Positions 1 to 49,397 of a DNA stretch of 49,397 nt are shown here, in pieces. The number at the start of each line of letters is the position of its first letter. Positions within the stretch are counted from its first letter, which is position 1. A program made the translations under genes and the position numbers. Under the pieces are notes generated by a model. That model was not told the origin of the DNA. It ran no database searches and saw only the letters and a list, made by a program, of their open reading frames with translations. The stretch spans positions 1 to 49,397 of the forward strand of contig CAIRYQ010000083.1 in assembly GCA_903882875.1 (NCBI GenBank), written 5' to 3'. This stretch comes from an uncultured Spartobacteria bacterium (GTDB taxonomy: Bacteria > Verrucomicrobiota > Verrucomicrobiia > Chthoniobacterales > Chthoniobacteraceae).

Positions 1-58
1 CAAGCCGTTCACCGCTAATTTTTCCTGCATCCGCGACTCCACACACCTCCGCATTCCC

Positions 59-1279
59 ATGAAAACCACCCTCCGCCGCCGCCTCTTCATCACTTTCGCC
101 GCGCTGTCCGCTTCGGCGCTGCTCGGCCCGAATCTTTTCGCCGAGAACATTCAGCCTGCGAAGCTCGCGCCGGTGCTTCAGCCTTTTGTGGACCAGCACA
201 TTCTCGCGGGCTCGGTGGTGCTCGTAGCGGACAAGGACAAGGTGCTCGACGTGGAAGCAGTCGGCTGGGCGGACATCGCGGCGAAGAAGCCCATGAAGAC
301 GGACTCCATGTTCTGGATCGCCTCGCAGTCCAAGCCCATCACGGCGACGGCGCTCATGATCCTCGTGGACGAGGGCAAGGTGAATGTGGACGACCCGGTG
401 GAAAAGTATCTCCCGGAATTCAAGGGCCAGCAGGTGAACGCCGCCGCGGAAGGCGCGAAGCCGGGCTTCACGGGCAAACCGCGCCATCCCATCCTCGTGC
501 GCGAGGTGCTCAGCCACACGAGCGGGTTGCCTTTTAAGAGCGCGATCGAGGAGCCGACGCTTGACATCCTGTCCCTCGAAACGCGCGTGAAGAGCTACGC
601 CAAGGAACCGCTGCTGTTCGAGCCGGGCACAAAGTCGAAGTATGCAAACGCAGGCATCAACACCGCCGGGCGCATCGTGGAGGTCGTGAGCGGGATGAAG
701 TTCGAGACCTTTCTCGACGAGCGAATCTTCAAGCCCCTCGGCATGACGGACACGACGTTCTACCCCGGCAAGGCGCAGATCGAGCGCCTCGCCAAATCCT
801 ACAGGCCGAACGCCGCCAAGGACGGGCTGGAGGAAACGGAGATCGGCCAGCTCAAGTATCCGCTCGACGATCCCGAGCGCCGCCCGATGCCCGCGGGCGG
901 CCTCTTTTCCACCGCGAAGGATCTCTCCATCTTCTACCGCATGATGGCGAATGGCGGCATCTTCAACGGCAAACGCATCCTGTCCGAGAAGTCGGTGAAG
1001 ACCATGACGAGCGACCAGTCCGGCGAGGCGAATTCGCACTACGGCTTCGGCTTCGGCACGGACGGGAAATCCTTCACGCATGGTGGCGCCTACGGGACAA
1101 ACTCCCGCTACGACATGGAGCAGAAGCTCGTCACCATCTACCTCGTGCAGCACGCAGGCTGGATCGGCAACGGCAAGGACATCCTGCACCAGTTCCAGGT
1201 GGCGGCGACGGCGGCCTACGGATCAAAGGCCGCATCCTCGGCAAAGCCGGACGCCGCGCCCATCACCGTGGGCAAATAG
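59..1279 (+). CDS. Secreted serine hydrolase, beta-lactamase/class C penicillin-binding fold
   Basis: A 406-residue protein with an N-terminal signal peptide (basic RRR, then a hydrophobic stretch, likely cut near residue 28 after LFA). The three active-site motifs of the beta-lactamase (Pfam Beta-lactamase, PF00144) family are visible: SxxK at S89-K92, YxN at Y195-N197, and an HGG triad at residues 341-343 replacing KTG, as is common in esterase and D-aminopeptidase members. The family includes esterases, peptidases and true lactamases, so the substrate cannot be told from sequence. PVC genomes typically carry many paralogues, so a role in cell wall or ester hydrolysis is more likely than antibiotic resistance. 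The ATG has no Shine-Dalgarno; the leader is C-rich. Only 58 bases precede the gene in this window, so its operon context is unknown. Confidence 0.93.
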   Translation: MKTTLRRRLFITFAALSASALLGPNLFAENIQPAKLAPVLQPFVDQHILAGSVVLVADKDKVLDVEAVGWADIAAKKPMKTDSMFWIASQSKPITATALMILVDEGKVNVDDPVEKYLPEFKGQQVNAAAEGAKPGFTGKPRHPILVREVLSHTSGLPFKSAIEEPTLDILSLETRVKSYAKEPLLFEPGTKSKYANAGINTAGRIVEVVSGMKFETFLDERIFKPLGMTDTTFYPGKAQIERLAKSYRPNAAKDGLEETEIGQLKYPLDDPERRPMPAGGLFSTAKDLSIFYRMMANGGIFNGKRILSEKSVKTMTSDQSGEANSHYGFGFGTDGKSFTHGGAYGTNSRYDMEQKLVTIYLVQHAGWIGNGKDILHQFQVAATAAYGSKAASSAKPDAAPITVGK

Positions 1280-1464
1280 GGCGTGCCCGAGACGAAGGCC
1301 AAGCCGAGAGTCAGCCCCACCCCGCGAGAACGGGTCGTTCGGCTCGATGACAATAGAATCTATTCTGCGAGAAACGGCCCATTGCCCTTCGGAAGCCAAA
1401 CCTCAGTGGAACTTGGTTGCGTATTTTTGTTCCGTTCACCCCGAAACCCACATGAGCAGAGAAG

Positions 1465-1537
<73 letters not shown>

Positions 1538-1589
1538 ATCTCGCTTGCAATCAGGATCTTGAGAGGATCCCGGACTGTCGCATTTGACA

Positions 1590-1614
1590 ATCTGATACTG
1601 CGATCTGATACTGC
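1590..1614. repeat. Short tandem repeat, 12-bp unit twice
   Basis: The unit ATCTGATACTGC occurs at 1590-1601 and again at 1603-1614, separated by one G, giving a 13-base period. It sits between the tRNA-Phe gene and its predicted promoter, so it would be transcribed in the tRNA precursor leader. No function is evident. Confidence 0.7.
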
Positions 1615-1627
1615 TTGCACAGAACGA

Positions 1628-1656
1628 CCCATAATCTCCTCCCATGAGCCTGTCAA
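1628..1656 (-). promoter_or_regulatory. Predicted promoter of tRNA-Phe
   Basis: Reading the minus strand, a perfect TTGACA (1656-1651) is followed after 17 bases by TATGGG (1633-1628). This would start transcription near 1621, about 80 bases ahead of the mature tRNA-Phe. It overlaps the start of the antisense integrase fragment. Confidence 0.45.
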
Positions 1657-1862
1657 GCCAGTGGAAAAAATCTTCAGTCGCGAATGTCGTGCGTTATCAG
1701 CCATCAGGCGTTTGTTTCGCAAGGGGGCGCATCGGCGGCAAGTTAATTCGTCAGAGCCTCCGCACCGCCATTCTGGAGGCCACCAAAGCCCGTCTGGCCG
1801 AGCTCAGAGACTGTGAAAAAAGCCAACGGGCGAGCGTGCGGAGCATGATTTTGGATGCTTGA
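1644..1862 (+). pseudogene. N-terminal fragment of a tyrosine recombinase (integrase)
   Basis: An open frame of 72 codons begins with a sequence much like the N-terminal arm of verrucomicrobial phage-type integrases: W-K-K near residue 7, VANVVRYQPSG at about 13-23, FARGR, GKLIRQSLRT at about 32-41, then a helix rich in K/A/R/L. In full-length relatives this arm precedes the SAM-like core-binding domain and the R-H-R-Y catalytic domain. Here the frame ends after about 62 recognisable residues, and no catalytic domain follows in any frame I examined. It is therefore a truncated gene. It lies beside tRNA-Phe and about 50 bases from a rolling-circle Rep fragment, which points to a decayed integrated element. 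The assignment rests on remembered family motifs and should be confirmed by search. Confidence 0.6.
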
Positions 1863-1917
1863 GCAAAAATGAGGGCCTGGCTCGAAGAAGGTTTTGTTTC
1901 GTAGAGTTGAATTCGGG

Positions 1918-2282
1918 AAGCCCCCAAAGAAAAAAAGATGAAAGTGCGGTGCCCCCCGCTTCTGAAATTCTAGCTTCCAAATGAAGCCCGCATCGGGGAA
2001 GCGACGCTCCATGCGCAGTGAGAAATCGTCCAGATCCGCCTTGTAAACCGTGGAATCGGGATCGGATTTCTTCAGGTAAGTCAGGTGGATGAACAGCGGC
2101 AATTGCGTGCAATCGGTTGCTGCAATCGTCCTGCGGAGCCGCCTCCGGGACGCGGCTCTGAATTCCGAAACCCGCCCACGGCGCGGCGGAGCGACCTCGC
2201 GAGATTTCGGAGCACCAAAAGGCCGAGGCACGCAGACGAGGGCGAGACCGTCGTTCTTGTGGATCTCGACGAAGGGGGATTG
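1918..2282 (-). pseudogene. Fragment of a rolling-circle replication initiator (HUH Rep, G2P/ORF2-like)
   Basis: Within a minus-strand frame spanning 2384-1743, residues from about 35 to 155 look like a rolling-circle Rep protein: RGRVSEF and ASRRR at about 70-82, then FIHLTY (the FxTLTY-like motif 1) at about 98-103, a helix with DLDDFSLRMERRFP at about 117-130, FIWKLEFQKRGAPHFHL at about 134-150, and FFFGG. HFH at residues 147-149 is the HUH metal-binding motif. After this the similarity stops and the downstream catalytic Tyr motif is not recognisable, so the gene is broken. Such proteins (REP_ORF2-G2P type) occur in filamentous ssDNA phages and small rolling-circle plasmids. Assignment is from motif memory. 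Confidence 0.6.
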
Positions 2283-2511
2283 CGCGGAAATACGACTCTT
2301 TGACAAGCCCGGCGCGGCAGCTCCACGGCAATTCGGTCGCCTTCCACGAGAAGCGGCCCCTTGCACCTCGCGATCCAAACGCACGGAGTTTTTCCGCGGC
2401 AGGCGTGACTGTGGGACTCCCGCTCACAGCCAAACACGCCCGATTCCTCCCATCGAAGTGTGACAGTCTCCGTGTGACATTCGCGCCGGGTTTCCCTCTG
2501 TTTTCAGAAGG

Positions 2512-2583
2512 TGGGTCGGGCGAGACTCGAACTCGCAACCAACGCCTTAAAAGGGCGCTGCTCTACCATTGAGCTACCGACCC
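2512..2583 (-). tRNA. tRNA-Lys (UUU)
   Basis: A 72-nt cloverleaf on the minus strand: acceptor GGGTCGG/CCGACCC with discriminator A, D-arm GCTC/GAGC, anticodon arm GCGCC/GGCGT (closing C-G first) around CTTTTAA (anticodon TTT), and T-arm GCGAG/CTCGC with TTCGAGT loop. CCA is not encoded (the genome reads CCT after the discriminator). Its 3' end faces the decayed mobile island. Confidence 0.97.
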
Positions 2584-2623
2584 GGTCGCCGAAAGGAGGC
2601 GTGCAACTAAGGCACGCTGCCGC

Positions 2624-2652
2624 GTGACGCAAGCGCGAAAAGCCTCTAGCTT
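2624..2652 (+). promoter_or_regulatory. Predicted short-leader promoter of the TPR gene
   Basis: GTGACG at 2624-2629, 17 bases, then TAGCTT at 2647-2652, leaving 11 bases to the ATG at 2664. The same layout recurs before gcvP, the DUF922 gene, leuB and carH in this window. Confidence 0.4.
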
Positions 2653-2663
2653 GCGCGCTCCCG

Positions 2664-3809
2664 ATGGCATTCCCGAAACTTTCAAAATCTGCGCGCTGGA
2701 AAATCACGATCATCGCGCTGCTTGCAGCGATCGTCTCCGGCGTCATGTGGAAATGGCCGGAGATCGAGATGTGGCTTTTTCCGCCGCCGCCGGTGATCAC
2801 CACTCCGCAGCTCGCGTGTGCGGAAGTGCAGGGCCGCTCACTTTATTTCAACGGCATCGCGCTGCCGTGGCTGGAAAAATTCCGGCCCGATCTGCTGACG
2901 CCGGAGGATCACGATCCTGCGAGTTCGCGACGGCGCGCATTCGTGCAGGCTCCGCAGAATCCGAAGCTCTTCCGGCAGCTCGATAGGCAGTTCCGCTTCG
3001 ACACGCTGGTGCTCGTGGGCGACCCGAGCAACTATCAGCGGCTGCTCGATCATCTGCTCGAACCGGAGCAGGACAAGCGCGACTTCCGCCTCGTGTATCT
3101 CGATCACTGGGCTTATGTTTTCAAACGTGACGCGACTCGCGTGTGGCAGCCCGCCGACTCGGAAGCGGTGCGCCGGCGCCTCGGAAAAGTCCGCGCGCGC
3201 GATCAGGCCGCGTTTCTCGCAATGGCCGCAGGGAAAATGCTCGCCATCCGGCTGCCGGACGCGGCGAAGCGATGGCTCGACGAGGCGCAGTCGCTCGACG
3301 GCCGTTCGCCCGACGTGCTCGGCGGACTCGCGGGGTACAAGATTTCCATCGGCAGGTGGATCGAGGCGGAGGCGCTGGCGGACAAGGCGCTGGGAAAAAA
3401 TCCAGAGTCCATCCCCGCGCTCGCGGCAAAGATCACGGCGATGCGCGCGACAAAACACCACAAGGACGCGTACCTCTTTTCCAAACGCCTGAACGAGCTG
3501 CTGCCCGAGGAGCCGGTGCGGCTCTGGCAGCACGCGCAGCTCGCCCACGAGGCGCGCGAAAATGCCGCCGAGATCGCGGCGCTCACGCGGCTCGTCGCCC
3601 TCGCACGTGAGGACGGCCGGCCTTCGGCGGAATACGAGTTCCGCCTCGGCGAAGCGCATGCATTCGAGGCGATCAACAACGCCGAGCACGCGCGCCTGGC
3701 ACTCGATCACCTGCGTCTCGCGATCTCCGATCCGATGCTGTCCGCCGAGCAGCGGAAGTTCGCCGAAGAGCGAATCGCGATCATCCGCGAGCGCACGGGG
3801 CTGAAGTGA
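2664..3809 (+). CDS. Membrane-anchored tetratricopeptide-repeat protein, function unknown
   Basis: A 381-residue protein with one N-terminal membrane segment (residues about 13-30) followed by a large soluble part, probably periplasmic. Residues from about 175 to the end are Ala/Leu/Arg-rich paired helices with TPR-like spacing (for example the stretches around 190-215, 225-255 and 265-320). The region at about 40-160 has no recognised domain. TPR proteins act as scaffolds, so no enzymatic role is proposed. It ends 59 bases before a PstS-like binding protein on the same strand, so the two may be cotranscribed. The ATG has no Shine-Dalgarno but lies 11 bases from a TAGCTT -10-like box, suggesting a very short leader. 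Confidence 0.8.
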   Translation: MAFPKLSKSARWKITIIALLAAIVSGVMWKWPEIEMWLFPPPPVITTPQLACAEVQGRSLYFNGIALPWLEKFRPDLLTPEDHDPASSRRRAFVQAPQNPKLFRQLDRQFRFDTLVLVGDPSNYQRLLDHLLEPEQDKRDFRLVYLDHWAYVFKRDATRVWQPADSEAVRRRLGKVRARDQAAFLAMAAGKMLAIRLPDAAKRWLDEAQSLDGRSPDVLGGLAGYKISIGRWIEAEALADKALGKNPESIPALAAKITAMRATKHHKDAYLFSKRLNELLPEEPVRLWQHAQLAHEARENAAEIAALTRLVALAREDGRPSAEYEFRLGEAHAFEAINNAEHARLALDHLRLAISDPMLSAEQRKFAEERIAIIRERTGLK

Positions 3810-3868
3810 TGCCCGCGCGGTTTGCAAATTGCGCGCGGTGATCCGAGGATGCGTCGCTCTTTACCGCC

Positions 3869-4723
3869 GTGATTTTTTCCAGACCCGCCATCGCCGCCCT
3901 GTGTGCCACGCTCGCCGCCGCATTCCCGCTGCGCGCCGAAGAGCTGATTGCGATCCGCGGCGCGCAGGTCGCCGCGGAGCCCGTGACCGCCGCCGCGGCG
4001 GAGATCAAAAAGGAAACCGGGCTGGAATTCCAAATCGTCACAGAGGGTGGGAGCGCGGCTGCCGTCTTCGGGATCGCGGAGGATGTCGCGGATGTCGCGC
4101 TGCTCAGCAGAAAAATGACGCCGCAGGAACAGGCCGCCTGGCCGGACAAGGCGTTTCACGAGGTGCAGTTTGGGAAGCAGGCGCTCCTCATCGTCGTCCC
4201 CTCGCAAGTGTGGGACGGCGGCGTCCACACGATCACAAAGGATCAGCTCCGCGCCATCTACGAAGGCCGGCTGACAAATTGGAAGACGCTCGGCGGCCCC
4301 GATCGGAAGATCGTTTTTTACAACCGCGACGTGCGGACCAGCGCGTGGGAGATGCTGATGTTTTTTCTCTACGAGGACATCCGCAAGGCTCCGCCGAGCC
4401 AGGCCGAGGTGCTCGTCGAGCCGAGCGACGTGACGACTGCCGTGGAGTTTAACGGTGGCTCGATCAGCGTACTCGAATACGCTGCGCCAAAACCCGCCGC
4501 CCTCCACGCGCTCGGCATCCGGCTGCAAGACGGAATCGCCGAGCCGATCGCGAAAGACGTCGCCACAGGCCGCTACGAACTTTCGCGCGATCTCATCATC
4601 GCCACGGCGCGCAAGCCGGCGGGAAAAGTGCGGCGTTTTGTGGATTTCATGCTCGGGCCGGCCGGCCAGGCATACCTGAACAAGACAGGCCACCTCTCGA
4701 ACGCAGATCTCGACGCGAAGTGA
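3869..4723 (+). CDS. Periplasmic phosphate-type substrate-binding protein (PstS-like)
   Basis: A 284-residue secreted protein starting at GTG, with signal peptide cleavage likely after LRA (residue 23). The fold is that of PstS-type binding proteins (PBP_like family): a glycine/serine stretch at about 59-63, DVADVALLSRKM at about 72-83 (the lobe-1 segment that normally reports presence or absence of ligand-like signals), LTNWKTLGG at about 135-143, then NRDVRTSAWEMLMFFLY with the Arg/Ser characteristic of anion-binding members. No pstC, pstA or pstB permease genes are nearby, so this may be a stand-alone oxyanion sensor or scavenging protein rather than part of a complete Pst transporter. It follows the TPR gene by 59 bases. 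Confidence 0.8.
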   Translation: MIFSRPAIAALCATLAAAFPLRAEELIAIRGAQVAAEPVTAAAAEIKKETGLEFQIVTEGGSAAAVFGIAEDVADVALLSRKMTPQEQAAWPDKAFHEVQFGKQALLIVVPSQVWDGGVHTITKDQLRAIYEGRLTNWKTLGGPDRKIVFYNRDVRTSAWEMLMFFLYEDIRKAPPSQAEVLVEPSDVTTAVEFNGGSISVLEYAAPKPAALHALGIRLQDGIAEPIAKDVATGRYELSRDLIIATARKPAGKVRRFVDFMLGPAGQAYLNKTGHLSNADLDAK

Positions 4724-4827
4724 GTGTGCTTCCCCATCGGGTGCTGCCGCTCGTGAATCATTCGCCGAAGAGGATTGCCGGCTGTCAACCGATCGGACAG
4801 GCCCGGAGGCTGCCCCGCAAATTCCTT

Positions 4828-4855
4828 TTGCACACGCAGACCGGGCGACTAGCCT
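4828..4855 (+). promoter_or_regulatory. Predicted short-leader promoter of gcvP
   Basis: TTGCAC at 4828-4833, 16-base spacer, TAGCCT at 4850-4855, then only 9 bases to the ATG at 4865. With a normal 6-8 base distance from the -10 box to the start site, the mRNA would begin within a few bases of the start codon. Confidence 0.5.
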
Positions 4856-4864
4856 CCGCGCGCC

Positions 4865-7765
4865 ATGCACCAGTCCGCGAGCCAAAAGGCCGCACAATCA
4901 TCGTCCCCGCTCACCCGTTGTGACTCCTTTCCGCCACGCCACCTCGGCTCAGGCGACGATGCGATCGCGGAAATGCTCGCGGCCCTCGGCCTGCAGAATA
5001 TTGACGAACTGATCGCGCTCACCGTCCCCGCGACGATCCGCAACTCCTCACCGCTGAATCTTCCCGAGCCGCTCGGCGAGAGTGCGGCGATCGAGGAACT
5101 GCGCGCCATCGCGTCGAAGAACCAGGTCTTCAAAAGCCACATCGGCCAGGGCTACCACGGCTGCATCGTGCCGCCCGTGATCCAGCGGAACATCCTCGAA
5201 AATCCCGGCTGGTACACAGCCTACACGCCGTACCAGGCGGAGATTTCGCAGGGTCGGCTCGAGGCGCTGCTGAATTTCCAGACGATGATCGCCGACCTCA
5301 CTGGCCTGCCCGTCTCAAACGGCTCGCTGCTCGATGAGGCAACCGCCGCCGCCGAGGCGATGCACATGGCGCTCGCCTTGAAAAAGGACGGCCTCGGAAA
5401 ATCCGTCTTCATCTCGCATCGCTGCCATCCGCAGACGATCGCCGTGGTGCAGACGCGTGCCGAGCCGCTCGGCGTGAAGGTGAATGTCGGCGACGAGCGC
5501 ACGTTCATCCCGAACGAGCACTACGCCGCGGTGATCGTACAGTATCCCGACACGCTCGGCGGCATCCACGACTACTCCGCACTTTTTGAAAAGGCGCACG
5601 CGGCGCAGGCGCTGTGCATCTGCGCCGCGGATCCGCTCGCGCTCGTGCTACTGCGCCCGCCCGCCGAGTTTGGCGCGGACATTGTCGTCGGCAGTACGCA
5701 GCGGTTCGGCGTGCCGATGGGTTTCGGCGGGCCTCATGCGGGCTACCTCGCGACGAAGGATGAATTCAAGCGCGTGATGCCGGGCCGTCTCGTCGGAGTG
5801 TCGAAAGACTCGCACGGCAACCCCGCGTTTCGCCTCTCGCTCCAGACGCGTGAGCAGCACATCCGCCGGGACAAGGCCACGTCAAACATCTGCACCGCGC
5901 AGGTGCTCCTTGCAGTGATGGCCTCGATGTACGCGGTCTATCACGGCCCGGACGGGCTGAGGAAAATCGCGGGCCGCGTGCATCTCGCCGCACGCACGCT
6001 CGCCGCGGGGATCGCGGCGCTCGGACGCAAGTTCACGATCGGGGGCGATCCGTTTTTCGACACCGTCCACGTCACCGTCCCCGAGTCGGATCACGCGGCG
6101 ATCCTCGCGACGGCGCGCGTGATGAAGATCAACCTCCGCGCGATCGGCACGACTGCATTTTGCATCACGCTCGACGAGACGACCACCGCCGAAGACATCG
6201 AGAACCTCGTGACTGTCTTCAATCTCGCCCGCGCGCATGCGCTGGAGGTGGATCTGCTCGCGCTTGAGGCCACTGAAAACATCCCCGGCGCACACCGACG
6301 CACCGGCGCGCTTCTCGCGCATCCCGTCTTCAATTCACACCACACCGAGCACGAGATGCTGCGCTACGTGCGCCGACTAGAGTCCCGCGACCTTTCGCTC
6401 ACGCACTCGATGATTTCGCTCGGCTCCTGCACGATGAAGCTGAATGCGACGAGCGAGATGTTCCCCGTGACGTGGCCGGAGTTCGGCGCACTGCACCCGT
6501 ACGCGCCCGCCGAGCAGACCGCGGGCTACCGCGAGATGTGCGCGCAGCTCTCCGCGTGGCTCGCGGAAATCACCGGGCTGCCGGGCGTCTCGCTCGAACC
6601 GAACGCCGGCTCGCAAGGCGAATACGCGGGCCTCCTTTGCATCCGCAAATACCACGAGTCGCGCCGCCAGCCGCACCGCGACATCTGCCTCATCCCCACG
6701 AGCGCGCATGGCACGAACCCCGCGAGCGCAGTCATGGCCGGAATGAAAGTCGTCCCGGTGAAATGCGACACGCTCGGCAATGTGGACATCACCGACCTGC
6801 GCGACAAGGCGCTGCTCCACGCGGAAAATCTCGCAGCGTGCATGATCACGTATCCGAGCACGCACGGGGTCTTCGAGGAGACGGTGACTGAAATCTGCCA
6901 CGTCATCCACAGCCGCGGCGGGCTGGTTTACATGGATGGCGCGAACATGAACGCACAGGTCGGACTCACGAGCCCCGGCCGCATCGGCGCGGACGTGTGC
7001 CATTTGAATCTGCACAAAACATTTTGCATCCCGCACGGCGGAGGCGGCCCCGGCATGGGCCCGATCTGCGTCTCGGAAAAGCTCGCGCCATTTCTCCCGC
7101 TCGCCGAGCGCGTCGGGCCTGGAAAAAACACCGGCGCGATTTCCGCCGCGGCATTCAGCAGCGCGAGCATCCTGCCAATCCCGTGGATGTACATCCGCAT
7201 GATGGGCGCGCAGGGCCTCACCGACGCGACGAAGCTCGCGATCCTGAACGCAAACTACATCGCGCACCGCTTGGAAAAACATTTCCCCGTCCTCTACCGC
7301 GGCACGCACGGCACGGTCGCGCACGAGTGCATCGTGGATCTGCGCGGCTTCAAGCTCACGACCGCCGAGGACGTGGCAAAGCGGCTCATGGATTTCGGAT
7401 TCCACGCGCCGACGCTGAGCTGGCCCGTCGCCGGGACACTCATGATCGAGCCGACCGAGAGCGAGCCGAAGGCCGAGCTGGATCGCTTCTGCGACGCGAT
7501 GCTCGCCATCCACGCGGAGATGACCGCCGTCGAATCCGGCGCAATAAGCGCGACCGACAACCCGCTGAAAAACGCGCCGCACACCGCGCACGCCGTGACT
7601 GCGGACGAGTGGACGCACGCCTACACGCGCGAGCAGGCCGCATGGCCCGCACCGTGGCTGCGGGAGTTCAAGTTCTGGCCGCGCGTCGGCCGCGTGGACA
7701 GCGTCTTCGGCGACCGCCACCTCGTCTGCACCTGCCCGAGCGTGGAGGATCTCGCCGCAAAGTAG
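4865..7765 (+). CDS. gcvP: Glycine dehydrogenase (aminomethyl-transferring), P protein
   Basis: Full-length 966-residue single-chain P protein of the glycine cleavage system. It is a PLP enzyme that decarboxylates glycine and passes the aminomethyl group to lipoylated GcvH. The N-terminal half carries the typical HLGSGDDAI start and IGQGYHG/PPVIQRN segments; the C-terminal half has the [18 protein letters not shown] motif with the PLP lysine at K718. Length matches the usual ~950-970. No gcvT or gcvH is adjacent, so the complex is assembled from scattered genes. A lipoate ligase/octanoyltransferase family protein lies about 11.5 kb downstream and could supply the GcvH lipoyl group, but the link is only functional. 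A promoter-like TTGCAC-16-TAGCCT ends 9 bases before the ATG. Confidence 0.98.
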
Positions 7766-7858
7766 GGCGGGATTTGCAAGCTCACGCGGCGGGATGGTGC
7801 GGAGATTAAGGCCGATCGCCTTTCGCAAAGCGACCCGCCGCCACGCGTCCTCTTCGGC

Positions 7859-8815
7859 CTACTTCTTTTCCACGATCCAGATATTCCGGAATACGACCGG
7901 GTTGCCGTGATTCTGGAGTTGGATCGGGCCGGGGCCGGGGCCGTCCTTGCGACCGGAGGCGGTCGTGGAACTGTCCACCTCCGCGTGGTCGTGAACGAGC
8001 ACGCCATTGTGTTTCACCGTGACGTTCGCGTTCTTGAGCTTCTTGCCGTCGGCGTCCCATCTCGCGGCCACGAAATCAACATCGTACGTCTGCCAGCTCA
8101 ACGGCGGATAGCACATGTTCACGAGCGGCTTGTGCTTTGTGTAGATGCCGCCGCACTCGTTGTTCTCGCCCTTGAGCCCGAAGGAATCCAGCACCTGCAC
8201 CTCGTAGCGATCCTGCAAATAGACGCCGCTGTTCCCGCGCCCCTGCCCGCGCGCATTCGGCATGAAGGGCAGGCGAAATTCGACGTGCAGCGTGAAGTCG
8301 CCGAACTCCTGCTTGCTCAGTACGCCGCACTGGAGATTGCCGTCCTTGTCGAGCTTGCCGTTCTTCCACGCGTCGGCGCTCGTGCCGTCGAAAAGCACGG
8401 TCGCACCGGTCGGCGGCTTCGCACCGAGCGTCGGCGACTTGCGCTCGACGCGTTTCAGCGTGCGCTTCTGGCCGTCAGTGCCCGTGCCCTTCAGTTCTCC
8501 GTTCGCAACCGTCGCCTCCCACACCGCGTTTTTGAAATGCACCGCACCGTCTTCGAGAGCACCTTCGATTTCCTGGTTCTTCTTCGCGTCGGGCGTGTCG
8601 CCCGGCAGCCCGCTGTCCCAGCCCACGAGCCGGAATTTTCCGCCGCCCAGCGCGATCACCTGCGCGCCGCAATTTTCCCCGCTGTATTCACCTTGCAGCA
8701 GAAAGTCCGCACCAGCGGCGGCAGGATCGGTGAAGACGTTTTCTTTTTCTGCGGCGAAAGAGACCGCTGCGAATGCACATGTTGCGAGGGAGACGGCGAG
8801 GAGTCGGGGTTTCAT
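7859..8815 (-). CDS. Secreted DUF1080 (3-keto-disaccharide hydrolase family) protein
   Basis: I place the start at the ATG at 8815 (318 residues) because it opens a clean signal peptide (MKPRLL, hydrophobic core, cleavage near AFA/SFA at about 21); the frame extends further upstream without a plausible leader. The C-terminal ~190 residues match the DUF1080/3-keto-disaccharide hydrolase concanavalin-like fold: ATVLFDGTSADAWK, then GDFTLHVEFRLPF, GNSGVYLQDRYEVQVLDSFG and the terminal IQLQNHGNPVVFRNIWI. The N-terminal ~100 residues are an extra module of unknown role. The family is strongly expanded in Planctomycetota and Verrucomicrobiota and is tied to extracellular sugar breakdown. It is transcribed divergently from the cytochrome/DUF1549 gene, 155 bases away. 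Confidence 0.92.
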   Translation of the reverse strand: MKPRLLAVSLATCAFAAVSFAAEKENVFTDPAAAGADFLLQGEYSGENCGAQVIALGGGKFRLVGWDSGLPGDTPDAKKNQEIEGALEDGAVHFKNAVWEATVANGELKGTGTDGQKRTLKRVERKSPTLGAKPPTGATVLFDGTSADAWKNGKLDKDGNLQCGVLSKQEFGDFTLHVEFRLPFMPNARGQGRGNSGVYLQDRYEVQVLDSFGLKGENNECGGIYTKHKPLVNMCYPPLSWQTYDVDFVAARWDADGKKLKNANVTVKHNGVLVHDHAEVDSSTTASGRKDGPGPGPIQLQNHGNPVVFRNIWIVEKK

Positions 8816-8914
8816 CGCGCGCAGTGTTTCCCGTGACGCGAGCCAGTCAAACACGAACGCACGACCGTTGTGCGGAAGCCTGAGGATCCACGCGCGACGA
8901 CCACGTGAATTTCC

Positions 8915-8930
8915 CGTGTCCAAAGACACG
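8915..8930. promoter_or_regulatory. Hairpin in the divergent DUF1080 / DUF1549 intergenic region
   Basis: CGTGTC (8915-8920), loop CAAA, GACACG (8925-8930): a perfect 6-bp palindrome midway between two divergent starts, with CACGTG a few bases upstream. It could be an operator shared by both genes; no T-run follows, so it is not a terminator. Confidence 0.3.
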
Positions 8931-8970
8931 CCGCACCCGCTGTTAATCTGCAACCCGCCGCACCCGCTCC

Positions 8971-11568
8971 ATGAAATTCGCAGCCTCCTCACTTTTCTTC
9001 GCGACCGCATCGCTCGCCAGCGCAGCCATCACGCCGGATGCGCCGCTCACCAGCGAGAAACAGGACGCGGCGGGCGTGGAGTTTTTTGAGAAGTTCATCC
9101 GCCCTGTGCTCGCGCAGAAGTGCTACGACTGCCACTCAAAGCAGGCCGGCAAGCAAAAGGGCGGGCTCTCGCTCGACACGCGCGAGGCCGCGCGGATGGG
9201 CGGCGAATCGGGCCACGCCGTCGTCCCCGGCGAACCGGCGGAGAGCCTGCTGATGAAAGCAATCCGCTACGAGGATTCCGACATGCAGATGCCGCCGAAA
9301 AAGGAGGGCGGCAAACTGCCGGACGACGTGATTGCGAAATTCGAGCAGTGGATCAAAATGGGCGCGCCCGATCCGCGCGAGGGCGAATCGCTCGCGATGA
9401 AGCCCGTCGCGAAGCGCGAATGGGATCCCGTGAAGGCAAAGGAATTCTGGGCGTTCCAGCTCCCGAAGGCGCAGGCCGCGCCCAAGGTGCAGGACAAGTC
9501 GTGGGCGCGCACGGACGTGGATCGTTTCATCCTCGCCGCACTCGATGCGGCAAAAATCAAGCCCGTCGCGGATGCCGACCGCACGACGCTGATCCGGCGC
9601 GTGTATTTCGATCTGATCGGCCTGCCACCGCGGCCTGACGAAGTGGAGGCATTCGTAAAGGACAAGTCACCGAAGGCATTTGAAAAAATCGTGGACTGCC
9701 TGCTCGCGTCGCCGCAGTTCGGCGAACGCTGGGGCCGCCACTGGCTCGATGTCGCGCGCTACGCCGAAAGCTCCGGCAAGGAGCGCAACTTCACCTTCCC
9801 CTCCGCGTGGAAATACCGCGACTACGTGATCGCGTCCTTTAACGAGGACAAGCCCTACGACCAATTCATCCGCGAACAGATCGCCGGCGACCTGCTGCCA
9901 CGTGCGAACGACGAGGAGCGCAACCGCCACCTCATCGCGACGGGCTTCCTCGCGCTCGGACCGAAGGGGCTGAACGAAAAAAACAAGGAGCAGTTCCGCA
10001 TGGACGTGGTGGACGAGCAAATTGACGTGACCACGCGCGCAGTGACCGGCGTGACCGTCGCGTGCGCACGCTGCCACGATCACAAGTTCGATCCCATCGC
10101 ACAGCGCGACTACTACGCGATGGCGGGGATTTTCAAGAGCACCGAGACCTACTTCGGCACCGCCGCCGCAGGTGGAAAGAACCGCAACGGCACGCCGCTG
10201 CTCACGCTCGCCGGTGCGAGCGTGAAGGCAGCCGCGCAGGCAGAGGCCGCGTCGCCCGCTCCGACGGTGGCCACACCAAACGCGGCCGCCACAGACGCAC
10301 GCCTCCAGCAACTCACGGCAAACAAACCTGCGATCGCAGCGCGCCTCGCGAAGATGACTCCCGCGAAAAGGGAACAGGCGCTCGCGCGGCTCGAACAACG
10401 CATCGGCGGAGCAACGACAGGAACGTCAGCCGCCGCGCCAGCACCGGACTCAAAAAAGGTCGCCGCCATTGACGCAAAGGCGGACAAAAAGAAAAAAGGC
10501 AAGGGTTACGCGCCCGCGATCAAGCAGGAAGGCGAACTCTGCATGGGCGTGATGGAAGGCAAACGCACCGACACGCGCATCCTCATCCGCGGTGAAATCG
10601 ATCAGCCGACCGATATGGTGCCGCGCGGCTTTGTGCAGGTGCTCACGAATGGCGACGCGCCGAAAATTTCCGACAGCGAGAGCGGACGCCTCCAGCTCGC
10701 GGGCTGGCTCACCGCGCCGACGAATCCCCTCACCGCCCGCGTCGCCGTGAACCGCATCTGGCTGCACCTCTTCGGCGCGGGCCTCGTGCGCAGCGCGGAC
10801 AATTTCGGCGCGACCGGCGAGAAGCCGAGCCATCCCGAGCTGCTCGACACGCTCGCCGTGCAGTTTGAAAAAGACGGCTGGAGCGTAAAGAAAATGATCC
10901 GCTCGCTCGTGCTAATCCACACCTACCAGCTCTCCAGCGCGCACGATTCGTTCGCGAACGAGACCGACCCGGACAACCGCCTGCTCTGGCACGCCTCGCA
11001 GCGGCGCCTCGACGCAGAGGCCATCCGCGACGCGATGCTTACCGCCAGCGGCCAGCTCGACACCACGCCACCGAACGGCTCCGTCGTCGCCTCCGTCGGC
11101 GACGGCTACATCGGCAAGGGCATCAGTCCGGAGATTTTTTCCAACTTCGAAGGCAGGCGCCGCAGCGTGTATCTTCCCGTCGTGCGCGACTTCGTGCCGG
11201 GCGTGCTGGAGGTGTTCGACTTCGCCGAGCCGAGCCTCGTCGTCGCCTCGCGCGACACCACGAACGTGCCCTCGCAGGCGCTCTTCATGATGAACAACGA
11301 ATTCGTCCGCGAGCAGGCGAACGCGATGGCGAAACGTATCCTCGCGACGAACGCCGATTATCCCACACGGCTGAACTACGCCTACCACCTCGCGCTCGGC
11401 CGCCCTTCGACCGCCGAGGAGCGCAAGCGCGCGGATCAATATCTCATCAACGAGGCAAAGGCGCTCATCCCGCTAAAAAAAGGTGACCAGAATGCCGCCG
11501 CGCAGCTCGCGTGGGCGACCTTCTGCCAGGCGCTCTTCGCCTCGGCGGAGTTCCGCTACGTGAACTGA
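8971..11568 (+). CDS. Planctomycete-type cytochrome C / DUF1549 / DUF1553 secreted protein
   Basis: An 865-residue exported protein (signal peptide about 1-19). In order: a PSCyt1-type cytochrome c domain with a heme motif CYDCH at C51-H55 and a distal Met-rich segment QMPPKK at about 109; DUF1549 (from WARTDVDRFILAAL at about 178 through the YFDLIGLPPRP segment and the WLDVARYAESSG motif); a second heme-like CARCHDH motif near residue 365-371; an Ala/Lys-rich low-complexity linker at about 415-510; and DUF1553 (QLAGWLTAPTNPLTARVAVNRIW near 575 to the end). The architecture is a hallmark of the PVC group. It is usually encoded next to a DUF1501 protein, as here 92 bases downstream. The function is not experimentally settled; a redox or scaffold role in envelope polysaccharide degradation is proposed in the field. 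Confidence 0.95.
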   Translation: MKFAASSLFFATASLASAAITPDAPLTSEKQDAAGVEFFEKFIRPVLAQKCYDCHSKQAGKQKGGLSLDTREAARMGGESGHAVVPGEPAESLLMKAIRYEDSDMQMPPKKEGGKLPDDVIAKFEQWIKMGAPDPREGESLAMKPVAKREWDPVKAKEFWAFQLPKAQAAPKVQDKSWARTDVDRFILAALDAAKIKPVADADRTTLIRRVYFDLIGLPPRPDEVEAFVKDKSPKAFEKIVDCLLASPQFGERWGRHWLDVARYAESSGKERNFTFPSAWKYRDYVIASFNEDKPYDQFIREQIAGDLLPRANDEERNRHLIATGFLALGPKGLNEKNKEQFRMDVVDEQIDVTTRAVTGVTVACARCHDHKFDPIAQRDYYAMAGIFKSTETYFGTAAAGGKNRNGTPLLTLAGASVKAAAQAEAASPAPTVATPNAAATDARLQQLTANKPAIAARLAKMTPAKREQALARLEQRIGGATTGTSAAAPAPDSKKVAAIDAKADKKKKGKGYAPAIKQEGELCMGVMEGKRTDTRILIRGEIDQPTDMVPRGFVQVLTNGDAPKISDSESGRLQLAGWLTAPTNPLTARVAVNRIWLHLFGAGLVRSADNFGATGEKPSHPELLDTLAVQFEKDGWSVKKMIRSLVLIHTYQLSSAHDSFANETDPDNRLLWHASQRRLDAEAIRDAMLTASGQLDTTPPNGSVVASVGDGYIGKGISPEIFSNFEGRRRSVYLPVVRDFVPGVLEVFDFAEPSLVVASRDTTNVPSQALFMMNNEFVREQANAMAKRILATNADYPTRLNYAYHLALGRPSTAEERKRADQYLINEAKALIPLKKGDQNAAAQLAWATFCQALFASAEFRYVN

Positions 11569-11596
11569 CCCGCAATGAAGCTCCTGAAAAGCATTA

Positions 11597-11614
11597 ATGT
11601 TAAATTTTTAACAT
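11597..11614. promoter_or_regulatory. AT-rich palindrome between the DUF1549/1553 and DUF1501 genes
   Basis: ATGTTAA (11597-11603), four bases ATTT, TTAACAT (11608-11614): a perfect 7-bp inverted repeat and an unusual AT island in a GC-rich background. It lies about 100 bases before the DUF1501 start and could be an operator or the AT-rich core of an internal promoter. Confidence 0.35.
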
Positions 11615-11711
11615 ACGGCTCGCAAAAAGATCAGCCCGCCACCTTCCGTCAGCGACTGCTGTGAAAAAGCCCCTTCGTCATCCGTCATTCACCACCAACC
11701 CGCCACTCGTC

Positions 11712-13100
11712 ATGAACAACGCCCCACACCAATGCAACGCCGTGATGCCCATGCCGCTCACGCGCCGTGATCTCCTCAAGACCGTCTCCGCCGGCTTCGG
11801 CTGGCTCGCCTTCCAGGGACTCGCGGGCCACTCGAACGCCGCCGCATCCGCCGCCACGCTCGCCGTGCGCGCGCCGCATTTCCCGGCCAAGGCGAAGCGC
11901 GTGATTTTCCTCTGCATGCAGGGCGGGCCGTCACATCTGGACACGTTCGACTACAAGCCCGCGCTCAAGACCGACGATGGCAAGTCCGGTGAAAAAGGCC
12001 GCCTGTTTGCATCGCCGTTCGACTGGTCGCAGCACGGCCAGAGCGGGCTGTGGATTTCGTCCGCATTTCCAAACATCGCGCAGCACGCGGACGACCTCTG
12101 CCTCCTCCGCGGCATGACTACCGACATCCCGAACCACCCGCAGGCCTTCGTGCAACTGCACACCGGCAGCACGCAGTTCGTGCGTCCCTCGCTCGGCGCG
12201 TGGACGCTCTACGGCCTTGGTTCGCAGAATGAAAACCTGCCCGGCTTCGTGACGATCAGCCCGCCAATCCAGTTCGGCTCGCAAAATTATGGCAGCGCAT
12301 TTCTCCCAGCGGTCTATCAGGGCACGCGCATCGGCGCGCAGCGTGAGGAAGGCAGCACCGCGGCGGTGACCGACATCCACAACCCCGACCTGCCCGTCGA
12401 CCTCCAGCGCAAGCAGATCGATCTCGTGCAGGCGATGAATCGCGACATGCTCACGCGGGGTGCGAACGCGGAAATCGAGGGCGTGATTCAGAGCTACGAA
12501 CTCGCGTTCAAAATGCAGAGCGAGCTCCCACGCGTGCTCGACACGAAAGGCGAGAGCAAGGCCACGCTCGACATGTACGGCATCGGCGGTGGCACGACCG
12601 ATTCCTTCGGCAAGCAGTGCCTCATGGCGCGTCGGCTCTCCGAAGCAGGTGTGCGATTTGTGGAAGTCGGCCACGGCGGATGGGATCATCACAACAACCT
12701 CAAGTCGCGCCTCAGCGCCGGTGCCGCACAGACGGATAAGCCGATCGCCGGACTGCTCGCCGATCTCAAACAGCGCGGACTGCTGAAGGACACGCTCGTG
12801 ATCTGGGGCGGCGAATTCGGACGCACGCCCGGCAATGGCAAGCCCGACGGCCGCGGTCACAACGCAAAAGGCTACACGATGTGGATGGCCGGCGGCGGCG
12901 TGCGCGGAGGCTTCAGCTTCGGCGCGACGGACGATCACGGCGGAAGAGCCGTGCAAGACGTAACGCACGTCCACGACCTCCACGCCACCGTGCTCGCGCT
13001 CCTCGGCCTCGAACACGAGAAGCTCACGTATCACTACGCCGGCCGCAATTTCCGCCTCACGGACGTGTACGGGAAAGTCGCGAAGCCGATCATCGCGTAA
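11712..13100 (+). CDS. Tat-exported DUF1501 family protein (sulfatase-fold)
   Basis: About 462 residues from the ATG at 11712. An in-frame GTG at 11661 would add 17 residues that look unlike a signal, while an ATG at 11751 would still keep the Tat signal. The twin-arginine motif TRRDLLK is followed by a hydrophobic segment (GFGWLAFQGLAG). The DUF1501 domain belongs to the alkaline-phosphatase/sulfatase superfamily: FLCMQGGPSHLDTFDYKP near the N-terminus, QAFVQLHTGS, GVRFVEVGHGGWDHHNN, and VIWGGEFGRTPGN with GRGHNAKGYTMWMAGGGVRGG. It lacks the Cys/Ser formylglycine site of true sulfatases. It pairs with the upstream cytochrome/DUF1549/DUF1553 gene as is usual in PVC genomes, so both probably work together in the cell envelope. 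Confidence 0.93.
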   Translation: MNNAPHQCNAVMPMPLTRRDLLKTVSAGFGWLAFQGLAGHSNAAASAATLAVRAPHFPAKAKRVIFLCMQGGPSHLDTFDYKPALKTDDGKSGEKGRLFASPFDWSQHGQSGLWISSAFPNIAQHADDLCLLRGMTTDIPNHPQAFVQLHTGSTQFVRPSLGAWTLYGLGSQNENLPGFVTISPPIQFGSQNYGSAFLPAVYQGTRIGAQREEGSTAAVTDIHNPDLPVDLQRKQIDLVQAMNRDMLTRGANAEIEGVIQSYELAFKMQSELPRVLDTKGESKATLDMYGIGGGTTDSFGKQCLMARRLSEAGVRFVEVGHGGWDHHNNLKSRLSAGAAQTDKPIAGLLADLKQRGLLKDTLVIWGGEFGRTPGNGKPDGRGHNAKGYTMWMAGGGVRGGFSFGATDDHGGRAVQDVTHVHDLHATVLALLGLEHEKLTYHYAGRNFRLTDVYGKVAKPIIA

Positions 13101-13223
13101 GCCGGGAGCGGCGGTTTCCAATTCGCCAGCACACAGCCTCCGCATGAGCCAATGCGGGGCGGAGGATCGTGCGCCGGAAAATTTCCCGGATAAAATTCGG
13201 GCAGTTTCCGTCTGTTCGGGCCA

Positions 13224-13664
13224 ATGCCAATTCGCGGCCATTTTCGCCAGCCCACACGAACGACGCCAGCCGAAGCCAGCGATCCGAAGGCGAAGCCAGC
13301 GAAACAGCCGCACATCCTCGTGGTGGATGATGTCCAGGCGATCGTCGAGGTTGTCTGCGAATTCCTCGTGAGCGATGGCTTCACTGTCGAGTCCACCACG
13401 AAGGCCACCGAGGCGCTCGCGTGGCTGACGGAAAGGCCGGATGCCTTCGCCGCGATCGTGTCGGATCTCGACATGCCGTACATGTCCGGAACCGTCCTGC
13501 TCGTGAAGGCGCGTCAGTCAGGTTTCAAGGGCAACATCGTCATTCACTCCGACAGCCTGTCCGATGCGGACGGTGGAGAATTGCAACTGCTTGCCGACGC
13601 CGTGGTCGAGAAGCCATTCGCAACACGCACCCTCGCTGCGACGTTGCGAAGGCTTCTAAAATGA
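13224..13664 (+). CDS. Stand-alone response regulator receiver protein
   Basis: A 146-residue protein with a ~28-residue basic/proline-rich lead followed by one receiver domain and no output domain. Acidic pocket D35-D36, phosphoacceptor D81 in VSDLDMP, switch Ser in the IHSDS segment (~109) and conserved Lys K130 in VEKPF are all present, so it should be phosphorylatable. Without a DNA-binding or enzymatic output it would act as a phosphate sink, phosphorelay intermediate or protein-protein switch. No histidine kinase is adjacent. It ends 29 bases from the convergently transcribed MBL hydrolase. Two further receiver-only proteins occur at 32.8-33.3 kb and 36.5-36.9 kb, but this one is less similar to them than they are to each other. 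Confidence 0.88.
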   Translation: MPIRGHFRQPTRTTPAEASDPKAKPAKQPHILVVDDVQAIVEVVCEFLVSDGFTVESTTKATEALAWLTERPDAFAAIVSDLDMPYMSGTVLLVKARQSGFKGNIVIHSDSLSDADGGELQLLADAVVEKPFATRTLAATLRRLLK

Positions 13665-13693
13665 CGCGGCCAGTCGGACTCCTTTGAAGCCGC

Positions 13694-14776
13694 CTACTTT
13701 TTTCGCGTCTCGAAAACTTGTGTGTGGCTGCGCGACGGCACGCTCATCGTGTAGGAATCGCCCACCGCACTGACGCTGCACTTGATGTAGTGCGCCTCGC
13801 ATTTTTCCGCGAGGTCGCCGTGGTTTGCGATGAGTTCCTTCACGGTGTTGTTCTCACTGTCGGCGCGGACATTTTCGTGGAGCTGGTACACGGCGCTGAC
13901 GCTCGGCGTGGCCTTGAGCGAATCGAATGCGGTCCTGCTCGTGCCTTTGCGCGGGCCGTTGTTCATCACCGCGACCGTCGGAGCGATGCTGCGAATGAGG
14001 ATCGGGTTGTTGCTCACGTCGAGGCCGTGGTGGTTCACCTGGTAGATGTCAACGGTGCCGACGAGATTGTTCGGGCAGACGAGCTGTTCCTCCATGTTCC
14101 AGGTAAGATCGCCGCCGTCGAAAAACCGGAACGAGCCGAATTCGAGCAGCAGCACGACGCTGTTTGCGTTGTCGGAAGTGTCCTTCGGCTTCTGCTCAAC
14201 GGTGCCGCAGAGCGGATTCGCGGACGGCTGCGCCGCGACGGGCGCGATGAATTTCTGATTCGCGCCGAGGCAGCGGAGCGAGATTTTCGTGCCGCCATTC
14301 GCAGGCTGCTTCAGCAAAATCGAATCACCGGCGGCGATGCTCACGCGCTTCTCCACTTTTGCATCCCGATACGGCTGGCTGAGGACGGCCCACAGCTTGT
14401 CCGTGCCGCCCGCGTCGGGATTGTTCTCAGTGATGCCCTTGTCGTGCAGCGTGCCGATCGGCATCAGCGCCGCGAGATCCGCAAGCCCGCCGAAGTGATC
14501 CACATGGAAGTGCGTGATGATGACGTGATCGATGCGCTTCAGCCCGGCGACCTGGGTGGCGATCTTGTGGATGCGCGCGGAGTCGCGCTCTCCCGGATTG
14601 CCAGTGTCCACGAGCACGGATTCGCCCTCCGGCGTGACGATGAGCGTCGAGCCGCCGCCCTCGGAATCAATCCAGTAAATGTCGAGAGTGCCGCTAGCTT
14701 TTTCAGCAGCACGGACGGGTGAGAAAAACGCGAGCAGCGCGAAGAGGACGGCAAGTTTTGGGAGGAATGTTTTCAT
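13694..14776 (-). CDS. Secreted MBL-fold metallohydrolase (ComEC C-domain-like)
   Basis: The start at 14776 (360 residues) opens a signal peptide ([23 protein letters not shown]) that the longer frame would bury. The metallo-beta-lactamase motif HFHVDH in [13 protein letters not shown] is intact, preceded by [19 protein letters not shown] and followed by the distal segment [13 protein letters not shown] with its His pair. Members like this resemble the C-terminal domain of ComEC/Rec2 and are often annotated as secreted hydrolases or nucleases; the substrate is unknown. It is followed on the minus strand by no gene (convergent with a receiver gene). The spermidine-synthase-like gene upstream on the same strand starts at 15593 and ends 64 bases before this start, so the two may form a unit. 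Confidence 0.88.
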
Positions 14777-14840
14777 GATTCGGAATTCGGGGATTCGTAC
14801 GGAGGATGACGGCGGCGGCGGCATTCCAGTCAAACAAACT

Positions 14841-15593
14841 TCACCGTCGGCGAGGAAGATTGCGCCACGGCTTCACATGCACCTTCGGCACGATCACCCT
14901 GTCTTCTGCAGGCACGATCGGCGCGACTTCCGCGACGTAGATCATGTGCGCGGCGCGCTTCGCGTGTTCGTGTGCCTTCGCGGGATACGACGATGCCTTG
15001 AAGCCATTCCGCTGGAGGCTCTGCACGAAACCGGGCTCCGGGCAGGCGGACCAGAATGCGACCTCGCCCTCCGGCCTCAGCGAGCGAGCGATGAGGCCGA
15101 AGCCGCGGCTGCCGTAGATGCGCGAGTTTTTTTTCTGCACGAACGACGTCGGGCCGTTGTCCACGTCGAGGAGGATCGCGTCGTAGCTCGGCTTTGGCGC
15201 CTGGAGCAGCACATCGAAGACATCGCGCGTGATGACTTTCACACGCGGATCATCGAGCAGCGCGCCGTTCACATTGCCGAGAAATTCGCGGTTCCACTTT
15301 TCGACTTCGGGGATCAGTTCCGCGACGTGGACGGTCGCGTCGGCGCCGACGATTTCGAGCACGCGCTGGAGGCTGTAGCCGAGGCCGAGGCCGCCGATGA
15401 GCACGCTTGCGTTTGCGCGTCCGCGCAGTCTGCGACACGGCAGCTCGGCGAGCATCAGCTCGGAAATCGTCGCCGTCGTGCTCATGAGCTGGCGACCGTC
15501 GAGCTTCAGGAAATGTTCGCCGTCATGCTCGTGCAGTGTGAGCCGCGATCCGTCTGGCGTGCGGATCTCGGCGAGGGTGCGGAAAGGTTTCAA
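14841..15593 (-). CDS. Spermidine synthase-like methyltransferase-fold protein
   Basis: A 250-residue Rossmann protein of the spermidine synthase superfamily. The nucleotide-binding loop [13 protein letters not shown] is near residue 64-76, an acidic strand end [11 protein letters not shown] at about 92-102, and the [15 protein letters not shown] segment at about 137-151 occupies the place of the aminopropyltransferase active-site loop. The classical gatekeeper residues for putrescine are not obvious, so this is more likely a SAM- or dcSAM-dependent enzyme of unknown acceptor than a bona fide SpeE. No speD or polyamine gene is nearby. It sits just upstream of, and on the same strand as, a secreted MBL hydrolase. 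Confidence 0.75.
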
Positions 15594-15682
15594 TGGTGTG
15601 CGGCGGATGAAGTGCGCGGGAGAGATAGTCGCACACGCAGGAATGGCACGCGAATAAACGGGCGGACAAATCCGCGCCGGAT

Positions 15683-15711
15683 TTGCATCGCACGATCGTG
15701 CGCGCTAGCCT
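15683..15711 (+). promoter_or_regulatory. Predicted short-leader promoter of the DUF922 gene
   Basis: TTGCAT at 15683-15688, 17-base spacer, TAGCCT at 15706-15711, then 8 bases to the ATG at 15720. The spacer contains the palindrome GCACGATCGTGC. Confidence 0.5.
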
Positions 15712-15719
15712 CCGCGCCC

Positions 15720-16322
15720 ATGAGGATTCCCGTGCTCGCCGTCATTTTCCTGTGTCTCGCCTGCGTGCCGTCGCCGTGCGAGCCGCTGCCGCAGGAGGGC
15801 TTCCGCGTGGCGGAGCAGGCAAAGCCCTACGACCTCACCGGACAGTCCGTGCAACAGCTCATCGCGCAAATGAAGGAGACGGGGCCGCTGGGGAAGGACG
15901 GCAAGCGGTACTTCGGCAAGACGGACTGGCTCATCCACTGGCGCTACCACTACGAGACGAGAGACGGCGCTGTGATCCTCACGCGCGTGTCGGTCACCGT
16001 GGATGCCACGACCATCATGCCCCGGAGGCAGCCGCCGACGGACGGCGTCGATCGCATGGCGGCGGAATGGGCGCGGTTCTGCGCGGCGCTCACAGTCCAC
16101 GAGCGGGGCCACGCGGAAAATCCGGAGCGCCACGGGAGGGATCTCTATGCGGTGTTGCACGGGCATGGGCCGTTTGCGGGCGTGCAGGAGCTGGAGACAT
16201 TCATAAAAACGCAGGGGGACAAGAGCGTCGCCGACGCCAACGCCGAGGACATCGAATACGACAAGCGGACGGGACACGGTGCAACGCAGGGTGCGACGTT
16301 GCGCGAGCCGGGCTCGAATTGA
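15720..16322 (+). CDS. Secreted DUF922 predicted zinc protease
   Basis: The frame is open for 1 kb upstream, but that part is antisense to other genes. The true start is the ATG at 15720 (200 residues), which opens a signal peptide (MRIPVLAVIFLCLACVPSPCEP; Cys15/Cys20 leave a lipoprotein reading possible). The DUF922 family is predicted to be a secreted Zn-dependent protease; here the HExxH motif is HERGH in ALTVHERGHAEN, about residue 125-129, with the preceding WARFCAALTVHE helix typical of the family. The substrate is unknown. The promoter TTGCAT-17-TAGCCT ends 8 bases from the ATG. Confidence 0.82.
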   Translation: MRIPVLAVIFLCLACVPSPCEPLPQEGFRVAEQAKPYDLTGQSVQQLIAQMKETGPLGKDGKRYFGKTDWLIHWRYHYETRDGAVILTRVSVTVDATTIMPRRQPPTDGVDRMAAEWARFCAALTVHERGHAENPERHGRDLYAVLHGHGPFAGVQELETFIKTQGDKSVADANAEDIEYDKRTGHGATQGATLREPGSN

Positions 16323-16378
16323 CGAATGGCGTGGCACCCGCGCCAGATCGCAACTTTCACCCTCCGTCATTCACCCCG

Positions 16379-17950
16379 CTAGTCTGCACCCGCCTGCTTC
16401 TTCTTGCCCGCCTTTCCTGATGCGGCTTCGTCGAGTTTCCTTTTTAGTTCAGCGAGCGCGCCGGATTCCTGCTCCTTCAGCCAACTCTCGTAGCCCTTCG
16501 CGCGACCGCCGACGTATTTCAGCGACTCGAAGTCGTCACCCTTTCCGAGCGCGCGCGGGTCGCCGTCTTCCTTGAGCAGGCGCATCATCGTGTAGCGCAT
16601 CTCGTCGAGCGTCGGCGCGAATACGAGGTCGGCGGCGAGATTGTTCACACACTCGGGATCGCGCTTGAGATCGTACAGTTCGTCCGCGGGACGCTTGCCG
16701 AAGCAGAGTTCGAAAAAATGTCCGCCAAGCATTTTCACAACTTCCTTCGATGGGCCAGGGTCGCAGTTGCCGAAGTCCGTCTCGGGATTTCCGACGGGCC
16801 ATCGCTCGGGGTGGAAATTGTGGACGTAGAGAAAATCGCGCGTGCGCAGGCAGCGCACGGGATAGCCCATGTCGTTCGGGCGGCCGATGTCGTGGCGCTC
16901 CTTGCCGGCAAGCATGGTGTCGCGGTTTTCGATCCAGCCGGATTTTTCCGAGCGCAAAATGTTCGCGAGACTTTTCCCGGTCATCTGCTCGTGCGGCTTC
17001 AGGCCGGCAAGTTCCATGTAGGTCGGCGCGAGGTCGCGCACGTTCACGAAGTCCTCGACGACGCGGCCGGGCTTAATCACATGCGGCCAGCGCATCGCGA
17101 GCGGGAGATGGAATGCGTCCTCGTGAATCTGTCCCTTCACGTACGGGAACGGCATCCCGTGATCGGACGTGACGACGACGAGCGTGTTGTCGAGCACGCC
17201 CGCGTCTTCGAGCAGCTTTAGCGCGCGGCCGATCTGCGCGTCGCCCCACTCGACCTCGACAGAGTAGTCGAGCAGATCGCGCCGCACGATTTCCGTGTCG
17301 GGCAAAAATTTCGGCACGACGACATCTTCAAGTTTCTTCCCGAGACGCACGCCGGAATTCCACTCGTAAGGCCGGTGCGGCTCGTGAAAGCCCATCCAGA
17401 AACAGAACGGCTTCGCCTTGTCGCGCAGTGTCAGAAATTCACCGAAGTTGCCGGGGTAATCATTCTTCGCGATGCCCGATGCGATGGGCTCCAGCGTGAG
17501 CTTGTCGAATGACGGCCCTGCGGGATTGCGCGTGCGCTTGGCTAGTGTCTTGAAGTCGCCCGGCCCCCAGCCCTTGCCCGTGAGTCCGACGACGTAGCCG
17601 CTTTTTTCGAGCAGGTCAGGATACGTCTCGAAGTTCGGCGGGAAATAGCCGCCGTGCGACACCGCCTCGTGGAGTTGCCATGTGTTGCGCCCCGTGAGGA
17701 TGCTCGCGCGGCAAGGGCTGCACTTCGGGTTCGATGTGAACGCGTGCGTGAAGTTCACACCCTCGCGCGCGACGCGGTCGAAGTTCGGCGTCTTGATCCA
17801 GGTGCAACCGTTCACGCCCGCGTGCGTGTAGCCATTCCAGTCGTCGAAGATGATGAAGAGGATGTTGGGCCGCGCGGGTTTTTCATCGGCGAACGCCGTA
17901 CAAAACGCGACATATACGAACGCGAGAAATGCGAGAGAAGATTTCTTCAT
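16379..17950 (-). CDS. Secreted sulfatase (arylsulfatase/heparan N-sulfatase type)
   Basis: A 523-residue sulfatase, start placed at 17950 where a signal peptide begins (cleavage near TAFA, residue 21). ARPNILFIIFDDWNG gives the metal-binding DD, and the formylglycine motif CxPxR is C77-S-P79-C-R81, needing conversion by an FGE or anSME enzyme not encoded here. VVTSDHGMPF supplies the distal metal ligands, and the C-terminus has the ELYDLKRDPECVNNLAAD segment. Overall it resembles N-sulphoglucosamine sulphohydrolases, consistent with breakdown of sulfated glycans, a speciality of this phylum. It is transcribed divergently from a sugar epimerase gene 157 bases away, which suggests shared regulation in glycan use. 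Confidence 0.94.
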   Translation of the reverse strand: MKKSSLAFLAFVYVAFCTAFADEKPARPNILFIIFDDWNGYTHAGVNGCTWIKTPNFDRVAREGVNFTHAFTSNPKCSPCRASILTGRNTWQLHEAVSHGGYFPPNFETYPDLLEKSGYVVGLTGKGWGPGDFKTLAKRTRNPAGPSFDKLTLEPIASGIAKNDYPGNFGEFLTLRDKAKPFCFWMGFHEPHRPYEWNSGVRLGKKLEDVVVPKFLPDTEIVRRDLLDYSVEVEWGDAQIGRALKLLEDAGVLDNTLVVVTSDHGMPFPYVKGQIHEDAFHLPLAMRWPHVIKPGRVVEDFVNVRDLAPTYMELAGLKPHEQMTGKSLANILRSEKSGWIENRDTMLAGKERHDIGRPNDMGYPVRCLRTRDFLYVHNFHPERWPVGNPETDFGNCDPGPSKEVVKMLGGHFFELCFGKRPADELYDLKRDPECVNNLAADLVFAPTLDEMRYTMMRLLKEDGDPRALGKGDDFESLKYVGGRAKGYESWLKEQESGALAELKRKLDEAASGKAGKKKQAGAD

Positions 17951-18107
17951 GGCGATGGGGAATAGCCGAATGGTGTGAAAATAGCCCGGTGATTTGCAGC
18001 AGCATCGTTGGTGCTCCGGGGCGTCTCCTGCTTGACTCGCTTGCTTCCGAAGGCGCAAATGCCCGCCCCTTTTCACAACTCGAAAACCAACCAACCCCAC
18101 ACCCACC

Positions 18108-18959
18108 ATGCGCTTCGGCATCAATTCCTTCCTCTACGTCAGCCCCTTCACCACCGCGAGCGTGAAGCTCTTTCCGCAGTTCAAAAAGTGGGGCTTCGAC
18201 ACCGTCGAGATTCCCGTCGAGGCGCCGGAGCACATCGATCCCGTCGCGGTGAAAAAGGCGGCGGACAAGGCGGGGCTCGCCATCGGCAGCATCTGCGCGT
18301 GCATGGGACCGGGCCGCGATTTTCGCGGGACGGCGGAGGAGCAAAAGACGGCGACGGATTACGTGCGCGCGCTGATCGATCAGGCCGTGATCCTCGGCTG
18401 CCCGAGCGTCATCGGGCCGATTTATTCCGTCGTGGGCAAGGCCGACGCCGTCGAGGAAAAGGAGCAGAAGCGCGAATTCGCGCTCGTGGTGAAGAACCTC
18501 AAGCCGCTCGCAAAATATGCGGAAAAGAAGGGCGTCACGCTTTGCATCGAGCCGCTGAACCGTTTCGAGACCGATTTCCTGAATACGACCGACAAGGGGC
18601 TCAAGCTCATCAAGGCCGTCGGCAGCAAGGCGGTGAAGCTGCACCTCGACACGTTTCATATGAACATCGAGGAAAAGAACCAGGCCGCCGCCATCATCAA
18701 GGCCGGCAAGAACCTCGCGCATTTCCACGCATGCGGCAGCGACCGCGGCACGCCCGGCGGCGATCACATTGACTGGAAGCCAATCGTCGCGGCGCTGAAA
18801 AAGATCGGCTACAAGGGCGACGTGGTCATCGAGAGCTTCACGACGGACGTGAAGGTGATCGCGCGCGCCGCCGCCATCTGGCGCAAGATCGAGCCGAACC
18901 GCAACGACATCGCCGTAAAGGGGCTCAAAAATCTGAAGGCATTCTTCGGAAAGAAGTAG
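18108..18959 (+). CDS. Ketose 3-epimerase-like TIM-barrel isomerase (D-tagatose/D-psicose 3-epimerase family)
   Basis: A 283-residue cytoplasmic TIM barrel of the AP_endonuc_2 superfamily. The four metal ligands expected in D-tagatose 3-epimerases can be assigned: Glu in CIEPLNRFE (~149), Asp in HLDTFHMN (~182), His in AHFHACGSDRG (~208) and Glu in VVIESF (~243). The GFDTVEIP strand near the N-terminus and PGGDHIDW loop are also typical. It would interconvert free ketoses at C3; the exact sugar is not predictable. It is divergent from the sulfatase, so may process sugars released from sulfated glycans. Confidence 0.88.
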   Translation: MRFGINSFLYVSPFTTASVKLFPQFKKWGFDTVEIPVEAPEHIDPVAVKKAADKAGLAIGSICACMGPGRDFRGTAEEQKTATDYVRALIDQAVILGCPSVIGPIYSVVGKADAVEEKEQKREFALVVKNLKPLAKYAEKKGVTLCIEPLNRFETDFLNTTDKGLKLIKAVGSKAVKLHLDTFHMNIEEKNQAAAIIKAGKNLAHFHACGSDRGTPGGDHIDWKPIVAALKKIGYKGDVVIESFTTDVKVIARAAAIWRKIEPNRNDIAVKGLKNLKAFFGKK

Positions 18960-18986
18960 GCCGCCCACCGCAATCCGCTGCGCTCA

Positions 18987-19184
18987 CTACTGGTCGGGCC
19001 GGTTCCACAGTGCGTAGAGCGTCCACACGATTGCGACTAACGCGATGATCACGCACAGGATCGGGAGGACGAATCCCACCCAACCGCGTGGCGACTTGGT
19101 GTGGCACTCCGGACAGTGATCCGCGTAATCTGAGAAGATCCGCTTGCACTTCCGGCAACGAATCATCCTCGGCTGGGTGAACAT
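18987..19184 (-). CDS. Zinc-ribbon membrane micro-protein, function unknown
   Basis: A 65-residue protein: an N-terminal zinc ribbon with two Cys pairs (CRKC at about 10-13 and CPEC at about 24-27), then one membrane segment (about residues 36-60) and a short charged tail. This layout is common among small conserved bacterial proteins that join a zinc ribbon to a membrane anchor. An alternative start at Met7 would keep all motifs. It lies between two plus-strand genes. Confidence 0.7.
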   Translation of the reverse strand: MFTQPRMIRCRKCKRIFSDYADHCPECHTKSPRGWVGFVLPILCVIIALVAIVWTLYALWNRPDQ

Positions 19185-19300
19185 CTCATTTCCCTAGCAC
19201 TGTGACTCGCCACTGTCACGCGCGACCCTGAAATTGTTACAATTATCCCGTCCCGGCGTGGAACACCGATGACGGGAGCGATCGGATCGGATACCCTGAC

Positions 19301-19966
19301 GTGATGCTGTTTGGAGAAATCTCCGAAATCCGCGATGAGACTCCGCACTCCGCCCCGCTCAACATGGCGCTGGACGAAGTGATCCTCGCGCACGCACACG
19401 CACCGCTGCTGCGGACATACCGCTGGGCGCGCGAGGCGGTTTCTTTCGGGTATTTTGGAAAATGCGCACCGCTCGCCGCAGCGTGGCCGGGGCGTGAAAT
19501 CGTCCGTCGCATGACCGGCGGCGGAGTCGTCCCGCACGGTCGCGACCTCACGTATTCGCTCATCGTCCCGGCGGGGCACGCATTCGCCGCCCGGAGTCCG
19601 CGTGACGTGTATCGCGCAGTGCATGAGACGCTCGGCTCATTGCTCGCCCGCGATGGCAAGGCCGCGGTGCTCGCCTCGCCGCCGGAACTTGCGGGCTCGG
19701 GCGTGTGTTTCGAGAGCCCTGCGGAATTCGATCTCGTCGCCCACGGCAGAAAGATTGCCGGTGCCGCGCTGCGCAGGACAAAATGCGGACTGCTGCTCCA
19801 GGGCAGCATCCAGGAGATTCCCGATGTCGAGGCGCTCCGCACGCGGCTCGCTTCCACATTCGGCGCGAAGGTATTCGCCGAGAACTTCACATCACAGCAA
19901 CTCGCCGCCGCGGAAACTTTGGCCGCCGACAAATACGCGACGCGCGAGTGGACGATGCGCGTCTGA
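19301..19966 (+). CDS. Lipoate-protein ligase / octanoyltransferase family protein
   Basis: A 221-residue BPL_LplA_LipB-fold protein. Diagnostic segments: NMALDEVILAH near the N-terminus, TYRWAREAVSFGYF, RRMTGGGVVPHGRDLTYSLIVP (the lipoate-binding RRxxGGGxVxH loop), and GVCFESPAEFDLVAHGRKIAGAALRR. A Cys sits in GVCFESP, as the catalytic Cys does in LipM-type octanoyltransferases, and the Lys of GRKIAGAA is the family's conserved lysine. The C-terminal accessory domain of E. coli LplA is missing. It therefore either transfers octanoate or lipoate to carrier proteins such as GcvH and E2 subunits; gcvP is in the same window. Start is GTG at 19301 or ATG at 19304; either gives nearly the same protein. 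Confidence 0.85.
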   Translation: MMLFGEISEIRDETPHSAPLNMALDEVILAHAHAPLLRTYRWAREAVSFGYFGKCAPLAAAWPGREIVRRMTGGGVVPHGRDLTYSLIVPAGHAFAARSPRDVYRAVHETLGSLLARDGKAAVLASPPELAGSGVCFESPAEFDLVAHGRKIAGAALRRTKCGLLLQGSIQEIPDVEALRTRLASTFGAKVFAENFTSQQLAAAETLAADKYATREWTMRV

Positions 19967-20025
19967 TTTTGCGTCCGCAAACTCCGCGCTTCCGTCAGCG
20001 TTCACGATACGCCACTTTTCTCCGC

Positions 20026-20886
20026 ATGAACCGCCGTTCCGCCCTCGTCACTCTCGCCACCGCAGCCACCGCCGGACTTTCCTCGACGCTCGCAGCCGAT
20101 GCGCCGTATCGCATCACGAATGGCCGCATCAATCAGTCCGTCGTCCCGTGGTGCTTCAACCCGATGCCCGTCGAGGAACTCGCGCGGCACGCCGCCGCGA
20201 TGGGCCTGAAGTCCGTCGAACTCTGCGATCCGAAGCACTGGCCGCTGCTGAAGGAACTCGGCATGACGTGCGCCATCGCGGGCAGCCACGGATTCGCAAA
20301 GGGCTTCGCACACCGCGAGGAATGGGATGAGTGCCACGCGAAACTGCGCGAGCGCATCGCGCAATGCGCGGACTTCGGCGTCGGACGCCTGATCACGTTC
20401 AGCGGTTTCCGCCGCGGGTTGAGCGATGAGGAGGGAATCAAAAACATGGTCGCGGGGCTCAAGGAAATCGCGCCTCTCGCCGAGGAGAAAAAAGTGACGC
20501 TCTGCATCGAGATGCTGAACTCGCGCGTGGACGTGAACATGAAAGGCCACCCGGATTATTTCTGCGACTCGATCGAGCGCACCATCGAGATCATCAAGCA
20601 AATTGGCTCGCCGCGCGTGAAGCTGCTTTTCGACATCTACCATGTGCAAATCATGCACGGCGACGTGATCGCGCGCATCCGCCAGCACAAGGAATTTATC
20701 GCGCACGTCCACACCGCCGGCAATCCGGGGCGCAACGAGATTGATGACACTCAGGAGATCAACTACCCGCCGATTATGAAGGCGCTCATCGAGGCGGGCT
20801 ACGGCGGTTTCGTCGGCCAGGAATTCATCCCGGTTCGCGATCGGATCGCATCGCTCGCGCAGGGCGTGAAGATTTGCGACGTGTAA
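20026..20886 (+). CDS. Exported hydroxypyruvate isomerase-like TIM-barrel protein
   Basis: A 286-residue protein from the ATG at 20026; the open frame upstream is antisense or out-of-frame to the lipoate ligase gene. The N-terminus MNRRSALVTLATAATAG with an Ala-rich hydrophobic run is Tat- or Sec-like. The rest is an AP_endonuc_2 barrel closest in motif to hydroxypyruvate isomerase (Hyi): VPWCFNPMP, the TLCIEMLNSRV ligand Glu, LLFDIYHVQIMHGDV, HVHTAGNPGRNEIDDTQEINYP and the final VGQEFIP. The NPGR...EINYP element is characteristic of Hyi. Many exported copies exist in this phylum, where they probably isomerise sugars or derivatives outside the cytoplasm; the true substrate is unknown. Confidence 0.88.
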   Translation: MNRRSALVTLATAATAGLSSTLAADAPYRITNGRINQSVVPWCFNPMPVEELARHAAAMGLKSVELCDPKHWPLLKELGMTCAIAGSHGFAKGFAHREEWDECHAKLRERIAQCADFGVGRLITFSGFRRGLSDEEGIKNMVAGLKEIAPLAEEKKVTLCIEMLNSRVDVNMKGHPDYFCDSIERTIEIIKQIGSPRVKLLFDIYHVQIMHGDVIARIRQHKEFIAHVHTAGNPGRNEIDDTQEINYPPIMKALIEAGYGGFVGQEFIPVRDRIASLAQGVKICDV

Positions 20887-20898
20887 TCGTGCGGGCCG

Positions 20899-21327
20899 CT
20901 ACGGCAGGCGGCCTTCCTCGACATCCATCACATCGAAGAAAGTCACCAAGTCCTCGCGGTGCTCGAGGCCCGCGTCGGCGCGCTGCTGGATGAGGCCCGG
21001 CGTGACCGCGTCTCGCCAGCCGCGCTTGGACATGAAGCCGTTGAAAAGCTCGATCTGCTCCGCGTCCGGACGGCGTCCGTTTTGGAAACACCATTCGAGC
21101 ACCTCCTCATCCGAGCCGCCCTGCAGCGTGCGCGTGGCGAGCGCGTCGTATTCGACTCCGAGCAGCCTGCACACGCGATCGTCGAAGGTGCGCTTGCCCG
21201 CGATCACGCCGACATTGTAGCCCGCAGGCAACTTACCCTGCGCGTGCAGCCGGATCTTGTCGAGGATGCGACCGAAGACGAAGATGCCGCCGACAGGATC
21301 GCGCGGGGAGCGGATGGGAAAGGACAT
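20899..21327 (-). CDS. DUF5069 domain protein
   Basis: A 142-residue protein matching the small DUF5069 family found mainly in PVC bacteria: PRDPVGGIFVFGRILDKIRLHAQGKLP at the N-terminus, GVEYDALATRT in the middle, and EVLEWCFQNGRRPDAEQIELFNGFMSKRGWRD near 75-108. The function of the family is unknown. It starts 13 bases after the stop of leuB on the same strand, so it is probably the second gene of a leuB operon. Confidence 0.85.
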   Translation of the reverse strand: MSFPIRSPRDPVGGIFVFGRILDKIRLHAQGKLPAGYNVGVIAGKRTFDDRVCRLLGVEYDALATRTLQGGSDEEVLEWCFQNGRRPDAEQIELFNGFMSKRGWRDAVTPGLIQQRADAGLEHREDLVTFFDVMDVEEGRLP

Positions 21328-21340
21328 ATTCTTGTGCAGA

Positions 21341-22480
<1,140 letters not shown>

Positions 22481-22553
22481 TCAGCGCAGGCTCAGTTTCC
22501 TCCTGCGTCCCTGCGTTGAAATTTCATCCGCAGCCCCCGCCCGCGCCGCTCGC

Positions 22554-22889
22554 TTAGTAATGCGTGATGTGATCCGTCAGTGTCTTGCCCGCAATCTTGG
22601 AAGCTCCCCTGCCGAGCCCACTCAGGATGCCCAATGGAAGAGCGAGGATGCTCCGGTTCACGCGATCCATCCCGGATGCTCCGGCAGTCGTCGTGCCATC
22701 TATCACCGTCGTCCGCTTTTTGAAAATCGAACCCAGAACGCCCTTGCCGACCGTCTGTGCGGCTGCGCTGGTCAGCGGATCGGCGGACGCCATCGGCACC
22801 AAAGCGGTCAGCGAAATCATCGGGGCGATGAGCATCACCGCGATCCGTGCGCGGATTTTCGTCCGGGAAAAACTTGGGAGGGTGTGCAT
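22554..22889 (-). CDS. Small secreted hypothetical protein
   Basis: A 111-residue open frame with a convincing signal peptide (basic RTKIRAR, hydrophobic IAVMLIAPMISLTALV, cleavage near ASA at about 36). The mature part is Gly/Ala/Ser-rich with the stretch QTVGKGVLGSIFKKR and a second GILSGLGRGASKIAGK segment. I do not recognise a family. It stands alone between leuB and comEC. The signal peptide argues for a real gene. Confidence 0.5.
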   Translation of the reverse strand: MHTLPSFSRTKIRARIAVMLIAPMISLTALVPMASADPLTSAAAQTVGKGVLGSIFKKRTTVIDGTTTAGASGMDRVNRSILALPLGILSGLGRGASKIAGKTLTDHITHY

Positions 22890-23140
22890 GGGGTCGGTGT
22901 TGTTTGCGGTGCGGCGTGCGGACAGTGCGCTGTGTGTGAAGACGATTTAACGACGTGGAACGCGAAACACAAGGAGGATGATCCATGCACCGCACAGTCC
23001 GCTGAATCACGTCCGCCGTTTCGAGCAATCCTTGTCTCCGCACCGCCTTCAAAAATTCCGTACGGTGCCCTCCTCCGGACGCCGAACTTTCTTGCCGTGC
23101 GCCGCATGTGGTGCTCGCATCGTCGCACGGCCTCACGCAG

Positions 23141-25441
23141 ATGTCTCCCCTCCGCCCACGGAAGCCATTTCTCGGCATCGGCATCGCCGCGATCATCGGA
23201 ATCCTGATCGCGGAATGTTGGCCCGTCCCACTCGTATGGGCCGTCGGCACGGTGGCGCTGCTCATGCTCGCAACGGTGATTTTTCCGAGATGGTGGATGT
23301 GCTGCGCATTTTCCGCGGCGGCGTTTTTTGCGCTGCACGAAGTGCGGCATCACCATTCCGCGGGCGGCGCGCTGGAAGCCGTGCTGCGGGCCGCGCCGCG
23401 CACCGCTTCCGCGACAGGGCTCGTCTGGTCCGAGCCGACGAGTCACACCGGTTCGCGGGGCGAAAAGCGCGCGGCCTTCTGGCTGAAGTTCACGTCGCTC
23501 CGGCTCAACGGCGATCCTGTTCCGTTCGACGGCATGTGCCTCGTGAGATGGACCGGCGCCGCGCCGGAATACGGCGACGTGATCGCCATCGAGGGCTCGG
23601 CGCGTCCGCTGCAGCAGATGATGAATCCGGGGCAGTTCGACATTTCGGAATGGCAGCGGCGGCACGGCGTCCACTTTGAAATCTCCGCGCGTTCCGAACG
23701 CGACTGCACAGTGACAACGCACGGCCAGGGTTCGCACGCGATGAGCTTCGCGATCTCCGCCCGCGAGTGGATTCGCAAAAAGCTGGAGATCGGTCTCGAA
23801 GGCGAGCCGGATCTCACGTTGCTCATCGAGAGCATGGTGCTCGGCCTGCGCGGCGAGACGCCGCCGGAGATGAAGGGGCTTTTTCAAAAAACCGGCACGC
23901 TGCATCTTTTCGCCGTGAGCGGGCTGAATGTCGCCATGCTTGCCGGCATCGCGTGGTATTTGCTGAAGCCGCTGCGCGTCCCGCGCCGTGCCTCGGTCGT
24001 GATCATCATTCCTCTGCTCTGCGCCTACGCGCTCGTCACGGGGCTGAGTTCGAGCTGCGTGCGCGCGACAGTCATGGCGTCGTTCGTCCTCCTCGGTCAG
24101 TTCATCGAACGCCCGGCCGTCGCGATGAACAGTCTCGCCGCATCCGCCGTCGCGATCCTCGCGTGGGACACGGAGGAGTTCTTTACGCCGGGATTCCAGC
24201 TTTCGTTCGCGCTCGTGATTTTCATCATGGGACTCTCAGGGCCGATCGCGCGCTGGATGGAGCCGTTTGGCGAGCCGGACAATTTGATCCCGCATGAAAT
24301 CTGGACGCGCGGCGAGCGGTGGCGCGCGTGGCTTTGGAAACAGCTCGCGGGGGCGACGGGCGTCACGCTCTCGGCATGGATCGGCTCGTTCGTTTTCATG
24401 GCGGGCTATTTTCATCTCATCTCGCCCGTCGCGATTTTTGCAAATGCGGTCGCCGTGCCGCTCGCGTTCGTCGTGCTCGCGCTCGGGCTGATGAGCCTGC
24501 TGTGCGGCATCGTCTCTGCGAAGCTCGCGATGATCGTGAACCAGGCGAACTGGATTTCCGCGAAGGCGCTGCTCGCGAGCCTCGCCCTTTTTTCAAAGGC
24601 GCCCGGCGGCTACGTGTACTCTGAGATCCCAAGTTTCAAACCCGCGCCGGCCTGCGAGATCACCTCGCTCGAAGTCGGTGACGGCGCGGCAATCCATGTG
24701 CGCTCGAGCGGCGGTGACTGGCTCGTGGACTGCGGCGGCGCGCGTGATTATGACAACACGCTGCTGCCCTACCTCCGTTCGCGCGGCGTGAACCGCCTCG
24801 ATGGAATCATCCTCACACACGGCGACACGGCGCACGTCGGCGGCACCGTCCCGACGCTCGAAGATTTTCGCCCGCGCTGGATCGCGGACACGATTTACAG
24901 CGACCGTTCACCGTCGCGACGCGACATCCACGCACGGCTCGCCGCGGCGAAAATCGGCCGCCGCTATTTTCAACGAGGCGACGAAATTTCACTCAGTGAA
25001 CATGCGACGCTGAAGGTCCTTTTTCCACCACCGGACATCACGCGCACGCAGGCGGACGACAAGGCACTCGTGTGCCGCGTCGAGGCGGCGGGGCTGCGCG
25101 TGCTGCTGATGTCGGATGCCGGATTTTCCACCGAGCACTGGCTCATGGAAAATGAAACTGACTTGCGCGCGGACGTGATCATCGTGGGCTGGCACTCGCG
25201 CGACCTCTCGGGCACGGCGGATTTTTTCGCGCGTGTCGCGCCGCTTGCCGTCGTGTGCTCACGTCCGCCGCTTGGAATTTCCGAAGAGCGCCTCGCCGAA
25301 TGGGAAAGCGGCGTGCGCGCGATTGGGGCTGAGGCATTCCGGCAGGAACGCTGCGGCGCGGTACGAATCGAATTGCGCGGGGACGGTGCGACGATCACGC
25401 CGTTCCTCGGAGATCAGATCTTGCGCAGCCGTGCGCGGTAG
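23141..25441 (+). CDS. comEC: ComEC/Rec2 family DNA-uptake channel protein
   Basis: About 766 residues from the ATG at 23141; a GTG at 23108 would add 11 residues that look untranslated. Order: two to three N-terminal membrane helices and a DUF4131-type OB-like domain (to ~200), the polytopic Competence domain with GTLHLFAVSGLNVAMLAGI and the YALVTGLSSSCVRATVMA signature, and a C-terminal metallo-beta-lactamase domain with ITSLEVGDGAAIHV and TH-x-D-x-x-H (H560, D562, H565). In competent bacteria ComEC carries single-stranded DNA across the inner membrane, and the C-domain is thought to degrade the other strand. This is the one competence gene seen here. Its 3' end overlaps the convergent trmB 3' end by 28 bases. 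Confidence 0.92.
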   Translation: MSPLRPRKPFLGIGIAAIIGILIAECWPVPLVWAVGTVALLMLATVIFPRWWMCCAFSAAAFFALHEVRHHHSAGGALEAVLRAAPRTASATGLVWSEPTSHTGSRGEKRAAFWLKFTSLRLNGDPVPFDGMCLVRWTGAAPEYGDVIAIEGSARPLQQMMNPGQFDISEWQRRHGVHFEISARSERDCTVTTHGQGSHAMSFAISAREWIRKKLEIGLEGEPDLTLLIESMVLGLRGETPPEMKGLFQKTGTLHLFAVSGLNVAMLAGIAWYLLKPLRVPRRASVVIIIPLLCAYALVTGLSSSCVRATVMASFVLLGQFIERPAVAMNSLAASAVAILAWDTEEFFTPGFQLSFALVIFIMGLSGPIARWMEPFGEPDNLIPHEIWTRGERWRAWLWKQLAGATGVTLSAWIGSFVFMAGYFHLISPVAIFANAVAVPLAFVVLALGLMSLLCGIVSAKLAMIVNQANWISAKALLASLALFSKAPGGYVYSEIPSFKPAPACEITSLEVGDGAAIHVRSSGGDWLVDCGGARDYDNTLLPYLRSRGVNRLDGIILTHGDTAHVGGTVPTLEDFRPRWIADTIYSDRSPSRRDIHARLAAAKIGRRYFQRGDEISLSEHATLKVLFPPPDITRTQADDKALVCRVEAAGLRVLLMSDAGFSTEHWLMENETDLRADVIIVGWHSRDLSGTADFFARVAPLAVVCSRPPLGISEERLAEWESGVRAIGAEAFRQERCGAVRIELRGDGATITPFLGDQILRSRAR

Positions 25442-26043
25442 ATCGGCAGGCCCTGCGCGACGAAATGCTGCTCGAAGTCGGTCTTCGGATAGTCGGGCTC
25501 CTCGGGCCATTCGATGCGCTCGAAGCCTTTCGCGCGGGCGATCACTTTTTCGATCCACAGGAAATAGGGCTGGTCGTCGGTCTTGATCCGCACCTCCGCG
25601 CCGGGCGCGAGCACCTGGTGCAGCGACACCATGAAGTCGTCCTGAAAAAGCCGCCGCGCGTGGTGGTGCCGCTTCGGCCACGGATCGGGGAAGCCGACGT
25701 GGACCGTCGCGGCGCACGCGACGGGCAGCAGCCATTTTGCGACGTAATTGCTTTCGAGCCGGATGACGCGGCAGTTCGTGAGACCACGGCGCGCGATGGC
25801 GCGGCTGACCTTTTCCACGCGTCCGAGCATCCGCTCCGTGCCGAGAAAATTCCGATCGGGAAAACGCTCGGCCATCGCGAGAATGAAGGATCCGTCGCCG
25901 CAGCCGAAGTCAATTTCCAGCGGCACGGGGCGCGAAAAAATGTCGGACATCTGCGCGCGGCGGACGTGATCAGCGGGCTGCCAGAGCGCGTGCCCTGCGG
26001 CGGCGAGGAATGCGGAATGCGGATCTTGGGTGGCGTTGCTCAC
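25414..26043 (-). CDS. trmB: tRNA (guanine-N7-)-methyltransferase
   Basis: A 209-residue TrmB that methylates G46 of tRNA using SAM. Motifs: SAM loop EIDFGCGDGSF at about 43-53, GTERMLGRVEKVSR, NVxxx-type NCRVIRLESNYV, the diagnostic FPDPWPKRHHHARRL and a C-terminal IKTDDQPYFLW. It overlaps the rsmD stop by the ATGA arrangement (26040-26043), so translation is coupled, and it is the last gene of an AsmA-like/rsmD/trmB operon. Its 3' end overlaps comEC. Confidence 0.97.
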   Translation of the reverse strand: MSNATQDPHSAFLAAAGHALWQPADHVRRAQMSDIFSRPVPLEIDFGCGDGSFILAMAERFPDRNFLGTERMLGRVEKVSRAIARRGLTNCRVIRLESNYVAKWLLPVACAATVHVGFPDPWPKRHHHARRLFQDDFMVSLHQVLAPGAEVRIKTDDQPYFLWIEKVIARAKGFERIEWPEEPDYPKTDFEQHFVAQGLPIYRARLRKI

Positions 26044-26615
26044 GGTGTGGATGAAAGGTTGCGCGCTGCGCGGAGGAATGCCACGGAGGTCGTGCCGTAA
26101 CGGCGATCACGGATGCACTCCCATTCGGAGCCGACCGTCATCGGTCGCCCGGGCATGTGCTCGAGGACGACGATCCCGCCGGGTGCGAGCGCGCGATGCA
26201 GACCGGGCGCGGCGAGGAGTTCGACGCCGAAATCGCGGTCGCCCTCCTTTTTCGAGTAAGGCGGATCAATGAGAATCAGATCGAACGAGGCGGCCGGTGC
26301 GGAACGCTCGATCCAGCCGAGCACGTCGGCGTCCACGATCCCGCCGCCGGTGAGTTTCGTCTTGTCGAGATTGCGCCGGATGCTCTCGCATGCACGGCGG
26401 TCACTTTCCACGAACACGCAGGATGCCGCGCCGCGGCTGAGGGCCTCGATGCCGAGCCCGCCGGTGCCGGCGAAAAGATCGAGGGTGCGCGCGCCGGGGA
26501 TGCACTCGACTAGGCTGTTGAAGATCGCATTTTTCACCATGTCCATCGTCGGACGCAGATCCGTCTTCGGGACGTGGAGCGGGATGCCGCCCGCGATGCC
26601 GCCGACGACCCTCAT
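26040..26615 (-). CDS. rsmD: 16S rRNA (guanine966-N2)-methyltransferase
   Basis: A 191-residue RsmD family enzyme: MRVVGGIAGG opening, RPTMDMVKNAIFNSL, SAM-binding LDLFAGTGGLGIEALSRGA at about 45-63, and the amino-methyltransferase motif DPPY at 117-120. It modifies the P-site region of 16S rRNA. ATGA overlaps link it to the upstream AsmA-like gene (26612-26615) and to downstream trmB (26040-26043), indicating one translationally coupled operon. Confidence 0.96.
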   Translation of the reverse strand: MRVVGGIAGGIPLHVPKTDLRPTMDMVKNAIFNSLVECIPGARTLDLFAGTGGLGIEALSRGAASCVFVESDRRACESIRRNLDKTKLTGGGIVDADVLGWIERSAPAASFDLILIDPPYSKKEGDRDFGVELLAAPGLHRALAPGGIVVLEHMPGRPMTVGSEWECIRDRRYGTTSVAFLRAARNLSSTP

Positions 26616-28135
26616 CGCTGTTCCGGCGCGGGTTCGTTGCCGGGGAGCGCGCGCTCAAGGGTGGGTTTCACGAGGTCGAGCGCGGGCGCGAGCTTCTGCA
26701 TGAGCTTCGGGCTTTTTCTGCCGAGGATCGCGCCGAGGGCGGAGGCTCCCGCGATGATGTTCTGCTCGCGGTGATTCTTCGTCCCGGTGAGCGCGTCGGC
26801 GAGATCCTGTCGCGGTTTCCCGATCACGCCGGTCACATGGAATGGAACGCTCCGGCGGTTGTTCGCATCAGGCGGAGAAAAATTTCCCGCGAGCAGCGGC
26901 TGCGCCGCGACGAGCTCCGCGGGCGCGCTGAGGAATGCGGCGAGGTTCAGCGTGCCGTCGAATGCGACGGGGCCGGTGAACATGAGGCCGATCGGCGGCG
27001 TGACGACTTCCACCGGCGCGAGCGTGACCTGCTCGTTCGCGATCTGGAAAGTTGCGGTGGCATCGGCGACTTGGAATTTCGCGAGCATCGTGATGCGGAG
27101 GACTTCGCCAATCTGCCGGAGCAGATCGAACTGCGAGCAGTCGCCGCCCTTGAGCGAGAGCGTGCCTTTGCCGGTGATCGCTTTTTTGTCCGCGCCGATC
27201 CCGGCAAACTGTGCGTCGCCGCTCACGATGCCGGAGATTTTCTGACCCTTCATGCCGCCGTCCTGTGTGGCACGGTCGAGGTTCACGCCCGCGAGCTTCA
27301 GCGTCGCGGCGGCGGTCAAGCCGAGCGTGTAGGTCGCCTCGCCGGTGATGGTGCCGCCGCCGGTTTCTGCGGTGAGATTGCGGAGCACGAAGGCCTGGCC
27401 GTCGCGCGTGGTGCTGCCGCTCAGGTGCTCGATGGCGACCTTTCCGTGGAGCACTGCGCGGGCGATGATCATGTTGCCGTTGAACGCAGTCTCGGTCACG
27501 TCGCGCATCGCCACGTTCAGTCCGGTCACGGTCGCGAAGGGCGCGTTCGTCTTGTCGAACATTTCAAACGTGCCGTTTTCGAGGAACACTTTCGCGACGG
27601 AAAAGGCGGGCGCCTCCGGCGGTGCGGATGAGGCGGCGGGCGGCAGTGCATTCGCAGGAAGGCGGACCGGCGGCACGCCGACCATCGGCTGCACGGCTGC
27701 CTCCGGCGGCGCTTCGGCGATCGGCGGCAGTGCGGCAGTCGGAAGCGTTGCGACGGCATTGCGCTGGATGCCCCACTTGCCCGACACGTCCTGAAACAGG
27801 CGGACGTGCGGCTCGCGGATGTGCACTTCGCTGAGGCCGATTTTTCCGCGGAGCAGCGAAAGAAAACTGTGGCTCGCGGAGATCCCGGCGGCCTCGAAGA
27901 TGACGCCTTCGGGCCTGGAGACGGTGATCTTTTTCGTCGTGAGTCCGCTCCACACAGAGAAGCCGGGCGATTCGATTTTCACGGGCATCTTCAGCGCATC
28001 GGAGAGTTTTTTCTCCACGGTCGCATGGCCTTCCGGGGACTGGAGCCAGCGGTTCACGAACCATCCGGCCACCGTGAGGAGGAGCGCCACCACGAGGGCG
28101 GCGATGGTCAGATATTTTGCGATGCGTCGTTTCAC
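26612..28135 (-). CDS. AsmA-like envelope protein
   Basis: About 507 residues from a GTG at 28135, chosen because it directly precedes a basic stretch and the single membrane helix (YLTIAALVVALLLTVAGWFV); the frame is open to an ATG at 28192. The remainder has AsmA/DUF748-type beta-rich repeats: ALKMPVKIESPGFSVW, LRGKIGLSEVHIREPHVRLFQDVSGKWG, TFEMFDKTNAPFATVTGLNV, and TLSLKGGDCSQFDLLRQIGEVLRI. A proline/alanine linker lies at about 145-175. AsmA-like proteins bridge the inner and outer membranes and are linked to lipid traffic. Coupled by ATGA overlap to rsmD. Start divergent from the lipid kinase gene, which also concerns lipids. Confidence 0.8.
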   Translation of the reverse strand: MKRRIAKYLTIAALVVALLLTVAGWFVNRWLQSPEGHATVEKKLSDALKMPVKIESPGFSVWSGLTTKKITVSRPEGVIFEAAGISASHSFLSLLRGKIGLSEVHIREPHVRLFQDVSGKWGIQRNAVATLPTAALPPIAEAPPEAAVQPMVGVPPVRLPANALPPAASSAPPEAPAFSVAKVFLENGTFEMFDKTNAPFATVTGLNVAMRDVTETAFNGNMIIARAVLHGKVAIEHLSGSTTRDGQAFVLRNLTAETGGGTITGEATYTLGLTAAATLKLAGVNLDRATQDGGMKGQKISGIVSGDAQFAGIGADKKAITGKGTLSLKGGDCSQFDLLRQIGEVLRITMLAKFQVADATATFQIANEQVTLAPVEVVTPPIGLMFTGPVAFDGTLNLAAFLSAPAELVAAQPLLAGNFSPPDANNRRSVPFHVTGVIGKPRQDLADALTGTKNHREQNIIAGASALGAILGRKSPKLMQKLAPALDLVKPTLERALPGNEPAPEQR

Positions 28136-28227
28136 AACGCGCGAAAAGTAGCCGCGCGATGTGCAAAGGAAAGGGCGGAAAGTGTCTCGCAAGCGGAGGC
28201 GCGCACACCGTAGAAGCAGCGCCCGAC

Positions 28228-29079
28228 ATGCCGGACCACGCCATCATTTTCAATCCGAACGCCCGCAGTGAAAAATCCCGCGACCTCGCCGACACGCTGC
28301 GCGAAATCGCGCCCGACGCGGAGCTAAGGATGACGACCGGCCCCGGCGAAGCGACCCGGCTCGCAGCGGAGGCCGCACGCGAGGGTTTCCGCGTCGTCGC
28401 GGCGGCGGGCGGCGACGGGACGGTGAACGAGGTGGTGAACGGACTCGCAGGCACGCAGGCGGCGCTCGGCGTGCTGCCCGTGGGAACGATGAATGTCTTC
28501 GCGAAGGAACACGGGCTGCCGGAAAAACTCGACGCGGCGTGGTCCGTCATCCGCTCGGGAAACGTGCGCGAAATCGATCTGCTCGCTGCGAACGGAACGC
28601 ATTTCATCCAGCTCGCGGGAGTGGGATTCGATGCGCAGGTGGTGAAGGAGACGACGTGGCAATCGAAAAAAAACCTCGGCCCGCTGAGCTACCTGATCAG
28701 CGCCGCGCAGATCGCCGCACGCAAGCCGCCGAGGCTGATCGTCGAGGCGGGCGGGCGGAACAGCGAAGGATCGTTCGTGCTGATCGGCAACGGCCGGTAC
28801 TATGGCGCGAAGCTCGTGCTGTTTCCAAAGGCGCGCGTGGATGACGGGATGCTCGACGTGCTGATTTTCAAAAATACCGGCTACCTCGATCTCGCCAAAT
28901 ATCTCACCGGCGTGCTCCTCGGGCGGCACACGGGAATGGGCGGCGTGGAGTATTTCCAAGTAGCCGAGGCGACCGTGCGCTCCGAACAGGAGGTGCCAGT
29001 GGAAGTGGACGGCGAACTTTCCGGCGCGCTGCCGGTGACTTTCCGCGTCGCGGGAAAAATGCGGGTCTGCGTGCCGTAG
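28228..29079 (+). CDS. Diacylglycerol kinase-family lipid kinase (YegS/DgkB-like)
   Basis: A 283-residue protein from the ATG at 28228; the open frame upstream overlaps the divergent AsmA-like promoter. Motifs: IIFNPNARSEKS at the N-terminus, AAAGGDGTVNEVVNGLAG (nucleotide-binding GGDGT near 61-65), LGVLPVGTMNVFAKEHGLP, AGVGFDAQVV, and the C-terminal QEVPVEVDGELSG with Asp-Gly-Glu of the metal/substrate site. It phosphorylates a lipid acceptor such as diacylglycerol, phosphatidylglycerol or a sphingoid base; the exact acceptor is unknown. Transcribed divergently from the AsmA-like gene. Confidence 0.92.
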   Translation: MPDHAIIFNPNARSEKSRDLADTLREIAPDAELRMTTGPGEATRLAAEAAREGFRVVAAAGGDGTVNEVVNGLAGTQAALGVLPVGTMNVFAKEHGLPEKLDAAWSVIRSGNVREIDLLAANGTHFIQLAGVGFDAQVVKETTWQSKKNLGPLSYLISAAQIAARKPPRLIVEAGGRNSEGSFVLIGNGRYYGAKLVLFPKARVDDGMLDVLIFKNTGYLDLAKYLTGVLLGRHTGMGGVEYFQVAEATVRSEQEVPVEVDGELSGALPVTFRVAGKMRVCVP

Positions 29080-29170
29080 CGGGACGCGCGCAGTTTCGCC
29101 ACCGCCGGATCTTCCGTGCATTTCCCATTTTACAATCCGAGGAAACGGCCATAGTCCAGCCTTCAACCCC

Positions 29171-30010
29171 ATGAGTTCACCGCGACGCCAGACATCGGCC
29201 TACCAGCGCGTATGGTCGCCGGGGCGTGCATCGGGGGTGCTGGTGTTTTTCTGGACGATGATTTTCTGGGGCACCACGCAGGCGGTGCTCTCGTGGAGCG
29301 GCGCGGGGCAGCCGCTCGAATTGCTGAAGCTCGATCAGCGCCATTTTTCCGAGGGCGAATACTGGCGGCTCCTCAGCTACCAGTTCCTTCACGCGGGGCC
29401 GGTGCATTTTTTTGCGAACCTCCTCGTGCTCTGGTACGCCGGGCGCGAGATCGAACCGATCGTCGGGCGGGTGAATTTCCTCTGGCTCTGCCTCCTCGCG
29501 AATGCGTGCGGCGGTGCGGTGAGCATGTTTGCCGGCTCTGGCGCCGCCGTGGTCGGCTTCTCCGCGGCGGTCGCCGCCGTGCTCGCGGCATACGCGACGA
29601 TCATGCCGGAACTCGAGACCGGCTTTTCCTTCCTCCACATTTTCCCGCTGCGCTGCCGCGCAAAATATCTCGCCGCAACGATGATCGTATTCGCGGCCGC
29701 GTGCATGGTGACGCGGACGCTCGCCGAAATCGGCCCGGCGGGAATCCTCACCGGCAGCCTGCTCGGCTGGGTCTGGGCGCGGAGGCTGGGCTTTGGGAAT
29801 CCGTTCTGGTTCCAGCGCAGGAAATTCGAGCGCACGCAGCGCGAACTGCGCATCCAGCGGATGAATGCGGACGACTTCATGCGGATGGAAATCGATCCGA
29901 TCCTCGAAAAAATCTCCCGTGACGGCATCGCATGCCTCAGCCGCGCCGAACGCAAGGTGCTCGAACTGGGACGCGAAAAGCTCTGCTCGCAGGTGCAGAA
30001 CGGCGACTGA
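29171..30010 (+). CDS. Rhomboid-fold membrane protein, apparently lacking the catalytic His
   Basis: A 279-residue polytopic protein with about six membrane helices up to residue 195 and a charged C-terminal tail. The rhomboid fold is supported by YWRLLSYQFLHAGPVHFFANLL (HxxxN at H79-N83), a GREIEPIVG loop, and GxSx at G129-F-S131-A. In active rhomboids the last core helix carries a His in an AHxxG context. Here the equivalent segment is RTLAEIGPAGILTGSLLGW (about 172-190) with no His. It may therefore be a pseudoprotease like iRhoms/derlins, although the Ser is kept. It is followed after 81 bases by the DUF4407 membrane protein on the same strand. Confidence 0.8.
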   Translation: MSSPRRQTSAYQRVWSPGRASGVLVFFWTMIFWGTTQAVLSWSGAGQPLELLKLDQRHFSEGEYWRLLSYQFLHAGPVHFFANLLVLWYAGREIEPIVGRVNFLWLCLLANACGGAVSMFAGSGAAVVGFSAAVAAVLAAYATIMPELETGFSFLHIFPLRCRAKYLAATMIVFAAACMVTRTLAEIGPAGILTGSLLGWVWARRLGFGNPFWFQRRKFERTQRELRIQRMNADDFMRMEIDPILEKISRDGIACLSRAERKVLELGREKLCSQVQNGD

Positions 30011-30091
30011 AAATCGCGGCTCCGGCGAAATCTGCGGGCACCGTTTTCGAGGCTGGCGCACGCAACTTCCACCGATAGGCTCCCAAACACG

Positions 30092-31753
30092 ATGCACTGG
30101 CAGCCACCTGAAAACCCGCTCCCGCCCGAAGCCGACGCGCCGTCGAAATGGGATCGCTGGATGCGCCCGCTCTACTGGCTTGCAGGCGCGCGGTGGGAGA
30201 CGCTCCAGCATTGTCCCGCGACGGAACGCGAGCGCGTCGCCGTGCTCGGCAGCACGGTACTCATCCCGACGATCATGTCCTTCCTCGGCATGATTTTTTA
30301 CGCAAAGAGCCGCTTCGCCGATCCGCCGTGGCTCGCCGTCCTCGGCATCGCGCTCGCGTGGGCGTTTGTGATCATGAACACTGACCGCATCCTGCTCGCG
30401 ACCTATCGGCCCTTCCAGCCGTGGTATCGCAAGCTCATGCAGGTCGCCTTCCGCTTCGCGCTCGCCGGTGTCGTGAGCGTCGCCATCGCGTTCCCCTTCT
30501 GCCTCGATCAATACCGCCCCGCGATCACGCACCGCATCCAGACGGAAATCCAGGGCAGGCTGAACATCCTCCGTGAAAAGGAGGCCGCGAAGCGCAAGGA
30601 ACTCGCGCTCGAACTCCAGAAAATCCACGACGACGAGGCCGCGGAACGCAAACAGGTGATCGCGGATTACACGACGAAGCGCGACGCACTGATCGCACAG
30701 CTCCCGGATTTGCAGAAGACGATCATCAACGTCGAGGCCTACGCCGACGAGCGGATGGAGGAGGAGCGCAAGAAGGCGGGCGAGCCGGACTTTGTCGCAC
30801 CCGCGAGCGGAGCCACGCGCACCGTGATCGCGCAGATCGAGGCGCAAAAGGAAACGCTCGCGAAGACCAAGACCGAACTCGATGAACGGCAGGATCTCCA
30901 TCGGCGGCTCGTCGAGGCCATCGCACGCGAGGAACTCGGGCAGCCGAATGAATTCTACCCCGAAGTAAAGAAGGCCGGCCAGGGCCCGCGCGTGAAGGAC
31001 ATGCAGATGCGCGACAAAAACGTCGTCACCGAAATCCGCCGGCTCGAAAGCTCCGAGGCCGCACAGACCGCGGCGCTGCTCGCAAGCGACAAGCAGCTCG
31101 CCACAGCCCGGCTCACGGACAAAAACGCGTACCTCGACGCGCTCGGCAGCAAGCGCGCGGCATTCGTGGACGAGGCAAAGGAAAAGGAAGGCATCCGCAA
31201 ACAGCGCCTCGAAAAAGTCACCGCGGAGATCGCGGAGATGGAAACCGACCACCCGCTCCGGCTCGCACGCATCACGGAAAAGACCGCCGCGCTCGAGGAG
31301 GAAAACAAGAGCGGGATGAAGCGCGCCGACGAGGAATTCGGCCCGCCCATCGCGCGCCTCGGGCGCAAGATGAACGGCGTGCTCGATCCGATGGAGGAGA
31401 CCATCGGCCTCTACAACGTCATCTTCCTCCCCTCGCCCGACGCCGACGACCGGGAGCGCAGCGAGCAGGGCAAAAAATGGGTCGCCGGAATCTTCCAGTT
31501 CCTCGTGATTTTCGGCACGCTCTTCGTCCTCGATCTCGTCCCGATCATGGCAAAAATCTTCAGCCGTCCCGGTCCGTACGACGTGCTCGTGGAGCATCCG
31601 GAATTTGTCTCCAACCAAAACCTGCGCGCCTTCTGGGCGAAGTACGGCGAGCACGCGCGTGACTGGTCCGCGCTCGGCATGAGCGAGGATTCCAGCGCCC
31701 GCCGTCTGCTCGAAAGCCACCCACGCCGCGGCAACGGAGCAGACGGGCCGTAA
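30092..31753 (+). CDS. DUF4407 coiled-coil membrane protein
   Basis: A 553-residue protein matching DUF4407: three N-terminal membrane helices (about 49-70, 80-98, 117-138) with the family's NTDRILLATYRPF segment between helices 2 and 3, then a ~300-residue Glu/Lys/Ala-rich coiled coil (about 150-455), and a fourth helix near 475-495 (FLVIFGTLFVLDLVPIM). The function of the family is unknown. The topology puts the long coiled coil on one side of the membrane between helices 3 and 4. It probably shares a transcript with the rhomboid-like gene. Confidence 0.88.
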   Translation: MHWQPPENPLPPEADAPSKWDRWMRPLYWLAGARWETLQHCPATERERVAVLGSTVLIPTIMSFLGMIFYAKSRFADPPWLAVLGIALAWAFVIMNTDRILLATYRPFQPWYRKLMQVAFRFALAGVVSVAIAFPFCLDQYRPAITHRIQTEIQGRLNILREKEAAKRKELALELQKIHDDEAAERKQVIADYTTKRDALIAQLPDLQKTIINVEAYADERMEEERKKAGEPDFVAPASGATRTVIAQIEAQKETLAKTKTELDERQDLHRRLVEAIAREELGQPNEFYPEVKKAGQGPRVKDMQMRDKNVVTEIRRLESSEAAQTAALLASDKQLATARLTDKNAYLDALGSKRAAFVDEAKEKEGIRKQRLEKVTAEIAEMETDHPLRLARITEKTAALEEENKSGMKRADEEFGPPIARLGRKMNGVLDPMEETIGLYNVIFLPSPDADDRERSEQGKKWVAGIFQFLVIFGTLFVLDLVPIMAKIFSRPGPYDVLVEHPEFVSNQNLRAFWAKYGEHARDWSALGMSEDSSARRLLESHPRRGNGADGP

Positions 31754-31811
31754 CGGGCTGCCGTGCGCGCTTGCACGCAATCGCGCGGCGCTGTTTGCTC
31801 TGCGCTCCATC

Positions 31812-32741
31812 ATGGAAAAAGTCATCATCCTCGGCACCGGCTGCGCCGGACTCACGGCGGCAATTTACTCGGCGCGCGCCAATCTTTCCCCGCTCGTCCT
31901 CGAGGGCCACGAGCCCGGCGGGCAGCTCTCCACCACGACGCTCGTGGAAAATTTTCCCGGCTTCAAGGAAGGCATCATGGGGCCCGAACTGATCATGAAC
32001 ATGAAGGCGCAGGCCGAGCGTTTCGGCGCGCGTTTTCAATACGCAGACTGCACCGCGCTGAAGAACGCCGGCCATCACGTGAGCATCCAGGTCGAGGGCA
32101 AGTGGATTGACACGCGCACGCTCATCATCGCCAGCGGCGCGAGCGCGAAGTGGCTCGGCATCGAGCGCGAACGCGAACTCACCGGCCACGGGCTCACCTC
32201 GTGCGCGACGTGCGACGGCGCATTTTACCGCAACGTGCCCGTATGCGTGATCGGCGGCGGCGACAGCGCGTGCGAGGAGGCAACCTTCCTCACGCGCTTC
32301 GCATCGAAAGTGTATCTCATCCACCGGCGCGATTCGCTGCGCGCCTCGAAGATCATGGCCGACCGCACGCTCGCGAACCCGAAGGTCGAGCCGGTCTGGA
32401 ACAGCGCCGTCGCGGAATATCTCACCGATGCCGAGGGCGAGATGCGCGCGGTGAAGCTGCGCGACCTGAACACGAATGCGGAACGCGAACTCGACGTGAA
32501 GTGCGTCTTCGTCGCCATCGGCCACACGCCAAACACGGCATCGTTCAAGGGCGTACTCTCAATGGATGAAAATGGCTACCTGCTCCAGCATGGCGGCACG
32601 ACGGCGACGAATGTGCCGGGCATTTTCGCCGCGGGCGACGTGGCCGACCACCGCTACCGCCAGGCGATCACCGCGAGCGGCCAGGGCTGCGCCGCTGCGC
32701 TCGATGCGGAGCGGTTCCTCGCCGAACACGGCGCGGAATAG
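31812..32741 (+). CDS. trxB: Thioredoxin reductase
   Basis: A 309-residue low-molecular-weight thioredoxin reductase. FAD loop IILGTGCAGLTAA near the N-terminus, GGQLSTTTLVENFPGF, redox-active CATC at C131-C134, NADPH loop VIGGGDSACEEATFL, and the terminal GIFAAGDVADHRYRQAITASGQGCAAA. It transfers electrons from NADPH to thioredoxin in the cytoplasm. The first FAD loop reads GTGCAG rather than GSGPAG, a minor variation. A TTGCAC box lies about 40 bases before the start. Confidence 0.96.
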   Translation: MEKVIILGTGCAGLTAAIYSARANLSPLVLEGHEPGGQLSTTTLVENFPGFKEGIMGPELIMNMKAQAERFGARFQYADCTALKNAGHHVSIQVEGKWIDTRTLIIASGASAKWLGIERERELTGHGLTSCATCDGAFYRNVPVCVIGGGDSACEEATFLTRFASKVYLIHRRDSLRASKIMADRTLANPKVEPVWNSAVAEYLTDAEGEMRAVKLRDLNTNAERELDVKCVFVAIGHTPNTASFKGVLSMDENGYLLQHGGTTATNVPGIFAAGDVADHRYRQAITASGQGCAAALDAERFLAEHGAE

Positions 32742-32773
32742 TGCGCTTGAACGGTGCCGCCGCGCGTGTGCGT

Positions 32774-33280
32774 TCAGCGGTTCCGCTGAATCACCAGCGA
32801 GATCATCTGCAGCAGCTCATCGCTCGGCACGGGCTTGAACAGCACGAGGCCGTCGGATCGCTGGAGAAAGTCATTGGTGCGCGGATCGTCGCCGTTGCCC
32901 GTGACGAAGAGGAACCGCGGGCACAGGTGCGACTTCACCTTTTGCACCGCGAGATAGAACATGTCGCCGGGCATCGTCGGCATGGCCATGTCGCAGATGA
33001 TCACGTCGAAATCCATCGTCATCACCTCGCGCAGCCCCTCGACGCCGTTGTGCGCGGTGGTCACGACAAAATTGCGCGACTCGAGCAGCAACTTCAGCGT
33101 GTCGGCGAGATCCACGTCGTCGTCGAGCAGCAGGATGTTTGTGATTTCGAGATTCTGGGTGCGTTCGTCGCCCCGCAGCGGAGATGCGGCGGGGGCACCG
33201 CGTTGCGAAGGGAAGCGCACCGTGCGCTCCTGCGCAGCGCCGGGCAGTGGGATGACGTGAGGATTGGGCATGATTCTCAT
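32774..33280 (-). CDS. Stand-alone response regulator receiver protein, paralogue A
   Basis: 168 residues from the ATG at 33280 (the longer frame runs back across tRNA-Thr and must be wrong). A ~45-residue unstructured lead precedes a single receiver domain: acidic cluster D53-D55, phosphoacceptor D97 in IICDMAMP, switch T127 in FLFVTG, Lys K149 in LFKP. There is no output domain. It shares CDMxMPTxPGDMF and HLCxRFxFxTG with the receiver protein at 36476-36928, so the two are paralogues. It is divergent from tRNA-Thr and convergent with trxB. Confidence 0.87.
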   Translation of the reverse strand: MRIMPNPHVIPLPGAAQERTVRFPSQRGAPAASPLRGDERTQNLEITNILLLDDDVDLADTLKLLLESRNFVVTTAHNGVEGLREVMTMDFDVIICDMAMPTMPGDMFYLAVQKVKSHLCPRFLFVTGNGDDPRTNDFLQRSDGLVLFKPVPSDELLQMISLVIQRNR

Positions 33281-33302
33281 TCCTGAAAAGCAGATGTCGT
33301 GC

Positions 33303-33330
33303 TTGATTGGCACGAATGCCCGGCTAGTTT
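33303..33330 (+). promoter_or_regulatory. Predicted promoter of tRNA-Thr
   Basis: TTGATT at 33303-33308, 16-base spacer, TAGTTT at 33325-33330, with the tRNA starting 27 bases further on. The -10 box is of the same TAGnnT type as several protein-gene promoters here. Confidence 0.4.
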
Positions 33331-33357
33331 CCGCCGCCACGTCAGCCGTGCAGAAAT

Positions 33358-33433
33358 GCCAGTATAGCTCAGTTGGTAGAGCGCTCGATTTGTAATCGAA
33401 AGGTCGCGGGTTCGAATCCCGCTGCTGGCTCCA
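33358..33433 (+). tRNA. tRNA-Thr (UGU)
   Basis: A complete cloverleaf: acceptor GCCAGTA/TGCTGGC (one T-G pair), discriminator T, D-arm GCTC/GAGC, anticodon arm CTCGA/TCGAA around TTTGTAA (anticodon TGT), T-arm GCGGG/CCCGC with TTCGAAT loop. Unlike the other two tRNAs in the window, the CCA tail is encoded (33431-33433). Confidence 0.97.
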
Positions 33434-33508
33434 CGGCGGAAACGGCGGGCACCGTGCCTGCTCCTCCGACGCGGCAGAAAAAATCACACGCCACATTTTC
33501 CGAAGCCG

Positions 33509-34606
33509 ATGCACCGCCGCCGCCTGATCCTGCTCGCAGTCCTGCTGGGCTCGGGCTTGGGCTTCGGCGCGCAGGGCGCGCAGGACTGGGCGGTGGTCAA
33601 GGCGGACGGGCGAGACTACCTCACGATGGACAACATCGCGGAATTCTACGGCCTCAGCGCGGTGAAGCGGAAGGAACGCGAGGCGAGCGCGACCTCCGGC
33701 GTGCGCAGCATCCGCGCGACGGCGGGATCGCCGGATTTTTTCATCAACAATCTCAAGTTCATCCTCAGCTACCCTGCGATCGAGCACGACGGGAAAGTGT
33801 GTGTCTCGCGTCTCGATCTCGTGAAGCTCATCGAGCCCGTCATGCGCCCGAGCCGGATCAAGAATGCGGAGCCGATTGACACCGTCGTCCTCGATGCCGG
33901 CCACGGCGGGCACGATTCCGGCGCGATGAGCATCTACGGCCCGGAAAAGGCGTTTGCGCTCGACGTCTCGCTGCGGGCAAAGGCGCTGCTTCAGGCCACG
34001 GGCTTAAAAGTCGTGCTCACGCGTAGCGACGACACATTCATCCCTCTCGAAGACCGCTGCCGCATCGCCAACCAGTACAAGCGCGCCATTTTCATCGCCG
34101 TGCATTTCAATGCCGGCGGCTACGGCACCGGCGTCGAGGCCTACACGCTCGCGCCGCGCGGCGTCCCCTCGATGATGGCCGACGGCCCGGCCGTCTCGGA
34201 TTTCAACGACTGCCGCGGCAATGCGCGCGACGCGGAAAACATCGCGCTCGCCACCGCCACGCACGCCGCGCTCGTCGTGAAGACGCGCATGTTCGACCGT
34301 GGGCTGAAACGCGCGCGTTTCGTCGTCATCCGTGACATCACAATCCCCGGCGTACTGATCGAGGGCGGCTTCCAGACAAATCCCTACGACGCTAAAATGA
34401 TCGCCACCGCCGGCTACCGGCAGCTCCTCGCGCAGGCGATTTTGCAGGCCGTGCAAAACTACCGCCGCGCCGTCGGCAACGAACAGCAGCTCCCCACGGT
34501 CGTCCACACTGACGACAGCGGAAAACCGGAACCGGAGAAGACCGCAAAGCGCGAGACGCCCGCGCCCGTGAAGCCGTCACCGATTTCGCCGTCGGTGGAG
34601 AATTGA
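33509..34606 (+). CDS. N-acetylmuramoyl-L-alanine amidase (Amidase_3)
   Basis: A 365-residue secreted amidase that cleaves the peptide stem from peptidoglycan glycan strands. Signal peptide about 1-24; residues 26-110 form a small copper-amine-oxidase-N-like/stalk domain (DWAVVKADGRDYLTMDNIAEFYGL); the zinc amidase domain follows from ~122. Zinc ligands are H132 in LDAGHGGHDSG, E146 in YGPEKAF and H199 in AVHFNA; catalytic Glu is E285 in VLIEGGF. A Pro/Lys/Glu-rich tail ends the protein. The next gene on the strand is murI, a peptidoglycan precursor enzyme, 52 bases away: a small cell-wall operon. Confidence 0.95.
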   Translation: MHRRRLILLAVLLGSGLGFGAQGAQDWAVVKADGRDYLTMDNIAEFYGLSAVKRKEREASATSGVRSIRATAGSPDFFINNLKFILSYPAIEHDGKVCVSRLDLVKLIEPVMRPSRIKNAEPIDTVVLDAGHGGHDSGAMSIYGPEKAFALDVSLRAKALLQATGLKVVLTRSDDTFIPLEDRCRIANQYKRAIFIAVHFNAGGYGTGVEAYTLAPRGVPSMMADGPAVSDFNDCRGNARDAENIALATATHAALVVKTRMFDRGLKRARFVVIRDITIPGVLIEGGFQTNPYDAKMIATAGYRQLLAQAILQAVQNYRRAVGNEQQLPTVVHTDDSGKPEPEKTAKRETPAPVKPSPISPSVEN

Positions 34607-34658
34607 CGGTGCTTGCCACGCACCGCGAGCGCGACTTTCATCGCGCCCCATTTTTTCC

Positions 34659-35504
34659 GTGAAGCAAACTTCCGCCCGCAAACCCACACCCGCCGCCCCG
34701 CAGCCCATCGGCGTCTTCGACTCCGGCATCGGCGGCCTCACCGTCGTCGCCGCGCTCCGCAAATTGCTCCCCGCCGAGAGCATCTTCTACATCGGCGACA
34801 CCGCGCGCGTGCCCTACGGCGGCAAGAGTCAGGCCACCATCGAGCGCTACAGCCAGGAACTCTCCGGCCTCCTCCTCGCCGAGCGCGCGAAGCTCATCGT
34901 CGTCGCCTGCAACACCGCCAGCGCCCTCGGCGTCCCGCGCCTCCGCGAGACGCTGCGCATCCCCGTCACCGGCGTCATCGAGCCCGGCGCGCAGGCCGCG
35001 GTGAAGGCCACGCGTTCGGGAAAAGTCGGCGTCATCGGCACCCGCGCCACCATCGCCAGCCGCGCCTACGAACGTGCCATCGAAGCCCTCGACGCGAAAG
35101 TGAAAGTCTTCACCGAGCCCTGCCCGCTCCTCGTCCCGCTCATCGAGGAAGGCTGGCTCGAAGACCCCGTCACCGACTCCATCATCGCCCGCTATCTCGA
35201 AAAATTGCTGCGCTCCGGCGTGGACACCCTCGTCCTCGGCTGCACGCACTACCCGCTCCTCCGCGCCGCCATCCAGCGCCACGCAGGCCCCGATGTCACC
35301 CTCGTGGACTCCGCGCAAAACACCGCCCTCGCCGTGCAAAAACTCCTCCGTCAGCAAAAGCTCGCCGCCCCGCGCGCCAGCGTCGGCAAGCTCCAGGTCG
35401 CCCTCACCGATCAAAGCAGCGCCTTCCTCCGAGTCGCCGAGCAAGCCCTCGGCCTGCAAGTCGGCGACACCAAACTGCGCGCCGTGCAGCACGCGGTCGG
35501 TTAA
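34659..35504 (+). CDS. murI: Glutamate racemase
   Basis: A 281-residue enzyme that makes D-glutamate for peptidoglycan. IGVFDSGIGGLTV at about 17-29, IGDTARVPYGGKS, the two catalytic Cys in VVACNTAS (C84) and LVLGCTHYPLL (C195), and the terminal LVDSAQNTA. The start is GTG at 34659, without Shine-Dalgarno. It follows the amidase gene, so the pair is likely cotranscribed. Confidence 0.96.
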   Translation: MKQTSARKPTPAAPQPIGVFDSGIGGLTVVAALRKLLPAESIFYIGDTARVPYGGKSQATIERYSQELSGLLLAERAKLIVVACNTASALGVPRLRETLRIPVTGVIEPGAQAAVKATRSGKVGVIGTRATIASRAYERAIEALDAKVKVFTEPCPLLVPLIEEGWLEDPVTDSIIARYLEKLLRSGVDTLVLGCTHYPLLRAAIQRHAGPDVTLVDSAQNTALAVQKLLRQQKLAAPRASVGKLQVALTDQSSAFLRVAEQALGLQVGDTKLRAVQHAVG

Positions 35505-35576
35505 GGGTGCCATTCATGTCCCGCCTACTCTGGGCGGAAGCCGGGGGAGTCTCCTCCGGCGGATTGCCAGACTCCA

Positions 35577-35735
35577 TTACGCAAGGTACCTGCGTGCGGC
35601 CCACCAGCCGGCCCAGACTCCGAGTACGCTGCCGATGCCGCCGAGGAAAAAGGCCGTCAATGTCCCAAAGCGCTCGCCCAATTCCCATCCGACACAGCCG
35701 CCGAGATTGATGCCGGTAAAGATGCAGAGCTTCAT
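35577..35735 (-). CDS. 52-residue small membrane protein
   Basis: An open frame of 53 codons from ATG at 35735 to TAA at 35577. The product begins MKLCIFTGINLGGCVGW, followed by LGERFGTLTAFFLGGIGS and VLGVWAGWWAARRYLA: two short glycine-rich membrane helices linked by a charged turn (E-R). Small proteins with the pattern NLGG.VGWxLGE...MTAF..SxxGS..GvxxGW are widespread in bacteria as an uncharacterised family, which supports a real gene. It begins 42 bases after the stop of a membrane protein gene on the same strand. Confidence 0.72.
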   Translation of the reverse strand: MKLCIFTGINLGGCVGWELGERFGTLTAFFLGGIGSVLGVWAGWWAARRYLA

Positions 35736-35777
35736 TGCCACGACGATCAAAGCATGGCGCGCGCCGTTATCTGGCCG

Positions 35778-36335
35778 CTACGTCTTCCTCAAAAATTTCC
35801 TGCGCAGCACCTGGCCGATCGCCTTCCACTGTCGCGTGAGCAGTCCCTTCTTCGGAAGCAGGGCTTTGATTTTGTTTTTCCACCGCACGGCCACGGCCCA
35901 CGCGGGCATGGACTTTATGGTGCCGTAGAGCCGGTTTTTCACGCGGACAATCCATTCGTAGAAGCGGCGAAACCAGCGGACGGTGAGCAGCGCGGGGCGG
36001 CAGACGGTGAAGATGCGCGCGACGATGGCGGTGCCGATGACTTTTGCAGCGATGATGATCGCGAGCCCTCCGCCGGGATGCCCGTGCGTCATGAAATAAA
36101 GCGCGGCGATTTTCACCGGGAGCAACATCGCGCCGGGCACGAGGAAGACGGCCATCGCACCGTACGGGGGCAGCACGGCGAGCCTTTTCTCGAGCCAGCG
36201 GAAGACGGGCGCGCGCGCCACCCACGCCATGAATTTCGTGAGCCGATCCCACAGCCATTCCTCGAAAAACATGATGAGCGCCGCGATGACGACCATCGGC
36301 GGGACAAACAGTTTCTTGAGAAAGCGGCGGAACAC
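35778..36335 (-). CDS. Hypothetical membrane protein, basic C-terminus
   Basis: A 185-residue protein with an amphipathic basic N-terminus, two or three membrane segments (about 10-26 near the interface, 60-82 as PYGAMAVFLVPGAMLLPVKIAALYF, and 90-108 as GGLAIIIAAKVIGTAIVARIF), then a strongly basic helical tail (TVRWFRRFYEWIVRVKNRLY...RQWKAIGQVLRRKFLRK). Homologues are known as hypothetical proteins in Proteobacteria and others; no function is assigned. It probably forms a two-gene unit with the 52-residue membrane protein downstream. Confidence 0.75.
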   Translation of the reverse strand: MFRRFLKKLFVPPMVVIAALIMFFEEWLWDRLTKFMAWVARAPVFRWLEKRLAVLPPYGAMAVFLVPGAMLLPVKIAALYFMTHGHPGGGLAIIIAAKVIGTAIVARIFTVCRPALLTVRWFRRFYEWIVRVKNRLYGTIKSMPAWAVAVRWKNKIKALLPKKGLLTRQWKAIGQVLRRKFLRKT

Positions 36336-36475
36336 GGGTGATTTCCGGCAGCGTCACCGGCACGCCATGAGTCGCTGAAATTTCAGGAATGTCACGCCAT
36401 TCCCATTCAAAACCACAACGTGCGACGCGCGTGCCGGGTGGTTCCTTCCCGATCCGATCCGCAGCACGGCGCGTC

Positions 36476-36928
36476 TCAGTTCACCGCGGTGCGCACCTGC
36501 ACGAAGGCGATCATCTCCAGCAGGTCATCCACATGGAACGGCTTCGAGAGGATGGTGCCGTTCACGTTGCGAATAAAATTATTCACCTTGGGATTGCCGC
36601 GGTGGCCGGTCATGAAAATGAAGCGGTTGCAGAGGTGCGGGCGCATGCGCTCGACGGCGCGGAAGAACATGTCGCCCGGCAGCGTGGGCATCATCATGTC
36701 GCAGAGGATGACTTCGAAGTCGCCTGCGAGAACTTCGTGGACGCCGTCCATGCCGTTCTGAACGCTCACGACCTTGAAACCGTGGGAGCTGAGGAATTCG
36801 TTCATGATGCCTTGGAATTCCTGATCATCCTCAAGGAGAAGGACGGTCCTTTTTTCCGTGGACATTGAGGATTCGGGAAGAATGTCGGAGACATCCAGAG
36901 TGGCGGGTTGGTCGGTGTAGCGTTGCAT
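36476..36928 (-). CDS. Stand-alone response regulator receiver protein, paralogue B
   Basis: A 150-residue receiver-only protein. Acidic pair D34-D35, phosphoacceptor D77 in VILCDMMMP, switch T107 in FIFMTG, Lys K129 in LSKPF. Strongly similar to the protein at 32774-33280 through CDMxMPTxPGDMFxxAV, HLCxRFxFxTG and the C-terminal DLLEMI/ELLQMI. Start 36928 is preceded by a CATAAT box ending about 13 bases from the ATG; Met22 is an alternative start. It is divergent from marR, 117 bases away. No kinase is nearby. Confidence 0.88.
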   Translation of the reverse strand: MQRYTDQPATLDVSDILPESSMSTEKRTVLLLEDDQEFQGIMNEFLSSHGFKVVSVQNGMDGVHEVLAGDFEVILCDMMMPTLPGDMFFRAVERMRPHLCNRFIFMTGHRGNPKVNNFIRNVNGTILSKPFHVDDLLEMIAFVQVRTAVN

Positions 36929-37045
36929 GTGGCTCGGGAATTATGGCGATTATCAGCACCCGCCATGCCCGAGGTGGGGTGAGAAATGTCATTTGACGAA
37001 ATGGCAAGATGCCGTGAGTTTTATGTCCTTAACCTTCGCCTTAAC

Positions 37046-37495
37046 ATGCACGACCATCGCCAAGACCTGAAATCCTCCGCAGAACGCCTCGCCGATATTT
37101 TTATCGTATTGCAACGCTCGTTCGTCCTGAACCTCTCGAAAGAACTCGTGCGCGGGAGGCTCTCGTTTCCGCAATTTTTGCTCCTGAGCTTTCTCGCACA
37201 GGAGCCCGAACCGCTCACGATGTCGGAAGTCGCACGCAGGATGAAGCACACGACAGCCGCGGCCACCGGTCTCGTGGACCGGCTTGAAAAGCTATCGCTC
37301 ATTTTCCGCAAGCAGGGACCGAAGGATCGCCGCAAAGTCATGGTTGTGATCTCCGAGAAAGGCCACGCGATGGTGCAGGAGATCCGGCAGGACATGATTC
37401 AAAATCTCTTGCGTTTGATGGAGCATCTCGACGACACCGAGCGCGCCACATGGCTGCGCATCTACGAAAAAATCTTTCCGCACTGCAACCAGTGA
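37046..37495 (+). CDS. MarR family transcriptional regulator
   Basis: A 149-residue winged-helix regulator from the ATG at 37046; an ATG at 36986 would add 20 residues and has a purine-rich stretch upstream, so it cannot be excluded. The HTH runs through LTMSEVARRMKHTTAAATGLVDRLEKLSLIFRKQGPKDRRKVMVVISEKG (about 65-118), with the DRR wing motif. Two CCTTAAC direct repeats sit right before the start. Its TGA overlaps the ATG of the tolC-like gene by one base (37493-37497), so the two are translationally coupled and the regulator probably controls the efflux protein. Confidence 0.92.
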   Translation: MHDHRQDLKSSAERLADIFIVLQRSFVLNLSKELVRGRLSFPQFLLLSFLAQEPEPLTMSEVARRMKHTTAAATGLVDRLEKLSLIFRKQGPKDRRKVMVVISEKGHAMVQEIRQDMIQNLLRLMEHLDDTERATWLRIYEKIFPHCNQ

Positions 37496-38934
37496 TGGGA
37501 ATGCGACCGGCGATTATCTTCGCCACGACCCTGCTGGGCCTGACCATCGCCGATTCCTCGGGCAGGGAAAAAGAACAAAGGCCGGTCGTTCAAAAACACC
37601 ACAGCCTCACTCTCGAAGCCGCAATCAATCTCGCGCTGAAGCAAAATCCGGACGTACTCAAGGCCATCCACGAGATCGAGCGCACCCGCGGGCAGGTCAT
37701 CGAGGTGCGCGCACAGGCACTCCCCACGCTGAAGGCAAACGGCAACTACGCCCAGTACGCCCCGGAACTCGTTCAAACCGGCAGCGTCCCCACACCCGCG
37801 ACCGGTGGAAGCGTCACCACTTCCGCGCTGGAAAAATCCTGGCAGATCACGCTGCAAGTGCAGCAGACGATTTACTCGGGGGGAAAAGTCCTGGCTGCGA
37901 TGAAAATCGCGGAGCTCACCCAGGACAGCAGCCACCAGATGCTTCGTGAAACCGTGGCGACTGTTATCGCGAATGTGCGCACGCAATTTTACACTGCGAT
38001 GCTGAACCGCGAACTCATCACCGTCGCCGAGGAAAGCATCGTGCTGCTCACCGACCAGCTCAAGGATCAGCAGAACCGTTTCGACGCCGGCACCGTCCCC
38101 CGCTTCAACGTCCTCCAGGCCGAAGTCGAACTCGCGAATGCGCAGCCGGATCTTATTCGTGCGAAAAATAACTTCCACATCAGCCGCCTCCAACTCGCCA
38201 AAACACTCGGCCTCGACACGGACGACGAGCCCGACGTGATCGGCTCGCTGCGCATGGCGCCCCGCGAGGTGAACCTCTCCCGCGCACTCATCGCCGCCCG
38301 CAAAAACCGCCCCATTCTCAAGGCCCAGCAAAACACCGTCGCCAGCGGCGAACAGCAAATCACCGTCGCCAAGGCCGGCTGGAAGCCGAGCCTCACCGCC
38401 AGCGCCGGATATGAGCTGGAAAACTCACGCTTCAGCACAGACCTCTCGAAAGTGCAGAACGGATGGTATCTCGGCGTCAACGGCACATGGGCCATCTTCG
38501 ACGGCTTCCAGACCAAGGGCCAGGTGGAGCAGGCCAGGGCCAGTCTCGCCTCTGCAAAAGTGAGCATGGCAGACTCCGTGTTGCAGGTGGAACTCGAAGT
38601 CCAGAAAGCCTACGCTCAGGCAAAGGTCGCCCGCGAGGTCATCGCCAGCCAGACGAAAGTCGTCGAGCAAGCCGAGGAGGCATTGCGTCTTTCCAGAGAG
38701 CGTCTGAATGCCGGCGCCGGCACGCAGCTCGATGTGCTGAACGCCCGCGTCGCGCTCACGAAAGCGCGCACCACGCAGAAGCAATCGCTCTCCGACTACA
38801 ACATCGCCCTCGCCGAATACGATCGCGCCACCGGCGCGGAGACGATCAGCGATCCGACGATCGCGAGATACGAAGTCGCAACGCCCACCGGCCTCTTCGG
38901 CAAGCCACGCCCCGCACTCATCCAGTCCGAATAA
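37495..38934 (+). CDS. TolC-family outer membrane efflux protein
   Basis: A 479-residue outer membrane factor, starting at the ATG that overlaps the marR stop. A short signal-like hydrophobic start (MGMRPAIIFATTLLGLTIA) is followed by two OEP repeats: SLTLEAAINLALKQNPDVLKAIHEIERTRGQ, YSGGKVLAAMKIAE, RFDAGTVPRFNVLQAEVELANAQPDLIRAKN in repeat one; KAGWKPSLTASAGYELEN, WAIFDGFQTKGQVEQARASL and RLNAGAGTQLDVLNARVALTKAR in repeat two. These are the classical TolC helix-hairpin signatures. No membrane fusion protein or inner-membrane pump follows; the next gene is pgeF. Confidence 0.93.
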   Translation: MGMRPAIIFATTLLGLTIADSSGREKEQRPVVQKHHSLTLEAAINLALKQNPDVLKAIHEIERTRGQVIEVRAQALPTLKANGNYAQYAPELVQTGSVPTPATGGSVTTSALEKSWQITLQVQQTIYSGGKVLAAMKIAELTQDSSHQMLRETVATVIANVRTQFYTAMLNRELITVAEESIVLLTDQLKDQQNRFDAGTVPRFNVLQAEVELANAQPDLIRAKNNFHISRLQLAKTLGLDTDDEPDVIGSLRMAPREVNLSRALIAARKNRPILKAQQNTVASGEQQITVAKAGWKPSLTASAGYELENSRFSTDLSKVQNGWYLGVNGTWAIFDGFQTKGQVEQARASLASAKVSMADSVLQVELEVQKAYAQAKVAREVIASQTKVVEQAEEALRLSRERLNAGAGTQLDVLNARVALTKARTTQKQSLSDYNIALAEYDRATGAETISDPTIARYEVATPTGLFGKPRPALIQSE

Positions 38935-38939
38935 GGCAC

Positions 38940-39602
38940 ATGCCAGCAGCCATGCCCGCGTGTCCCTTCGAGACATTTCCGGCGCTCTCGTCCCTCCCCG
39001 TCCTGCACGCCTTCACGGGCCGCGTGCCGGGGCTCGATGTGAAAATTGACCGCGCCGCCGCCCTCGATCGTCTCGCGGATCATCACGGCGAAATCCGCGC
39101 GTACGTCGGCGCGGGTTCGCGCAAATTCATCACAGCCGAGCAGGTTCACGGTGCCGAAGTCCGCACTGTGAACGGCTCGGATTCTGCACCCCTCGCGGGC
39201 ACGGATGCGCTCATCACCGACGATCCCGCCGTGTGCCTCGGCATCTACGTCGCCGACTGCGGCCCCGTGTGGCTCGTGGATCCCGTCCGCCGCGCAATCG
39301 GCTGCATCCACAGCGGACGGAAAGGCACGCAACTCGGCATCGTCACCGCAGCGATCGAGGCGATGGTGAAAAGTTTCGGCAGCGCGCGAGCGGACATCAC
39401 CGCACAGCTCGGCCCCTGCATCCGCCCGCCGAACTACGAGGTGGATTTTGCCGCCGACATCCTCCGCCAATGCCACGAGGCCGGACTCGTCTCCGTCCAC
39501 GACTGCGCCCGCTGCACCGCAGCCGAGACCGGCCGCTATTACAGCTACCGCCGCGAAAAAGGACAAACCGGCCGCATGCTCGCGCTCCTCGCGCTGGCTT
39601 AG
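38940..39602 (+). CDS. pgeF: Peptidoglycan editing factor, multicopper polyphenol oxidase (laccase domain) family
   Basis: A 220-residue PgeF/YfiH (DUF152) protein. Metal ligands fit the family: H70 in AEQVHGAEV, C107 in VADCGPV, H124 in GCIHSGRKGT; the LGPCIRPPNYEVD and final YYSYRREKGQTGRMLALL segments are also diagnostic. PgeF corrects misincorporated residues (such as L-Ser for L-Ala) in peptidoglycan precursors in E. coli; other members act on purine nucleosides. An ATG at 38952 is a possible alternative start. It begins 5 bases after tolC, so it may be in the same transcript. Confidence 0.93.
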   Translation: MPAAMPACPFETFPALSSLPVLHAFTGRVPGLDVKIDRAAALDRLADHHGEIRAYVGAGSRKFITAEQVHGAEVRTVNGSDSAPLAGTDALITDDPAVCLGIYVADCGPVWLVDPVRRAIGCIHSGRKGTQLGIVTAAIEAMVKSFGSARADITAQLGPCIRPPNYEVDFAADILRQCHEAGLVSVHDCARCTAAETGRYYSYRREKGQTGRMLALLALA

Positions 39603-39782
39603 CGCGCCAGAACGGGTGCGAATCAACCTCCACACACCGGACGGTGTGCTGCTGGATTCTCGCGCCGAGGTATCGCAGCCAATTTGCAGCCCGATCATCG
39701 GCAGTGCGGCTCAGTTCCATGCTTCCATTTGCGCGCGCACTTGCCAATTTTCCGCCATGCCTCCAGCGTGAGAGGCCAAGGG

Positions 39783-40628
39783 ATGAAACTCCAGGTCACA
39801 CATCGCACGCGCTACACCTACGCCTCGCCAGTCCGCGAGAGCTTCAATGAAGTCCGTCTCCAGCCTGTCTCAAACGAGCACCAGCGATGTGATTCCTTCC
39901 TGCTGAAAGTGCTGCCCGCCGCGCGTCTGGCGCACTACTCGGACTTCCACGCGAACATCATCCACTTCTTCGAGCTCCCCTCGCCTCACGCCACGCTGCT
40001 CGTCGAGAGCCTCGCAAAAGTGACGACAAAGCCCGTGACGAACAAACCCGCCTCCGCACCCGTACCGCTCGCGGGAATTGCACAGGCCGTTCGTGGCGAA
40101 CGTTGCTTCGATTTTCTGCAGGAGAGCACGCATGTGGAAAAAGGTCCCGAGGCGTGGAGGCTCGCGCTCGATGTCACCGCCGGGTACGACGATGTTTGGG
40201 GCGCATCGCGCGCGATCATGGCGCACATCCACTCGCAGTTCACCTACACGCCGAACGTCACCTCCGTTCACACGCACATGCGCGACGTGCTCGCGGACCG
40301 GCGCGGCGTCTGCCAGGATTTCGCGCACGTCATGCTCGGCATGTGCCGCGCGCTGCACATCCCCGCGCTCTACGTCAGCGGCTATCTCTACAACGGCCCG
40401 CGCGATCATCTCCTCGGCTCACAGGCCAGCCACGCGTGGTGCGAAGTCTTCATCCCCGGCCTCGGCTGGTGCGGCCTCGATCCCACGAACAACCAGCCCA
40501 CCGACGAGCGCTACATCAAGCTCGCCGTCGGCCGCGACTACGCCGACGTGCCGCCCGTACGCGGCCATTACAAGGGCACGACGGATCGGAGGATGGACGT
40601 TGAGGTGCTGGTGACGGAGATCGAATAG
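39783..40628 (+). CDS. Transglutaminase-like family protein
   Basis: A 281-residue cytoplasmic protein (no signal) with the N-terminal Bact_transglu_N domain (QVTHRTRYTYASPVRESFNEVRLQPVS) and a transglutaminase core. The catalytic triad is visible: C177 in RRGVCQDFAH, H217 in SHAWCEVF, D233 in GLDPTNN. Such proteins are usually peptidases or amide hydrolases, often beside circularly permuted ATP-grasp and alpha-E genes. Neither partner is seen here, so the usual proteasome- or peptide-linked role is uncertain. The start is the ATG at 39783. Confidence 0.93.
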   Translation: MKLQVTHRTRYTYASPVRESFNEVRLQPVSNEHQRCDSFLLKVLPAARLAHYSDFHANIIHFFELPSPHATLLVESLAKVTTKPVTNKPASAPVPLAGIAQAVRGERCFDFLQESTHVEKGPEAWRLALDVTAGYDDVWGASRAIMAHIHSQFTYTPNVTSVHTHMRDVLADRRGVCQDFAHVMLGMCRALHIPALYVSGYLYNGPRDHLLGSQASHAWCEVFIPGLGWCGLDPTNNQPTDERYIKLAVGRDYADVPPVRGHYKGTTDRRMDVEVLVTEIE

Positions 40629-40666
40629 CGATGCGGAAAATGCGGATCGTGCGTGCTACGGGCGAG

Positions 40667-40790
40667 GTGACTAGTGACTGGTGAAAAGTGACTGGTACCG
40701 AGATTTGATCGTCGTCGTGAATTTCAGCGCACAAGCCGCAAATCACCTCGGGAGCGCGCCACCAGTCACCATTCACAAATCACCAATCAC
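40667..40790. repeat. Imperfect inverted repeat with 7-base periodic arms
   Basis: Arm one (40667-40696) and arm two (40761-40790) are 30 bases each and match as inverted copies at 24 of 30 positions, with 64 bases between. Each arm is itself a run of heptamers, GTGACT(A/G)-like on the plus strand and its complement in the other arm. The structure could fold into a long hairpin or be a miniature mobile or dispersed intergenic repeat. It lies between the transglutaminase gene and hisC. Confidence 0.75.
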
Positions 40791-40851
40791 AGCCGCAGAG
40801 CACACACTGAGCACTCGCCTTTCGCACGAGCGCCGTTAGCGTGCGCGCCCT

Positions 40852-41958
40852 ATGACCAGCGTCTGGAATTCCGCACATCCCTGGCTCCGCGAACTCGTCT
40901 CGTATGAACCCGGCAAGCCCATCGAGGACGTCGCGCGCGAACTCGGCCTTGCGCCCTCCGACATCATCAAGCTCGCCTCGAACGAAAACCCGCTCGGCCC
41001 TTCGCCGAAGGCGCTCGCGGCGATGCAGGAGATGCTGCTCCGCTCGCACTTTTACCCCGATGGCGGCGGCTACTATCTTCGCGAGGCCATCGCGCAGAAA
41101 GTGGGACTCGCGCGTGAAAATGTGATCCTCGGCTGCGGGTCGAACGAAATCATCGAATTCATCGGCAAGGCATTCCTCAGCCCAGGCGACGACATCATCG
41201 CCGCGCGCCACGCCTTCGTCGTGTACAAGCTCATGGCCACGCTCTTCGGTGCGAACACCATCGAGGTGCCCGATCCGAACTACGCGCACGACCTCGACGC
41301 GATGCTCGCCGCCATCACTCCGCGCACGAAGGAAATCTTCATCGCGAATCCCAACAACCCCACCGGCACCCTCTGCTCGCAGGCGGAGATTGACCGCTTC
41401 ATGGCGCGCGTGCCCGACAGCGTCGTCACCGTCTTCGACGAGGCCTACTACGAATTCCTGCCGAACCCGCCCGACGTGCTCCGCTACGTCCGCGAGGGCC
41501 GCAACGTCGTCGTCCTCCGCACCTTTTCAAAAATCCAGGGCCTCGCAAATCTCCGCATCGGCTACGGCCTCGCGCGCGCCGAACTGATTGATGTGCTGCA
41601 AAAGACCCGCCAGCCCTTCAACGCAAACGGCATCGCCCAGGCCGGCGCGCTCGCGGGCATCCTCGACGACGAGCACCAGCGCAAGACCCGCGAACTCACC
41701 ATCGAGGGCCGCGAGTGGATGCAAAAGGAGTTCGCCGCGCTCGGCCTAGAGTTCGTGCCGAGCCACGCGAATTTCGTCCTCCTCCGCGTCGGCAGCGGCA
41801 AGGCGGTCTTCCAGGCGCTCATGAAAAAGGGCGTCATCATCCGCGACATGACCGCCTACGGCCTGCCCGAATGGATCCGCGTGAGCATCGGCACGATGGA
41901 TCAAAACCGGCGCTTCCTCGCCGAACTGAAAGCCCTCGGCGTGCCGGAAAAAGTGTAG
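40852..41958 (+). CDS. hisC: Histidinol-phosphate aminotransferase
   Basis: A 368-residue fold-type I PLP aminotransferase of histidine biosynthesis. IKLASNENPLGPSPKA at the N-terminus, ILGCGSNEIIEFIGKAFLSPGD, ANPNNPTGTLCS, VVTVFDEAYYEF and the PLP Lys in RTFSKIQGLANLRIGYG (K227), plus the C-terminal GVIIRDMTAYGLPEWIRVSIGT. A TAGCGT -10-like box ends 9 bases before the ATG. No other his genes are adjacent. Confidence 0.95.
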   Translation: MTSVWNSAHPWLRELVSYEPGKPIEDVARELGLAPSDIIKLASNENPLGPSPKALAAMQEMLLRSHFYPDGGGYYLREAIAQKVGLARENVILGCGSNEIIEFIGKAFLSPGDDIIAARHAFVVYKLMATLFGANTIEVPDPNYAHDLDAMLAAITPRTKEIFIANPNNPTGTLCSQAEIDRFMARVPDSVVTVFDEAYYEFLPNPPDVLRYVREGRNVVVLRTFSKIQGLANLRIGYGLARAELIDVLQKTRQPFNANGIAQAGALAGILDDEHQRKTRELTIEGREWMQKEFAALGLEFVPSHANFVLLRVGSGKAVFQALMKKGVIIRDMTAYGLPEWIRVSIGTMDQNRRFLAELKALGVPEKV

Positions 41959-42004
41959 ATGCCGGAGCCTTGTCTTGGGCGTTCCTTTCGCGTAATCGTC
42001 CACC

Positions 42005-42283
42005 ATGCCAGCGACAGCCAGCCAGAAGACGATTGATGTGAAAGAGGCAGTTCAGATTGCCTCTCAGTATCTGCGCAGGCTCATTCATCTGGTTCGACCT
42101 AGGGATATCGGTTTGGAGGAAGTGGAACTTTGCGGAGAGAATTGGGAAATCACACTGAGTTTTACGGAACGTCGCAGCAAAAGCTTGAGTAGCATGCTTA
42201 CTGGTGGAGGGCGCGTGTACAAAAAATTCGGCATCAACAAAACCACAGGCGAAGTCGTGTTCATGCGCATTCGCAAGCCCTAG
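42005..42283 (+). CDS. PepSY-like small protein upstream of a PIN-domain gene
   Basis: A 92-residue protein with a predicted helix (VKEAVQIASQYLRRLI), then GLEEVELCGENWEITLSF, and a terminal strand pair KKFGINKTTGEVVFMRIRK. The helix plus W-x-V/I-T plus TGEV arrangement is like small PepSY-fold proteins. The gene is separated by only 6 bases from the PIN-domain gene, and both have lower GC (47-52% in two 60-base lines counted here, against 63% in a hisC line) than the neighbours, suggesting recent joint acquisition. A role as antitoxin or partner of the PIN protein is inferred from arrangement only. Confidence 0.6.
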   Translation: MPATASQKTIDVKEAVQIASQYLRRLIHLVRPRDIGLEEVELCGENWEITLSFTERRSKSLSSMLTGGGRVYKKFGINKTTGEVVFMRIRKP

Positions 42284-42289
42284 CTGGCT

Positions 42290-42796
42290 GTGCAGTGGCT
42301 CGAGCGACTGATGAAGCGGTATCGCAGCAAGGGGCTGCTCGTGGACACGAACCTCCTTCTGCTGCTCACGATAGGGCGCTGCGACCCGAACCTGATCCAG
42401 AACTTCGTCCGAACGCAGAAATACAACGTCGAGGATTTCGGTCTCCTGTCCCGCTTCGTCGCCTCGTTTCGGAAACATGTCACGACCCCGCATGTGTTGA
42501 CGGAAATCTCGAATCTCACAACCCGCCTCCCTGATCATATCCGGCCCGGTTACTTTACGTCGCTCGTTTCGCACTTCAGCGCATACTTTGAGGAGTCGGT
42601 GCCGTTCAGCACAGCCAGCGGGATGGGCATTTTCGTGAAGTTCGGTCTCACCGATTCGGCGATCACGCACATCACGCGGAACAAGTATCTCGTCCTCACA
42701 GATGACTTCCCGCTGGCGAACTATCTGCAAAGCCAGAAGCAGGATGTGATCAACTTCAACCACCTCCGGCAGATGGCATGGAGCTTCGGCTCTTGA
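42290..42796 (+). CDS. PIN-domain protein (possible RNase toxin)
   Basis: A 168-residue protein from GTG 42290 (an ATG at 42311 would drop 7 residues). PIN-type acidic residues can be assigned: D19 in LLVDTNLLLLL, E72 in LTEISNL, D122 in LTDSAI and D138/D139 in VLTDDFPL. The TTPHVLTEISNL and TDSAI segments fit the PIN-domain ribonuclease fold. PIN proteins are often toxins of VapBC-type modules, but this subgroup is longer than VapC and is paired with a PepSY-like partner. Composition is low-GC relative to flanks. Confidence 0.72.
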   Translation: MQWLERLMKRYRSKGLLVDTNLLLLLTIGRCDPNLIQNFVRTQKYNVEDFGLLSRFVASFRKHVTTPHVLTEISNLTTRLPDHIRPGYFTSLVSHFSAYFEESVPFSTASGMGIFVKFGLTDSAITHITRNKYLVLTDDFPLANYLQSQKQDVINFNHLRQMAWSFGS

Positions 42797-42839
42797 ACAT
42801 GAGACTGCCTTCCGGATACTCATCGTGGGATTGATTCGC

Positions 42840-43169
42840 ATGAATGCGCCCGACCTCCGCGAAAAGGATCTCGCCGCACTGCGCGCCACATTCCGCCGCT
42901 TCCCGTGCGTGCGCGAAGTCCGCGTCTTCGGCTCCCGCGCGACCGGCCACGCCCGCCGCGCATCCGACCTCGATCTCGCCATCTCGGCGCCGGACGCCAC
43001 GGCCCGCGAATGGCACGAACTTGCCGAAGCCCTCGACGCCGCGCCGCTCATCTACGAACTGGATCTCGTGCGCCCGGAACTGACCACCAACGCGCGGCTG
43101 AGGGAAAAGATCGCGCGCGAAGGAGTGGCGATTTACCGGGAGGAGATGACTGGAAAGCGGTGCGGATGA
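42840..43169 (+). CDS. MNT-type nucleotidyltransferase domain protein
   Basis: A 109-residue minimal nucleotidyltransferase (MNT/KNTase fold). The signature GSxATG...SDLDLAI is at residues 31-47: G31-S32, then catalytic D43 and D45. A C-terminal acidic/hydrophobic stretch IYELDLVRPEL supplies the third Asp (about 75). Such proteins are usually encoded next to a HEPN-domain protein and act as the antitoxin by adenylylating it. No HEPN gene is found on either side; it is either an orphan or works with a distant partner. GTG at 42825 would add 5 residues. Confidence 0.82.
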   Translation: MNAPDLREKDLAALRATFRRFPCVREVRVFGSRATGHARRASDLDLAISAPDATAREWHELAEALDAAPLIYELDLVRPELTTNARLREKIAREGVAIYREEMTGKRCG

Positions 43170-43221
43170 AGGACAATTCCGCACTCTGCACCGCGCTCGC
43201 GTGCGCCGACGCGCTGCTCAC

Positions 43222-43314
43222 CCTCCACGCGTCGTGGCCCATGCGGAGTTGTTCGACGAGGCCGGGCTTTTCGCCTGTGAGGTCTTTGGATTCGGAGATG
43301 TCGGACAGCTTCAT
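43222..43314 (-). pseudogene. Remnant of a sulfatase C-terminus
   Basis: On the minus strand the frame starting at 43314 reads MKLSDISESKDL, TGEKPGLVEQLR and a few residues later HDAWR. This matches the last ~30 residues of many sulfatases (a DxSEx-DL-AxxxP-xVxxL-xxxxW pattern). No upstream sulfatase domain exists: the ATG overlaps the YjbQ stop. It differs from the tail of the intact sulfatase at 16379-17950, so it is a fragment of a different, lost sulfatase gene. Confidence 0.5.
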
Positions 43315-43730
43315 TCCCCGATCACGGAGACGCTGATCCCCCGCTGATGCGGGGCCGCGCGGTGCTCGAAAAGGAAGATGCCCTGCCATGTCCCGAGCGT
43401 CATGCGGCCCGCGGCTATCGGGATCGTCTCGCTGGTGCGGGTGAGCACCATGCGGAGGTGTGAGGGCATGTCGTCCGGGCCTTCGGCGGTGTGGACAAAA
43501 TAGTCGCTGTCCTCGGGCACGAGGCGCTCGAAGAACTCGTGCAGATCCGTGCGCGCGGACGGATCGGCATTTTCGTAGATGATAAGCGAGGCGCTCGTGT
43601 GACGGATGAACACCGTCACCATGCCGGTCTTCACATCGCTGTCGCGGACGATGCGCGCGACCTCATCCGTGATCTCGCTCGTGCCCTTGCCCCGGGTGCG
43701 GACGGTGAATGATGCGGTGTGGGCTTTCAT
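43311..43730 (-). CDS. YjbQ/UPF0047 family protein
   Basis: A 139-residue protein from the ATG at 43730. Family motifs: GMVTVFIRHTSASLIIYENADPSARTDL with the metal-binding His, YFVHTAEGPDDMPSHLRMVLT, and LGTWQGIFLFEHR. The YjbQ family is annotated as secondary thiamine-phosphate synthase activity; the physiological role is unclear. Its stop overlaps the ATG of the sulfatase tail remnant, implying a rearrangement just downstream. Confidence 0.92.
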   Translation of the reverse strand: MKAHTASFTVRTRGKGTSEITDEVARIVRDSDVKTGMVTVFIRHTSASLIIYENADPSARTDLHEFFERLVPEDSDYFVHTAEGPDDMPSHLRMVLTRTSETIPIAAGRMTLGTWQGIFLFEHRAAPHQRGISVSVIGE

Positions 43731-43857
43731 GCGAAAGGGGGCGGCAGGTGGTGTGCGGCCGCGCACCTAAGTCCCGAATTTCGCTTCACCAAGTGCGCCG
43801 CGGATCTTGCTCCGGAAAAAGGCATCAGCGTTCCACCGCCGAAGCGCGCCGGGCGGA

Positions 43858-44478
43858 TCATTTCTTCGATTTCAGCGCCTTGTGCTTCGCCTCGATTTCC
43901 TCGGTCTGCGTCTTCAGCAGCGCGGCGACTTTTTCGGCCCACGCCTTCAAATCCGCATCCTGCGCCGCCTTCGCTCCTTTGTCCGCCTCGGCTGCGCCTT
44001 TCTTCGATTCCTTCGCGAACAGATCAAAGTACGCCACGAGCCATTTTTTGTCGTCCTTGTTCATGGAGTCCACCCTCGCGAGCGCGGCTTTGTCAGCCGC
44101 GGTGATGTCGGTCGGGATGGTTCCGGTCTTCGTCTTTTTGTCCACGGCGCCGGGAACGCCGCGCTCCTGAGCCAGAGTCACGCCGGGCGTGTAGAGTTCG
44201 GTCACGTCCCTGCCGATCTTCGCCGCGAAGACAACGAGTTCAGGATCGCCATCATTCATTTTCCCGCGCAACTTCTCCGAGGCTTTCAACTGGAACTGCA
44301 TGGCCTCGGCAATGGTGATGTAGATGCGCGTGTCCGCCGGAGCGAACGGCTTCGGCTTCGTCGGCGCGGCGGTGGCGCTGCTAGCGGCCGGCTTGGTCGT
44401 CGGCGCATTCTGCGCGCCCGCACCGACGGTGAAAATGAGGGAGGCGGTTCCGATAGCGAGGAGGCTGGAGGTTTTCAT
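43858..44478 (-). CDS. Secreted helical protein, DUF4142-like
   Basis: A 206-residue protein from the ATG at 44478 with a signal peptide (cleavage near GAGA, about 22), a Pro/Ala/Thr/Lys-rich linker (~25-48), and a helical part beginning IYITIAEAMQFQLKASEKL. Repeating Ala/Lys/Asp helices and a coiled tail of EEIEAKHKALK resemble the DUF4142 ferritin-like helical bundle, but key residues are not clear. The function is unknown. Confidence 0.65.
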   Translation of the reverse strand: MKTSSLLAIGTASLIFTVGAGAQNAPTTKPAASSATAAPTKPKPFAPADTRIYITIAEAMQFQLKASEKLRGKMNDGDPELVVFAAKIGRDVTELYTPGVTLAQERGVPGAVDKKTKTGTIPTDITAADKAALARVDSMNKDDKKWLVAYFDLFAKESKKGAAEADKGAKAAQDADLKAWAEKVAALLKTQTEEIEAKHKALKSKK

Positions 44479-44812
44479 GGAGGTTGTGTGTGAAAGTCTG
44501 CGGCATTGGAAAACAACATGCCCCCGCCTGCAAGCGCGGAACAGACGAGCACGCGAACATCCGACGTGACTTGCGAAAGCTCCTGCTTTTTCCGAAAACT
44601 CCCGCTTGCCAAGAGCGGAAACGCCCGCCAGATTGCGCGCCCTTTTTCCTGCCGCTGCCATATCCGGCGGGAGACGGGCGAGCTGCCGCGAGGCGTCCGC
44701 CCACGAGGGAAAACAAACACCAAACATGGTTCCTCGTCGGGTCGGTGGCAGCCGGCCTTAATTCATCCGAAGCCTCGGGTGGCGACGACACCGCAAGAAA
44801 AACAGACACATC
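44479..44812. other. Gene-free interval upstream of rplL
   Basis: 334 bases between two divergent genes. I see no rplJ, no other coding frame with recognisable content, and no clear L10-type leader. It must contain the promoters of rplL and of the DUF4142-like gene, but I cannot place them with confidence. Confidence 0.5.
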
Positions 44813-45208
44813 ATGGCAGACATCAACACCATCGTTGAGCAACTCAGCGGACTCACCGTCCTGGAAGTCGCTGACCTCGTGAAGCAGCTCGAAACCAAGT
44901 GGGGCGTGAGCGCCGCGGCACCCGTGGCCGTCGCCGCAGCCGGTGGCGCAGCAGCCGCCGGTGGCGGAGCTCCCGCAGCAGCGGCAGAAGAGAAGACCGC
45001 GTTCGACGTCGTCCTCAAGGAAGCCGGCCCGAACAAGATCAACGTCATCAAGGAAGTCCGCGCAGCGGTCCCCGGCCTCGGCCTCGCCGAAGCCAAGGCT
45101 CTCGTCGAGGGCGCTCCGAAAACCGTCAAGGAAGGCGCGACCAAGGCCGAAGCCGAAGAGATCAAGAAGAAGCTCGAGGCCGCAGGCGCCAAGGTCGAGA
45201 TCAAGTAG
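44813..45208 (+). CDS. rplL: 50S ribosomal protein L7/L12
   Basis: A full-length 131-residue L7/L12: N-terminal dimer domain ([21 protein letters not shown]), Ala/Gly-rich hinge (about 33-58), and the C-terminal factor-binding domain ([47 protein letters not shown]). Unusually it stands alone: no rplJ precedes it and no rpoB follows; a terminator lies about 75 bases after the stop. The ATG has no Shine-Dalgarno, which is notable for a ribosomal protein gene. Confidence 0.98.
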
Positions 45209-45283
45209 TCTCACCCAAAGTGTCGGCAATCCGCCGACATGCGGAACAACCCGGTTTTCGAGCCGGAACGATTCCTTTCACAA

Positions 45284-45322
45284 ACGCGCGAGGTGCGAAA
45301 GCCCTCGCGCGTTTTGCTTTTT
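45284..45322 (+). terminator. Rho-independent terminator of rplL
   Basis: A perfect 10-bp stem ACGCGCGAGG / CCTCGCGCGT with a 9-base loop TGCGAAAGC, followed by TTTGCTTTTT (45313-45322). It lies 75 bases after the rplL stop. Confidence 0.88.
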
Positions 45323-45477
45323 GCAAATGTGGTCCCGGCAATCTGCCGGCACGGCTCATCCGAAGGGCCACGCGGATGCAAACCTGGGCGCTGATTGCAC
45401 GGAGGACGGCGCTTCTCACATGCGCTTGACTTTCGACGCGCGAGCAATCGCGGCGATGGTGCCGCATGAAAATCACA

Positions 45478-46074
45478 TCATGCCCGAATGCCCGCGAGGA
45501 TCACCGCCGCCTTAGCCAGCGCACGCGCACGGTGGCTCAGGCCATTTTTCACCTCGGACGGCAACACGCCAAAGGTCCCCTCGTGCCCGTCCGGGATGAA
45601 CATCGAATCGTACCCGAAACCTCCGCCGCCGCGTTCCTCGGAAATCACGCGGCCCTCCACGCGGCCGTCGCACACCGCAATCGTGCGCCCCGACTGCGCG
45701 ATCGCCATCGTGCAGCGGAAACGAGCGCGCCACGGTTGAGGCACGCCACACGCGAGCAGTTCGCGCTTCAGCCGTGCCCGGTTCGCCGCGTCGTCGCCGT
45801 GTGTCCCTGCGTAGAGCGCGCTCTGCACTCCTGGCTCCCCGCCAAGCGCGTCCACTTCGAGGCCCGAATCATCACTCAAAACGATCCCGGAAAAAATCTG
45901 CGACGCCGCCTCGGCCTTGATGCGCGCATTTTCCTCGAAAGTCGCGCCCGTCTCCTCCGGCGCGGGCACCTCGGGATGCACTGTGAGATCGCTCACTTCC
46001 CACGCTTCACTGAGAATGGCGCGGATCTCCGCAGTCTTGTGGGCGTTCTTCGTGGCGATGAGCAGGCTATGCAT
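45478..46074 (-). CDS. rdgB: XTP/dITP pyrophosphatase (RdgB/HAM1)
   Basis: A 198-residue enzyme that hydrolyses non-canonical purine NTPs such as dITP and XTP, keeping them out of DNA. LLIATKNAHKTAEIRAIL at the N-terminus, ETGATFEENARIKAEAAS, LSDDSGLEVDALGGEPGVQSALYAG with catalytic Asp, FGYDSMFIPDGHEGTFG, and the terminal LSHRARALAK. It begins 9 bases after the stop of the SRPBCC gene and is the third gene of the carH operon. Confidence 0.97.
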   Translation of the reverse strand: MHSLLIATKNAHKTAEIRAILSEAWEVSDLTVHPEVPAPEETGATFEENARIKAEAASQIFSGIVLSDDSGLEVDALGGEPGVQSALYAGTHGDDAANRARLKRELLACGVPQPWRARFRCTMAIAQSGRTIAVCDGRVEGRVISEERGGGGFGYDSMFIPDGHEGTFGVLPSEVKNGLSHRARALAKAAVILAGIRA

Positions 46075-46083
46075 GGCGCAGGA

Positions 46084-46596
46084 TCACGAATCAAGGCGTG
46101 GGAAAAAGCCAGCAGTCTTCGCTGCCTCATGCGATGGATTCGCGATTGGTGCCGGGCCGAATCGCGCCGCCAGCACGCAACGCCGGAACGCAAAGATGCG
46201 CTCGATATCCGGTCGGACGAACAGCCGGTGCATGAGGATGTCGAAAGGCACGGCATAGCTCTCTGCGTCCCGGCAGAGACTGCCGCCGCCGATTGACTGG
46301 AAGGAGTGTTCGTGAACCCACAGCCTGTAGGGGCCGCGGCGCTGCTCGTCCACGAAACGGAACGGCGGCTCCCATGCGGTGATTTCACTTTGCCAGCGGA
46401 GAGGAAAGCCGTGAACGCGGAGCCGGTAGTCAATCAAAGCCCCAGGTCGCATCTCGATGGGACGCGGCGTGAGGATTTTGAAACGGAGCCACGACGGCGT
46501 GAGCTGCTGAAGGTTTCCCGCATCGCCGAAGAACGGGAAGACTTCGTCCATCGGGCGCGGGAGCCATTGATCGGCGTGGAATTCGCGAATGAGCAT
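46084..46596 (-). CDS. SRPBCC (START-like) ligand-binding family protein
   Basis: A 170-residue helix-grip protein from the ATG at 46596: FHADQWLPRPMDEVFPFFGDAGNLQQLTPSWLRFKI, then GALIDYRLRVHGFPLRWQSEITAWEPPFRFVDEQRRGPYRLWVHEHSF, a typical SRPBCC/cyclase-dehydrase core (COG4276-like). Homologues are often next to LitR/CarH, photolyase or carotenoid genes. It overlaps the carH stop by one base (46596-46598) and precedes rdgB by 9 bases, so it is in the middle of a coupled operon. Role and ligand unknown. Confidence 0.86.
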   Translation of the reverse strand: MLIREFHADQWLPRPMDEVFPFFGDAGNLQQLTPSWLRFKILTPRPIEMRPGALIDYRLRVHGFPLRWQSEITAWEPPFRFVDEQRRGPYRLWVHEHSFQSIGGGSLCRDAESYAVPFDILMHRLFVRPDIERIFAFRRCVLAARFGPAPIANPSHEAAKTAGFFPRLDS

Positions 46597-47537
46597 CAGT
46601 CGTGAGCTTTTCGCACGGGTGCGCGGCGCAGCGAATCGAGCTGGCTGCCGAATTCCTCGATGCTGTCCGCGCACAGCGCGCCGATGCGGATGAGCGCCTC
46701 GAAATATCCGCGCGCGGCACGCCCTCCGGCGAGGACGCGCGTGCTGGCCGGGATCAACCGCGCGAGTTCTGCCAGTTCGCGGGGAAGGTTCGGATCGTCC
46801 GCGGGATATACGATGCTGAGTGCGACGGCGACGGCTTCATTGCGCAATGCGGCGCCGGCGATCTCGTGCGCAGGCAGATTCGGGCCGAGGTAAATGGGAC
46901 GCCAGCCGAGATTCGCAGCGGTCGCGGCGGCCATGATCGCGCCGAGTTCATGGAGCTGCCCGGCGGGCGTGGTGACGATGATGCACGGCGCGCTCACCGG
47001 GATGACAAACTGGCGCGTCAGGTCGCCGAGGAAGACCTTCACCGAGGCGGTGAAAAAATGTTCGTGCGCCGCGGTGAGCGCACCGGAGCGCCAACGCTCG
47101 CCGATCTCCTCGGCCAGCGGTGCGATGACGAGCCTCAGCAGGCCCATGTGTCCAAATTTTAACAACGAGCGGCTCAACACTTCCTGCAATGCCGGGCCAT
47201 CGAAGCGGCCAATCGCGGCCAGCGATTGGTCGCGGAATGTCGCGACGAGATCGTCGGCACCATGAACCGCGGTGCTGCGCGAGACGGCCGACTGTTGCAC
47301 GATCAGTGCGCGCAGTTCCTCGGTCGGCAGCTTCGCGATTTTCCCGATGCTGTGCCCGCTGCGCACAGCCCGTTGCAGCATCCCGATCCGCTCGATTTCG
47401 GCCTCGGAATAGAGCCGGTGTTTTCCCGCCGAACGTTCCGGCTCGATCGCCCGATACCGCCGCTCCCACGCGCGGATGACGTGCGGAGTCAGACCAGTGC
47501 GTTCGGCGACTGTTTGAATGGGAAAGGAGGCAGCCAT
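46596..47537 (-). CDS. CarH/LitR-type B12-dependent photoreceptor repressor (MerR family)
   Basis: 313 residues from the ATG at 47537. Residues 5-75 are a MerR HTH (FPIQTVAERTGLTPHVIRAWERRY, HRLYSEAEIERIGML). Residues about 95-170 form the helical cap with the CarH W-x9-EH signature: W139, E149, H150. Then a Rossmann cobalamin domain with the lower-ligand His H186 in AGQLHELGA (Gln replaces the usual Asp of DxHxxG). In Thermus CarH these correspond to W131, E141, H142 and H177. The residue after the Trp, His132 in Thermus and needed for the bis-His light state, is Arg140 here. It is divergent from the DUF2892-crtI unit, as expected for a light-responsive carotenoid repressor. The CDS overlaps the SRPBCC start by one base. 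Confidence 0.92.
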   Translation of the reverse strand: MAASFPIQTVAERTGLTPHVIRAWERRYRAIEPERSAGKHRLYSEAEIERIGMLQRAVRSGHSIGKIAKLPTEELRALIVQQSAVSRSTAVHGADDLVATFRDQSLAAIGRFDGPALQEVLSRSLLKFGHMGLLRLVIAPLAEEIGERWRSGALTAAHEHFFTASVKVFLGDLTRQFVIPVSAPCIIVTTPAGQLHELGAIMAAATAANLGWRPIYLGPNLPAHEIAGAALRNEAVAVALSIVYPADDPNLPRELAELARLIPASTRVLAGGRAARGYFEALIRIGALCADSIEEFGSQLDSLRRAPVRKAHD

Positions 47538-47548
47538 TGAATGCTGGA

Positions 47549-47576
47549 TACATAGACAGCAGTTGAACAAACGCAA
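47549..47576 (-). promoter_or_regulatory. Predicted carH promoter
   Basis: On the minus strand TTGCGT (47576-47571), 16 bases, TATGTA (47554-47549), leaving 11 bases to the ATG at 47537. The short leader agrees with other promoters in this window. The four-unit repeat array (47553-47596) covers this promoter. Confidence 0.45.
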
Positions 47577-47596
47577 GAAAAACGCTAGACAATCAA
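47553..47596 (+). promoter_or_regulatory. Predicted CarH operator, array A (four 11-bp repeats)
   Basis: Four direct units at exact 11-base steps: TAGACAGCAGT (47553), TGAACAAACGC (47564), AAGAAAAACGC (47575), TAGACAATCAA (47586). The first and last carry the TAGACA core; the two middle ones are degenerate but share AACGC at the 3' side. The core is close to the TnTACA half-site of Thermus CarH operators, which also repeat every 11 bases. The array overlaps the predicted carH promoter, suggesting autoregulation. Confidence 0.55.
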
Positions 47597-47616
47597 TGAA
47601 TTTGTCGAACTTTGAG

Positions 47617-47649
47617 TTGACATTAATAAGACACAAATTAGACATCTGC
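47617..47649 (+). promoter_or_regulatory. Predicted CarH operator, array B, over the DUF2892-crtI promoter
   Basis: Three direct units at exact 11-base steps: TTGACATTAAT (47617), AAGACACAAAT (47628), TAGACATCTGC (47639). The GACA core repeats at 47619, 47630 and 47641. Unit one is a perfect -35 (TTGACA) and unit three coincides with a TAGACA -10 after a 16-base spacer, so bound repressor would occlude the promoter. The leader to the DUF2892 ATG is 38 bases. Confidence 0.65.
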
Positions 47650-47682
47650 CGCAGAGCGAGTTCACATTCACCCACAAATCCC

Positions 47683-47889
47683 ATGTCCTTCCTCCGCCCA
47701 AACCTCGACACCAAAGGCCGCATCATCCGCGGAATCAGCGCCCTCGCCCTCGGCGTGGCCGCAGTCCTCACCTGGCCGCATTCGCGCGCCGCCGGCATCG
47801 CCCTCGCGGTGTCCGCACTGTTCGTCGCATTCGAAGCCGCGCGCGGCTGGTGCGCCCTCCGCGCCTGCGGCGTGAAGACGAAATTCTGA
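47683..47889 (+). CDS. DUF2892 (YgaP transmembrane-like) small membrane protein
   Basis: A 68-residue protein from the ATG at 47683: NLDTKGRIIRGISALALGVAAVL, a second helix GIALAVSALFVAFEAARG, then WCALRACGVKTKF. The Asn/Gly/Arg start, two membrane helices and terminal C-x5-C-G-x-K-T are the DUF2892 pattern (C-P-x-Y-x3-G-x-x-T in most). It is 28 bases ahead of the phytoene desaturase gene and likely shares its transcript. Confidence 0.8.
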   Translation: MSFLRPNLDTKGRIIRGISALALGVAAVLTWPHSRAAGIALAVSALFVAFEAARGWCALRACGVKTKF

Positions 47890-47917
47890 CCCGCACTTTC
47901 ACCCGCCACCGCACACC

Positions 47918-49397
47918 ATGAAGAAAGAAGTCATCATCATCGGCGCAGGCCCCGGCGGCCTCGCTTCCGCCATCCTGCTCGCCGCCAGTGGGGTGAAAGT
48001 GAAAGTCATCGAGCGTCTGCCGACCGTCGGCGGACGCACGTCGTCCATCGAGTCGGATGGTTTCAAGTTCGACCTCGGCCCGACGTTTTTCCTCTACCCG
48101 CGCGTGCTGGAGGAAATCTTCGCCGCCGCCGGCACCTCGCTCCGCGCGGAGGTGGAAATGGTGCGGCTCGATCCGCAATACCGCATCATCTTCGGCGGCG
48201 GCGGGCAGATTGATGCCACGCCCGACATCGCCCGCATGGAGCAGCAGATCGCCGCGATCGCGCCCGGCGACGCCCCCGGCTTCCGCCGTTTCCTCGATGA
48301 AAATCGCACGAAGCTGGCGCGCATGGAGCCGTGTCTGGAGACGCCCTTCGACGGCTGGCAGGACCTCGTGAATATCCGCCTGCTGAAGATGCTCCCGATG
48401 CTCCGTCCGCATCAGTCGCTCGACACGTATCTCGGCCGATTCTTCCGCGACCCGCGCATCAGACTCGCGTTCTCCTTCCAATCAAAATACCTCGGCATGT
48501 CGCCGTTCCGCTGCCCGAGCCTGTTCTCGATTCTCTCGTTCCTCGAATACGAATACGGCGTCTTCCATCCCATCGGCGGATGCGCCGCGGTGACCGTCGC
48601 GATGGCCCGCGTGGCCGAGCGCCTCGGCGTGGAAATCCGCACCGACTCGCCCGTCGAGGAAGTGCTCTTCGAGGGCAGCCGCGCCGTCGGCATCCGCACC
48701 GCTTACGGAGTGGAAATGGCGAGCGCCATCGTGATGAACGCCGACTTTGCGCGCGCGATGAAGCGCCTCGTGCCCGATCGTTTGCGCCGTCGCTGGAGCG
48801 ACCGCAAAATCGCCGGCAAGAAATTCTCCTGCTCGACCTTCATGATGTATCTCGGACTGGACCGTATCTATCCCGACGCAGAGCATCACATGATTGTGTT
48901 CGCGCAAGACTACAAGCGATGCCTGGAAGACATTACGAAAGCCAAGATTGTGTCGGAAGATCTCTCCGTGTACGTCCGCAATGCCGTCACGCTGGATCCT
49001 TCGTGCGCTCCCGCAGGCCACTCCGCGCTGTACATCCTGGCGCCCGTTCCAAACAACACCAGCGGAATTAATTGGGACGAGCACAAGGCCGCCTACCGCG
49101 AGAACATCCTGCAGTTGCTGGAGACACGAACTCCCTACACAGATATCCGCGAGCACATTCAGGAGGAACTGATTCTGACGCCGGCTGATTGGGAGAAGAA
49201 GACCTCAGTCTTCCTTGGGGCGACGTTCAACATGGGCCATAGCTGGGACCAGATGCTCTACTTTCGGCCGCATAACAAGTTTGAGTTATTCGACAATGTT
49301 TATCTGGTCGGCGGAGGAACGCATCCCGGCAGTGGGCTTCCGACCATCTTCGAATCAGCGCGCATCTCTTCCAATCTCATCTGCGACAAGTACGGCG
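47918..49397 (+). CDS. crtI: Phytoene desaturase family FAD enzyme (CrtI), 3' end beyond the window
   Basis: At least 493 residues, no stop before the window ends. FAD loop IIIGAGPGGLASAILLAASG at about 5-24, VIERLPTVGGRTSSIE, FKFDLGPTFFLYPRV, YLGMSPFRCPSLFSILSFLEYEYGVFHPIGG, and the C-terminal VYLVGGGTHPGSGLPTIFESARISSNLI signature of bacterial CrtI. It introduces double bonds into phytoene or a diapophytoene-type substrate; whether it is CrtI or a CrtN/P relative is not certain. It is downstream of array B and DUF2892. From about 48880 to the end, GC at third positions falls. Confidence 0.93.
   Translation, partial: MKKEVIIIGAGPGGLASAILLAASGVKVKVIERLPTVGGRTSSIESDGFKFDLGPTFFLYPRVLEEIFAAAGTSLRAEVEMVRLDPQYRIIFGGGGQIDATPDIARMEQQIAAIAPGDAPGFRRFLDENRTKLARMEPCLETPFDGWQDLVNIRLLKMLPMLRPHQSLDTYLGRFFRDPRIRLAFSFQSKYLGMSPFRCPSLFSILSFLEYEYGVFHPIGGCAAVTVAMARVAERLGVEIRTDSPVEEVLFEGSRAVGIRTAYGVEMASAIVMNADFARAMKRLVPDRLRRRWSDRKIAGKKFSCSTFMMYLGLDRIYPDAEHHMIVFAQDYKRCLEDITKAKIVSEDLSVYVRNAVTLDPSCAPAGHSALYILAPVPNNTSGINWDEHKAAYRENILQLLETRTPYTDIREHIQEELILTPADWEKKTSVFLGATFNMGHSWDQMLYFRPHNKFELFDNVYLVGGGTHPGSGLPTIFESARISSNLICDKYG

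Follow-up and report, generated by a model that had tools for sequence, protein, structure and literature searches.

What is the role of the regularly spaced repeats that separate a carH-type gene from a divergent carotenoid gene in an uncultured Spartobacteria bacterium? The repeats lie in a gap of 145 bases (47538-47682), more A+T-rich than the flanking DNA, within the window, that is, the whole stretch of 49,397 nucleotides that was analysed. On one side, the carH-type gene P0001 (46596-47537, - strand; start at 47537, CAT at 47535-47537) encodes a regulator of 313 amino acids with MerR winged-helix, four-helix and Rossmann B12-binding domains. Its stop overlaps by one base (ATGA) the ATG of an SRPBCC/polyketide-cyclase-like gene (46084-46596, - strand; Pfam PF03364, E 3.9e-9), so the two probably belong to the same operon. 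On the other side, the first gene encodes a small YgaP-like TM (DUF2892) membrane protein (47683-47889, + strand, beginning with ATG at 47683; PF11127, 24.4 bits, slightly below the cut-off of 25.3). A crtI-family carotenoid desaturase gene comes next (47918-49396, + strand; TIGR02734, 516.6 bits, cut-off 238.1) and is incomplete, running past the contig end (49397). The same genome encodes an adenosyltransferase (PF01923) for the cofactor, two squalene/phytoene synthase genes and one photolyase gene. From the sequence comparisons described below, we propose, with a probability of roughly 0.85, that the repeats form a pair of operators, one for each divergent promoter, to which the B12-dependent CarH-type repressor encoded next to them binds.

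An earlier note on this DNA had described seven units with exact 11-base spacing, four in an array A and three in an array B, most of them containing GACA. The units were located at the claimed coordinates, and five of the seven contain GACA. All are read on the + strand. Array A consists of TAGACA (TAGACAGCAGT, 47553-47558), TGAACA (TGAACAAACGC, 47564-47569), AAGAAA (AAGAAAAACGC, 47575-47580) and TAGACA (TAGACAATCAA, 47586-47591), and array B of TTGACA (TTGACATTAAT, 47617-47622), AAGACA (AAGACACAAAT, 47628-47633) and TAGACA (TAGACATCTGC, 47639-47644). Five units carry a full TnnACA direct repeat (DR), and two (AAGACA and AAGAAA) are degenerate. Scored on T..ACA, array A reaches 14/16 and array B 11/12, and the starts of the two arrays are 64 bases apart (about six helical turns). 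Two further elements accompany the arrays. A possible extra unit, TTCACA (47661-47666, + strand), stands in phase with array B, 22 bases past its third unit; it is present in the relative L005 and absent in L028. Between the arrays lies TGTCGAAC (47603-47610, - strand), a conserved element that is inverted relative to the array units and reads TCGACA on the - strand. It is conserved within the genus and occurs on the divergent strand in 4 of 65 carH upstream regions (shuffle mean 0.16).

Such regularity is not expected from the composition of the gap. When the gap was shuffled 5000 times with its dinucleotides preserved and read on either strand, the score of array A was reached 4 times, that of array B 23 times and the two jointly never. 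Within the 49-kb window, searched on both strands, every three-unit score of at least 10 and every four-unit score of at least 12 falls in the gap, on the + strand. Across the whole genome (5.78 Mb), the four-unit pattern with at most two mismatches has three matches, one of them in the gap (none for the reversed-pattern control), and the three-unit pattern with at most one mismatch has five, again one in the gap (two for the control). The matches elsewhere in the genome (contigs C47, C64 and C120) lie where coding sequence is dense and show no clear connection to this system; one array-like match, CAGACA/TTTGCA/TGCACA/TTGACA, is found at G000:C64:13969-14007 (L085). The stretches around the photolyase gene and both squalene/phytoene synthase genes contain no perfect 11-base pair.

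The product of the neighbouring gene is a plausible reader of these units. P0001 matches Pfam MerR_1, B12-binding and B12-binding_2, and thus joins a MerR DNA-binding domain to a cobalamin-binding domain. Its best solved relative is Thermus CarH (5c8d, E 3.3e-25), and its AlphaFold model (pLDDT 93.2) matches CarH and CtMerR structures with Z of 22 and above. In particular, CtMerR is the best structural match of the B12 part of the model (Z 22.6, rmsd 2.6 over 213 residues). As in Thermus thermophilus CarH, a MerR and B12 protein with Wx9EH and a lower-axial His, the Wx9EH motif is present (W149, E159, H160). So are the His and the spacing of the B12 motif D/ExHx2Gx41SxT/Vx22-27GG (H196, G199, x41, S241-I-V243, x27, G271-G272). 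The first residue of that motif is not acidic in P0001 (Q194), and the protein is therefore described here as CarH-like, not as a strict family member; its score for the NCBIfam equivalog NF052513 is 124.5 bits, far below the cut-off of 400. Compared with Thermus CarH, Glu175 is replaced by Gln and His132 by Arg (R150). Among 66 related proteins, the Trp131-equivalent is W in 65, Glu141 is E in 66, His142 is H in 64 and His177 is H in 65. The Glu175-equivalent is Gln in 61 and Glu in 5, the His132-equivalent is His in 2 (Arg in 37, Gln in 11), and the residue before the Glu141-equivalent (the H158 place) is His in 48.

How do the units compare with known operators? The CarH operator consensus is nnnnTnnACAn in tandem 11-bp direct repeats, some of them degenerate (accessible part of PMC9304148), and is also given as nAnnTnnACAn (accessible part of PMC8156234). 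The gap follows this rule, with five of its seven tandem 11-base units full and two degenerate. The earlier note had taken the known core to be TnTACA and read the G in place of T as a possible lineage-specific operator code. This claim has to be withdrawn, since the published consensus fixes neither of the two middle bases, and a TTGACA unit is present in the gap on the T. thermophilus JL-18 plasmid itself (TGTACA, TTGACA and TATACA at 11-base steps). The likeness to the Thermus thermophilus operator extends to the 11-base TnnACA units, the TTGACA unit that doubles as a -35 (a candidate one here) and the divergent carotenoid gene. The layout differs, however: the single operator of Thermus has three units and lies on the carH strand, whereas here two arrays stand on the opposite strand. 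CarH operators of Myxococcales and Bacillus megaterium likewise combine full (DR) and degenerate (dr) 11-base units, three to five in number, and Sorangiineae also have a divergent crtI-carH arrangement in which CarH is thought to act on the divergent promoters (accessible part of PMC9304148). For S. cellulosum, the same text proposes one shared site per gap for the two promoters, while here each candidate promoter has an array of its own. CtMerR (PDB 8JBS/8JBT) shares with P0001 the MerR-B12 build and an Arg in place of His132, and it is photoresponsive; the accessible part of PMC11796333 describes no operator for it. Operators of this kind have been described in other phyla; what differs here is the paired layout, together with some of the sensor residues. 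We found no paper on verrucomicrobial CarH in a literature search with little coverage of subscription journals.

If the arrays are CarH operators, similar units should adjoin other CarH genes, a comparison that the earlier note had suggested. A search of 57 related genomes gave 22 with a match at 1e-3, a search of 384 genomes of the class gave 55 with a match at 1e-40, and further genome contigs gave 6 loci. Eight duplicate loci, matches weaker than tblastn 1e-20 and CarH places at contig ends (G357, G264) were dropped. The final set holds 66 CarH genes, nearly all verrucomicrobial, of which 65 have usable upstream DNA (L031, with 59 bases only, was excluded from the upstream counts; L030 and L028, which come from the further genome contigs, were counted). 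These regions share kinship, so the counts are not independent; the proteins form 53 clusters at 70% identity. Dinucleotide shuffles were used for the spacing counts and the gap test, and mononucleotide shuffles for the counts of perfect pairs, proximal/distal pairs, TTGC/GCAA and TGTCGAAC.

The 11-base TnnACA periodicity recurs. On the divergent strand, the 65 regions hold 62 pairs of TnnACA units 11 bases apart, where shuffles give 0.52 on average (maximum 3 in 100 shuffles); the carH strand has 2. Spacings of 9, 10, 12 and 13 give 3, 5, 2 and 1 pairs on the divergent strand. Perfect pairs occur in 41 of the 65 regions and 34 of the 53 clusters, compared with 2 of 1440 strand-segments taken from these loci as controls. 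They are lacking in the other 24 regions, the close relative L005 among them, and six of the 65 have no TnnACA within 250 bases. Pairs scoring at least 7/8 are found in the carH-proximal part in 34/65 regions, in the distal part in 44/65 and in both in 28/65, where shuffles give means of 1.6, 6.0 and 0.2 (maxima of 6, 14 and 2 in 200). With perfect pairs only, the figures are 16/65, 34/65 and 9/65. G takes the third place in 77 of the 118 units of perfect pairs (TAGACA 47, TTGACA 21); judged from these sequences, the preference is real and class-wide, yet it is no departure from the published operator rule. Further peaks of TnnACA spacing in the 65 regions, at 19, 22, 30, 31 and 41 (11, 16, 12, 11 and 12 pairs, against 0.27-0.51 on average in shuffles), hint at operators that are split 2+2 around a TTGACA unit. 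Five proteins that retain Glu at the Glu175 place (L075-L078, L080) have no perfect TnnACA pair upstream. Among CarH loci on plasmids, which stand outside the set, Gemmatirosa has one divergent-strand pair and Caballeronia none.

Closer relatives show which parts of the arrays are maintained. Both arrays persist in two relatives of 89% identity, where 35 of 42 hexamer columns are identical compared with 12 of 35 linker columns (core against all non-core columns, Fisher p 0.014; p 0.042 with L028, of 68% identity, included). Across the four aligned relatives, unit 1 of array A is TAGACA in all, and units 1 and 3 of array B are identical in all. Unit 2 of array A reads TAAACG, TGAACA and TAGACA in the other three, and is broken in L005 (TAAACG). 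Unit 4 is present in the two 89%-identity relatives and lost in L028, where array B has a spacing of 10+11. Unit 2 of array B reads GAGACA, TAGACG and TAGACA in the relatives. Unit 3 of array A, which the earlier note had counted among the four, is a degenerate AAGAAA that is not conserved among close relatives.

The position of the arrays relative to candidate promoters bears on what they might control. On the carH side, the hexamers TTGCGT-16-TATGTA are present on the - strand, with a candidate -35 at 47571-47576 and a candidate -10 at 47549-47554 that overlaps unit 1 of array A (TACATAGACA, shared with the two 89%-identity relatives but absent from L028). A TTGC element at the equivalent offset recurs in the class: 17 region/site pairs have it at 20-22 bases from the proximal TAGAC, and in 28 of the 65 regions GCAA stands 20-45 bases from the start of carH (7.3 on average in shuffles, maximum 13). 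These recurring offsets make it very likely that the proximal array overlaps the carH promoter, as had been suggested. On the crt side, units 1 and 3 of array B had been read as -35 and -10. The first part holds for the sequence, as TTGACA is a perfect and conserved -35 hexamer. The second does not hold as strong evidence: TAGACA, after a 16-base spacer, is a weak candidate -10 whose last position is not T, and a strict sigma-70 scan of 47480-47720 accepted no promoter.

The genes around the arrays in other genomes offer a further comparison. Among same-genus and same-family genomes without a full-length CarH match, crtI is found at 1e-60 in 3 of 22, and among genomes with a different CarH and a sigma-type neighbour in 0 of 3. 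In one of the three with crtI (L102, from a genome 79% complete), carH is missing and the SRPBCC and DUF2892-crtI genes are still divergent; the gap at this one clean carH-loss locus has no array and no pair, with best three-unit scores of 7/12 and 9/12 on the two strands. Two other candidate loss controls (L103, L104) were uninformative, as crtI follows another gene there. Divergent partners were picked mechanically as the longest ORF, a choice that is sometimes wrong; 63 were picked and 35 scanned. Sigma-70 region 2 occurs in 19 of these 35 (16 with regions 1.2 and 3, RpoD-like, and 3 ECF-like; L014, L016, L017, L042, L046, L049 and L074 are among the sigma-type loci), and a CarH-controlled sigma factor seems to be common in the class. 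Fasciclin domains occur in 7 of the 35 (L037, L081, L059, L070 and others), and one member of the 35, which include the L076 ORF, matched a nucleoside-recognition Gate domain. At L028:3-3648, an aldehyde dehydrogenase gene and a second crtI-like gene come after crtI, an order that by inference suits a C30 carotenoid acid pathway; pigments of the C30 carotenoid acid type are reported from Rubritalea (accessible part of PMC3967232).

For this system we infer binding, repression, autoregulation and a light response along the following lines. In the dark, CarH oligomers carrying adenosylcobalamin (AdoCbl) would line up on one face of the DNA, with one DNA-binding domain on every 11-base TnnACA unit. 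Occupancy of array B would cover the -35 of the DUF2892-crtI promoter and repress the carotenoid genes, and occupancy of array A would cover the carH promoter, so that carH represses itself. Light would break the Co-C bond of the cofactor, release the oligomer and open both promoters.

Other explanations have to be weighed against these paired CarH operators. The repeats could have arisen simply from promoter hexamers and a high A+T content, in which case no repressor would bind them. The gap is indeed A+T-richer than its flanks, and TTGACA, a -35 box, makes up 21 of the 118 paired units. Yet shuffles that keep the dinucleotide composition fall far short of the observed pairs (0.52 against 62), the more frequent TAGACA (47/118) is not a standard hexamer, perfect pairs favour one strand by 41 to 2, and hexamers are more conserved than linkers, all of which leaves this explanation very improbable. 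It is somewhat less improbable, but still hardly to be expected, that a different protein, MerR-type or binding head to tail, recognises the 11-base units and that CarH is a mere neighbour. Other small MerR-like proteins bind direct repeats too, and some CarH genes lack an array (the six regions with no TnnACA). Against this, the units match the published CarH consensus and the array is absent at the carH-loss locus L102. Moreover, the pairs adjoin CarH genes whose divergent partners vary (crtI, sigma factors, fasciclin), so CarH is the common part.

A third explanation, unlikely though clearly less so than the other two, accepts the arrays as CarH operators but takes the regulator to be mainly a cobalamin sensor, which light would dissociate inefficiently without His132. 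This His follows the Trp in many, but not all, CarH. Its equivalent is Arg here and is not His in 64 of the 66 proteins, and H132A Thermus CarH stays mostly tetrameric in light (accessible part of PMC10442372). On the other hand, CtMerR, with Arg at this place, still photolyses and rearranges (accessible part of PMC11796333), W149, E159 and H160 are retained, and the target genes are photoprotective. Given the tetrameric H132A protein and the responsive CtMerR, the light step of the paired-operator model is less sure than its binding step.

A broader reading, which we hold tentatively and with more doubt than belief, is that verrucomicrobial CarH forms a distinct photoreceptor branch. With no bis-His ligand, a Gln in the B12 motif and often HEH, these proteins would need another switching route. 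They would read G-type units (TAGACA) from paired operators, two oligomers could bridge both promoters on one face, and the same module would control a sigma factor in many genera. If this were true, green light would be the signal for a whole sigma regulon. As it stands, the paired-operator proposal predicts to the single base where a B12 photoreceptor would bind in a phylum for which we found no CarH paper, and the rule of TnnACA units at 11-base steps can guide the search for CarH targets across dozens of uncultured genomes. Finally, with His132 missing in nearly all of these proteins, the family would allow a direct test of the need for bis-His ligation in release by light.
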